From contig OX387605.1 in assembly GCA_947568835.1 (NCBI GenBank), forward strand, positions 16,806,418 through 16,870,417: a stretch of 64,000 bases of DNA. Reading direction: 5' to 3'. The translations under genes and the position numbers were made by a program. Shown here in pieces: positions 1 to 64,000 of this stretch (position 1 is its first letter; the number at the start of each line of letters is the position of its first letter). The stretch comes from Protonemura montana. Taxonomy: Eukaryota; Arthropoda; Insecta; Plecoptera; Nemouridae. The notes beneath the pieces are model-generated. The model was not told where the DNA came from. It searched no databases and saw nothing but the letters and a program-made list of their open reading frames with translations.

Positions 1-3000
1 ACATATTATTGCATTCTAAATTCCAATTTCAACAGCCATCGCCATAGCAACCTCACATGCACTTTAATCTACCGAATGCACATTATCTGCAGTTCATGTA
101 GGTTCGCTACCAGAGGAGCTAATGCACTTTTCAAACAATGCAGCTGGCTTGCTCCATTCAATGTGCACAATAAACATGGGCAAATAATAGACCATGTAAT
201 AACTATGGATCCAGGCCTAACTCGTTTTCGTTCGCTGCATTGCGCAAAGCAGTACTCGTGAATCGTGATATTATTGTCGACTGGAAAATGAGTGGTTTTA
301 ATACATTTTCATTGGGCAGCTTTCAATGAATGCTTTTTATGTGGAATTATTTCAGGGTATCTTGTTGCTGAGTGACAGCCCTCAAAAGAACTGAGGAAGG
401 AACTTCTCTTGACTTTTTTATGGAACATATTCGATTTTTTCGATGTTTTTTTTTTGTTAATGAAAGAATTCGAGAATATTTACGTTTTGAAAAAAAAAAC
501 TCTGTTTTGGAACGCTTGGGATCCAAATATTGACCTCTTCTGTATGACACCTAATAACCCTTTCATCTGTGTTTATAAATTATGTAAATAGTTCGTCTCT
601 TTCAAAAGATTCCGCTAAAACTTCTCAAAGGGCACGTCTAAAGACGTAACCCCAATTGTTTGCACCAAGGAGGCGCAGGTCTCCAGCTGTCTGGAGGAAG
701 TCGCCTCCTCATTTCCGCTCCAAGACATTTTCTCTATCGCGCTTTCCATACAAGATTACCACTTTTCACTTTTCTTTTCCACGCGCTTCGTCCTGCCCCT
801 CTAAACAACACACAGACCTTCTCACATGATTGATGAAGACACATGTATCACAAATTTCAGCTCGACGAACAATTCAGTAGCAGTACAAAAAAAGAGGCCT
901 CATAACAATAGGCAAGTCACAGTGTAAGCCATAAAACATGTTTGGCAAACGATATTCTTAGCAGAGAATATAGACGATCTTTCTGAATTTATTTATTTTT
1001 TGATGTATTTCTCACCATCTCCACTTCTAGCAAAACAAATAACTTTCATATAACTAAATTTATGCAGATGTGCACTTGGGCTGGAATAGACGCTTCTTTA
1101 CTGCGAAAAAACGCTACTATATATCTGCATCAGATTTACTTTTATTGAAAATAGCAATTCAATCTTTTTGTTTTTATACGCGTTTTGTTCATGCACCAAA
1201 GAAAAAATAATGGAGTTACTTTTGCAGCACAGTTAAGAGCAAGTTTTGCGATCGAAAATTCCGCATGGGCAACAATTTATATTATTTAAGTTCAATTTAA
1301 GCAGACTGATTTAATTAACCAAGCAAAAATGCATTAGCCATACGCATTTGAAACTCAATTACAAAAGCCAGACACGTCGTTATACGTCATTCTCATCTAT
1401 ACTTGCGTTACTCTCGCCATTGCATTATGATCAGTCTGCGGATGACTCGCTCTCTTTCTTTGGCAATACATTATGCATTAGAGATGACTGGGACAATGCA
1501 GTTTCTAACCCTCTATTCACCCTCAATCTCATATCTAACACCCCACAGAATACACAAGAACATTTCATGACGGAACCTCAAATCTTTCCCGGCGACACTT
1601 CCATCCCTAATGACTACTTAAAATGATTTGTTTGCTGTTATTTGCGATATTTTGCACGAATACTTGAGTAACCAGCATATTCACAGAGATTCATGGCTTT
1701 TGTATGCTTTGTACATCTCTCCTGATAACAAATGTCTTCCTCGCAGTGATTTCTCGTGTAATTTTTTTGTATTTTTTTCCCCAGCTGTTTGATAAATGTG
1801 TAATATCTTTACATTTTCACTGAGTGGAAAAGTGTGATGATTCAAATTTTGAAATGGCTGCTTGTGATGAAAAGGCTGATTCACTACGCGATGTTTTATT
1901 ATGAAGTATTTCTGAAAGAAAATTTCTAGCCGAAGAATATGCATGGCTAAAAAGTGTGGTGAACAAAATCGGATGAGTACAGTAAGCAGCTAACACCAAA
2001 ATTAGTCAAAGCCCACTTTATTTTACCAACTACACTGCTCAACAAATGATGCATGTAATTTAATTTGACATCAAAATATTTCACGAGCACGTTCACGCAG
2101 TAGATTTTTACAAACATTGCTATTAAAACGATCCAGCCAACTTTACCAGTAGCGAAACCGCTCAAAAGAAAACACTCTCGAAATAAAAACAAACTCAATC
2201 AAACGCATCGAACACAATATCTAGACATGTAAAATGGGGGAGGAAAAATTCCAGGCAGGCAGGCGTGTAAGGGGGACCCACTCAGTGGGGGGACCCTACC
2301 CAAGACGGCACAGGGGTCAGTCTTGGAAAAAAAAAAGCTGAATCATAGCTGACACATTCTAGCGCGAAAGTGCAGCCAGCTTTTGACTAGGATAAGCTTT
2401 AGTGCAAATCAAAAGCGGCCGGAGCGTCGAGATTTAGCCAAGAGTTAAAGGCCGTTGACATTCCTTTTAAAATCTAGTGGTGATCAACAATTAATTGATC
2501 AATTCATTAAAATCTCGATGATTGGCCAAGTAAACGGGCGCTTCGAAAAACAGTCCAGCCAATCAAAACCGGTTTTATTTAAAAGTATTTTGCATGAATG
2601 TCATCCGTTCACGTATTGCTATTCTAATAGCAAACTTGCTTCTAGTTCTTTTTCTTTTATTCGCATTTGCTTTTATTCGTGCGATTTTTGTCACAATTTT
2701 GTGTCCATCATTGGGGCTTATTTTTATGCATTGCACTTGAATAATTCTTAGTTATCTTATTTTTAATTGTGTTTGTGGTTCAGAGATTTCCCATTGAATT
2801 TGAAATTATTTTCGAATATTCAAGCAATCATTCCCAATAGTCAAGAAAAAAGTATCCATATCCACACAACACAGAGAACATCAACTCGCCTCAAACCATA
2901 AAGACGCAACGGTACCAGCGCTACGTCTGAGCACCCCCTCACCCACACGGTTTTGTACAACATCTACACCATGATCTGAAATGTACAACAATTGAATCAG

Positions 3001-3125
3001 TGACCCATGAGCAAGGCATCGCGTTTGATCCACGAGGGTTGCACAAAAGGAACGCGTCGCGGCAGATTACTATAGACGCACGTGCGGGTGTACTGGAGCA
3101 ACTCTCGAGCCGCCCGCGCTAGGGA

Positions 3126-3150
3126 GTAACCCTTGGTGTAACCCTTGGTG
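3126..3150. repeat. Two-copy tandem repeat of GTAACCCTTGGT
   Basis: The 12-base unit GTAACCCTTGGT occurs twice head to tail, followed by a partial third copy. It lies in a locally GC-richer patch (about 3040-3130). No function is visible; replication slippage is the simplest origin. Confidence 0.8.
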
Positions 3151-6100
3151 TATTGGATCTATCGGCCATCAATTCCCAGTAGATCGTGTCATCAGTGCAC
3201 ACATAAACACAATGTGCTTCATAGGGGTGACTGGATGATCTCGACGAGCATTAGCACTTCCATATTGCGTTGTGCAAGTCGACGCCGAGGCCGAAATGCA
3301 GTTTTTGGGGGTGCGTTTTCGGGCATGTTTTATGGAGTGTATATATAGACAGATGTGATATTGATGGGAATTGGTGAAGCTTAAAATTAGTATGTTCTGT
3401 TTGTGTGAGACAAAAAAAAACGCGTGTAATCGATTTTTGTGAAATTGGTCGCTGATGGAGTGTTTTAGGGTTGTTAATTTGGAGGGTTAGTTTCGTTCGG
3501 ATTGGGGTGAAATTTCAGTCGTGAAGACTGAAATGTATTCGTGAGAGCTGTTTTTATATCACGTGTTCAAAGGCAATCAAATGGGAAGGTTACGCGTGCT
3601 TTTGTATTCATTGGTCATTTTGGTTTTGTGATTTTGGCTAGAGTAAAAATGCAGTTATATCAGCGTTACCACTGCATTTCATTTAATCTAAGCCTTACCC
3701 CATAAACATTCTGTTAAGCACAGAAATAAAGCGATGTTTTTTTTGCATATTTCATGGTTCAAAAGCTGGTGCCAAAAGTGCTACGAAGTGGTGCCCCATT
3801 TACTCGAGCTCTCGCACAATTCTCTTGATCTCTCTACAGACTACAAAACTCATATTTTTACAGATGACGCCGCCAAAATGTTTTACCCTGCACCATTCGT
3901 TTTATTTGGACGAACATTTTCCAACACTAAGATACGCTATATATTTAATGCCCTGCCCACTTTGTCAGCGTTGATTACTTTAGGCTGGGTGCAAATATCC
4001 TAATTAGAACATTTTCATACCTTTTTTCCCAAGCAAGCCCAGAGGTGATTATCTCGAGTTGTCTTATTGTTGAGTATAATTATGAGAATCTTGGTTTTTG
4101 CAAGTCTGAGCTGCGCGCGCTGCCTATAGCCATTACCTGTAATTACCTCACAAGAACCATACAAGGAAGAAAGTTTTATCTAACCGGTCACAGGACAATC
4201 TCAATTATTGTACGCTGTACAGGTTGCATAGCACCTAATAGTTAAGCAAAGTCTTATTTAATGTACATCGGCAATTTGTGCGAACATTTATGATCTCTAA
4301 AAATTTCTCGGTTGGTGCAGCAGTCAAATAAATCTTGTGAAGTCTTCCTCATCAAGAGTGTTCTCTCTGATTTCGGAAATTTTGCTAATGAGCGAATCGA
4401 ATAGCATCACTTCTTGGTAGAAGTAAGTTTCATTGAATTGGAGGCCATGGAAATGATCAAACGAACGTCAATCTCTGTATATAATATGATATTGCTCCCT
4501 GATTATGCATAGGTATACAAGGAAAATTAGAGCAATGTGAGGACTGCAGTGAATTTGCCAGCTCACTTCAGCTGGGCGTATACCATTGCAATAAAATAGT
4601 ATTTTGAGAGACTGTAAATTGAATTTACCTCTATAATTCAACATCAACACTCAACAGCAGCGTGAATAGTAGTAGAATGTATAACTTGTTTCGACACGCC
4701 AGCTACACTTATGCAAATTTATCCGGCGTTCATTCATCATCTCAGTGATCGTAAAGCAGAGGGTCGAGCTTTAGCGTCCAGCGCAGGACACGACACGTTC
4801 TAATTCTCTACTAAAGAAAATTTCAAAAACTTTACAGCTTTTCCACCTCCACCAGTAAAAACTCAAACGTCCGACCTTTCAGATCACCACTGTAAAGAGT
4901 AATATTATGCAACCCCAGCATAACAAGGTACAAAAATCAACTAATAGTGTTACTGAAACGTACAGTTAAAGGGAAACTTTCAAAGCCCCGTGGTGTTCGT
5001 GTACAGCCAGTAGTTTCGTGAATCTCGAATGAAAATTACTTTTCACTGGAATGGCCTGGTCTAACATAAGGACGAGATTCAATGATTTTAACCCGCAGAA
5101 ATTCACTCTGTGTGTTTTCTCTCGAGGGAAATCTGAGTGTGGTTAGCCGATTACATTGGAGATGATAAAAAGTAGAAATTCGCACCTAGCGGCGTTCACA
5201 CATGGACCAAGCCACATGATTATTTTCTTGCATCGATGGCTTTAAAATGTAAAGAGCTTTGGTTACATAGTCAGCAGGAAGTAATCATGCATAGGATAAT
5301 TATCTTCGTAAGGTATTATTCTTTTCTTACCACCGTGAAGGTCTGTGGTTTTTTAATACTCAAATTGTCGCACCACAATCTTAAGCGATGTTTTCCTTTT
5401 CAAATCAAGGTAAGATAGTTTCAACTTTTGTTAAAAATTCGAATCCCAGTATGACAATGCCTATATTTTCATTGGGTGTCATCAAGAAATGCACAGATAA
5501 TTTGACTTTAACTGAGTCGGCAAAGACGTTCTGAGCGAAGTCATCACAATGAAATGATAGTTAAATACAATTAGATTAAGATTCCTGTCAACAAAGATGC
5601 AACGTTCGTGCTTGGAAGCGATGCATCATTTGAATGGTGGCTAGTTTCTTGCAAACTGACTTCAGCTAATGCTGGATAATTGTCTGCCACAGATTAACTT
5701 ACACTCCTTGTCGACTATGCGTTGTCATCCGCCTAGTTTTTGTCACTGCTACAAATCCCCAAGCTCGAGGACGAGATGGGAGCGTACTGGACGATCAACG
5801 ATATTAATCATATTATAATAATTGTTTAACTCCTTCGATAACGACGATGCAAATCACCGCTATAGCTCGGTGGAGATCTGAAAGGGCGATGCCAAATCAG
5901 ATCCAAACCGAGCAGTGAGTTTATTTTCGCCGGTTGATTCGTTGCCAATTTCGAGAATCATTGATTTTATTTCCCGTTTCGGGCATTTTCTCTACGTTTG
6001 GTGACGCGACACAGGAAACCAATTTGCTGGAGCTTTTTATCTCCGCTCTAATTAAACAAGGTTGCGTGGCTTTATCGGGTATAGCCGACAGCTTTATTTA

Positions 6101-9100
6101 AAATCAATTTAACGTCTTTTGTCGGTGTCTAAATTTCTGATAAAATCGTTATTTTTCCTTATTACAAAATGAACATGCTGTTTCACTAATCCATTTTAGC
6201 ACAAATCGAATAAAGAATCGGCGCCAGTTCATATCGAGCGAGCTATGGTTTTAAAGGATGCTTCTATCTAGTAAATGATCTACAGTTGCGGGCAGCTGTT
6301 GTTGAAGGGTTATCTTGGGGCCCCCACACACTTCCACTGACCACTGTTAATAATTGCACGAATCAATATTTGAAATGGTCAACCGACAACTCGCGGTCTG
6401 TTTGGACGAGATGCTGGCCACTAGGGCCTGTGGCAGCAGCGCCCAGCATGCCCCGATCGCTACAAGGGATGGGTCGAGCCACAGAAAACGCCGTCTAGGT
6501 TCGCATTATCTCTATCCGAGCTTAGAGCATCAGTTTGCTCTCTCGACCACAAAGTGGTTGTTCAATTAAACTACAGCATCTTCAACCATTCTCATTTAGT
6601 CCAAGCTTTTCTTCATCTTCTTCGTGGACGTTTCAGGGGCCACTAATGCTTATACAACAGGATTCTTAAGACTTTAATTAAAATTTTAACCTAAATTATG
6701 TTTTAGTCGGTATAATTTGTCATGTTAGGTGAGATTTGACGTAGCTGATGAAAATGCCATGCCAAACTATAATTAATGGACCGTGGTGTCGTTTTTTGAA
6801 GCAATTAAAGCGTGATCTTCTTTGCTCTGTGCTAGTGAGAAAGGTTCTGCTTGGTTTGGCACCACTTCTGTCTCCAGCATTTTTGTTGAATGAAACTCGA
6901 AAACAACGAAAAAACTGTCCCTTGATTGCGTTTGTGTCTTAGCACAAGGAAAGACACCAGAAGAAAAACGAGACGGAGTTTACTTTTTGTGCGCTCTCTC
7001 GTCGCGCGTTGCTTTGTAAATGTTGTTGAAGATTGCAGCTACTTTGTAGGTAAATGGCTCTTTTATTGCTTCATAAAGCAATGTCATTTTCCGCCAACAA
7101 ATTGCATAGATGTTTCTTTCGTACATGAACAATTTAAAACAACTAATTGAAACCAATTTCCATTTCATAACGCCATGGTCGGTCGGTCAGTAACTTAATT
7201 TCAATCCCGTTTAAATAATTAGCAAATTTCTCATCATAAATTGCATAGTCTACTATTAGGACAGGAAAATTGTAATTTTCTTTTCTTTTAGCGTTCTGCA
7301 TGACCATAGCTCGTTAAAACCATGTACTTTGCATGCACTTTACACAATGCACAATCGCAACACGCTGTATTAAAATTTAAAACAACAAACTAAGTGCATT
7401 ATTAATTATTCAATAAACAAAAAAGCATGTTTCGGCAGGTAATCTACTGTTTTTGATACATTGGAAACCTGTATGTATGCCTGACTAGCTACAGGAGCGG
7501 GCATGTGTGTGCCGCTTATACAATCTTGGCTTGTCTCTACCTGAGTTTTGTCGTGTAGCCGTGATTTAATCAGGGTGGTGGGCGTGTCTGGAAACACGCG
7601 TGTTTTTCAGCATTTTCTGCATAACTCCTTACCCAACATGCAATGGATATAATGAGTGATTAGCGTGTTGCATATCACCTAGGGGATGCATGAATTCATG
7701 AGCTTGAAGCCCAACTGATTATCTGCCATCCCACAAATTGACGCATGCAGTCGAGACAATTAATCATGCTGATTAATATGTTTATTTCCATTCATGAAAA
7801 GCAGAAGAAAGTTTATAGAAGCGCATTGGAGTTCAGAAATATTTCAGATTTAATTTGAATCAGGTCTGTGTTAGATCCACTAATATAAGATAGCATATTT
7901 ACTTTGTATTTATTTGCTCCTTTGAAACTAATTGTAGTAGTAAGCTATGAACAACAAAATAAAGATTATATTGGACATATATTGACAGATGGACGTATTG
8001 ACATTGATTCATAACCAGTTAACAGATCGAATTTTAGTTTTGGGGTTTAGTGTTTGAAAATAACCCTATTATTGACACAGGGGAAAGGATGGTATCTTAC
8101 AAGTTTTTTATATTGTTTGATCGAAAGACATTCCGTTTACCAAACGTAGCTGCTGGTATCGGAAGGTAATATTTGTATTTCCTTATCTTTATACAACAGA
8201 GATTATTTTCTCTTGCATCTCACATCATGCCGCATGGCCTTACACTTCTTAGCATTGAAACCGACCAGGAAATACATTCTTTGCGAGGAAATACTCATAT
8301 CTTATCACATATAGAAATGTTTAAATTGAGACATTCGTTGGTACGGAAAAAGGTAGAGTGTGTACAAACTAGATCCTTAAGAGCCTAAATTTCACCACAA
8401 AACATTTTGATGCGCGACGAAGCGTAAAATCATTCTTCGAACGTGAGATGATTTCACAAGTGTGTGGTCAAGAAAAGGTATTATCAAAATATTTACATGC
8501 ATCATTGCGACGTTACAGTTTTTTTATTTAATTTCAAACACATAGCAACCATTTAAAGTAAAAAACTAGTTTTTTGCTGAAGCTTAATCGTATAATCTTA
8601 GAAATTATAAACGGTAATAACAGGGAAATAAACCTGCCAATCACCAAAATTAGGACTTGTTTTACGGGGCTCATATGCACCGACGTTCAAAAATAGTCTC
8701 TATACACCATTAATTTAATTGTGCACTTCACTGATCTCGTTTAAAACCGGACTTAAAGTCAATTAATACCAAGCGATTTCTTTAATTCACTGGCTTGCGG
8801 ACGGTGTCTAAATTTCTGAAGCACGCCTAGCACGGTGTAGTCACATAGTGTATCACTCCGGGTCCACGACGTAATTGCCAATGAGGGGTTGTGTCCACCA
8901 GCTCTCAGCTAAATTAAAGCTGGCATATTATCTCTAACTGAGGGAAGCTACCAGACAACGTTTCAACACTTTACAAGAGGGGACAATTTAAGCTTAATGG
9001 TTCATAAATTCACCGGGACATAAATGCAATTTGGCACTTTCAGCCAATGTGTCCGAAAAACTGACCTCACGTTTTGGTGAACGCGGGATTCACACGGGAA

Positions 9101-11797
9101 CCAAGTCGAGGCAATCTCGCTGTACGCTAGTTTATGATGTGATTAAAACTCCTGTTTTTAAATCTCTTGAACAAACATTGTGGTTTTCGTGGGTTTAAAT
9201 TACGTTTTAAATAGCATTTACTAATAAACTATTTCAATATGTTATACGCTTGTTTCGATTGAAGTTTAAATTCTTACGCTGTAGCTGCTTTAATAATTCA
9301 TGGAGATATGAATACTATCATCTTCAACTATTCTATGGCACGCTATAAAGGAAACGGAATTTGTATTTTCTTAGATGATCCTAAACATAAGTTAAAATGT
9401 TTCAAAACTTGAACAACCCTTGGGACAAACAAAAGGCCCAGCGGGCAGTTTTGACACACACTTTCGACTTATGTCAAGTTGCGTTTGGGTCCTCTTGGAA
9501 GATGCAAATCCACTCTAAAATGTCAAGAATATTGTTGAAAATTCAAAAATTTCTTTGCCGAATTCAGAACAGCATAATTGTATTTGTCCCATTCTTCCTT
9601 TGGCCATTCAATAGCTTTCCTATGCATGTGCCTGCATGTGCTTGGTTTATTTACCAACTGACCGCATAGGTATGAAGTGTGCTTGAGTACAAAGACTACC
9701 GCTGTTTTTCTAAGATAGCACGTACGTTCTTCACCAGTCGTCGACACGAGTGCAAGGTTCAGATCGTGCCCCGCTAATCGTATCTCTCTCGAATCTTACC
9801 AGTCAATAGGTACGACTTCGTTCCAAAGTAAGGAGGAGATTATCTACATGTGTGCTGAAGTGCTGCCTGTGTTTTTACAGGTAAAAAACAATCAACTCTT
9901 GACGCTTAAGTTGAGAATGGTGCTCATAGGTACTTACACCGGAATGAAATGTAAGGTATACCTTTAGAATGTGTGTAATTACATAGAATTGCTTTGGTGA
10001 TCCTGTTAAATATCTGAGCGCAAAACGTAATGTTCAATCCATGTGTGAAATGGAACGGTACCAAAAAATATGTCCTTCAAGTATTTTGCGGACCTCCTTC
10101 AGAGAACGGCACATCAAAATGTGTCGCTTGTTCACAAGCAACGCATAGCTTTGTGATTTGTAGGTGAACGCCTGTTTTTTCAATTTGCAAACGGAAATGA
10201 CCGTCCATAAAGATATTTGTCGCAATAACTTTGTTTTAACAACTTCGAACACCTTTGCTATTGACGGGAAAACTATAAAAATGGTGCTATTAATTTACAG
10301 TCTGCAACGATTTAGTAGCAGACCAGTCGAAGGTTTTTGTAAACTCTGGCCCATTTTTACTCTCGAACACAGACGTGGGACTCTTTCATAAATAAAGCAT
10401 TTTCCATAAATATTACTTGAAAGTTGGGGTCCTTTGTTGCATGAATTGTTCTATCAGCCAAGAAAATTAAGATCAAATGGGTCAAATTTTCTTTAATTTT
10501 AACTCCTTGAAATGAAATGAATTTTCATATTCCAACGATGACTCTGCTCCAACGAGAAGGAACTTATTTCTTGTTTCATGGGTAGACAGGTATTCATGAT
10601 AAAGTATAATTATAACATTCCATTGCCAAAAAAAAAGGAATAAGGAAAAAACACGCTTTTATAATATAATACCAGGCATTAACACTTCCAAGGTTTCCTG
10701 GGCTTTCAAGCTACCGGAGGAACCAATTGAGTGGAAATCATAAGCAATTGCTTATTAATTAGCTAATAAGAATTAACAGTTATAACAAAGCTTAGACGAA
10801 TTAATGAGTTTTTAACTTGAGTATCAATTATCAAAGACTTTAAATTACTTTCTCTGCTTAACTGTAATATGAGCGCCAGGTAATTCACGCGTTGGTGGTG
10901 TTTAAGATTTAGTAAATGGGCTAAGGTAATGGTTGGTCGTTATTTCCTGATCTACCTGATGCTAACGTGTGATTTATGAGCTCATTATGAAGTGTTTTGT
11001 TTCAGTTTTGGAAGGAGGAGGTGAAATGATATATGCCAGTGATTACGTTTTATCGATTGCGTCAGTTGCACCGGTAATAAACGCTAATTGTCATTTAATT
11101 TACTCACTGATAATTTGGTTCGTTTTGATAACATTCTCATTTCATGAAATAAAAGTTCCTTGAGTTACCTTTTTAGTTCAAATAGTAAAATATAATGCTA
11201 CTTATATTACCAAAGACGGACCGTTTTTCCTTTTCCTAAATTATTTTCGAGTTCAATAGTTCCACTGTAGTTTGAACAAGTAGTTCGAACATTACCTCCA
11301 AACGAAGTGGAAGAGTTCTCGTCACAGCCACATCGAATTGTTTCAAATGCAGTTTCAGAAGATCCTTTGATGTGACAATAATTGCATTATTGCAGCTTGC
11401 TGGATGTCCATTGAAATTAATCAAACGTAAATAGCAACTGCATTTTTTTCTGCTTCCCTGTTCTTCTTTTCTCTTTTTTCTATTGCGTTATCGATTCTAT
11501 TTAGAAACGTGCACTATTATTTTCTACTTCCAATGGCAGAAATATCCGGAATGAGAACAACAACACCCTCGTGGTGTTATTGGAAAGATATTGAATTCGG
11601 ATAACAGGCACTTCATTCCCATTTCCTCCTTTCATTCCCAGAATCCTTCTTCCAGACAATTTGACATAAATTGAAACCCACATTTTTTGGATGTACACAA
11701 ATGCGTTACGTTCTGTTTGCATCCATTACCTTTCAGAATATCTGCTCGAACATTTGTTACTTTTTCGCATCGGTTATGGGCTGAGGGGTGGTTGGTA

Positions 11798-11823
11798 GGG
11801 GGGGGGGGGGGGGGGGGGGGGGG
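11798..11823. repeat. Poly-G tract (26 G)
   Basis: An uninterrupted run of 26 guanines follows a G-rich lead-in (GGGCTGAGGGGTGGTTGGTA). It can form G-quadruplex structures in principle, and its true length is uncertain because such runs are prone to sequencing and assembly error. Confidence 0.9.
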
Positions 11824-12990
11824 TGGCTGAAAGCCAAAAATCTTTTAATCTTTCTCTTCGAAATATTAAGCCCAAAAGAAATACACGGCCGACCGACTCT
11901 TTACTGGAAGCAGAGAGCAGTGAATCTGTTTTGCGAGGGGGACTTAGCATGGGGCCAGATGAAGCTGCGAGCTCGAAATCGATGCAACTCTTATGTTCTA
12001 TATTTTCTCCCAGTTTACACTCTCCAGTTGTTCAAAATGTGCCTCTGTACAAAAAATTGTGAAATTTTTGTATAATAACCATGGGCTTAGTTTTCTTATT
12101 AGATAGCAATTTTAATAATTGGTGATGATGGACACGAAACATGTTACAAAAATAAAATAAAAAATCCATAATATATCCATGTTGATATCAAAAACCCTTA
12201 TTATATATCGGTTCAGAAACCGTTATCTCTGATACCTTAAAAAGCAAAAAACCGGGGTTACCAAGTACGACACTTTTCCATACCGTGCAGACTTATAAAT
12301 ATGCTAACATAAAGGCAAAGAGGCATTTTAAAGTCAACAATGTTCTCAATTCGAAGCACGTCCCACCAATTTGCGGTAACCATCTCCCTAAATCACTGAA
12401 TCTGTTTGCGGAGATAAAGAACAATTCAATTCCAAGCCCGTATGATTCATAACCACGGCGTGCCAATGGAAGTCGTGCCCCACCTTTCATTTGGTCCCGA
12501 TCATCCCTTACACGACGCCCGGCGAGGGTGTCTAGCTACTTGCGATCAACACCTAGTCCAACAGTGTGTCAAAGACTCCGTCTACTTTGATACCATGCCC
12601 GCGTTAATGTGTAATCTTTTGCTATCAAAGGAAGAGCACGTTTTCCTTCTGGAAAAGAGAAATAATCTCTGAGCTGAACATGTTTTCGCATCCTTAGCAT
12701 TACTGATTGCTTTCCTTTTCTCCCACGAACTTGTTCGGTCTCTTTCTGTATCGGAACATACATGCAAGAAGCCATTATGCATCCAGAAGTATGACATCGG
12801 CATTCAGAGAGAGTTTTCTTCTCTGATCTTAAAATATCTGAATTCATCTCATACCAAAATGTTGATCCAAGGAACTTCATCCCTAAGTAAGGTGCAATTG
12901 TGTAGCACCCCATTTCACTTAATCGCTGCAAGACCGTCGAGCCTTAACCCTCCAAGTGACAAATGCTTTCTTGCTGTATTTCTTCTGCGC

Positions 12991-13062
12991 TCCCATAGCC
13001 TTGCGGTCTAAGACATTGTCCTGAAATCCAGGGGGTGGGAGTAACATTCTCTACTGGCATTG
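12991..13062 (+). repeat. tRNA-Leu-like SINE head or tRNA pseudogene
   Basis: The run TAGCCTTGCGGTCTAAGACA is close to the A-box/D-arm of eukaryotic tRNA-Leu, whose typical form is TGGCCGAGCGGTCTAAGGC. It is followed at the right distance by GGGAG, a 7-base loop and CTCTA, a degenerate T-arm with four of five possible pairs (one a G-T wobble). The anticodon stem does not pair well and the B-box has lost the TTCGA core, so a working tRNA is unlikely. A tRNA-derived SINE head or a decayed tRNA copy fits best. A 42-codon ATG frame (13070-13198) directly downstream may belong to the same repeat. Confidence 0.4.
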
Positions 13063-14465
13063 TGTTGCGATGAGCAAGAAGTTCTGCGCGGCCTGCCCGG
13101 CACTTGTGTATAGCGGTGGTGACATTCGAAGAGCTCGAGGGGTGGCTACCTGTCAGATCTCAGCTCCGTTAAAAGCGACCAAGCTCTTACATTTCTGACA
13201 GTTCTGTCCACAAGAAACAATGGGCAACGTAAGGAGCAAAAAAAACAAGATGATATCGTTTCAATGGTGAGCCTAAGACAATTGGGGGTGATTGAATTCA
13301 GATCTTGAAATTTGATATCGAGTAGATCGATGAAAAGAAAATGTTTTAGATATGATTTCCTTTCGGGCATTATTTTTTTCAATCAAGCTTTTTTTAATAG
13401 ATATATTTCCTCTCGTACGTTTTTCGTTCAAGCCCAGACCCAAAATCTACTTTCTTTCGAAAATGTTATGAAAACTGCTACAACCTTGCTAAGGGCTTGC
13501 TTCTTTGTTTTCATACAAAGGCAATGTTCTTAAAATCATCTCGAAATGTTCCAAAACAGATATTTACTCAAGACACAAACACACCTGGATCAAATCGAGG
13601 AAGATCAGACAAAGAGGTTCACGTCTTCACGTTTTAATGAATGCCTAATAGCTCGGCCTCTTTTAAGTAGTCAAACCACGGCTTTTCATCCCTCGTCACG
13701 TCATTCGCCAGAGCTAAGAGAAAGAGATAGTTGACGATCTAAATTATAAATTTCACGCCAGCTAACACCAGCGCACGTGAAACCTTCCATTACAAAATAT
13801 TCGCTTTCCAACATCAGAAACGCTTCGAAATATATTTATGTAAAGGTACATTTTCTTTCAGACCTTCTTAAAATATATAATCAGCTACTTAAAAATGAAA
13901 AACTCTGTGAATCAGACAGCCTCAGGGCCAATCAGAGACGTTAAAATAACGATCTATTCCACAAATTTAATAATTAAACCTTAAGATTTCTTCAACCCTT
14001 GTCAATCTGTCCAACTACCAAAACTACAGAGAATCTCAAAGAAGTATTTATCTTCATTGAAGCGTTTGTCTTGTTAAAGGTTATAGCTTCAAAATATACA
14101 TTAGCAGCAAGTATTTCCTTTGACGTTGGCTTATAATCAAACCTCCCTACACGGTCTCCCTAGCACGGGGCCATACAGGAAGAACGTGTTATCGTTAATT
14201 CCCTCACTGTATGTAATAACAGCGAGCAACCCATGTGCTCAACGACGGCGACCGGCGGCGGCGTCGTTAGCCGTGGTCGTGGCGGTTTCCATTCGGGCCT
14301 GCGGGCAGCCAACTTCCAGAAAGGGGTCTGTCTCATTGAGATCAATCTTCTCCCATAGCACTAATGAGAACTTCCGGTGATGAGAAAACAAGTTTTGTTG
14401 TTTTCGCTGAGGCGCCTCTCTTGTGGGAAATGGTAAAACAGTGTGCGTTGACGCTCGGCGGGTGA

Positions 14466-14670
14466 ATGTTGTTTGAATTTCTATTGGGGCTGTGTATTGT
14501 GCGACTCTTTCCAGTGGGCTTGGACGTGAATCGCGTGTGGAAGAGGGTGCATGTGCGAGTTGGGATGGGGTGGTTCATGCCGCGTTATGTCAAGTCGGAA
14601 AAACCTTGGACTGGGAAAGATTGGAGTGAGCACAGGTCCGTCTCACGTTATGATGACGACGGTGAAGAAG
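14466..14670 (+). CDS. Possible first coding exon with hydrophobic leader (uncertain)
   Basis: An ATG opens a frame whose first 18 residues (MLFEFLLGLCIVRLFPVG) are mostly hydrophobic, like an imperfect signal peptide with a charged residue near each end. The next 50 residues are rich in Trp, Arg and acidic residues. Third codon positions lean to G/C although the surroundings are AT-rich. A possible donor (GAAG|GTAATT) ends the exon in phase 1 at 14670; the frame stays open to 14906 if unspliced. A CpG-rich patch lies 150-250 bases upstream. Phase 1 is what the first Side-like Ig exon at 56881 needs, but joining the two is only inference. A chance ORF is a real alternative. Confidence 0.22.
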
Positions 14671-15541
14671 GTAATTCATACGAATCGATTTTATTAAAAC
14701 TTGCTTTCACGTATTTCCTTTCATCTACGAAACATTTGTATATGGTTAGTGAAGAAGTGACTCTGACTTATTTTTCTTTGAACTGGGTATGCAAAGACCA
14801 AAAGGTGTCAGCAGAATGTCACCCTTTCAGCAATTACTTTAGAGAGAGAGAGTGCGGAAAGCATGGCATGTGTAAGTACTCTCAGTTCTGCGTTGTTGAA
14901 GCTTGATTTTAATCCAACCTCGAAGCCGGCGTGTTGGCTGGGACAAACATAAACTTGTGGACATTGCACCACGGAAATGTGTTTTGGGCCACCAGAAAAC
15001 AAACAGCAGCTCATAAACCAGCGCCCACATCTTTGCCCCCACTGCTGGTGCAAATTTTCTCTCTCTATGGGTGTGCTTTTCCACGCGACTGTGCGGTTAT
15101 GTTCTAGCCTTGCGCTCACAAGAATCTTAACGAATCGGTTGAACTGGAAGGCCAGTTAATTAATGTCTTACTTAAAAATGCATTATTTGCGTTAAAAAAA
15201 ATACCACGCATACAAGAAGAATGCTATTATATGTGTCATGAAAACTCTTTAGAACAAAAAGAAAATGTTCTTGAGCTGTTCCTAACATTTTCTACCCATC
15301 GTTAAAATTTAAACAATGCGCAATGGAATTCCATTAATAATTCAGGTATACACTACTGAATACAATACACAGTGCACACTATGCGACAAAGGATAGCTAT
15401 TCTCAAGTAATTTACTTTGAACATTACTTCCTCATTAGCTAGAACATAATGAACAAATTACGTGTACCATGCTTTTGTCACCTGTAAGCCATGTCATGGT
15501 TCACTCACAACTTGCCTTGCTATGGGTAACCATCACAAGAA

Positions 15542-15561
15542 AGCAGCAGCAGCAGCAGCAA
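15542..15561. repeat. AGC trinucleotide microsatellite
   Basis: About six tandem AGC units, then an interrupted CAACAGCAC. It is not inside a recognised coding frame. Confidence 0.85.
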
Positions 15562-17086
15562 CAGCACAAGGGCTGGTTTTAAAGTGGCATCTTACTTTAG
15601 AGTGAGAACAATAATTTGATTACTTACATTGTAATGAGATTCATTTCTCTGGAAATGTGATGTCTCTGCATCCTTAGTGTTCAGGCTTTCAGTCGATACG
15701 CAACGTGGATGCCGCGTTAGCGAGACACTAAAAAGATGTATAGAGAAAACTGTTTTGAAGTAAAGAGGCGAATTGCATGAAGTTTACCTACTCGCTTCTT
15801 GATTTAGGTATTATTGGATGCGAGTAAAGCAATTTTAACTTTTAAGTACCTCTAGTTTAATGAGAAGTGTGTAGATAAATCATGTGCACTAGGCATTTAA
15901 TTCATAGAGAATGAAAGCTTTCAAATTTATATTTCTCTTGCAGGTTAAAATCATGAAGAGCTAACGCGATGGGGAAAATCGAGGAATTGCAATAATTACT
16001 CAGAGTCAGACTTAAGTACTTCTAATTATTAACAAAGTGATTGCTGTGCTCTGCTGATGAACGAAGTCCTTTTAAAATTCGATACCATTCAATTTTATTT
16101 AAATTTATTAATAATTGGATGTTTTAATAATTTAAAAGATCACCCTCAACGGATACACTATTGTATTTCACCTTTGTTCTGTACCAAACATTTTAGGTAT
16201 ATGTTACTACTAAATTTAATTAAATGATGATCCGCTTGTATACTTGTTTACTAATTCAGGCCTAAATGTCGCGTGTTCTGGCATACCGACGAGGGATATC
16301 CTGCATATAGCAGCCATCCAAGCGTGTCACTGAACACGAAAGTATTTGATTGTTTTGAGGGTGTGTCAATAAACAATGGCGTGACATCATTTAATCCAGA
16401 CAATAGCAATTGTTAGTCTTGACCGCACGAAACAAATCGTCCCAATGATGCTAACAAATTATCATCGTAATTACCTGGAAAATTGCTCTGACAATAAAGT
16501 CAATGTGTAGAGGGAGAATCAATCAAGGTGCTGTTTATTGGTTCAGAAACTCACTGAAGGGTATTCTAGAAGTGAATCGAGTGTGGTTTTAGGTCCCGAA
16601 GAAAGTTAAGTAGGTATGAGAGGAATTCTTCGTCAATTTACATATTTTATACCAAGCTGTGAACTTGCTACTGCAATGCTTAAAGCCTCAAACGCAGACG
16701 CAGGCATCCGTTTTTGGATTCAGCCAGGAATTTAGACTAAAATATCGATTTTTAATCAAGTTTAGTTAGAGTCGTACAAATAGGTGCTTGTGTATATTTA
16801 CCGGTGCAAAACATTTATTAGCATAGGGAAGGCATAATGAAAAGGACAATCTCCCAAGGACTAGAGCGCGTTTCGATGCGTGGTCTAAGGAACATGCCCG
16901 AGTTAAGACGCACTTTGTAAACATGGCGAACGTACGTATTTATAAGAAACGTCCCAAGAGGTCTAAACTTGAGCTCAAATGGAGACGCGCAATTTAAATT
17001 TCGAAACATGTTTGTGTAAGTTAGTTGTTTTATACAGAATAATAATCGTTGTTTTACGGGTGGTGGGAGAGTGAGTCGGGTGCGAT

Positions 17087-17126
<40 letters not shown>
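17087..17126. repeat. Poly-G tract (40 G)
   Basis: An uninterrupted run of 40 guanines, preceded by G-rich sequence. It is the longest homopolymer in the window and a potential G-quadruplex former. A minus-strand frame crossing it reads as polyproline, which I do not regard as a protein. Confidence 0.9.
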
Positions 17127-17127
<1 letters not shown>

Positions 17128-18593
17128 AGACCTGCGAGTGGCGTGCCGAAAAATGTGTGACCGGAATAAATTATTCGATAAAAGTAAACTTTGAGTTAGT
17201 TGCACGAGTTACTTCGTATTTATGATAAAGTTTCGCTAGCCAGGAATTCTGATCTCTCGTAGTGGTTGGGTTTGGAATAAACTGGAAAAGTAATTCTTTG
17301 TATTTGATCGCCTATGGAAAATTGAAAAGAAGCCAGCCAAGAAAAATGTTGTAATTATTGAACCTCAAATGGTTGGTTTTTTCCTGTCGAGGAATAAAAA
17401 CTAAATTGGCTTAGGTACACATTTGAGCATCTTTCGCATAAGATCGATATAGATAAGCGAATATAAGATCACCACGGAATCAAAGTTTCTAAAAAGTTCT
17501 TCCACAGTAATAACACGGGCAATGTGGACTTTCTCGCTTCATGTTTTTTTTTTCTCGGCCCAGTTAATTTTTTATCGTGGCCCGTCACCGCCGAACTTTA
17601 AAAACTCGCCGCAAGTCACCGACTTTTCCTTGAATTAGTCGAGGTTGGTTTTCTTCATCCTGCAGGCTTGTTACCAATCGACTTCTTTACGCGTCGATAC
17701 TTCAATTCAGTTCGAGGCTGGAAAACTCCATCGGAAAAGTCGGGTAGGGACGCGGCGCATCGCAGGTTTGGAAAATGGGTGCCGAGCTGAAAGCAACCGT
17801 GATGATACGGGAGGGAACGTCTCTTTCGTTATGAGCATTTCGCCGGGTATTTCACCTCTCGGATGAGGGAAAAAATGGGCAAAGATTTAAAGAATCCTAT
17901 CTCGCTATCTGTCTGTTGTCTGTATTTGTTTTCGCGGATCTTTTTACGGCTCCCGTTTTGCGGACTATAAACCCTTTTCTTTTCCTTATGCCTTTCGTTT
18001 TACAGACAGAGATAGCCTGGATTTTTACTCTCAGCACAAGGATTTTGTTTCTATGCTGTCCTATTTTTGGAAGTCATAAAAATAGTGATCAAAAAGGCGA
18101 AGATGTGAGATATTATTTGTCATTTTAATCAATCACATCCCTATACTGGAAAGAACCGTTGTCCATGACGACTTTTCTTAATTTGATGGTGAGTGGTAGC
18201 TTTCCTTCCAATCAGTTTTAAAAGACAGTTTGTCTTTTTTGTTTAACTCGAGCAATTGTTTGTTTTCACCACACACCAACGCCTAAAGTATTATTTTTAA
18301 GTAACAGTAGCTCAGGTGTAGAAGAGTGTAGTCCCCGCTGTTTTTCGTCGGTGTTTTTTTCTTTTTCAATCGCTGTGTTGTCTTACGATTCCAAGACGGG
18401 ACAAGAAACGAGATCATCGATACGGACACAATTTTGCAATTTACTTTGAGCATTCTCTTGGCCTTCCGTCGAGTCAAAGAAGTTTTTCCTGTGACATTTC
18501 GTGTGTTGCGATTGACCGTTCATTGGATCGCAATACGACACAACAATTCGAATCGCTTCTTCTAAAAGATGCTAAAAGAACTGAGACTGAGAC

Positions 18594-18645
18594 GGAAAGA
18601 GGGAGAAAGAGAGAGAGTGTGTGTGTGTGATGTTTGTGTGAGTGG
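18594..18645. repeat. GA-rich then GT dinucleotide repeat
   Basis: A purine-rich block of GAGA/GAAAGAGA leads into about five GT units. It is a simple repeat; GAGA-type sequence can also bind GAGA-factor-like proteins in arthropods, but nothing else suggests a promoter here. Confidence 0.7.
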
Positions 18646-20410
18646 TAAGAGAGGCAGAGAGACATCCGCTTATCCTTTTTTTTTCATTTTTCACCTTTTT
18701 TCATTTCCAGAAATAATTTGAAATAAATAATTGCACGCCAAATCATATCTAAAGAAAATGCATTTCTCACAAATCCACAATTTCTCACAAATTGAAATAG
18801 ACTGCGAATCGAAACATACTCTTCTTTTTACATGGTAGCTTTTCGTGATTGTGAGGAAAGAAAGAAATAGAGTGAACATGTAGCAAGTCTGCCGTAGCGT
18901 GTAATGAGGATGGATGTGGTGCATTACGCCCCTAGAGTTGTTCATTTCACATATAACAGTACAACAAGCGTTTATGTGCTTTTTAATAGCAACACTCCCT
19001 TGCAATATTCCCCGAGCAAACACGGCAGCGCATAATCTCTCGGCTGGAAATGACTCAAGAGGAACTAAGTTGACCCCACACCCTCTAAATCGGGAGCTTA
19101 TCGTAGCTCCCATACACCCCCACCTCATCCGATCCAGCCACCCACGAGCCAGAAACACCCCGTGTTGAATTGTGCGTATGTTAATTTCCATGGGCTAGGG
19201 GATTTATAACAGAATTCACCATTTTGGCGGTTGCAAAGTGGAAAACACTGCATGGCGATGCAGGGTAAGCGAGTGTGCCACATCGGTTGCATTCGGGTCG
19301 GTTGCGGCGAGCTTTGTCTAGCGCTTTTCCTCGCTTTTCCTCGCTTTTATCGTTGGAAAATTATTTGAAATGGAGGCCGGTTGTGTGGACGAGCAAAAAA
19401 AAACTCGTTGGTAGTCGCGAAATTCGTTTATGTTGAATAAGTTCGTCATAACGTCAAAAATCGTTGCGTTTTTCTTTCTCGTTTTTTTGTGACTAACATG
19501 GTTTCTAGAGCGACTTGAAAACTCGCGAGTGAAAAAATGTCAAACGACATGGGCTCCTTACGAAGTGTCTGAAAGGTGTATTTAATGCAAGCTCGTGCAC
19601 AGCGAGCTTTGGCGATAAAACACGGGAATTACGTTGTGCTGTCGAATCGCAAAGTCTGCCATTTCCAGCGGTCAGATCGGTGCATACGTCAACGAATGTG
19701 TTCCACAATATAGCTCAATTAGTGTGTACTTGTTGCTTATTTTAATAGACCAGCCAGTCATCCCATTAATTTATTTTGAAAGCATATTATACCGCTAATA
19801 TTATACCACTAATTTGATGAATAGGGCAATAAGCCCAGTGAAATAATCCATGACCTTGGAGTAGTTGCCTTACTGAAAGACAATTTTCTTTGCTCTCGTT
19901 GCCGGGACAGTTGGAACAATAACCACAAACCTTCTTCAGTATTCGTGGAGATAAGTGGTCAATATATACCAACGACAGTGCCGGTTATACCTCATTGCTA
20001 ATGTAACGACTAATTTCTTTTAAGTGGAGTCAATTTGACTGAAATATTACTTGCTGCCGACGATGCCGTTGTCCGCGAAGTCCAGATGAGATATTCTTCG
20101 GAACAAAGATGACTCGGCTTCGAGAAGGCCTGTGATTCAACTTCAACGTACTATGACTCGGTACCACAACTGCACGTGTTGTGTGACTCAGTTTTGTGAT
20201 GCAGCATATGCACAAATTATCATTAATATGTTGACAAAGTCATGTCTTGTTCTTGAAACAAACTTTGATGAAATACAGTGTTTACCAAATTAAAGAAAAT
20301 AACTATTGCATGCTCTGCATGAATATTGTGAAATCTGATTAAACGCTTCCAGAAGAGTATTTTATTATCTTTAAGAAACACCAATGATCTCTATCAAATT
20401 GGAGCCCAAC

Positions 20411-20427
20411 CGGAGACTCAAACCCCG
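20411..20427 (-). repeat. Possible SINE remnant with tRNA-like T-arm
   Basis: On the minus strand, CGGGG, the 7-base loop TTTGAGT and CTCCG form a five-pair stem-loop that closely matches a tRNA T-arm and RNA polymerase III B-box. The sequence before it contains neither a good D-arm nor an anticodon arm, so it is not a tRNA gene. A fragment of a tRNA-derived SINE is possible. Confidence 0.25.
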
Positions 20428-21644
20428 ATCTTTACCTGCCATGGGTTCAGTTCCTTGGTTGGTAACCTATTTTTGAGAGGATATTAGTTACCCTAATAAT
20501 AAAATACCTTGCATAAATATTGTGCATATACAAAATGGCATCGTTTTATTGGCAAAGCAAAATTCAATCTCACCTCGCGTGTAGAATAACCTATATTTCT
20601 CGTTTATAGAACAGACAGGAAATTTGTGTTGATGACAGGTAGGAAACTTTAAGTTTTACGGTTTTACATATTATGTTTTCTAACAAATCATTCAATTTAC
20701 GCCACAAAAGTTCTAGTCGTTATCAGCATATTATATTGTTATCCTCCAAATACGAGAAACCATTAATATCTCTGGGCTAAAAAAACGGATACGACTATGC
20801 TTTATAGTAAAGGGTGGTAAACTCAGGAAAAGTATCCAGATACATGTAATCTAAGAAAACCCAAAGAATACAAGATTTGAAGAAAAGTCCCCGCTCGATC
20901 GCACAGGATGGAAAGGTATATAAACTTACCCGGTGTTTAGATGCGGATTAGATGAGAACCAAGCGTTTCGTTAAGACTCCTTTAAGGTTTAGTATCACGC
21001 ACACTCACCATTTTCACGCACTACTCCCTCGTTAACCAGCCCCGGCAAGATTACAAGCGATTAGAACTGGCTTACCATGACGGTGAAAACCGACAAACGA
21101 GATGAACCAGGTTGCATTGGTTAGGTTAGACACGGCGCTGCCAGGAGGCATTCAGTAAGGTCGGTAGTTAATAAGATTATAATCTAATTTGGTCAGTGGT
21201 TGACAGTATTTATCGATAAGTTCATGAGAGCAAACATATTTAATAAAATAAAACTCATTTTCTCTTCCTCCGTTCCCAAGCTCAAGATATGACTTTCCTT
21301 GTAGTGTCGTATGATAGAAGTATTGAATTTGGTCTTTGCCAATGGCGAAGTGCTGGGTAAAGGTGGACATACGGTGATTTTTTGCCAACCCATTGACGAA
21401 GGGGTGGGGGGTGGGGGGGGGCAGAATTTAAAATTTCCACATCTGTTTTTAGCTCTTTCAAAAATGACAACTCAAAAATTCCAGTGAATTTGCGTTTTCA
21501 ATCTTGGTTTCGTTTTCGACAAATAGGGCCAATCTTAAATTTCTTGTAATACAAGTAATATTGCATATATATGAGATATACAATTTTTACAGCAAACTCA
21601 CCAAAGTTTGCCATATTTCATACCCTGGACTGCTCGGTTCGATA

Positions 21645-21659
21645 CACTGCAAAAACAGT
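21645..21659 (+). repeat. Left terminal inverted repeat of EnSpm element
   Basis: CACTGCAAAAACAGT is matched base for base by the reverse complement of 29012-29026. After these 15 bases the two ends differ by a 2-base offset (ACTC here, GTACTG at the other end). The bases outside are GATA, giving a flanking TA. Confidence 0.93.
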
Positions 21660-21719
21660 ACTCTTGTTTCCAGCACATTGAGCGCTCTAAAGTTGCCATC
21701 GACTTGAAGACATTAATTT

Positions 21720-21840
21720 AGTCTGGTTTCAAGACTACTGATCCATCTGAATTTAAATTCAGAGATTCATTTTCTCTGGTTTGCAAAACCAGAGTTTCAT
21801 ACTCTCTGAATGGAGAAACCAGACAGTATGTCAGTCTGAA
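21720..21840. repeat. Left subterminal palindrome cluster
   Basis: Several small palindromes built on TCTG/CAGA lie close together. One is the perfect 18-base TCTGAATTTAAATTCAGA (21746-21763). Another is a hairpin with 9-base arms, CTCTGGTTT and AAACCAGAG, around GCA (21774-21794). Copies of CTGGTTTC, AAACCAGAC and GTCTGA follow. In CACTA elements such subterminal motifs bind the element's own protein and are needed for transposition. The same TCTGGTT/ACCAGA words recur at the right end, which supports that role here. Confidence 0.75.
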
Positions 21841-22043
21841 AATTTGGATTTGATTTGGGGATGGGATGGAATGAAAGGGAATGTGGTATCAATATCAACA
21901 CCGAATCTGCATGATATTTGCTCAACTTTATTCCTTTGGTTTTGTAACGAGATGGGTTATTACTTATTACCCATGCTAACAAAAGCATATAATACACTAT
22001 ATGGTAACAAAAAAAAAACCGGTGTCAATAGTATAAAATACAA

Positions 22044-22340
22044 GCAGGTATCAAATTCACCTTCAACATAATGCCTTCAGTGGCTATTTGGTAGGAATAC
22101 GATTTAAAGAAAAAATAGCCATGTTATGATTATCAAATCTACTATAAGTCAACACAATTTGTCAATGGCTATTTAGAAAGTAAAATATGGGAGCAGGTAT
22201 CAAATTCACCTTCAACACAATGCCTTCAGTGGCTATTTGGCAGGAATACGACTTAAAGTCAAAAAAAGTAAAGTTACGATTTCCAAATCTACTAGTCAAC
22301 AAAATTCTTTAATGGCTATTTTGGCAGCAATTTAAGTAAA
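22044..22340 (+). repeat. Two-copy tandem repeat, 149-base period
   Basis: The block beginning GCAGGTATCAAATTCACCTT at 22044 is repeated at 22193 with few changes, including ATGCCTTCAGTGGCTATTTG and GGAATACGA. The latter halves of the two units are more diverged. A shorter related word, CACAATGCCTTCAATGGCTA, recurs at 22741, directly next to the stop codon of the SAM gene. The tandem units may therefore derive from the 3' flank of that gene. They lie within the transposon, between its left subterminal region and the SAM gene. Confidence 0.85.
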
Positions 22341-22481
22341 AATAGTACCTAATGGTATAAGTAGAAAATCTACCTTAAGAACGGGCAAGTGCAAGCTCAG
22401 CAAATTCCGAAAAATTATTTTTTTACTATGTGTACTTCCAGTTGCCAAATTCCTCTGCCAAATTGTTTCTTATAGCAACAC

Positions 22482-22490
22482 ATTTTATTA
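22482..22490 (-). terminator. Candidate polyadenylation signal for the SAM gene
   Basis: On the minus strand the sequence reads AATAAAATG here, about 280 bases past the stop codon. It is the nearest canonical AATAAA I see, but cleavage position cannot be read from the sequence. Confidence 0.4.
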
Positions 22491-22764
22491 TATCTTTATA
22501 CAATTGAGTTGTTTTAACCAATGTGATAAGATAACTTATGAATGTATCCCTATACCTACATTAAAAAGCTTTTAGATACACATTTGTAAACGAACTATCA
22601 AATTTGTTTTAAAAAAATGTATTGGAGAACAAAATTCTGTTATGAGAACTAAGCTGGCAGATAGCACAGCTGGAAGTATGATCAAAAACTCAATTTGTTG
22701 GAATTAGCGATGGCAGTGGCTGCGCTTGCCCGGTCTTAAACACAATGCCTTCAATGGCTATTTG

Positions 22765-25212
22765 TTACTCTAAATCTAAATATTCCTTAATAAACTTATT
22801 GTATGTAAGTGTTCCCTGGAACTTTGTTCCAATCTTGGTTTTCAACATGTACAAGTGTAGAAATGTTAGAAACATACCATATGCAGAGGGAAAGTTTCTG
22901 TCCATTACAAAGTATGATCCAAGTAACACCAGCAGAAGCTGATGTGTCGATAGCGCGCCCGAATGGCACATGACGCGACCTTCGCATAGGAGCGCCGAAC
23001 TGATGATAGTTTTTTCATCAAAATAAACCACCATGCACGGGCCCTGCACAGCTTCAGACGTCAAGTCAAACTCTTGACCGGCCTGCAACAAAGCACGACA
23101 TTAACGCCCTCATTTCAGCTGATAGTGCGGTATATGAATACATAGCTACAAAATAATGCCAATGTACCATTGCAAGCTCCAGCAAGGGGCGACTACCCTT
23201 TTTGGTGCGAGGATGAAGTCGGGAAAGCAGCCGGACGAATAAATTCATATTCTCCAAGTCGGCAAACTCGAAGTGGTCATCTTCTTTACCAAAAATTACT
23301 TTCAGTTTTCTAGACACTTCGGCAAATGCGTCAGACGTGTTGGAGATATCTTGTATCAACCCGAAATCAAAAATCAACTGAAATAAAAATAGACAGTTAG
23401 TACCCTGATCTTTAGTAACCTGGCTTACAATTTCAATTTCAATTGAGTTAATGCCCCTACCATTTCTGTGTTTGATAAATGGGGAAATATATCCAGAATA
23501 TCTGAGCAGGTGGTTGCCGCAGCAACCACTTTTCGTCGTTCTTGCGCCGTTTGTACGAGCAAGAGCTTAATGTGTGGTCCCCCTCCAGCCCCCTTCTTCT
23601 TCAGCTCCTTCATCATATCGGACATTGGATCTTCAACTAGCTCAGCTGGTTTAGTAGTACTGTAAAAAAAAAAGTTAATTTCACATAACCTTTAGTACCT
23701 ACTATTATATTATGATACAACAGAAAGTTTAAAACAGTAAATTTTTTACCATTCGTGAATGGAGACCACTGCACTTTTGTGGACAATCTTTAGGTTCTTT
23801 GTTTTGCGGGATTTTCCCGCCAAAGTCCTTTTTTCTTCATAAACGTGATTAGTTCTGCACCTTTGAAGCCGCAATCGTACAGACACCTGTTAGAAGGGAA
23901 AAACCAATCGTAGACTTGCAGATAGATCCAAATAACCATTGCCTAGGTCAACAATTATATTTTTATATTAAAGGCTTTGACATGTAGGAGTGGCTTTAGG
24001 CAGTCACTTTAGGTATTTTTTATTAATATTACTGGCCCAATGACAATAATGATGGTATCACCGGCCATGATCGGTACCAAGTAGGTACCTACTTGCATAA
24101 AAAATGACAACCACAGAAGATAAGTTGCAACGTAAACTTACATTTCGATGTTCTGACCCGTCTCCCAAAAATGGGTACTTGTCGACAACCGCCAAACTGT
24201 AGTTTGAGTAATCAGTTGGTGTTGGGTTTCCATTTGTTATGCCCAACAGATGGACAGAGAGCATTCTTACAAGCTCTAAATGTAAATGGCCATTTCGCTC
24301 AAGGTCCCCTCGGCTATGGGCTACTTGCAGGTTATATGTAAGCTCTGGAATGGTCGTGGGGTATGGAATAACATCCTTAGTTTTCCTTTTCACATAGAAG
24401 GCATTTTTCTGTGCAAGTAGTCTTGGTTTGGGTGGAGTGTCTCTGGCAGCTGGTGATTCCACCCTGATAGTGGAGGCACTGGAGATGGAGCTCACATCCT
24501 CAATGACACAATCAACAACATTTTCAGTTGCGAATGATGTTGTGGCCTAAAATCAAAGAAATCAAAGACCAGTCAGAAGGGCAAAAAGATGATAGGGCCA
24601 AAATATTTGACATTAGGTAAAAATTATTGAAAGATGATAGGTTACCTACAAGAATGCACCGTAACTTGAAATATCAGAACGAGAAGTTATGACAAGTTTC
24701 GTACCACTACTGGGATGTTGTCCATGATTACAATGGGCTCCGACTCTTGGTGCAACTCATGTAGTTTCTTCAAAAAAATTACACGCTTTCCGATGGAAGG
24801 TATAAGAACGGCAATAATATCTGCATGCCCGCTCAGGGCAGCCAGTGCCTCCCGGTTTATATCCGCCTCTGAAATATAAAATGGAACCACCGTGAATGGT
24901 GGTGACTGGTGATACAGAGAGTGCGGCTACCTTTTCAGTGGTGGCATCACAGTTCAGTTACTTTGATCACCAGTAGGTAAGCTTTAAGGTATGTAAACTT
25001 GCATACCCTGGTAACCCTAAACTAAGCCCAAGTAGGATACATAAGGACACACACCCAAGTAGGTTAGTTTAACCTAGAAGGATATGAAAGTTTACCATTT
25101 GTTACAATGAATTAATGGTTATTCATCCTGCTTTACACTTACCTCGAAAAGATTCCACAAGTGATTCTAATCCCCACTTGTAGAGGATAGCTTCGGTGTA
25201 GTCGTCTGCCAT
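22765..25212 (-). CDS. Transposon-encoded SAM-domain protein, 500 aa, seven exons
   Basis: Exons on the minus strand: 25212-25143, 24868-24705, 24546-24142, 23886-23750, 23659-23461, 23377-23168 and 23082-22765 (stop included). Every intron is GT..AG and the phases agree. The splices join R23 to E24 in phase 1 and V78 to A79 in phase 0. Residues 7-64 form a sterile alpha motif: YKWGLESLVESF, then an INREALAALS helix and LIPSIGKRVIFLKKL. SAM domains mediate protein and sometimes RNA binding. After it come a Ser/Pro-rich linker, a basic region (around residues 215-250) and an unrecognised C-terminal half. Animal EnSpm elements commonly carry an accessory gene beside the transposase; this is presumably that partner, perhaps for DNA binding at the subterminal palindromes. 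It is divergent from the transposase gene and shares its promoter region. The donor after V78 (GTG|GTACGA) is the weakest junction. Confidence 0.82.
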
Positions 25213-25491
25213 TATTTTGTACCCGAATCGCACAGTGGCTATACAAAACACTTCGAAGATTCCCAATTTCTGAGGCGACGCCGCTTCACCTGCTATAAGG
25301 GCTAGAATCGCTAAAAACGCGCGAAAATCGGTCGGAGCTGCTGTCTAGCTCAGCCTAGGTCGGATCAGCTGACCGTGTTGTCAATGTCAAGTAGCACTAG
25401 CAGTCCGAGTTCGATCACAGGGTGCTTTTGTGTTATTTATTTTATTTAAATATTTTTAATAGATTTGCTTGCACGGTCACAATAAAATGAA
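25213..25491. promoter_or_regulatory. Bidirectional promoter region of the transposon
   Basis: These 279 bases separate the start codons of the two divergent transposon genes, so both 5' untranslated regions and promoters must lie here. The middle (about 25260-25430) is clearly richer in G+C and CpG than the rest of the element. It includes AGCTCAGCCTAGGTCGGATC and TCAGCTGACC. No clear TATA box is visible. An ATG at 25487-25489 lies 5 bases before the transposase start in another frame and opens a short overlapping upstream ORF, which could dampen transposase translation. Confidence 0.7.
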
Positions 25492-28467
25492 ATGGTGTAC
25501 TCGTGTGAGATGTGCTTTTTCAAATCTGCAAGTAGAATTTCGACAGTGCAACACGTTGTGAGAAATCATAGACATGACTTAAATTTTTTGACGAACTGCA
25601 GATTCCCAGATTGTAATGCGTCTTATCGCAACTGGGTGTCTTTCAAATCGCATGTCGCTAGGAAACACAAATACGAAGAGGTTCTTGAACAAGATCAACC
25701 TGGGCAGGAGCTGGGAGGAAACGTTGATGATATCTTTGTGAACGAAATACAATTGGGTGGTAAGTCTGACATTTCAGTTTTGAGTTGTAAACCTAACTTC
25801 ATAATATCAGATGATTCAGTTTAGCATAGTGCATTTTCATTTTATTATTGGTGTTTAACGACACACTGTTGTAGCATTTGGCCTATGACACTGGTCTATT
25901 GACATGCATTTTCTTTTACCAGAACAACACGATTTTGAGGGTGCAGTGGAAGAGATTCCATTCCCAGTCGATGCCTTGAATGAGATTCGTGGGCAGTATG
26001 TCAAATACATACAACTTGTGCGAGAGGGCTGCAATATATCGCAAAAGGCAACTGATACGATTACGGCAGGCATAATTCAATTTTCTGAAGATTCTTTGGC
26101 TGCTCTGAAGGTGTGTTAATTAAAGTTGTTCCATCTTGTTCTAAAAATTCCCACCTCGTAACTACCAACATGAACCAAATAGTATTTATTTAATCCAAAA
26201 TCCCAATTCAAGGTAGGTATCGAAGTAATTCATTTTGGGCACTAGGACCTAGCACACTGCACTGTGTCTACCTATTACACTAATTTAATTTTGGTACTGC
26301 CTTAGAACCCAAAGATAAGAATAAAATAGGTACCAATATATTGTAACCTTGCTGTACAATTCTCCGAATGAGTTCATGTTTTGAATTCAACTGTGTATTT
26401 CAGGCACACTTACTTCAATCAGTTCAACCAGATGGGATGATCTCTTCTGCTAGCATCGAGCAAATATTTGAAGACTTCAAACTCTCTACAGCAATCGAGG
26501 ATGTCAAAACTAAATATTTGCTCGATCAGTTTTTGGTAGAAAGTGGATTTTTAATTATGCCACAGTCTGTTAATCTAGGTTATGTTTGGTCTTGGGTTAA
26601 AAAACCCAGATTACACTTAGCCAGGAAGCATATAAACTTTTATGAAGTTTCATTTTTTGCTCAGCTCCAGCAGCTTCTAAATCAGGATGATATTTTGCAT
26701 TGTGTGGACCACCCAAGGGCTGTGAATAACAAAGGATTGCTAACAGATTACCAGGACGGTACTTTTGTTAAAATGCACCCAATTTTTGGAAACTGTCCTG
26801 ATTCCCTGATGATCATTCTTTATTATGATGATGTGGAAATTGTAAATCCCCTTGGGTCAAAAGTAAAGAGTCATAAGCTAGCCATGTTTTATTGGACACT
26901 TGGTAATATATATCCCGAGTGTCGGTCAACTTTGAAGGTTGTGAACCTCCTATGCATAGTAAAATCAGTACATTTACGGAAGTACGGCATGAACAAAATT
27001 TTAGAAACTTTTGTAAGGGACATGAAAATACTAGAATCCTCTGAAGGTAAAATAATGTTAATAAAAGGACTTGAGAGACGTTTTCGAGGCTCCCTTTTAA
27101 TGTTTACTGGCGACACTCTGGCAGCCAATTATGTGGGGGGCTTTAAAGAGGGGGTAGCTTTTGCCAAAAAACCTTGTCGATCATGTTTAGGCACTGATGT
27201 TTCTACCAAAATTTACTTTAGAGAGAGCCAGTTTGTGCTTAGAGACAAAGTCACTCATTCGGAACAGTGTGCTGTGTTAAGTGAACCTGGCCTACCAAAA
27301 GATGCTGTGACATTTTGGTCAAAAGAGTTTGGACTAACAGGTAGGAGTCTTCTCTGTGATATCGAGACTTTCGATATCACAACATGTCTCGTTCAGGATA
27401 TTATGCATGTTATAATAGAAGGAGTTCTTGAAATGGAAATCAGACTTTTTTTGAAATACTGCATTGAGAATTTACATATTAAACTAAAAAAGCTTAACAA
27501 CGATATCTCTGGCTTCAATTACGAACATCTCGTGAAAGACAAACCGTCTCTCATAGAGCGGAGACACCTCGATAACAAACTTCGCCAGAACTGTGCGCAG
27601 TTAATAACTTTAGGAAATACTTTGCCTTTCATTGTGGGTGACTATTTGGAAGATGACAATGAGCGTCTAATGAATCTAACATTGTTGCTGCAAATTTTGA
27701 ATTCAATGATGGCATTTGAAATCAGCATCGAAGATGTTGAGCTTTTGAAGACAATGATTGATGTTCATCATTCACAGTTTGTCTTGTTATACAGAGGTCC
27801 AACTCCAAAGTTCCATTATATGGTACATTTACCAACCCAAATTATGCTTTTCGGTCCATTACGTCATCAGTGGTGTATGAGGTTTGAGGGGGCCCACTGT
27901 CGCTTCAAGCACATGGCTTCTGTTGTCAAAAGCTTTAAAAATATAGAGTTAACTCTGAGCTATAGGCACCAATCGCTGCGTTGTGCTGAGCTGTTTAACT
28001 TACCACATGACCCGCCAAAAAATGTTCTTTGCAAGGGTGATGTTGTGCCACCTGGACGTTCCATAAAACTAGGTGACCATGAACACTTTGATTGTGTGGC
28101 ACATAGTTTAAATGACTTTGATGTGGACAAAGTTATCTTAAAAACAAGAAACTTAGCTGTGAAGGGAACCTTCTATAAAATTGGCACAATTATCTTGTTA
28201 AATAGTAATGAAGATGATCTTCCCAAATTCGGGAAGATAATAGATATCATTGTTAGTAATAGCACAAAGCTTTTGCTTTATGAAAAGATTGAAACGGTTT
28301 GGTATGAACGCTCTTACAATGCGTACAAGGTAAACGCATCGTTTCCAAAAATCATTTGTGCTACACATGTTAATCAATTAATTCATCCCCATGCTCTTTC
28401 CATGTTTCGTGTAAAGAATGATTTCTACGTTCCTCTCCTCAATCATAGAAGAAATGAATTTTTCTAA
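25492..28467 (+). CDS. EnSpm/CACTA transposase with N-terminal C2H2 fingers, 839 aa
   Basis: Exons are 25492-25759, 25923-26110 and 26404-28467, joined in phase 1 (G|AA, Glu90) and phase 0, both with GT..AG introns. Exon 1 encodes two canonical C2H2 zinc fingers: C5-x2-C8-x12-H21-x4-H26 and C36-x4-C41-x12-H54-x4-H59, presumably for DNA binding. The third exon holds the Transposase_21-like core. Candidate catalytic acids are D294/D295 in LYYDDVEIVNPLG, D389 in GDTLAANYVGGFKEG and E491 in DIMHVIIEGVLEMEI. A CRSCLG knuckle follows the second Asp, and FHYMVHLP...GPLRHQWCMRFEGAHC lies further on, as in animal EnSpm transposases. Motif assignment is by family resemblance. The long third exon is uninterrupted, so the enzyme appears intact. 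A methionine at 26368 would open a longer frame for that exon, but it lies in intron sequence. Confidence 0.92.
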
Positions 28468-28489
28468 GCAGGATTTTCTAGTGAAATCT

Positions 28490-28495
28490 AATAAA
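28490..28495 (+). terminator. Polyadenylation signal of the transposase gene
   Basis: AATAAA lies 23 bases after the stop codon. It is close to the stop, so the 3' untranslated region would be short; further AATAAA-like words follow at about 28628 and 28726. Confidence 0.6.
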
Positions 28496-28747
28496 TATAT
28501 GCACTGACCAACCTATCTCGAAATGGTACACTTTTATTGTTTTTGTCTTGTAAAATCATGTAATTAATGAATAATTTTATTCATTTATTAATGGAGTTTA
28601 ACGATACCTACTGATATGTTGGATTTCAATAAAATTATAAAGACCATTCCAAATGAAATGTGTAATAACTCTAGCTGCAACAATTTGAAATTTCACATGT
28701 AAATATTTTTTGAATTATAGTTGAAATAAATAAAAGGTGTTGACTTC

Positions 28748-29000
28748 AAGTCTGTCTTTTTCTGGTTATCAGACATCGGGGGTCAGTGTTGCAGCGAAGA
28801 TGATACAAGATTAACGTTAAATCTGGTTACCAGACTATCTGAGTCATGGTCAGATAGATAAAATCTGAAAATCAGACTAATTCTATTGCTAAAACACGAT
28901 GAAGCATTTTTAAGACTTTACTTTTTAAAAAATCTCTGGTTTTAAGAGTGGAAAATAAAATCAGACTAAAGATATCTGCTTTTAAGATTTCAAAAGTCTT
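28748..29000. repeat. Right subterminal palindrome cluster
   Basis: Repeated TCTGGTTA(T/C)CAGA and ATCTGA...TCAGAC words occur here: TCTGGTTATCAGA, TCTGGTTACCAGA, TCAGATAGATAAAATCTGA, TCTCTGGTTTTAAGAG. They mirror the left subterminal cluster and probably serve as the second set of binding sites for the element's proteins. Confidence 0.7.
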
Positions 29001-29011
29001 ACATTCAGTAC

Positions 29012-29026
29012 ACTGTTTTTGCAGTG
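29012..29026 (-). repeat. Right terminal inverted repeat of EnSpm element
   Basis: The reverse complement reads CACTGCAAAAACAGT, identical to the left terminus. The next two outside bases are TA, as at the left end. Confidence 0.93.
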
Positions 29027-29864
29027 TAGCTAGAAACAAACCGTCACGATTCCAAACATTTGCCAAATAAAACACACATTTCGCCCACTTTTCCCATGGT
29101 TTTACCGTAGCACACCAACATCCATATTCGGCCATGAATACAAATTACAAAAGTAAACATGTAATGGGGATTGAAGTCTCTGATAATATGTTTACCGTGC
29201 ACGTTTGTTACCTACATATACTACCAATGATTTTCGCTGCACTATGTGTACAGATTTAAGTATTCCAGGTAGGCAGACACCTATATAAAGTATTAATTCG
29301 TTAACTAGAATGGGAACCCCTTTGGAATATCGAGGTCCCCATTTGCTAATGCGTTGTTGTATCTGTCGGACTCTGAAACTAGGGACCTGAGTTTTGTGTA
29401 TACCCGATACCAATACCTTTACTGCACTTAATTGAGTGATCGCTATATAGAAATAGTTCGCATGCTTCACTGTTATTTAACTTTTCGGATGATGACGCAG
29501 TGGAAAGGCACTCTATGATATAACATCAATGGATTTGCGAAACCAGGCAAACATGCACAGCCACAGACACACACACATCAATGTGACTTGATTAGCTAAT
29601 TGCTTACCGCAGAGTTACCGATCAAAGATGAAAATTACCATGGAAAACTTGGAAAATGCGTGGAAACGCTTGATAGCAAAGGTTTTAAGAGTGAGGATTA
29701 CCATTATAATATCCTGAAGTATCTAGAGAGAAAAAAGGCACACGATTCAATTCATTTTACCGCATTGTGTACTTTTAATCTTTTCATCGTTATGCCTTGT
29801 GTCTGTCGATTTGCATCTAAATTGGGTTTATGCTGATCCCTCGTTTTCCGATGACATACCAGTG

Positions 29865-29937
29865 GTGCTTTCTCCCTCTCTTTTCTCTCTCACTCTCCCG
29901 TCTCTACTGTCACCTCGATCTCTTCTCTCGCTTTATT
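29865..29937 (+). repeat. Pyrimidine-rich TCTC tract
   Basis: A low-complexity run of mixed CT words (CTCTCTTTTCTCTCTCACTC and similar). It resembles a long polypyrimidine tract, but no good 3' splice acceptor with an open exon follows. Confidence 0.6.
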
Positions 29938-30592
29938 CGTTGCGTTATTCCTGTATTTTTACCGGCAAATTTCCTCTCGGCATATGCACCCATGTTTTTC
30001 ATTAGGAAGGTGGGGAGGGGTGGCGTATGTTTATAAGCTCCTGTGTCCGACGAGCAAACAGAAGGAGCAAAAGCTAATAAAATAATAGCAATAGAGGCGC
30101 CATTTTCATATTAGCATCCCGTTTATAATGGAAAATGTCATAGAAGGTAGAAATTTGCATTTTTTTTTCGTTTTGTGTTAGAACATCAAAGTGTTTTGTC
30201 GTTGACTTTGTGTTTGAACCTAATGCGAATGCCACCGTGATTAGTATTCGGAGAGTAAAACATTTCATTGGCTTACATGGAACGCGACTGAGTAAACATA
30301 TTTTAAAGTAACATATTTACCTTCCCTTATTTAGAATTGAGTATGGTTAAGTGTTGCCCATGCCGTTTTATGTGATCTTATATATTTTAAAATGTAAATT
30401 CAATAAACACAGATCAAATAATTAGTTAGGTTTCTATCTAAATGCCGTTGCCGTTTGATTAATTGCGACACTTCTAAGAATCTAACGAACCCACGTACTT
30501 TGATATTTAATTACAAATCTCACTTCCTTTTGTCTCGTTACCAAATATAAAGCAATTAAAATTAAACTTTCATTGGTTATTATAAGCATAAC

Positions 30593-30653
30593 ATGAGTTT
30601 CTTCACCAATTTGAGGGCGAATATCCAACCGTACACGACCACGGATGGGTTGG
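30593..30653 (+). CDS. Possible short first coding exon (uncertain)
   Basis: ATG opens a 20-residue stretch, MSFFTNLRANIQPYTTTDGL, ending at a good donor (TTGG|GTAAGG) in phase 1. Third codon positions are about two-thirds G/C (for example TTC TTC ACC, CCG TAC ACG ACC ACG), unlike the AT-rich neighbourhood, which suggests coding selection. Unspliced, the frame stops after about 50 codons. I do not recognise the protein. It is not a signal peptide, so it is unlikely to be the leader of the Side-like receptor. Confidence 0.25.
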
Positions 30654-33600
30654 GTAAGGGTAAAGACATAATTCTACATAATATTTGGTACTCGGAGCCT
30701 ATTTATTTACATACCATCCCTAGTAGTGAATTAGTTGGTGCGTGATGACCCACTTGTCGTTATTTATCTACTGGACGTGGAGCGGGGGTCCCCATGGACC
30801 CTCGAGGAGTACCGAATTCAAGCGAGACTAAGCGAACCAAACTAACTTGCAAATAAACCGATCCCTGGACCAAACTCAGTTTCGTCCTTTCACGCATACC
30901 TTCTATTGTGTACTCTGAGGATCGTGACCGGAGCTTGCGGAATTGTTCAAGAAAATGTCGTCGGATAAGCTTATATAAACATACATACAATACAATCCAG
31001 ATATATGCAATCCGGTTGCGAATTATAAAACGTATGACCAACATGTTAAAAAAGCTATCTGTTGTTGTAGATATAAAACAGTTAAAAATATGAACATGGC
31101 TCGACTCGTTAACGTTCAGGAAACTAAGTCTTTTTCAACTCTCACAACCCCCATGATTTTTTTTTCAAAACACTTGATTTTGCACATTTTAATAATAAGC
31201 AACGGGGTAAGAGATAGATCTAGTATATGGAAGCATCTTCGGGCCTCCTCAGTCCCCCTAGGTGTAGCGATGGCGTTTACATGGTCGATGAAAGGGCGAA
31301 CGTTTAGGTTCAAGATCTTCACAAAGTTTAGCCAACATTTATGTACATGTAGTTTGTTAACTTGAATACGTAATACGGGCAACTCTGCCGTAGTGTACTT
31401 GTATATAATATAAATTTCAAGCCTTGGTAGAACCGTTGGTGGAACTAACTGAATAACAAACAAACTTATGAGCTTGGTCTCGAGACTCACACGGACTTCG
31501 CTAAATATTATTTCAGTTTAAAGTTTATTTTTAAGTGTGATACTGTAGCATGCTACTTTGACTTTCCTTTCATCAGGTTTAACACGAAATTTATCAATAA
31601 CACAAACGTGTCAAACGCGACAGTGAAACTAAAATCTAACTAGGTATGATAGCGTCAGATTACTTGTTTTTCCACGGTATTCTCGTTTCCGGAAAGGAAA
31701 TTTCAGTCTTTGAAATACCGTAGGGGTTGCATGTTATCAAAAATTGTTCAATTCTGATTGTGTAAGAAACCTAGCGTTGCACTCGACGTTTTATCGTGAC
31801 AGCATCTCACAACGGAATCACTAACCTACCTGCAAGTACTTGTGCATTTGTCTTCAGTGAAATTACAACGTGCAGCTTTAATCTAGCTGCGAAGTAGGCA
31901 GCCCGCCGCCTAGCGTGAGCCATACCCCGCGCTGCAACGTAGGAATTGATGCATTCCATTTGATCCCAGTAACCCATTAAATAAACATGGGTATAAGGTA
32001 ATCCTTAGCCAGAGCTCTATCAGTCACAATTCTATTCTTGCCTCCCGTAAAAGCGCTTTCAGCCCCAGTGAGGAGCTGAAATGTGAATTATTGCTGCATG
32101 TCCCTACCAAAATGTATACACCATGTTGCACCGCAAAGGATTAGTGAAAAACACAGAATAATGTTCAACTTTCAATTTGTTTTTTTTTTCTTTTTAATCT
32201 GAATTCGTTTTTGGTAACTTTTGGATTAGCATTTATAGCGTTCGTTTTTTTTTTGCCAAATTCAAAGTTGATATCTGATATATGGTGTCGGGGAATCGAT
32301 CGTGGCTGCGCTCCATTGGGTGACATCTGTTTTATTAACACCTTCATCGGGATTCGGTTATAGCAGTAACCGCTTAATTATATTTATAGCACAAGGGACC
32401 AAAATTAAATGCAATATGAAAACAAGATTAGCATTGATAAAACAGAGGGGTCGACGTTGTAAATGCACCCTCTACGGGCCTGAACCATTCACCGAGAACC
32501 TGTAATTATAATTCAAATGGCTGATAACCCAAAAAGCCACTGAATAAATTGACTACTTTCCTTTTGTTTCGCTTTCGTTTGCTAAAGGTGTCCAACTGCT
32601 AAAATTAAGTGGCCAGTTAACCCTTAACATGAGCTTACTAGGAGGAAGTAAGGTGACATTCGTCATTGTCAGAAGATATAAAAATTAAAACATCGTCTTC
32701 AGAGCCGGTAGTCTGTTGTTTCTAGGCATGCCTCAAGACAAATTGGAAGCTAAATTACGGTTCAGATTGGGGTTCAGAATTCTCTCCAAGACGGATGCAC
32801 AGGATGGGATCTTTAATTAAAGTCGGCCCGGATTATATTTTAAAAAAGAGTTGAATACATTCGAGTTTTCTTCTTTATTTCTCTCCCAGGATGGTCTTCT
32901 TTCGCATCTAGAAGGACTCTAGCAACATTTTCGATGTAAGATGATTAATCTTGGCGCTCGCATAGAAGAAGTCTGAATTCTCTGATGATTTTGCGTCAGC
33001 TTTGTTCAGTTTGTTTGTTCGTGAGCCAGTGGGACCCTGGGCCGATATGTCGGTCTCGAAAACGGGGTCGTATTTTAATAGACATAGTCTTTAGGTAAAA
33101 TGTTTCTGGTATGATAATCTCTTTCGCCATAACGGCTGGTTTCCTGGTTGTGCCATGGAGGAACAAGAGCGTTTTCCAGGAGTTTCGCTGCTACTTTAAT
33201 GAGGATATGTACCTTGATATTGCCCTACGGCTGCGAGGATCCGAATGCGCCTCGAGTGCCGCTCATTAGGGGTAACGCCATTGCCCGCCGTACTTACATG
33301 CAACCATCGCTTATTGTACATTAGATGATTCCTCTTTCATAATTATACAAACACCATTAGGCTATAAAAATTAAAAAAAAAATCTTTGAAGTAAACTAAG
33401 ATACATTATTGTGACTTCACATGCAAAGTGTTTAAAAATTGTGGCTTTGATAATTTTACCAGCGTGGACCCGTTTACCACAAAAAAGGTGTAAAAATTCT
33501 TCATACACTACCAAGTATATGAAATAGGATTTTAATTTACATTTGCACCTACATTAGTGTGCTTTAAAGCTAATTGGTTCGCACATTTTTACGACGTAAT

Positions 33601-33699
33601 GGGTTCTAGTTTAATTTTTTAATGGCCAAATAAAATAAACAGCGAGCATTCTTCCATGTTTCATGCCAACCCCAAAACCTCCCTACTTAATTTAGTATG

Positions 33700-34060
33700 T
33701 AAATTATAAATTTTTGGTGAGTTTAAAAGAAACAACCATGACCATTTTACGTCGGCTGATTTGTCGGGGCCAAATTCGTGGCCACAAATTTCGCGTGAAC
33801 ATTCGTGAAGATCACCAATAATTCCAGCGCCAATGATATATGTGATTTTAATGATTTATTCAATCAGTCCGCAATGCAATCGTGTTGATTGCATCGCGCT
33901 AGGTAATCGTGTCGTTGCATCAGGCATTAATGGTGTTATCACATTTCCATATAATTCCCTGATACAAGTATAGCATGCACAGCGCAATTGCGATATTGAT
34001 TAATGCGGCCAGAGATCATAATCTGTCAAACCAATCAGCCTTTGGTGAAAAAATTACGGC
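33700..34060. promoter_or_regulatory. Possible enhancer-like block with dense TAAT/TGATT words
   Basis: Homeodomain-type words (TGATTTAAT, GATTTATTC, ATTAATGG, GATTAATG) are packed together with a perfect hairpin, ATGCAATC / GATTGCAT around GTGTT (33874-33894). The word ATGCAATC resembles octamer and C/EBP half sites. Local composition is more complex than flanking AT-rich DNA. The regulatory role is inference. Confidence 0.25.
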
Positions 34061-37000
34061 TAGAAAATTAGAGTTCGATCGATGGTGCTGTAGTACACAT
34101 CATTTTTCCCCTTGGTCTACTTAAAACTACGTCCAAAATCACAAATTTCTTTGAAATTCGTACGTCTCCAAAAACGCATCAAGTATAAAAGTCATGATCA
34201 TCGTCAAATGCAGATTATCAACCCAAAATACGGTATTCTGGTATCTATGGGTTCTATGATTTCCTATTAATGTGCTACCAAAACAATAATGATGAACACA
34301 TCGTCACTCCTCTTCACCCACAGAAAAAGAAGTACGCTATTTATTTTCATCATCTTGTTGTATATCTTTCGAATTTCAATTTCTCTCTGAATACATCACA
34401 ATATCCACTTGGTCGACGGGCGGTTTAACTTTTATCCTATATCTGCTTCTGTCATATTCCCTTCTTTACGAGTAGCTTCTATATATTTTTTTTTCTCCTG
34501 GAAAAAAGCCAAAAAGAATTGCGTTGTGCCAGCTACGAGCAAGACGCTTCCGAAAGCGCCTGCATGCAGAAGCGTCGCGACGACGGTCGACCTGACCCGG
34601 CGTCGCTTTAGAGTCGTTTCAACGTGGAGGGTAACCGCCGACCAACACCAGTCAGAAACCGAACGCGCACAGAATATTACCGCCACTTGCGACTATTCCG
34701 CGTCTAGCTCGCAGAGTTTTTCTTTTTTATTAGGAAGGAAAATCGAATATGAGTGATTGTTAAATGTGTTGTGAAATATGTTTGAAATCGAGACGTGGTA
34801 TATTTTTAGACAGCCGAAATAAAACTAGAGATTTAATCTTATTACTTATTATGTTTTATATAGATTCACGGTTTTTGTATTTGTATAATCGTTTTGTGCA
34901 CTATACAACGATTTTGCGCCACCATTCCATTCAGTCCGAGTGGATCAACGATCACTTCCTATCTAAACGCCGCTCTTACTATGTAAATATTTGTAGGTAG
35001 ACATTTTACATGCGCTCGGCTTGTCACTTTTGTACATTTTAAAGATGGTTAGAGGACCATTGTGGAAACTCCTCGACATTTCTGTTCACATATTGATCTT
35101 CTGGCGAAATCTCCCCCATTTCATTTTCAAAGACCATCCCTCCGTAATTCCTTCAGATTTGTAAATTTACATCGGGCAGATTTGATTTTTGGGAGGCAAA
35201 CTTGAGACAGCTTAACATCCGCTTAAAATATACCATTAACAGTATTTTACCAATTCGGCAGTGTTTTGTCTTTCAATAAATCTCTTTTTCGGAGGGAAAT
35301 GATGTGCAAGAGGATAACTTCCGCTTAACTCTCTTCTGATATGAAAAAATGAATATATCTTTACAAGAAAGTAAAAATGTGGTTGGTTCTAACATTCAAA
35401 GCAGACCAATGGCCACAAGTCTTTCTCGATCTTTGCTATTCTGCTTGAAGTCAGCTCCGCTGACAGTTTCAGAGAGTAAACGCACCTCTGGCCGCCGGCG
35501 TTTCGTTTCGGTTGCAATATTAATAGTTGGTGGTCATTGGTAAATGGTAAATGGTAGTCCTATAAATTATTCGTGCCCTCAGCCTCCGAAAACGATATTA
35601 GATCAGCAAAACCACCGTTGACCCTTGCACCGTAAGCAGTATTTTCATTTGCAAGTTTTGCGTCCGACAGCTGTCGACGCCACCGCATCTTCTCACGGCG
35701 CCGCGACGCTGCCCCCTCACCCACCCACCCACCCCACTTCCAAAACAGCGCGGCGTCCTGCACGCAAACAACCCTTTCGCCGCAGAAGCGTCCAAAGTAA
35801 CGGAAACCTGCATCGGACTAAACCGGCCAGTGCTACATTATTTAGTTGGCAAAGACTAATGCGAAAATGAAACAGTTTATAGAGAAGATGACTAGGAGAT
35901 AGGAACTCGAAACCTCCGTATCGCCCCTAACTTCATTATACCAAATCTGATGACAATGCTTCCAGATTCTATGCAGGGTTAACTTATCTGATTATATGAC
36001 TTCACACCTCCTTGGCCAGCAGAAATTAATTTATATTTCAAACCTTGTAACATCCTGCTATGTAAATCGTTTAAATTTTAGAACGGCTGAACAAATTGAC
36101 AGCATTAACAATCCTCACATTGGCGTACTCCTCAACGTAAATAATTGAGTAATAATGTCTGAACGTCGACCAGGGGTAGGCATTATTGACCCACCAGTTC
36201 GCAGTTGGTCTGTGATTAAGTCCCTGTCGTTGAGATGAGGTCATCAATTAGTCAGTGAGAGTGAAGAAGAGTACTATGGGTGGCTTGTGATGGGTTAGGG
36301 TTTGGTGTGAGGGGTGGGAGGGGGGTCATGTGGCTAAAGTTCAAAGAAGATGAGTATGGCTTGAGTCTGGCAGAAGAGACTAAGCTTGACCATTACTCCC
36401 TTGACCCCCATTTTCCCCCTCTTAACCTCCCACTCGTAATGAACAAATATTTACTTTGTTTCACTGGATGTTAATTTCCCTCAAGGGTGCATCAAGTCAG
36501 CGTTAGATCTTCTTTTAACTAGGTAATACCTAATGTCAGGCTGCGGTGACAAATTCTGTTTTTGTCATTTGATGAGTTAACGTTTCACTGTGTGTTGGCT
36601 TGATGTAAAATTACGTGTTAAGTTTTTTTTTAAGCGTGCGTGACTGAAACAAGCACGAATTATTCTGGATTCCAAATTCCGACAAAACTTCAACTACAAA
36701 AGCATTGTCCTCACATGACAATAAAGTTTGTACCCAGTCGTCTAATTTTCTCACCATGAATCTCCATCTATTTAGCAATAGATACGGAATTAGTTGTAAG
36801 TCAGCTCATCGTAAAAATAAAAACAAAGAAAAATAAAATACGCACTTATTTTTGTTCGTAGTTGTAGTTAAAACCGTTAAAAGTTACCACTCTGAAGAGT
36901 GCACTATGTCCATCGGACTCCTCGAGCGTTTACCACGGTCCAAATGAGAAGCAAGGGTTGTTAGTCCCCACCGCAGAGTGATCGAATAAGTCTGGGGTGA

Positions 37001-37392
37001 TGTTAGAATCAAATACGACCACATTCTGACCAAAGCCCACGGGGATTGATCCTGTCAAAGATTCGACCACCTAACTTCTGAGTTGGTACTCGAGGCCTTT
37101 GTCCCTTTGAACTGAAGTACATAAGCACTTGGCCGTGATTCACCATGGATAGAGTAGGCCATGCAGGAACACCCCATATATTGTTTCAGTGTTGTGATAT
37201 TCGAGGGGCTGTGATTGCTTTCGATACATCCGATTTCATGCAAAACGTCAATAAATCTGAACACGTTTTCATTGTTCGAGGATTGAAACATGTTCAGGTG
37301 ATTTATTTATCAATCTTCTGGATTATTTGCATGGCTAAGCACATAAACATGTAGGTAGCTGGTATATCTATTTGAAAATACATCCACGCCTG

Positions 37393-37418
37393 CACGGGAC
37401 GGGACGGAACGGAACGGG
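37393..37418. repeat. Pentanucleotide repeat ACGGG/ACGGA
   Basis: About five head-to-tail units of ACGGG or ACGGA. No coding context is visible. Confidence 0.7.
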
Positions 37419-37498
37419 CATTCAAACCGCATTTATTCGTTCTCGATGAAACACAATTTCACTCTATAACAGTTTATTTCAATGCGACTTCTTTAACA

Positions 37499-37663
37499 AT
37501 GAGTTTCTCCGAAAGTGTGCTGGACCGAATCTTTCAGCTTTCCTCCCCTCGTTCCGTGTGTGCGGATCCATTCTCCGGGGTACTCAATGCTCTCGGCATT
37601 CAGACTGGAAGTGGATCGGCCACCGCAGCCGACATTTTGTATTTCCTGGACATTGTGTCATAA
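37499..37663 (+). CDS. Candidate small protein of 54 residues, unknown
   Basis: ATG (context AACA|ATG, with A at -3) opens a 54-codon frame ending in TAA. It begins MSFSESVLDRIFQLSSPRSV and ends SATAADILYFLDIVS. More than half the third positions are G/C (for example CTG GAC, TTC TCC GGG, CTC GGC) inside AT-rich DNA. The peptide has an amphipathic start and a hydrophobic end. A CTATAA word lies about 37 bases upstream of the ATG. I do not recognise a family. It may be a genuine small ORF, one exon of a longer gene, or chance. Confidence 0.3.
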   Translation: MSFSESVLDRIFQLSSPRSVCADPFSGVLNALGIQTGSGSATAADILYFLDIVS

Positions 37664-38790
37664 GTTTTCCATTTCCTTTGGTGGAGCCTAGATCGTAATT
37701 ATGCCCCAAAAATCATCTTCAAAAACTGTTCAATTCTTTAGCAAAGTTCCCTACAATGGGGCCACTTATTTTTATCAGCGCTTTCAAACTATGTACAAAA
37801 AGAATTTTATTTTCCCTCGTATAATTTTATTTCGTCAGCAGAACACAGCGACGGGTCACCGAAGGTAGTTTTCTTTTCTCCGGATGAAATTCCACGAGGA
37901 CATTTTCTGCCTTTATGAACGTGTTTGCGAATATCACATTTTCTAAAATAACATTGCGTGAAGAGAATTCTGTATACACGTAAGTAATTCTACCGGAAAT
38001 TCGCTTTTCTCGAAAATATAGTTGGTAAAAAAAGATATATCCGCAGATTATTCACAGCAGGCCATGTGGTCAATTGTACGAGGTGCGTCCACCGAAGTCT
38101 CTATCATCCATCTTGCACGTCCGACACCGACGCCGCGTGGGGCAGAGGCGTCGCGACGCCGGGGCTGACCGCACGGGCACTTGACTGACGCCTGGGCTCG
38201 AACCTCGGCTCTCCACGGGGCCCATCCGACTCTTTGATCGAAAAAAAAACACAAAAGTCCTACGCAATGGGGCGTCCATTAAAACATCGCTCGTTCAGTT
38301 TTTGTATTTTTGGTTTTTTTGAGATTTTGTATATCGCGCAGAACGATAGATACACGTTTGTTGGAAGCATAGCGTGATTATTATTTAGATTCTGTTTTTT
38401 TTTAAGTCAATTCTTGTAATCATTCATTATACATCAAAGTATGAAACGAGGTGCGCACATAATTTATTAATATGTGTCAATATAAAATACCAACTGCTAA
38501 CATAAAACGAAAAAAGAACGCGAATAATCCAACGTCGATCATTCCCGTGGCAAACATTTTATCTAGTCCTAGAAAATTCGATCGAATGATGTATGCGGCC
38601 ATCAGTCAAAGATGATTATAAACAAGATTGAATTATCAAAACGTGTAAAATGTAATATTTTTCCATTTCCCGCTCCATAAATCGGTTCATGTGTGAATTT
38701 ATGTGCCGCTCGTGGAGCATGTAACATGGCAGGGCCGGTCCACGACAACTGCCTGGGTCAATACAGAGCGACGCTAGCAGCGAGATGAAG

Positions 38791-38806
38791 CGGCGGCGGC
38801 GGCGGC
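38791..38806. repeat. CGG trinucleotide repeat
   Basis: Five CGG units in a GC-rich patch. Short, not in a recognised coding frame. Confidence 0.8.
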
Positions 38807-40767
38807 TCTCGAAATTGGCTTAATTGGCGAACGGTGTCCTCGCACACATCGAGTCACGACCTCTAGCACCCACCCCATTTTTCAAATTACTGGGGACTTT
38901 ATATCGCAGTTTAGCTGACATACGGTGTGTCAATGCACATGCAGTGTACGTCACCCTTTCCCCCACTACTGATTGGACAGCACGCACTGTTTTCCTCGTC
39001 GCCATGTGTTTATTGCGCCATTTGTTTTAAGGGGAAAGGAATCGTAGGTTATATACATCTAAACGTCTGGAGGCAGGGGTGCCTTTGAAATATAAGATGT
39101 CGCGTTAATCAGCAGTACGCGCGGGAAATAAGGGTGCCGATCGCGTTGTAGTTGGTGCCAGCTTAGAGCCAGACAGCAGAGAGTTCTTTTGACTCCCTTT
39201 TGTCAATTATTTTCATCTCGTTTCATCCCCTATTCCACGCGCAGCCGTTTCATTAGCCACATCATCAAGTATTGATGATTCACTTGATGGCATGCGTAAG
39301 AGCCGATAGAATACTGCAGCCCCAACCGCCCCGTTCGGGAGGGTGTGAATTGGTATGGTACCCATGACTAGTTCTAGGGTGGTAATGGAAAAAAGTACTT
39401 TCATGCCTTCCAGTTGTCAATAAATTATTTTTATGCGTTTGTCGGTTGCTCATGTGAGGGTATTGGGCGTATAAACTCTGTATATCTACTCGTATACATA
39501 CGAATGTTTTATGCAAAGACTCGGAAATTGGTGATATTTCCTCATTTTCACCATAGGACTACCAGGAGTCGATATCATTGATGAGATTTTCCGAGCTGAT
39601 TATTTGCTATTAGAATTGTGGGCATATAAAATTATCTCGTTGGGAAGAGCAAATAATTCCCAATTATCCGCATTACACTAACATGCACGAGTGCTATGAT
39701 ACGTGAAAAGTATGATGTCATTGAAATTGAGATTTACTGTAGTAAGCTATAATTTGCAAAAAAGAGTATATCACATGATTAAAATTGTGTAAATACTTTC
39801 AAAAAATGAGAAATATACCAAATCATACCAATTCACAAGTAATACCATTTAAAGTAAATTTCTGATTTCGATTGCGCCCGAGATCTTTCTGTAATTAGCC
39901 AACTTTCCTGTGGCGACGAAACCTTAGATCTAAAACGCGAAGGTGGCGTTTAATCAAGAGTTTCCTCTTTTTCCATTAGTTTCGATATTTCTGTCAGACT
40001 TCTCGCGGTCGAAGATCTCACCGCCGAGTGACTTATTCCCGGTATCAATCTCTTAGTTAGCTTTCCTCAGGCTTCCCACGCAGCGCCGGGTTAATCCAGG
40101 GGCTGCAGCCCCGAGTCACGTCTGACCACCCCTGACCCCTGAGACCCTCCGAAGCTCGCCCCAAAAACACGTCCAGACATTCGTCTTACGACTGCCGTCG
40201 AACACCTCGCTTAGGGAAAGATGCATGATTAAATTGGTGGCTGGCCAATGAAATGGCCACGAAATTGTTTATTACAAGTCATTAGTTCTTGCAGTTCTAG
40301 CGCGAGGCTAAACAAATATTTTCGGCGAATGGTATAAAAGCGGAAAAATGGAATTCGCTGAACATTTTTGGTGCTTTGAGTGCCAAATCGCATGCAATTT
40401 GGGTCAACGCATGGTACAATAATAGGAAGAGAAATTTTCTAAAAACATTGTCAGTCAATTAACGAAATAAAATTTTATAACTGAAATTATTGTCAGTCAA
40501 AAGCCAGACCCATCAGCCGAAAAAAGGAAAAATAGATCTTCAATGAACATAACATATTAATGCTATTTTGAGCACTCCAGAGTGATCCAATCACAGTTCC
40601 AACAAAATTGCGAAGCTTTTTTGATTTTAAATTAGCTCATCGCGTAAAAAAGATTTTTTTTTCCTGATTTTACATGCTTGTTCCAAATTAAAAATCATGC
40701 TATCAGCACATTTCGGTTCGTGCCAGTAGCCGGCTTGTTTCGCGCTGTGTAGGGATCCTCAGCCCAC

Positions 40768-41034
40768 ATGGACGCTGCAGTCATGGCTGGTTTTGGTGAC
40801 TTTATTCGACAAGGCAAGCAATCAGGCCGAGTGCTGCTTAGTTTTGTCAATGTTTTGCGCGTTTCTTTAGGAAAATTGTCTTGTGCTTTCTTCTGGCAGA
40901 GTGCGTCCAGCACGAGATCACGCTTTCTTTGCTCGCCAACGCGCTTTGAGACAAAGAATTCATCTGCTAAAATCGAGCTGCTTCGATATTTACTGCTTGG
41001 CCTTTCAGTTCTCATGCTTTTTGTGAGCAGATAG
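40768..41034 (+). CDS. Possible 88-residue protein with C-terminal hydrophobic tail
   Basis: An ATG-started frame of 88 codons ends in TAG. It starts MDAAVMAGFGDFIRQGKQSG and ends ELLRYLLLGLSVLMLFVSR, a hydrophobic stretch of about 15 residues followed by Arg, which looks like a tail anchor. The middle is Ser/Arg-rich. No family is recognised, no clear promoter is seen, and an equally long frame runs on the opposite strand, so a chance ORF is quite possible. Confidence 0.2.
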   Translation: MDAAVMAGFGDFIRQGKQSGRVLLSFVNVLRVSLGKLSCAFFWQSASSTRSRFLCSPTRFETKNSSAKIELLRYLLLGLSVLMLFVSR

Positions 41035-44000
41035 GCAAACAGTAGAAAGAAAGACGTAAGTCTCTGATAAAAATGACATTTTTGTAAAAATATTTTGAAA
41101 ATAGATCAAGTTACTGGTTCAGTTCCAGATACCGAGTAACAGCTCTGTAAGTATTGTCTTAGCATCAATTCTTCTCCAAATAAGTTAAAAAAAATAAACA
41201 TCGTCTATTCTGAGTTCAAAAAACGTTAATGCTCGAAAATGAATCGTCCGTCGACCAGACTCAAGTCTCCCACTTTTTGCCTCAAACTTATAAATCTCAT
41301 TAAAACTATCATTCATTTAATTAAGAAAACGGCAAAATGAAAACGGAGTTAATCTTGAGTGCCGAAGCACCTTGCGTTTAGTTTTCCTGCAGAAAAGAAA
41401 ACTCTTCCTATTGTCTAACGGAACACGTTGTCTTTTTTCGTTGACTTGTTATAGTTTCTAGTGCGCTGCACTCTCGGGCTAAGTGCGATATAAATGTGTG
41501 CAATTAGTTGACTAGTCTTCAGTAAGCTTTGCAGCGGCCAGGAGCTCGACATGCAAAATCCAGCTTCTCGAAGACAAGATGGCTTTTCAAGACGTCAACA
41601 CGAGTTGAATACAAAGCAACTGCAACCCAGCAGCTACCCTGCAACACTCTCTCAAGTCAAAACAGAGACACCAGAGCACAGTCCTCGCTACACAGCAGAA
41701 ACCCTTCGCTAAATTCAAACGATCTGATTTTTTTTTTTTTTTAAGTTTCAGTTTCCTTTACTTTGCTGTAGAGATGGAATTCTCCAAAAAGGAACAAATT
41801 AATGCTTGTACTCCGCTTTGGACTTGTCTGGCTTCTGCACTCTTGGAAACACAGTTTTCTTGACTTTATTTTGCTTTACCAATCCTTTACGAACGAACTG
41901 GGCGTTTTTAAACGCATTGCACGGCTGTTCCGAATGTGCCTTAGCAAGGGCAATAACTTGCAATTTTATATGCAAAATAGATCCCATATAAAATGCATGC
42001 AAACTGCAAAGCAATGCGAATGATAATCACATGTAACAATACTTAAAATATTACCTTCTGCATAATTATCCCCTTTTATCAAGTGATACAATTTGCATAA
42101 TATAATGAAGTCATACACTTGGTACTTGAGATATCGATAAAAGTAGGACAGTGTAAAAGTACGTAGGTGTACTATTTTGCATAGGAGTTGCACCCTTAAA
42201 GCTAGTATCAAATAATCACGTTGTGCACTTGATGCTGTTGACGCAGTTGTGTTGGTACTCTGCGTGCACGACTCTGTACTCGGGATACTTGTTACTCAGT
42301 ACTTGAGTCGTTATTATTCAAAAACAAGCTCGTCCATTAGGGCGATGTGCATCGAGCGTGGTAGCCAAAGGTCAATAGGTCGTTTCGGGTGTTCAGTCCC
42401 TTCAATCACGATTGGGACAGGTTTCATTAGGTTATTGCAATATGCAATTACTTTTAGTGGTTTTTATTGGGGCGTGTTGATGATTTCATCTGGGATGGGC
42501 AAGGATGGAAACAATTGGCATAGCTTGATTGGTCAGACTTTTCACTGTGCTGAAGACGGACTTCAATGTTATACATTTTTTAATTTAATTGCAATTTTTT
42601 ATGATTTTACAAGTGGAATCTGTGCTTACGGATATTGAAATTATTGATAGCACATCGTTTTGATATATGAAATTGAAGCTCAAGTCCCAATACAGTACAT
42701 ATACTTAGTAATAATTGTTGGTTGTTTACTAGTTACGTACACCGTGTAATTTTGCACAGAAACATGGGGAGTAGCAACATGTAAACACCGAAATGTAACC
42801 CTATAGACAATAATGAACCATACAGAGGGTTTCACTCACTGAGTACATACAGTACTCCATTGTAGACACACTTAAATAATAATCAACAAAATGCCATTAG
42901 CGTCATAAAGCGTAATGTTACTGCAAGTTGGTATGTTAGTTTTACTCGACAACTACACCAACTACACGGAGTGACCACGTCAGCTTACCTTGTGATGTTA
43001 GTAAATATTGTCAAGGGTACTCGCAATAATTGTGTTACAATTTCATAAACAGTAACATTGTATTTATTCATAATTGCTTAATAATTGTCAATCTAGATAA
43101 CTCACTTTTGGTGGTACTTTTTGAGCTTATATTCACAATTTTGTATGTAATGGGACACATATCTGGAGAACTACGTGTAGTCGAGTACTTGCTTTGTCTT
43201 GTCTTTTTTATTTCTTAACGTTAAGAAAACGATTCTGATAGTGATATCGGTATGTAAATGTGTCAGAGAACTAACTTACCAGCCCACGTAAAGGTAGGTC
43301 TTGAAACATTCACGAAGTGAGCACCAATTTTCATCTCAAAGAACAGCTTGAATAAAACAAACGATGAAATTAAATTGTATAATACATGAAAACAGGAAAA
43401 CTACGTTTCCGGTAGAAGTATGCCATACAACATCTCTAGGTACTGCTCAGTATTCCTCTGCAAAGCTTTCCTTCTTTCTTTGTTAATCCGCAGTGCAGCA
43501 AGCACAACCCAGTCTTCCTTAGGTACCAGATGGCAATCTCATCAAGCGAGTGCTGCTAATACCTTCATCTCTCTCCTAGTCGTACGTACACTGTGCCATG
43601 TCCATAATCGTTACCATAATCGGTACCATTTTCCTCTCGAATGGTCCATTATATTCTGCAGCGCGGAATGCCCGAGGAAAGGAAACTAAATCGAAGCAAA
43701 GCAATGTCACGGTGCGAAACGCCTACTTTTGACAATCTAATACTACAGGTGCTGCCACCAATTATTGCATCGCTCGTTTTTGGTGTGATCAAAGTTTACG
43801 GCTCATAAGACAATCATCTGGCTCGGATGTAATTTTCAGGATCCGGTTTAATTAGCCAAGATGTACTTCAATGAGGCTTGAAGTTGATTTTATTTAAACA
43901 TTGGCTATAAATGTGGGCTGTCGTTTCGTCACTGAATTCGGAAGATCTGTGATTCGGAATTTTCAAGAAAGCTTGAATTAACTTAAAAACTATGTTATTT

Positions 44001-44602
44001 TTCACAGTGACTGTGATTTTTGCTCTCCGACAAATCTCAGCGAAATTAGTTTCTTGTGATTACGGTCGCCAATGATCAAATATTCGCTTGGCAATGAGCG
44101 AAATGATATTGAAGACCAATTCAAAATAGAGCCTCCCTCGTGTTTTAATCACTTTTATTGTAGAAAACGAGCTCGTTATTATTTCGAACAAGTCTCGTTG
44201 ACTTTAATTTCCCTTTAGCAAGGTATTAACTTATTAAAACTTGGAAACTTTTCTATTGACCTACAATGGTTCTTGTTAGGAAAATTCTCTCAAGGCGGGC
44301 TAGGGTTTTATCTCGGGAAGAGGCTTGCACTAATACTTTCCATTTCAATGTCTATAATAACCAGGATAATTGTTTTTATAGATCCAATTGAAGAGGATAT
44401 TTAAATGTTAGCTTTCAATAGCATTTCAGTTTTTGTCTGCTTTTCTTACCAGCATCCCAGCTGTTTTAAATTCAATATATTTATTTGAAATTCATGAGTT
44501 GCAAACGGTAAACTCCCTCGCTTCGTGTACATAGGAAAGCTCGGCATAGTATAGGTATTTTCCGCGTATAAATATTCATCCATCTGCTACTATTGTGCTC
44601 AC

Positions 44603-44847
44603 GGCGACGATGTGTTTTTATTTCGTCCCATAACCAAACAGCCCCGTCAGTCGTCAGGGCACAGCGGTGACATGTGCCTATCGACAATTCACAGCCTGTT
44701 CCCTTCGCAACGCCGCTCCTGGATGCCAGCCAGATTGCTACGAATTCTTCGCCGATTTCCACAATTGTTCTGCATCCTACAAATCTTATTGGGATTTGTT
44801 TAGAACAAGTTAAAATATCATTGGCATTGTCGACAAAATGTTCAACT
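44603..44847 (-). CDS. Possible internal exon, weakly RCC1-like (uncertain)
   Basis: On the minus strand a strong acceptor (pyrimidine run, then TCGTCCAG) precedes an open stretch, and a plausible donor (CGCC|GTGAGC) ends it. The encoded segment includes GTCHRCALTTDGAVWLWDE, which recalls the repeat core of RCC1 domains (H-x-x-ALT-x-DG-x-V-x-x-W). One short match is weak evidence, the repeat glycines before and after are missing, and codon use is not strongly biased. The frame stays open on both sides. It could be a decayed or chance ORF. Confidence 0.2.
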
Positions 44848-47020
44848 CTGGACGAAAAGTGAAAACCGAGCACGATTAAATGAATTTATGTAACACGTTT
44901 TAAAAGTGAAACTTTGCCAAAATGTTATTTATTACGAACATCCATACATAATCTTGTTTTTCACTTTGACAAAGCTATACCTTTTAGACGTTTTCTCTGC
45001 CGGGTCGTTCTTTTGATTTTCCTTTTAAAATACCTAATACCTTCGCTTTTACTTGACGTTGCTTTTTGACATTTAACCAGCCCCAACCCCGAAAATCTCT
45101 GTTCCTGGTCTACCCTGGTTCGGCGTGCGACTTCTTCATCGCGCGTTTCATGTCATGAAAGCCTAATGCCACATCGGGCCGCGCACTTTTCACTCTTCAC
45201 TCTACACTCCTCGTGCTCGCACTCTTTCACTCTTATAGTGCGCACACTTTTATCAAGATTTGTTTCAACCCCGCAAGGAAGAATAAAAACTAAAGGAATA
45301 ATAAGCAAAGCAGGGGCGAGGAAAAGGCGGCATGAAGAGAGGTACTCAATATTCATAACATGAGCTTGGAGTGAACCCTTAACTGCTGTACAGGGAGTAA
45401 TGAGTGGGACAAACATAACCCAAGACTGAGATAACAATGAAAAGGACAGAGATGAGATGAGGGCTTGTGAGCCCGAAATCAGATAGTGTTATCGTAATGA
45501 AATATAACTGACTTGTACGCGAGGTTTTTACTTTCATATCCTAGTTTTTCTTGGTTAATTACGGCAGTACATGTCTTGTAATATTTAAATCTGACGATGG
45601 CCTGGAATTAAATTTCTTGTTCCCCGCTATCACTGAGAAAACTCATCATAATGCGTCACCTTTGTGGGTTACTCTGTTGGTAACCTGCTAAATTAACAAG
45701 CGATAATGACAACCAGAGCTACGCAGCGCCAACAGAATACGAAAAGGAAAAACCGTTGAAAAAGCTACTTTATAAATATGCATATTTTTCGTAATTACCT
45801 CAGAATTACAATTCAAAAATGTAATTCCAAATGTTTAATTGGAGTTAAGGGATGAATATTTTTTTCTTTTGACACAAAAAGATATTTCTTCGAGAGAAAT
45901 TAAATGTGCAGTTTGTTAAAAATTAAACATAAATCTCCTCGCTTCACGGAGCAGACGAAAAAAAAATGTGTCACAAAAATGTGAAATTAGCAGAAGCAGG
46001 CGTGAGCAGAGCGCCCGGTGAAATGGGGCAAGAAGAGATTAGACAACTTTTCCGCGGCGAGACGCCACGGCCATGTATATGAACAGGAACAAGAGCTAAT
46101 AGAAATCTGTAGGAAAATCTATGTGACGACGTAGTAGACACCATAGTTGAGTTCACATTGTTCGCAAGGATGTGTCTTCTGCGCAGTGACTTTACGATGA
46201 CATCGTCTCGCGCCCTGTCTTAGCCTCGGCATCTTCACGTCTGGAGCAAAACATGGCGTCGTGCAGTGCAAATTAACTCGGTCCCGGCGTCTATCTAAGC
46301 GTCGAGCGCGCGAACGTAATTAATCCTTGGCGTGGAACACTGCGGAACAAAAGACCTGATGTTTTACTCAGATCTAGTTGAAGCGATCTGGCCGCGGTCT
46401 TGCTTGTGCCCAGATGGGACTCTCCCGCGAAACTATCGGCCCAAGTTGAGACACAATAGCCGTTCAGCAGGTCGCACAAGGCGCCAAACTCCCTCAACAA
46501 AGTGGGTTCAGCGATCAGGTTTGTCTTCGAAGCTGCTTTGCATCTACACGGCCGACCACGTGGTCAATTCAATATATGTCACTTATAACTGAGGCTGGAA
46601 ACGTTTTTCTGATACAATAACACGATGTGAAGTTTATATTGGCCTTAGTGTCAATCCTGATTGTTCATTACACGTTCACAAAGCTTAAATAAGTAGCTCA
46701 CTAAATCGCCATTACCCCTTGATCGGTGCAGGCGTTTGAACCAAGAGATCGACGCTGACAAGATTCTGGCGTCGCGGCGCCAGGCGTCGATCGCAAGCGT
46801 CGTCGCTTCTGACTCGTAATGCACTTAACTGCGACAGCGCGAACACGAAAGTAGACACTTGGGAGCCTCCGCGGATGCAGCTGATCATTATTTCAAGAAA
46901 GATGTCAGTTAAGGCGCAAGAAAAGCAACAATAGACTTGACAGTCGATACGCGACGCGATCACGAGGAAAAATGCTGTATCGAGGCCAATCGATGAAAAA
47001 CGGTTTTTGTAAAATATACG

Positions 47021-47132
47021 GCTATTATTTATATGCGCATATATGCGTTCATTTAAATAATAGCATGGCTTCAATTTTGATACATGCTCATTATTTATAC
47101 GATTTGTTGGTCAGCGTATCGTTTAAATAATG
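47021..47132. repeat. Twin palindromes sharing ATTATTTATA arms
   Basis: Two neighbouring inverted repeats have related arms. The first (47021-47064) pairs GCTATTATTTA with TAAATAATAGC around a TATGCGCATA core. The second (47089-47132) pairs CATTATTTATACGAT with ATCGTTTAAATAATG with one mismatch. A further half copy, TACTTATTTATATGG, follows at 47148. The shared arms suggest a repeated binding-site unit or a small foldback repeat. Confidence 0.65.
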
Positions 47133-50100
47133 CGCGTTGTTTTATGCTACTTATTTATATGGGAGTCCATTGGACAGTTGGTTGTGATAAGCAAAATAAC
47201 TGTTCGTTTAGTCAGTTTAGTGATAAGCTAACGATTCGTCATTCGGTGTGTGCCGGTCACGTAACTCGATATTTTGCGATCAATCATTGTCAACTATAAT
47301 ATGTCAAACGATCGGATATTCGGACAGTTTTCTTCAACGGATCCGAGCCGAGCGCGTGAGACAAACGAAAAGTAAAGAAACGGACGTCATTTTTACGTCA
47401 CTCAAAGTCGACCCCAGGGAGAGATGTGGCTTGAATGCACCTCCCAGACTTTCCTAATGGAAAACGTATCGTCGGGAAGTGTAAAATGCGGACGCCAAAG
47501 TCCTTCTCGGCGAGTCGCTTTTCAACAGCTCTTGGCCGTTGCTTGCATACGGCGTCGAGCGTCGCGGCGTACTTCGCAGACTTTGTGTTTGTCACACAAG
47601 CATTTCAGCCAGACAAACGCATGATCTTTTACAGAAGTGCTATCTTCAAGGAGTAATCTGAAGAGTTTTGCTATTATTTTGATAACACAATTCTTCTAAT
47701 GTACTTATTGTACAATAAAATGTCTGATTTCATATAAATGACAGCTTCCTTTTACAATATCTTCAAGAACAAGATAATACTTCTGTTAATATTATTGACA
47801 CGCCCCATTTAAGTGCAAACATGATTTGTATGACTCTCCGTGTTTTCAATCAGAAAATATGACTCGAGGGCTGGGTCCACGATTTTACTTGTGTTTATTT
47901 TTCCTCGCAATTTCCGCTACGATCAACTTCCTACGTCGCATTGTAGAACTTTGCTCTCATAAATTCCCGTATCTGTAGTGAAATGCCAAACTCTCCTACG
48001 TATTTGCGTGTAATTGAAATTCCGAAAGTTTTTCAAGCAAGAAATGTCGGCGTGCAGACGCTCTCAGTCTGAATCCAGTTGAAAAAATTACGCCACCTCG
48101 CCACCCTGGTCTGAAGAGCGGCACGGATTTGTCGTCAAAATCTCAGAGCTGCAGAGACGGCGCCTCCACTTTATCAAATACTTTATACGACCCATGGAAC
48201 TTGTTTTACAGTTTTAATTTGATTTCTAACAACGTCGAAAATAAATCATAACACGAGCGGCGTTTATATTCGGTTTATGAGAAAATAATAAACATTTTAC
48301 GATTCGGCGCTCGAGAATTTTATTTTAAACCTGTATAGAAACCAGAAAGTTCTCGCATTTTCCTCTCAAGTCACACGGCTTCTACGGCGCGCTCCTTCAA
48401 AACCTTATCTGAAAAAATAATAGTAGCTAAAAGAGCTTAAAGTTGGCTGTAAGATGCGTATCAAAGTCTCGACACGATTCTTTACGATAACAGCACAATG
48501 CATCGCTTTGCGTGGGGGAACGAAATCAATTCCGAGCGGTTTCGGGGAGAATTTGTGTAGGACCGCTTTCTCCACACCTGACATGATAATTTAAATAAGG
48601 GTCTCTACCTGTGACGGCTAACAAAGAGTACCCGTCTCACCGCTCCCCAGGAATTGCTCTCGAATAAAATACAAGAGTGTTTTATGCGGGAGGAGAGAAA
48701 TGTGTTCCACCTGCTGTTTTGCTGTTTATAAGGTGTTTGCCAGTGGAAGGAAGACGGCGGCAGAAGACGCAGACATTCTTTCGCTGCATGGGGGAGATTT
48801 TATGAGTGAATTCGCTACAGTGGACGAGTTTGTCATAGTATATAGTTTGATCTAACTTTCATATTCCTAGGTTCGTAAAAAAATGTGTTATTAATGTGCC
48901 AATTGACATTAATTCGAAAACAAAATGTGGATACTATCTTAAAGAAAGAAAGTATATATTTTTTATTATAATAAAAGATTTGGGACGAACACAAGCTTTT
49001 CATTGCCGATTTGCGCTTCTTGCCTTCATTTTAGTCTGTTTTCACAACATTTTTTTACACTTCTAATAAGCTCAGTACCAATTTTCTCCACCTACATTGC
49101 CCCATAAAAGACTTGAACCAAAATCTCAGACATCGACACACAAAAATCTAAAATAGAATATACGGTAACCAAACATTCCCAAGCTCGAGCAGCGCCATCT
49201 CAACTATTCCTTATTTGTCAACATTCAAATTTTCAAATCAGATCAGTCTCGTGACCCGATTCCGAAATCATTGAGACTGCATTCAGATTTGAGACCATTC
49301 AGATTTACATACCCAACATTGCTGCATTATCCACCGCGTTTATTTGCAGAAAATCAAGCGTTCATTTCATACACAATCAAGCGATACTTGTGCATCAATC
49401 GAATGAACCGCACTTTGGAGGATATCGGTTAATGCACATGCTCTTCCTACCTGTCACGTGACGGCCATCTCGGCGTCACTTCTATGTGGGACAGTTGTAC
49501 CACAACGGTATGGCTTTGGCGTACATGATCCCAGGTGAATTCATCATGTCTGCATTCGAAATCGGCTTGCAACCGAGCCAGTGTGGGGTTTGAAGGCTCG
49601 CACCCACGTGGATTACGTTTGCTCGAACCGGTGCAGTAAGACACACCTGTGACCAACCACGACCTATGTCAATATATGCATTTTGCAGATGTATTTTAGC
49701 GGTAGACTATTTTAAAACGGCTAGCATGATCGATTTTAAATTGAACTGAAGCTAAGCTCTAACTTTAATGTGTTTATTTATGAAAAAAAAAAAAAAATAA
49801 AATTCAAGGCTTTTACACAAATCAAAGTAAACATGGAGGAGATATTTCCATATTTACTCTCTATATATGTAGTATGTTGTAAGTGCATATTCGTACGCCA
49901 TTAGAAGTTGTACTGCATCCCCTTGCTCCATGCTCTGGCAGGGTGCTCATCTCTCATAAACTGATTTACCATTGTGCGGATGTGCAACATTTTCAATGCG
50001 AGTGCACACAATTTTCTATTCCAGGTCACAAAATACAACGCTGCAAGGGAGAGAGAGAGAGACTTACAAAAATGTCATTTTTAGCAACCTTTTAGTGTAA

Positions 50101-52513
50101 ATAATGCGCATGCATCTGAATGTGGCTGTATCCTACTATAAATATATATACATATATATGTACCGGTTCATGGTTCTATTCTTTCTCGTGCACAAATACC
50201 GTATACGTAAAAATACCGCATATTATTTCACGTTAAAAAATAACACATGGTTGTGCCGTTTGACAATGGTGTGTATTTAGGCTGTAACTTCCGGGTAAGA
50301 CCGTAAATTGCAGTTCTGAGTGTGCACATTTCGAAAACAGCTAGAGGCAAAACTGCATTTACAATTCTAGGAACTTCAATTAGTTATTTTTGCATATTAC
50401 CGATTCTGAAAAGTGTTCCTTTTTTTCGATGATAGTATATATGTAAACCAAATTAAATTAATCCTACCAAACATATCTTCTATTAAGTGCAATAAACGCC
50501 CCGCGCAACTGGCCTATTGCTATTTTTACACATACTTTTCTTAGCTTCTCCAATGATTTGCCTTGCGCATCCCCAAACTTTCGCCAGCGAAGAAAGGTTT
50601 GTTCGTGTAGAAGTTACAGTTTCTTTGTTTCTCATTACTTCGGCACAAGATGAAAGTTTCTACATATAACCTCGCAGTGTTTTCGCCCTTTCCGCGCGCC
50701 CCGCACGCCCCCGTGACGGCCCGCAACGCCCGCAGCACCCACGAAACAAACGTGGCGAGGCCACGGCCAGATCAGATGATGCAGGAACGGAAAACAGAGC
50801 GCCGAGAAACTTTGCACTTTGCCAGACACTGACACGTTCGGGCCGAAATCGACCTGTCACTGGCGTCAACATGGAAAAGCCATTGCACAAAATGAACACT
50901 TCGCTGATATTTTTGAGGGTTTTCATGTGTGATTTGTGAAATTTTCGTTCGGATGTTATGTTTTCAATAATGCAATAAGTATGTAAAGACCATAGAAAGC
51001 TGAACCCTGTAAAATTGTTATGCTCAAAACATAGCTTGTGATAAAAAGCAGCACATTTCAAAAAGCATTTTGATAAATAATGAAATAAGTTTAATAACAA
51101 TATCTAATACTCTCTATACTCTTAATACAATATCTATACTCTTGTACTTATCTTATTACTTCTAAGAGTATGTTCCCTTAGGTAAGTAATTCCCCATACA
51201 ATGGGTAAAAGAGATCAGTTCTAAAAAGCTAATTTGTTCTCTTGTGCCATGCAAAATAATCTTTCATCTCTGAAAGGTTTATTATTGCCATACATTTAAA
51301 GCATTTGCTGAGAAAAAAGAGCTGTCATTTCGTAAAAAGCAAGTTCTTTCACATTTTTCTCATGCCTGTCTTTTTTATTGAAGTCAAGAAGTCAGTCTTG
51401 CATTTAACTCGTATATTTTACAATATTAAATATATTTATGATTTCTTCCATGAGACGTAAGATTTACATCTGACACGAGTTTGCTTTTTAGAGCTATGGA
51501 CTATAAAGTGACTGACTTCATGTTTCCAAATGTGCATAGTAAATATGAGGAAGACCATGAAGTCGCGTTGTCATCGCCATGGTCGACGTCTTCGCTCTCC
51601 ATCTACAATTTGATTGATGTGCGTTAGCGATCAGCGAACAACTGACTAAAACATAATTATTTAAATCAAAATCAGCAACAATTCAACCAATTCTTCCGCT
51701 CCACCTGACAAAGAGACTTTATCTTTTCATTAACCTGAATTCTAGCGTAACAATAAAACACAAAACCAAGTTTTCAGCGTAAAATTGATTAACAAAACGC
51801 GATAATAATTAAGCGTGTCGCATGTTTCACCGCTTTTTAATTTTAACAGCCGCTCCAACGTTTTTAGTACATTTCCATAAAACTTTGTTTTAGTCGAGTC
51901 TTGATATCGCTGTCGCTAGCAATGACATGCGACCAGAAATGAGTTCTTTGGCTGACTGATTTCAGGACGCTCTTTGTTTGTGTCAAAAACTCGGCATGTC
52001 ACTCGAATACGCGAGTCACGAGACGCAAACCAAAGTAATAACTACTCTCAGTGACACAAATTCTCTACGTTAGTTTTTTTTTTTGACAAAGCGACGACAG
52101 ATAGGGAATTTTCGTCGTATGGTTTTACTAACGAAAGAGACTCTCATAGCTGTCTTCAAACGCTGTACAGAAATTTTCTTACACTCGCCGCTTTCTTGCA
52201 GGTTATGTTGACTGTGAGAACCTTTCGTTTCACCCAAATTTCGGAGATAGGGATCTTTTCGGAAAAGCGCGTGTTGCTGAGCTGAGAATGATTTAAGATA
52301 TTGATCTTGTGGGCCGAGAGCTGCGTTAATCATAACGATTAAGCGTTTTCATCCACCATCTAACTTCTTGTTATTAAATTATAGCGTCAATTGATTACAT
52401 TCGTGCCCGCGTAAAAAGCTGCGAAGCATGAAATAGATTTCTGAAAAGGTTTCGTGAACTTTGTTAAAAGATATTATCCCATTGGTTAAATTAATGTAAT
52501 CTTCGTCTTTAAC

Positions 52514-52533
52514 CTCGTCCTCGTCGTCCTCGT
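52514..52533. repeat. CTCGTC short tandem repeat
   Basis: Imperfect tandem CTCGTC/CTCGTC units in a pyrimidine-rich setting. No coding context is recognised. Confidence 0.6.
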
Positions 52534-55500
52534 CCTTATAAAATAAAATTCAGCTTTTCCATTGAAATTTCCATAAATAAATGCCTGGCTAAAGAGTTTA
52601 AAAGTTTTCCGGCGAGCCTTTAGGCTTAATTCTTGAAACAACAAAATATTCTCAACGCGCGCGTCAAAAGAGGAAGAACGGCTTTAACTTATTTTCTGCC
52701 CAGCGGCCCGTCATCCTGCATCATCCTGCAAAGGAAGACTTGCTCCTTGCAAATTATAAGACTGCGAAATAAATGCAGGACTTCTAATCGACTGAATTTG
52801 AGATCTCAACAAATTTCGACTTCTAAATCTCTGCTGAAAAGTTTGCTAACTTTCCCTGAACTTCATATACATCGCTTAAAACCTGCTACAAGAACCACTT
52901 TTATAAACTATTATAAAATAAAATGCATTTTCGTAATTTTAGCTTCTGATTTGTTTTTCTTGTGTCTGTAGTTTAACATTTTGCCTGTGGCTTAATTTGA
53001 AATTAAAACTATATTTTATGCAAATGACTGCTCAGCAGCAAAAACAGGACCAATGTGGCCAGTGCAGATGTGCGGTACAGCGTGCATGTACTTTTTCTCA
53101 TTGCACAAAATGTCGACTCACAAATAAGACCCAACCAAGTACGAAATGCGAATTATTGGAAATGAAATCTTGCCATATCTCAAACCACTACTGCACATGG
53201 TGCCCACAGAAATAAGAAATATTACTCGGAGAAAATAAAATCTGTTTCTGTGGTTTTGCAGAGCTTGAGCACAACAACCCGCTAGCAATACTCGATATTT
53301 CACCCCGTTTGAAGGTACAGTAATGCTTCATGCTTCATGCTGAGCAACGTCTTCCTGTGGCTACCACTTAACTCTAAAAGCAACCAGTACTTAGGGTAAT
53401 GTTCGGAAAATCCATTAGCCCGAGGCTGGTGACTAGCTAATTACTGCCAGTTAGTTTGGTAATTGGCTCCATCATATGGGTTCCTTATAGCAGAGCCCAA
53501 GACGGGATGCCTCTACAGGAAGAGAAATTCATTTTACAAGTGGTCCCATGACCGCATATGTGTATGAGCATCTAAAATATACTTTGTGTCTTATTTTTCG
53601 TGGTTTTCTCTGGAAATGTGGAAATTTTTAGTTAAGTTTTAGGATAATGAGGTTTTTAGCGGTAGCTTTTGAAGGACCAGAAGTTTGTGCCCATGGCACG
53701 TTGGATCCAATTAAGGAGGCGAAGTACAGATCTTCATATGCAAGTCTCGTTATTTTTGGCTTTAATTACATCCGTGGACAATCGCAATTGAAATATATCT
53801 CAGGTTTCTGGAGTAATATTAAAAATGGCACACAATGATTTCAAAAATAAGAGAAGCAAATTGCAAAAGCAACAACAAAAATGTGTCATTCTTTTAATTA
53901 GATTTCTTCTCTGTGATCCCATCAGAGATGTCATAAAAAACGGAATACCCTCAACGTAGCACACATATCTGGATCAACTTCAGTCGAATACGATGCCAAA
54001 ATTGCTGGTCCCGAAAAATTCCGAAGCATTGCTTCCATGACATAGAAGAACGTGGGACGCTTTGAGACATCGTGCAAAGTTTTCCACACTTCCGATCAAA
54101 GTTGTCGTCGAATTACGGCCATTGGAAATAATACTCGTATCATGTCCATCGAACCGGCTTTGACACGATACCCCTCCGAAATCGCAATTTTTCCACTCCG
54201 TTCTCGCAAGTGGAAACTATATGCTTTTGTCAGAAAAAATAAAAAAAATAATTGGTTCGATCACCGTTATGCCCACTAAGAATTAAGTGTCTTATAAGGA
54301 GCCGATAGCGAGCCGTGGGTGGTTCTGCGTCTTGGGGAAGAACGTTTTCGTCAAAGAGGACACGTAAAAGAACAGGGCCTGGAGATGCAATTAGTCGTCG
54401 TAGTGGTTCCATTTACAAAGGCGGATGCGGCGCTGTGCGAAGGCGGCGAGAGCAAGCGGCCAGAAAGAGACGCTAGTCGTTGCTCCTATATCAATCTGGG
54501 CAGCACACCGAGCTCCACTTTGTCCTTGTCGACAAACATCATTCGGTTTAGAGATCGTATTGGTCACTATTGAGGAAAATGTGATTGTTTCATGCTAACG
54601 CTAGCGTTAAATGCGTATACAAATGGCATTGTCCGAGTAAAAAATTACTGTTACATTGTAGTTGTTAAAATAAAGTTGGAGGTGTACGAAAAAAATACCT
54701 TCAAGCGTTTTTCACTGTTTAATTTTCAGTATTTACGTTAAATTTGCAACAAATGCCTCGATATGTATTTACTGTTTTATTATCGCTATCGGCTACGTGC
54801 GACTCAATTTAAAATCATTCCAAAAAAAACAGCTATGATACATATCGTAAATAAACCGTTGACATTTTCGAGCCCAAGGCCATCTACCCAGGTACGACAA
54901 CGACTGGGAGCTATCAAAAACTGAGAATGCGATCAAATATTTTTAATTAAATATTTATTGACTTGTAAGCGTGACAAGGTAGCTTGTATCTGGTGTGGTT
55001 AGTGGTCGTTATCGCTCGTCCATCCAACCTAGTCCTCTAGAAAACAACATTTCATAAACCCACGAATGATGTTCACTGATTTCTCTGGCACAATCCAACT
55101 GACAGCTTTGAGATATTGTTCAAGATAAATCTTGAAATGTGTCAACATGGACGCATTTTCTCCCATGTCCGAGTTAATCCAAGAAATAGGCTTCGTAGCC
55201 ATTAGGAGAGCCGGGCCTGCTAAATGGGATTCCGTCGTTAAAAGCCTGCTCTGCTGTTGAAGGGAACTTGGAGCGAATTAGCGAGTAAAATTTGGGAAAA
55301 ATCTGGAACTCTAAAAGTGACTTAGTGACGAGAATTTCCTAACGCAAGTAAAAGTTCGTTTAGAGTGTAGTGAGAGCATTTCCCGTTATTCCTTTCAGTG
55401 TTTCTTTAAGCCACTTTTGAAAAACGGGTCCCGATGCCCGAGCACAAATATCCATGGTGAATCACCTATTCTTACATATTATAGAGAACCTTAAAAGTGG

Positions 55501-55612
55501 ACGCCATATTGACATCTACCACTATTTTGTAGGTCGCCTTACTTTAAAGCTTTACACTTTGTTTGGAATCCGGGACTTTGCTTTCTAGCACATACACATC
55601 TCTGCCGTTTCT

Positions 55613-55643
55613 CGCCGTCGCGTTCGCCGTCGCCTTCGCCGTC
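55613..55643. repeat. CGCCGT/CGCCTT hexamer repeat
   Basis: Imperfect hexamers (CGCCGTCGCGTTCGCCGTCG and following) occur in tandem. A frame through them reads as alternating Ala/Phe/Val, which I attribute to the repeat and not to a protein. Confidence 0.7.
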
Positions 55644-56880
55644 ATAAATCCAATATTGCCCACTCGGCGTTTTTCCCCGACACCATCTCCCTTGATTTCT
55701 CGACGCCGCGGAGCACAGAGTGCAATTTCTTTTGTATTATTCGCAGGGCGAACTCGAATGAGACGATAAATAAAACTGAGTGAATATCTGAAGTTTGATA
55801 TCAAACTATAGAACTCAAAAGTCTTCGAGCTATCCGATAGCGATTTGGATGGTAACGAGTCGGTCGTGATATTTTTACAGTTCGATGGCAATAAAAAAAT
55901 GTGTTACATCACAGAACAGAAAGAACCATCCTAAGAGAAGACAAATGATATATAATGAACATAAAATAATTATTGCCAAGATGTTTCAGACAGGTACAAC
56001 ATTAGATTGTGATTGTTATTTCAATTTCCGCCGGCTTAGCGTTTATCCCAACAGGATCGCAGCAGGCGTTCTGTACCCGAAATCTCGGTACCGCCAACGA
56101 ACGACTTGACGGTGCTTTTTTTTTGTTTTCCTTCAATTTCAGCTTGGCAAACAATCTTAAAAATAATACTACGGCCAAGGAGGCATGACAAAAAAATAAG
56201 GGCTTCAAAAAGATTCCTCGCTTTGATGAAAAAAATCATGAACTTTTCTGGAAAATAATTAAAAATGTCGTCGGTAAGGGTTAACATTGATGTCTATTGT
56301 TTCCCGAACAAGGTGCCTTCTGGAGTGACACTACAGAAAATTAAAACTACCTTTGTATCTTTGGGATTCATGCTTTCTTGCTGCTGAAAGCCAGGCTTAT
56401 AGGTTAATGCTACTTTTCCGGGACCCTCAATGCAAGCCGGTCTTTGTTATGTGTTGTGTCACATGACCTGTGTCTTGAGTGAATGAAGATAGATCTGGGA
56501 GGTGCTAAACGACGACACTCGTGCAACGAGGTCATCTAATTTCCGTGTAATACGGATTAATTTATGTTTGCTATCAGTCAGAGGGCTGCTCACTGCCAGT
56601 GAAACCCCTCGGTAGAACATGCGTACCACTCAGCTCAGATGGTTAATTAAATTCTGAGTTAACAGGAGCTTTGACGCTCAGGAAATGCCATATTTTAATA
56701 TTTACATTTGAAAAGGATTTTGATAGAAGGACTCGCGTTTATCTACTCTGAAAATTCTCTTTTTTTTTGTGTGGTAGCATTATTTTATTTTTCGCTCTTT
56801 TCGTAAGTCGTTTCAGCGTTCACCTCGAAGGTATTCTCTAAGATAGTGTGCAATAACCATGCCTTTTTGTTTGTCTCCAG

Positions 56881-59120
56881 TGGCGGTGTCGGAGGCGATG
56901 GCAGTGGCGGGAGGTGTGGCTAAGCTACCTTGTGACATATCCACCCCCACTCCTGGGGATAAGGTGCACCTTGTCATCTGGTACAAGGAGAATGCTGACT
57001 CGCCAATCTACAGGTAGGTCATTTCCCGAGAATGCTGACTAGAGAATTTGCAGGTAGGTTTTATTACCTAAATGTAGGGGCACTTAGAGAATGCTGCAAT
57101 CTACAGGTAGGTTAAATCAGACAGACAGAGACAGGCAGAGAATACTGACTCGCCAAACGACAGATAGGTTATATTCACGATTTCATCGATATTTCGATTG
57201 GTATCCAACCATTTTTTCGTCGCGTTGAGGGTTGAGCGTTACATTTTTGTGGTATTGTTTAAAAAATTTGAGCCTCACTGTGACTGTTTAACTTTACAAG
57301 ACTGAAGTCATGTGTCGCATGAATATTACAAAGTTTATGTCAATTGTATTATAATTGAACCTTGTGCACAAAAGTATGAAACGTACAGAAAACAAACGTC
57401 AATCCAACGAACAAAATAATCGAGGGGGACGTATTGTTTCTTAAGTAGGAATGATATATATATATATATATATTTTTTTTTTAAGTCATTTTTGGGTTAT
57501 TTTCTGCAGCTGCTAAATAAATACAGTCGTGTTAGCCTTACCTTACCACATCCTGGTGGACTTTGACTACATATTGCCAACTTTAGAATGCAAAATACAG
57601 CTAGTCTTCACCGGGGAGTTTGAAAATTAAACAGGAAATTAGGAAGGAACAATACATCTCGCATTTTAATTCTTCTGTGAATTGGTCGCTCATTGCAAGC
57701 TTAGGTGCATGCTAAACCTGATAAAAGTTATAAGTAACCCAAAATATATAAATTTGATCTTAGGTTGATTAGTATTGATTGCTTTTCATTAAATATTTAT
57801 TTTTACTGAAATTATTAAATGTTTCAACCAAAGAAAAACATTATTTTGTTGCTTTTAAATCGGATAGCCAACAGTAGCATCGTGGTATCATATTTTCTAG
57901 GTTGGTACAAGCACCCCAGAAAGTCGCAAACTCAAATTAATCCTAGCGTAAGAACACATTTTCGACAGACGTGAAAGTTTAGAATGCATATGATGTAGCA
58001 AAAAAAAAAGAACTCATGAGCGGAAACTTACAAAAAAATACTCTGTATCATAAATTTATCAAATTGATAAATTTTATCATAAATAGCCACTGATTTTCTA
58101 CGGAATTGGAAATTTGATTATCTGAATAAATGAGAGCTTTTAGCGGCGTATTTCCACGAAATTGACTGTTGAAATATCTCCTAATTTAATTTCACCGCTC
58201 CGATCACATCAAGCGGTGGCGAGTAACAGTGTGTTATCGAGTACGCGGGCTTAGATCGAGGTAGCTGATAGGAAATTGTCTCTAATTAGTGCAAAACAAC
58301 GAGATGAAATTCTGCGGCGGCCGCGCTCGACGAGAAGCTTTTTAGGCGTCGGTGGGAGACTGGAAAGGGGGTAGGGGCGCTAAAGGGTGGGGGACCGAGG
58401 GTAATTGGGTTAAGGTTCAGTTCTTTTTACCAGCATGCTGGAATTAACGAACTGAAACAAGAATCGGAATCATTCCTTGAAAAAAAGGGAAATATCTTAT
58501 ACTTTTTTTTTTACTTTGCTTCACTGGCGACTACGCTGAAAGTCATTTCCCAGCCGAGTCATATAAAGAAAAGGCTTTTCTGATATCATAAAACATTTGA
58601 AATAATGATGGAAATATGAAATGTAGCGAGAGGTCATGGTTATTTCGCTGAACGCTCAACAGGCCTCATTTAATTGTTGCATAATAAAGCATAATGATGA
58701 GGATTTTAATTTCTGCGGAAAACATCGAATACAAGTCTAAGGAAAAAAAATATGAAAAGCAAATAAATATCAACTGAATTTATCAATAACAAGCATGTTC
58801 TTCTTTAAGAAAATCTCTTCTTTAATTGTTCACCTGACGTTGTACCTAATAAAGCAAAAAATATATTTATTTCAAATCCCGTAACATCTATTTCTTTGAA
58901 AAATGTTTCAGTTTCGACTCGCGAGGCAAGAACTTCGTTGAAGCCAAGCACTGGGCCGACGACCAGACTCTCGGCGGAAGAGCTTTCTTCCGGTTTACCG
59001 ACGCCCCCGCCAAGCTGACCGTGGAGAGTGTACGGGATGCCGACGGGGGTATCTATCGATGTCGTGTCGACTTCAAGAAATCCCCCACGAGAAACACCAA
59101 AGTCAACCTTACAGTGCTCA
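56881..59120 (+). CDS. Sidestep-family receptor, first Ig domain (partial, two exons)
   Basis: Exon A (56881-57013) and exon B (58912-59120) join in phase 2 (AG|T, Ser). Together they encode about 114 residues of one V-type immunoglobulin domain. Exon A holds [13 protein letters not shown] (first Cys) and VIWYKEN (core Trp). Exon B holds FDSRGK, AKHWAD, RAFFRF and [16 protein letters not shown] (D-x-G-x-Y-x-C), then [13 protein letters not shown]. This arrangement is characteristic of the Side family, whose members bind Beat proteins in motor axon guidance and synaptic partner matching at the cell surface. Exon A starts in phase 1 after TTTGTCTCCAG and exon B ends with CTCA|GTGAGT. The signal-peptide exon, the remaining Ig domains and the membrane segment are not recognised here, so the gene is cut by the window or has very long introns. 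Which paralog it is cannot be told. Confidence 0.88.
57014..57170 (+). repeat. Repeated exon end and 5' splice site in the intron
   Basis: The last 26 bases of exon A plus its donor (56988-57019: GAGAATGCTGACT...CAGGTAGGT) recur three times: 57028-57060, 57087-57113 and 57138-57170. Copies two and three keep an intact CAG|GTAGGT donor, while the fourth has CAGATAGGT and so has lost the GT. Reading past the true donor meets a TAG within two codons, so use of a decoy donor would truncate the receptor. Confidence 0.8.
57171..58911 (+). other. Intron between the two Ig-domain exons (remainder)
   Basis: This is the rest of the 1898-base intron. It contains a TA repeat followed by poly-T (57453-57482) and a GC-richer block at about 58195-58400 that includes GAAATTCTGCGGCGGCCGCG and G-rich sequence. 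It ends with a clear acceptor, AAATGTTTCAG. I see no further exon. Confidence 0.7.
57453..57473. repeat. TA dinucleotide repeat followed by poly-T
   Basis: About ten TA units run into nine or more T. It is intronic. Confidence 0.9.
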
Positions 59121-59962
59121 GTGAGTACATCTTATCACTGTGTCGACTTGATGGCACAAATCTTGCCTGAATCCACAATGTCTTCGACGAAATCAAGCTA
59201 CAGGAAAGCAGGCATGTTAAAATCGATCCCGTTTAAACGGTCAACGTCTCAATGGGGGAATTCTGTTCCATACACAATATTTCAAAACAAACCGCCATAA
59301 TTTTATATTTTATCTTCTTTGTTATGAGTTGTATCGCTACAGCCCCGAACAAAAATTATGACGTTTTTGGCTTGGACGCTCTGAGAAAAAATATCCCGTA
59401 AGATAAACAGAAAATAAATTGTTCGACCCTTAGCACCTAGTTCATTAAACTGCTTACAAGAACTGAATCCAAGTTATCAGCAATAAACAAAATGCGTTTT
59501 AAGCAGTAGATTCGTTCAAAAATATCAGTGCGTTAATCAAAGAATTGTGCTAGGATTTAAGATATTCCAATGCTATCTTTATTACGATGAAGCTGCCGTG
59601 AGCTCAAGCTGAAATTTCAGTGACTGACACACTTTTCTAAGTGCATCCAATTCCGGACAAAACAATTTTGAAAGTGTTAACCATTTATTTTGAACCATTT
59701 CGCCGTAGATTTTGGTATTAAATGTTTATAAAAAGGACCCATTTACGGATGTATGCTTCACAATGCTCTACCAAAAGAGCTGCAGCTTAAAAAAGTTATG
59801 CAATTTAAAAAACGACTGATAGTTGTTCTAATTGAAAATTTCTTTTATACCTGAGACGAATTTTCTAATTTTGGAAAATGATGTATTCGCTTATTTCTTG
59901 GTTTTATTTCTATGTGAATGACTGTCAAAACAACTGTTAAGTTTAATTTTTGACAATAAATA

Positions 59963-59993
59963 TATTATTGTTATTATTATTATTATTATTATT
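59963..59993. repeat. TTA trinucleotide microsatellite
   Basis: About nine TTA/TAT units, with one interruption near the start. Confidence 0.9.
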
Positions 59994-62900
59994 TAAGCTC
60001 ACTAACTCCATGAGAGATTGGATGTGCACGCTCTACTCGAACTTACTGCTGCCAGACATAATATGCTAACATTTTTAACACCAGAATCGGTGAGCGTTCA
60101 GAGCTAAGGACAACCCTAAAAGCAATGGACAGTCCTGTATATTTTCACTAAAAAAAAAGATGAAAAGGGAGATTAATATGAAAATTCGCAAGCCTCCACA
60201 CTCAGCGTTGCTGTTGATATTTTGCAAAAACGTCGCTTGTCATTGAAAGTCCCCCGTGTCCGGCTCGTGAAAACTCACGCAGATACAATATTAACTATGC
60301 GCCTCCTGCAGGGAATTCCTGGAATGCCCACAAAACTTTTATCACCGTCACTCGCGAGAAATTTCGTAATTTTGTGAGAAACACGTTTTTAAATCGAATT
60401 ACAATTGCGAGTAAGGTTTTAGTGACTTAGTGGTTGTCAACCAGATATTTACCATTTCCGTATGGTTCCAGTCGAACCAAGCGTGGCTACCGCGCCTAGG
60501 CTTTCCGACAACTCCGCCAAACAACGTAAACTCGCAGAAAGTGATCATTTCTATTGTACCACGAGTCGTTCCCGAGATCGCGCCCTTGTCTCCGCACCCC
60601 TTTTAATAAGGTCTAAATTAACGAGCTCAAGTGATGGGGTTAATAATTCCCCTAATGTCACACAACATGTGAAGTAAGTACCGAGCGTGCAAGCGTCTCT
60701 AAGTGGGTTGTGTGTATGTGCGAGTGTGTGTGTGACCGGCTCACGGCGTCGCGACGCTCTTGATGCCAACGACGTTGGCGAGTGGCCGGGCGTCCCTCGT
60801 GGTGAATAGCACTCGTGCACCACTGTACGTTTCAAGGGGGCCTTTACTTTTGCTCGTCTTTGGATAAAGATGAAGCATGCGGCATGGTCAGGGGTTGTGT
60901 GTGGGGAAAGGGGTACTACGCTTGAACGCGTCATTATGGTAGGCTGTTGACGGTAGGTGGGGATTTCTTTGGGTTGAGTTGGCCGCATCGTGTGGCGATG
61001 ATGACTGATTTTGAAAAAATGCTTCGCACAATTGAGTAACAGAACTGAACAGGGTAGAGAGAATTTCAGAAATGAATGAACTGTGAAGAGATTGAGCCTT
61101 GCATTTGGGAAACTCAGAAACGCCAATTTATATGGTCAGCTATTTAAAAACTTATCCTGTCTGTCAGTGTCAAGACATACAAATAATTGAAACGTGATTT
61201 TTTTCTCGTTTCCTCGTGCCGTGGGCAGGCCCTTAAAATGTATTGCAGTTAGTAACAGTTTCTTCGTCGAGATGTTGCCCCGCGATTTTGTTTCTCTGGA
61301 TCGGCGCTCCGACGAATTGTCTTGTAAACTTGTTTCCGAAGTTTGTTACATTTTCGGGTCGGCGCGGCGCGGCGGTCGAAGTTAGGGAGAAAGCGACTCG
61401 CTGATTGTCCTCAAGGAATACGTCATCGAGCCTCGGACAGGGAAATTCGTGTCACAGGCTAGGATCGGCTCCCTAGGGCGCTTTTTAGTCTGGAAACGGG
61501 TGACGCTGTTCCTGTTGACTTTTAAGGAAACGGGGGAACAGAATCTATCCAGATTCCGATGCTATTCGCCCAGACAACCGTCGTTCCAGATTCGGGAAAT
61601 AATCTACTGTGAATCTCGGCTAGAATGTAACGCAATACATTAAGACATAATTTATATGTTTTTAGGACGTAACTTTAATTAAATTCTTGATTAACTATAT
61701 ATAGCAAGACAGTTCATTTTCACCACTTTGTTTACAGCTGAAATATTTTCTCGCCTCCAGCGGGAAAAATGGCAAAAAAATACAGCGAAAAGTGCTATAG
61801 GAAAACGTTTTTGTATTCCATCGGCGCTTTCTCAAACTTGCCTGTTTTCTTTTTCCGGGTGGTATGTCTATTAAATAGAAGCTAGCTCTTGCAATATCTT
61901 CTCTTTCTCTTTCGCCTCTTTGAAAATTCCCTGCGTCTCTTTCTTCATCTCCATCTCAGAGAAAATGTTCTTTATTGGCTCATCCTTTTTCTGCCACGAG
62001 CCATTCTCGCCTTGAATTTGTTTTACATCCAGTGAAGACTTCGTTTTCTTATTGAGCAAATGAAGGATGGTGTCTCCCAGAATTTTGGGAACCTGTCAGC
62101 TTCGTTGGAAAAACCGCGTTCACGTTTGGTAGGAAGTCGCCTGAAACGCAGTACTCACTTTTCTTCAAATTAAAACTGTTTATTTTTTCTGCGTGTGGAC
62201 TACAGTCTAGTGTTTGAAAGAAGATACCAGCACAAGGGCTGCCCCCTGTAGTATTTCAGTTATTTTATCAGGGGCCAAATTTTAAAAATACTTGTCATCT
62301 GCAAAATAATTCCGAAAATTATCAAAATTGGTAGAAAAAACTGACAATAGCTGGAAAAAGAAAAGATCTTCGCACGACAAACGCATTAGGGCTAAAGTAA
62401 AATGGCGGAAATTAGCGGAGATGGTTGCAGTGTTTTTTTAAATGACAGTTGGACCGCATGTCATACCACAACGACCGGTGGCGTCTCTGCCAGGAACACA
62501 TGTGCTCTCCCTAAACGGAGTATCAAAGCAATTAATTATATTGCACAAGTTTCCAAAATAGTTTCTGTTTACAGTCCGTTGAAATTCGTTTTGGTTAAGC
62601 TAATACTCCCTGGGCACTGTAGATTTTTCTTCAAAGTACAGCGCTTATTATGTTTAACTGTGAGCTATTTTCCATAACAATACGCTACACACACACAATA
62701 AGCAAAAATAAAATAACCAACAATTTCACTCTTCTATGGTTGTTCATTATCTGATCAGATTTCGTTCCATTATTGCAGTCAGTTTGAAATGAAATAAAAT
62801 GCGATGGCACATTCTCCATCATACTTTGGTAACATTCGATAATCCAAATTTGTCAAATACGTAAGCGCGTATCAATGTTTATTGGCAAAGCAATTACTGG

Positions 62901-63480
62901 CATATGACTCTGGAATTCTGAAATATTCATTTTATTGTACCGTGTACGCTTTACAGTCACCATAAAATTAGTTTTGATGAGGTCCTTTTAGTAGCGTACA
63001 CGCGAGTTTATAGCCCAGTTGTGTGTCCCATGCAAATTTGGGGAAGCATTTTGCAACGAGATGTAGTCAATTATTTTATAACTAAAGCAATTTAGCAAGT
63101 GCATGACTTAAATAAGCAAAACAACAAACGAATTATTGGTAGCGATTGCGGGGACGACCGAGTGGGACGACCACGAAAACATACCGATCACAAATTTGAC
63201 TACGGTCCACTTTATTGTTAATTGTTCTACTTATTTCCATATTTTTTTAAGTAGCATACTCCAGGCTCTTCGACAAACAAGACGCATCAACATATTATTA
63301 TAGTTTTCTGTCCACAAGTGTATCTGCACCTACGCGCCAGGCATTTTCTAATATCGTTATTTCAGTAAATTGATTGATTGTTGTTTCAAATGACGCACTG
63401 TTTTGATAACTCGCCCTGTGGCACAAGTCTAATGGCGTCGGTGAACGAGGATGATGATGACATAAAACCTTGCCTTAAAG

Positions 63481-63560
63481 GGAGGAGGTGAAACCCGGTG
63501 CCAGCACGTAGCCTACTTCTGTCGAAGAGCATCAAGGCGACCACTGGCTTAACGCCCTTC
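63481..63560. repeat. Possible dispersed repeat fragment common in arthropods
   Basis: The run GGAGGTGAAACCCGGTGCCA and the following CACGTAGCCTACTTCTGTCG resemble a short sequence I recall from many arthropod genomes and transcripts, where it occurs in many places. I cannot name the element or its ends. No coding sense is clear on either strand. Confidence 0.3.
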
Positions 63561-64000
63561 TCAAAGAATGGTACAAATCGGACAACCCGTACAGTACAGA
63601 TCATTAATATGATAGTCATCCATTCAAAACCTGACCTAGCGCAGTGATGTCGATGATCTAACGAGAACCGGTGTTCCCAAAACGTCGAACCGTTCGGCCG
63701 TCGGGCATTTCAAGAGCCAAAAGCAAATCTTTTGTGAAATAGAAATGTATTTAGCGCAGAATATAGGTCTACCTCTATTCGCACATAACTAAACACTAGG
63801 AACCTAGGGTAGATGGTAGAACCAGAACTATGCCAATATCACATCACTTTCCTCATTAGACACTTGCCTCGTGCAACATAGTTGGAGCACATAGTATAGG
63901 TTTACCGGGGATCTGTTCGAGACGACTGTCGCCTTCCTTCGGGAAGTGTAATTAAATTCCCTGAATGACGAGATTCGACATAAGATGTTTGTGAAACGTC

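Follow-up and report, generated by a model that had tools for sequence, protein, structure and literature searches.

CACTA elements are best known in plants, where insertion creates a 3-bp target-site duplication. Maize Spm/En produces two proteins, TnpA and TnpD, by alternative splicing of one transcript, and its two ends each carry subterminal repeats in both orientations. According to the accessible part of PMC1636069, plant-type elements terminate in a CACTA core; the same text describes SmTRC1, represented by an apparently complete copy that is 99.8% identical to another, by transcripts and by many truncated copies. The animal element Spongebob, as depicted in the available excerpt of PMC4298943, lacks a readable transposase owing to stops or frameshifts. 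The CMC/CMCT group is characterized in the available portion of PMC12730594 by CA..TG ends with terminal inverted repeats (TIRs), a 2-5 bp duplication, and C(2)C and H(3-4)H motifs between the second D and the last E.

The window, a 64,000-nucleotide stretch of an insect genome, harbours an element of 7,382 bp (21645..29026), whose limits are set by its TIRs and by 13 insertions with differing flanks. Its assignment to the EnSpm/CACTA superfamily in the first-pass annotation holds on the basis of the termini, the duplication length and the zinc and catalytic motifs, with the reservations that the ends read CACTG instead of CACTA and that no Pfam model matches at cut-off. By analogy, the element resembles maize Spm/En in having two element proteins and, at each end, subterminal repeats of both orientations, but two separate divergent genes replace the single alternatively spliced transcript. 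It was not placed among the plant-type elements, as it combines CACTG with 2 bp instead of a CACTA core with 3 bp. With the CMC(T) group, as far as the accessible text of PMC12730594 defines it, the element has in common the CA..TG (indeed CAC..GTG) ends, the 2-bp duplication and C(2)C and H(3)H motifs, whereas fungal EnSpm families are given there a 3-bp duplication. An animal CACTA-like transposase and a 2-bp duplication are likewise common to SmTRC1 and its relatives (TRC), but the latter, in the part of PMC1636069 available, begin with CCC and have one predicted open reading frame with alternatively spliced transcripts, whereas the present element has CACTG ends and two divergent genes. 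TRC membership was rejected on the missing CCC core, and ESTA membership because the duplication is TA at just 9/13 sites and TT, TG or CA elsewhere. The element represents a new family within an established superfamily.

Termini and subterminal repeats

The 5′ TIR, CACTGCAAAAACAGT (21645..21659, plus strand), and the 3′ TIR (29012..29026, minus strand) are perfect complements (15/15) and are bordered by a TA duplication on the left (21643..21644) and on the right (29027..29028). Subterminal clusters with motifs in both orientations are located at 21722..21840 (5′; TCTGGTT, AACCAGA and TCTGAA) and at 28751..28980 (3′; TCTGGTT and ATCAGAC). CAGA/TCTG, a core picked after inspection of the sequence, occurs 21 times in the 560 bp that adjoin the two TIRs internally; dinucleotide shuffles average 6.9 (0/2000 reach 21), and at most 10 were counted in any of 2000 internal pairs. 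The best 7-mer over both ends, picked without a prior look, gave p = 0.001; for single ends taken separately, 5-, 6- and 7-mers did not reach significance in the family of the window element (p 0.056 to 0.90). Both termini and both subterminal clusters claimed at first pass are present, with exact coordinates, perfect TIRs and clusters that exceed shuffled sequence.

In the 258-Mb host assembly the TIR 15-mer is found 35 times, against 0 for a reversed-pattern control, and 33/35 matches belong to termini of copies of the window element. The two lone matches lie on C14 and C16, and a reading of them as miniature derivatives was rejected. They have 2 and 5 CAGA/TCTG motifs in the internal-side 280 bp, compared with 9 and 12 per 280 bp at the element's own two ends, and no second exact TIR was found near either. 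Given these few motifs both look like chance matches, the second one less clearly.

The two genes and a sister family

The first-pass description of an intact two-gene element is borne out, as both spliced genes are open and their introns are GT-AG. Gene 1 (25492..28467, plus strand; exons 25492-25759, 25923-26110 and 26404-28467) encodes a predicted transposase of 839 amino acids with two N-terminal C2H2 fingers, C(2)C and H(3)H motifs, D389 and E647. D389, C410xxC413, H623xxxH627 and E647 also occur in a second family of the same genome, family B, and in a third, ~30% identical relative; judged from this pattern, D389 and E647 are probably catalytic. A candidate for the first catalytic Asp is D294/D295 in the motif YYDD, which is kept in family B and in the window family (family A), while the sequence of the third relative does not include that region. 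No Pfam model matched gene 1 at cut-off, the best being DUF4218 with 17.1 bits against 27, a tool threshold and not a defining feature of EnSpm/CACTA; a PDB profile search with gene 1 returned 0 chains. Intron 1 contains a ~60-bp unit (25841..25901) that recurs with 80-88% identity at 22 further scored positions of the host genome.

Gene 2 (22765..25212, minus strand) comprises exons 25143-25212, 24705-24868, 24142-24546, 23750-23886, 23461-23659, 23168-23377 and 22765-23082. By the geometry of the gene models, the two divergent start codons are separated by 25213..25491, presumably a shared promoter region. The junctions predicted at first pass were kept for both genes except for the exon 6 donor of gene 2, where 23168-23377 is preferred over 23150-23377; as homology with the sister family favours this other donor, the best model of the accessory protein has 500 rather than 506 amino acids. 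Comparison with family B lends support to the eight predicted junctions.

The family B element (L021:2526-9434; 6,909 bp) displays 60% and 41% protein identity to the window family for gene 1 and gene 2, respectively. Its TIR begins with CACTGCAAAAA, as in family A, and a TA duplication was seen in the copy read. Family B is present as two full-length identical copies, one internally deleted copy, one that was only partly read and two 93% partial matches. Gene order, exon numbers and the CAGA/TCTG subterminal core are common to both families, whereas the subterminal unit of family B is ATCAGAC. With the B gene models selected using the A models as a guide, intron phases agree at 8/8 and positions at 7/8: both introns of gene 1 coincide in position and phase, and among the six introns between the seven exons of gene 2 all phases are identical, five share an alignment column and one is displaced by 4 columns. 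Since the dS from NG86 was unusable for both genes, and LWL85 yielded values for gene 1 alone (dN 0.28, dS 1.22), we relied on differences by codon position. These amount to 249/174/461 over 837 codons in gene 1 and to 233/185/333 over 483 codons in gene 2, and indicate constraint on both proteins. The same two-gene plan, the eight intron phases and the common subterminal core support both the gene models and this constraint. Outside the host genome, a transposase alignment search gave 40 pattern matches each in viral and in genome contigs, none of which was confirmed as a relative.

Of all parts of the element, the accessory gene is understood least. Pfam and PDB profile searches did not reveal a confident domain in gene 2: no SAM or SAM_2 match was obtained for the window element, and searches with the whole protein and with its N terminus yielded 1 PDB chain each, none convincing and none a SAM chain. 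In family B, SAM_2 was matched with E = 0.015 for the first 68 residues alone and 0.58 for the whole protein. Gene 2 may resemble proteins predicted in fish and invertebrates as 'SAMD3-like'. Among the papers listed in a literature search, judged mostly by title, none dealt with a SAM-domain accessory gene of EnSpm elements, which may still be published, in Repbase Reports or elsewhere. The want of a confident domain and the faster divergence of gene 2 than of gene 1 (41% vs 60%) would suit a protein dispensable for transposition, either a captured host gene or an anti-silencing factor. In families A and B alike, however, gene 2 retains its divergent placement, its seven exons with matching phases and an excess of third-position change. 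Its retention in both families together with this excess suggests that gene 2 is useful to the element, and we consider dispensability rather unlikely.

On a working model for transposition, the gene 1 DDE transposase would cut at the CACTG ends and join them across a 2-bp stagger, with TA preferred. The subterminal CAGA/TCTG repeats are putative docking sites for one or both element proteins, and the gene 2 product, whose N terminus is weakly SAM-like, might help to gather the ends, as TnpA does in maize Spm.

Copies and insertions in the host genome

That the genome is arthropod-like, as noted at first pass, is correct: of 362 candidates scored, 127 matched 7tm_6, an odorant-receptor family that marks insects, giving 129 matches in all. 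The assembly contains 14 full-length copies, of which 11 are identical letter for letter and three differ at one or two positions, in total 4 differences in 103,348 bp. Both reading frames are open in 13/14; a stop interrupts gene 1 in one full-length copy, and in one a residue of gene 2 is altered. Three further copies are broken up by other transposons. Over 18,656 aligned bp they differ by 8 mismatches and 3 gaps in total, mostly beside the break points, and exon 3 of gene 2 in one of them additionally carries a 4-bp insertion. Genome searches with both ends, in which very common words were skipped, found only ends that are 100% identical (16/16 at the 5′ side, 17/17 at the 3′ side) and no decayed, truncated or miniature family members.

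The 13 distinct insertion sites all display a matching 2-bp duplication (TA 9, TT 2, TG 1, CA 1). Searches with the joined flanks showed that 4/13 sites lie in repeats with uninterrupted paralogues elsewhere, one of which is 100% identical across the junction. The near-identical copies with empty sites anticipated in the first-pass annotation were hence found, the empty sites at paralogous and not at orthologous positions. Distinct flanks, different duplications and uninterrupted paralogues together identify the copies as separate insertions.

Gene conversion or assembly smoothing could exaggerate the identity among copies, and an old resident family homogenized by gene conversion or assembly collapse would account for it without recent spread; two copies do sit in a common duplicated locus. 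Such a family is nevertheless very improbable, given the separate insertions, the private changes in some copies and the decayed or truncated copies that would be expected but were not found with both ends. Many near-identical copies and no old worn-out ones found point to very recent spread. Recent amplification, as first proposed, is well supported: besides the window copy there are 13 full-length copies, 10 of them identical to it, so copies are neither absent nor merely diverged. We conclude that the element is very probably an autonomous cut-and-paste EnSpm/CACTA (CMC) DNA transposon that was amplified very recently in its host insect.

Some time has elapsed since this burst, as indicated by the interrupted copies, the gene 1 stop, the gene 2 change and the duplicated locus. 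The three interruptions and the stop would also be in line with a burst that is by now silenced or dead, its sequence intact and without current movement; yet both frames are kept in 13/14 full-length copies and all ends found are intact. We regard this outcome as credible though less favoured, and from its sequence the element may still be moving. The identical copies with both genes intact provide a ready substrate for asking whether an animal CACTA element moves and whether the second protein is needed, and they record a transposon invasion near its start, ahead of decayed or miniature copies.

The family appears to stem from one recent founder, most simply introduced by horizontal transfer or introgression. 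A bolder proposal, which we put forward tentatively and hold to be doubtful, is a currently mobile two-component animal CACTA system, in which a zinc-finger DDE transposase would act with a SAM-like oligomerising protein that gathers the subterminal repeats, an independently arisen counterpart of TnpA, with two lineages having recently entered the host by horizontal transfer.

Local hopping is only suggested by the distribution of 15 insertions, interrupted copies included. Tested at four thresholds set after the places had been seen, and with 3/11 simulated contig sizes assumed to be equal shares of the remainder, 6 pairs lie at most 2.2 Mb apart against 1.7 expected (p 0.011); the pair counts at limits of 0.5, 1 and 3 Mb are 2 (p 0.057), 3 (p 0.048) and 6 (p 0.031), respectively.

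Structure and classification of the element

The EnSpm/CACTA-like element (family A) spans window positions 21645-29026 (7,382 bp), where perfect 15-bp inverted repeats, flanked by a TA duplication, mark both limits, exactly as the first-pass annotation had placed it. Its two-gene description was equally accurate: inside lie the divergent transposase gene 1 (25492..28467, (+) strand, three exons, 839 residues) and accessory gene 2 (22765..25212, (-) strand, seven exons), the latter encoding 500 residues with the homology-favoured donor or 506 with the alternative. Two C2H2 fingers open gene 1, both here and in family B, a second two-gene family of the same genome. The CAGA/TCTG core, selected post hoc once the sequence had been inspected, occurs 21 times in 560 bp of element ends (shuffle mean 6.9; 21 or more in 0 of 2000 shuffles), with no significant enrichment when each end was tested singly. 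Within gene 1 intron 1, a ~60-bp unit (window 25841-25901) is 80-88% identical to at least 22 other places in the host genome among the best 40 of 133 candidates, and a partial second copy lies at 28584-28607; the element may have captured it as part of a repeat, either the host's own or a shared one. In the 64-kb window beyond the element, the longest stop-to-stop frame measures 194 residues, and searches there yielded no tRNA match and nothing at gathering score in Rfam.

Pfam returned only sub-threshold matches to the transposase, the best being DUF4218, which we take to be linked to EnSpm transposases. Residues D389, C410xxC413, H623xxxH627 and E647 are kept in family A, family B and a third relative from contig C2 (~30% identical). 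The cysteine and histidine pairs agree with the CMC(T)-group motifs C(2)C and H(3-4)H described in PMC12730594, and favour the annotated EnSpm/CACTA class. Family A ends in CACTG with a 2-bp duplication, in contrast to the CACTA core of plant CACTA elements and the CCC ends of animal TRC elements, as described in PMC1636069.

Copies and insertion sites in the host genome

The annotation had also described the element as apparently intact and a good candidate for recent or ongoing activity. Searching the 34 contigs of the host assembly (258,480,905 bases) for copies, with the best 40 of 139 candidates scored, revealed neither a solitary element nor a set of highly diverged ones. At least 14 full-length copies were found among these candidates, of which 11, the window copy included, are identical letter for letter, while the other three carry one, one and two base differences. 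Both reading frames are kept in 13 of the 14; in one copy gene 1 is cut short by a stop at residue 281, and in another gene 2 has a single changed residue.

Three further copies are interrupted. The two on C12 contain inserts whose open frames resemble a non-LTR retrotransposon, as judged by reading frames; in one of them 125 bp are missing at the break as well, and in the other the 5' end is absent. The third, on C1, holds a 4.1-kb insert with an 863-residue open frame inside gene 1 (C1:5122168-5126271). Pooled, the three show 8 mismatches and 3 gaps over 18,656 aligned bp, and most of these changes adjoin break points; away from them the C1 copy has a substitution plus a 4-bp insertion in gene 2, and one of the C12 copies a single substitution. 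Scoring of all candidates placed the first 346 bp of the element at 16 positions and the last 292 bp at 17, each with 100% identity, and the 17 copies (14 full-length, 3 interrupted) explain every match. Neither end search, made with a tool that skips very common words, disclosed decayed or miniature members. Element sequence flanking the C1 insert overlaps by 11 bp, which suggests a target duplication. On C12 (12813042-12847931), nested and duplicated transposons are entangled, the interrupted copies among them, with duplicated blocks 99.7-100% identical.

Of the 14 full-length copies, two share a locus that is present twice on C14, ~60 kb apart (flanks 99.3% and 100% identical), which leaves 13 distinct sites. 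A matching 2-bp duplication is present at 13/13 sites (TA 9, TT 2, TG 1, CA 1). Joined flanks from at least 4 of the 13 sites match paralogous repeats that run uninterrupted across the junction, with the best 40 candidates scored out of 1178 and out of 111. Identity is 100% in the first (260 bp) and 94% in the second (258 bp, of equal length); the remaining two align with small gaps and reach 95% and 89%. At two of these four sites the flank frames resemble a retrotransposon polyprotein, as judged by reading frames. Insertions apparently cluster at C1 1.84-7.27 Mb and C4 4.89-5.67 Mb (p 0.011, best of four thresholds), possibly through local hopping.

A second family and protein constraint

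Family B is a second recently spread two-gene family, with two identical 6,909-bp copies in differing flanks on C11 (3170525-3177433 and 3207394-3214302). An internally deleted copy at ~2.90 Mb on C2 has lost 1.6 kb of the transposase exon; a further copy at ~18.64 Mb on C1, read in part, shares the 3' end, and two 93% partial matches to that end lie on C5. Its subterminal regions hold long ATCAGAC arrays, and close to the 5' end the family has a tandem repeat of 171 bp.

It carries the same two divergent genes, with protein identities to family A of 60% (gene 1) and 41% (gene 2). Intron phase agrees in 8/8 cases and alignment column in 7/8, the eighth intron (gene 2 exons 4/5) being offset by 4 columns in a poorly aligned region. 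Family B junctions were picked, following the A models, by eye or from an enumeration, and the family A gene 2 exon 6 donor was picked to fit family B; since the models guided each other, the comparison backs frame and order strongly and any single junction less so. Across 837 codons of gene 1 the families differ at 249/174/461 first, second and third positions, and across 483 codons of gene 2 at 233/185/333; on this basis both proteins appear to be under constraint.

Mechanism, age and origin

We consider it highly probable that family A is an autonomous cut-and-paste EnSpm/CACTA transposon, very recently amplified in the host insect; our confidence is slightly lowered by the extra changes in the interrupted copies and the one inexactly aligned intron. 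The DDE transposase would cut and paste the element into targets biased towards TA, cutting them with a stagger of 2 bp, a mode well supported by the anatomy. The gene 2 product would bind or pair the subterminal repeats, as its conservation and analogy with Spm TnpA suggest. Its resemblance to SAM is weak, with E = 0.015 for the gene 2 N-terminus of one of the two families.

Four differences in 14 x 7,382 = 103,348 bp amount to ~4 per 100,000 sites. Assuming ~3e-9 mutations per site and generation for insects, the spread would lie roughly ten thousand generations back, an order-of-magnitude figure prone to bias from gene conversion, the duplicated C14 locus and assembly smoothing. The interrupted copies, somewhat more changed than the full-length ones, may be older. 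From the absence of older copies we infer one recent founder, for which horizontal transfer would be the simplest source and introgression a possible other; searches of viral and prokaryotic collections yielded no donor.

Two nuclear stretches that match COX1 lie on C4 (5760925-5762262 and 5776811-5777755), ~0.09 Mb away from a copy of the element, the first scoring equal to the apparently mitochondrial 15.9-kb contig C34; either mitochondrial DNA was copied into the nucleus very recently or the assembly is in error here. The odorant-receptor family 7tm_6, to our knowledge confined to insects, has at least 129 matches in the host assembly (best 127 of 362 candidates), which identify the host as an insect. 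Seven odorant-receptor exons with equal scores recur every 12,986-12,987 bp at C14:1574191-1652280, forming either a tandem array of recent origin or a repeat produced by the assembly.
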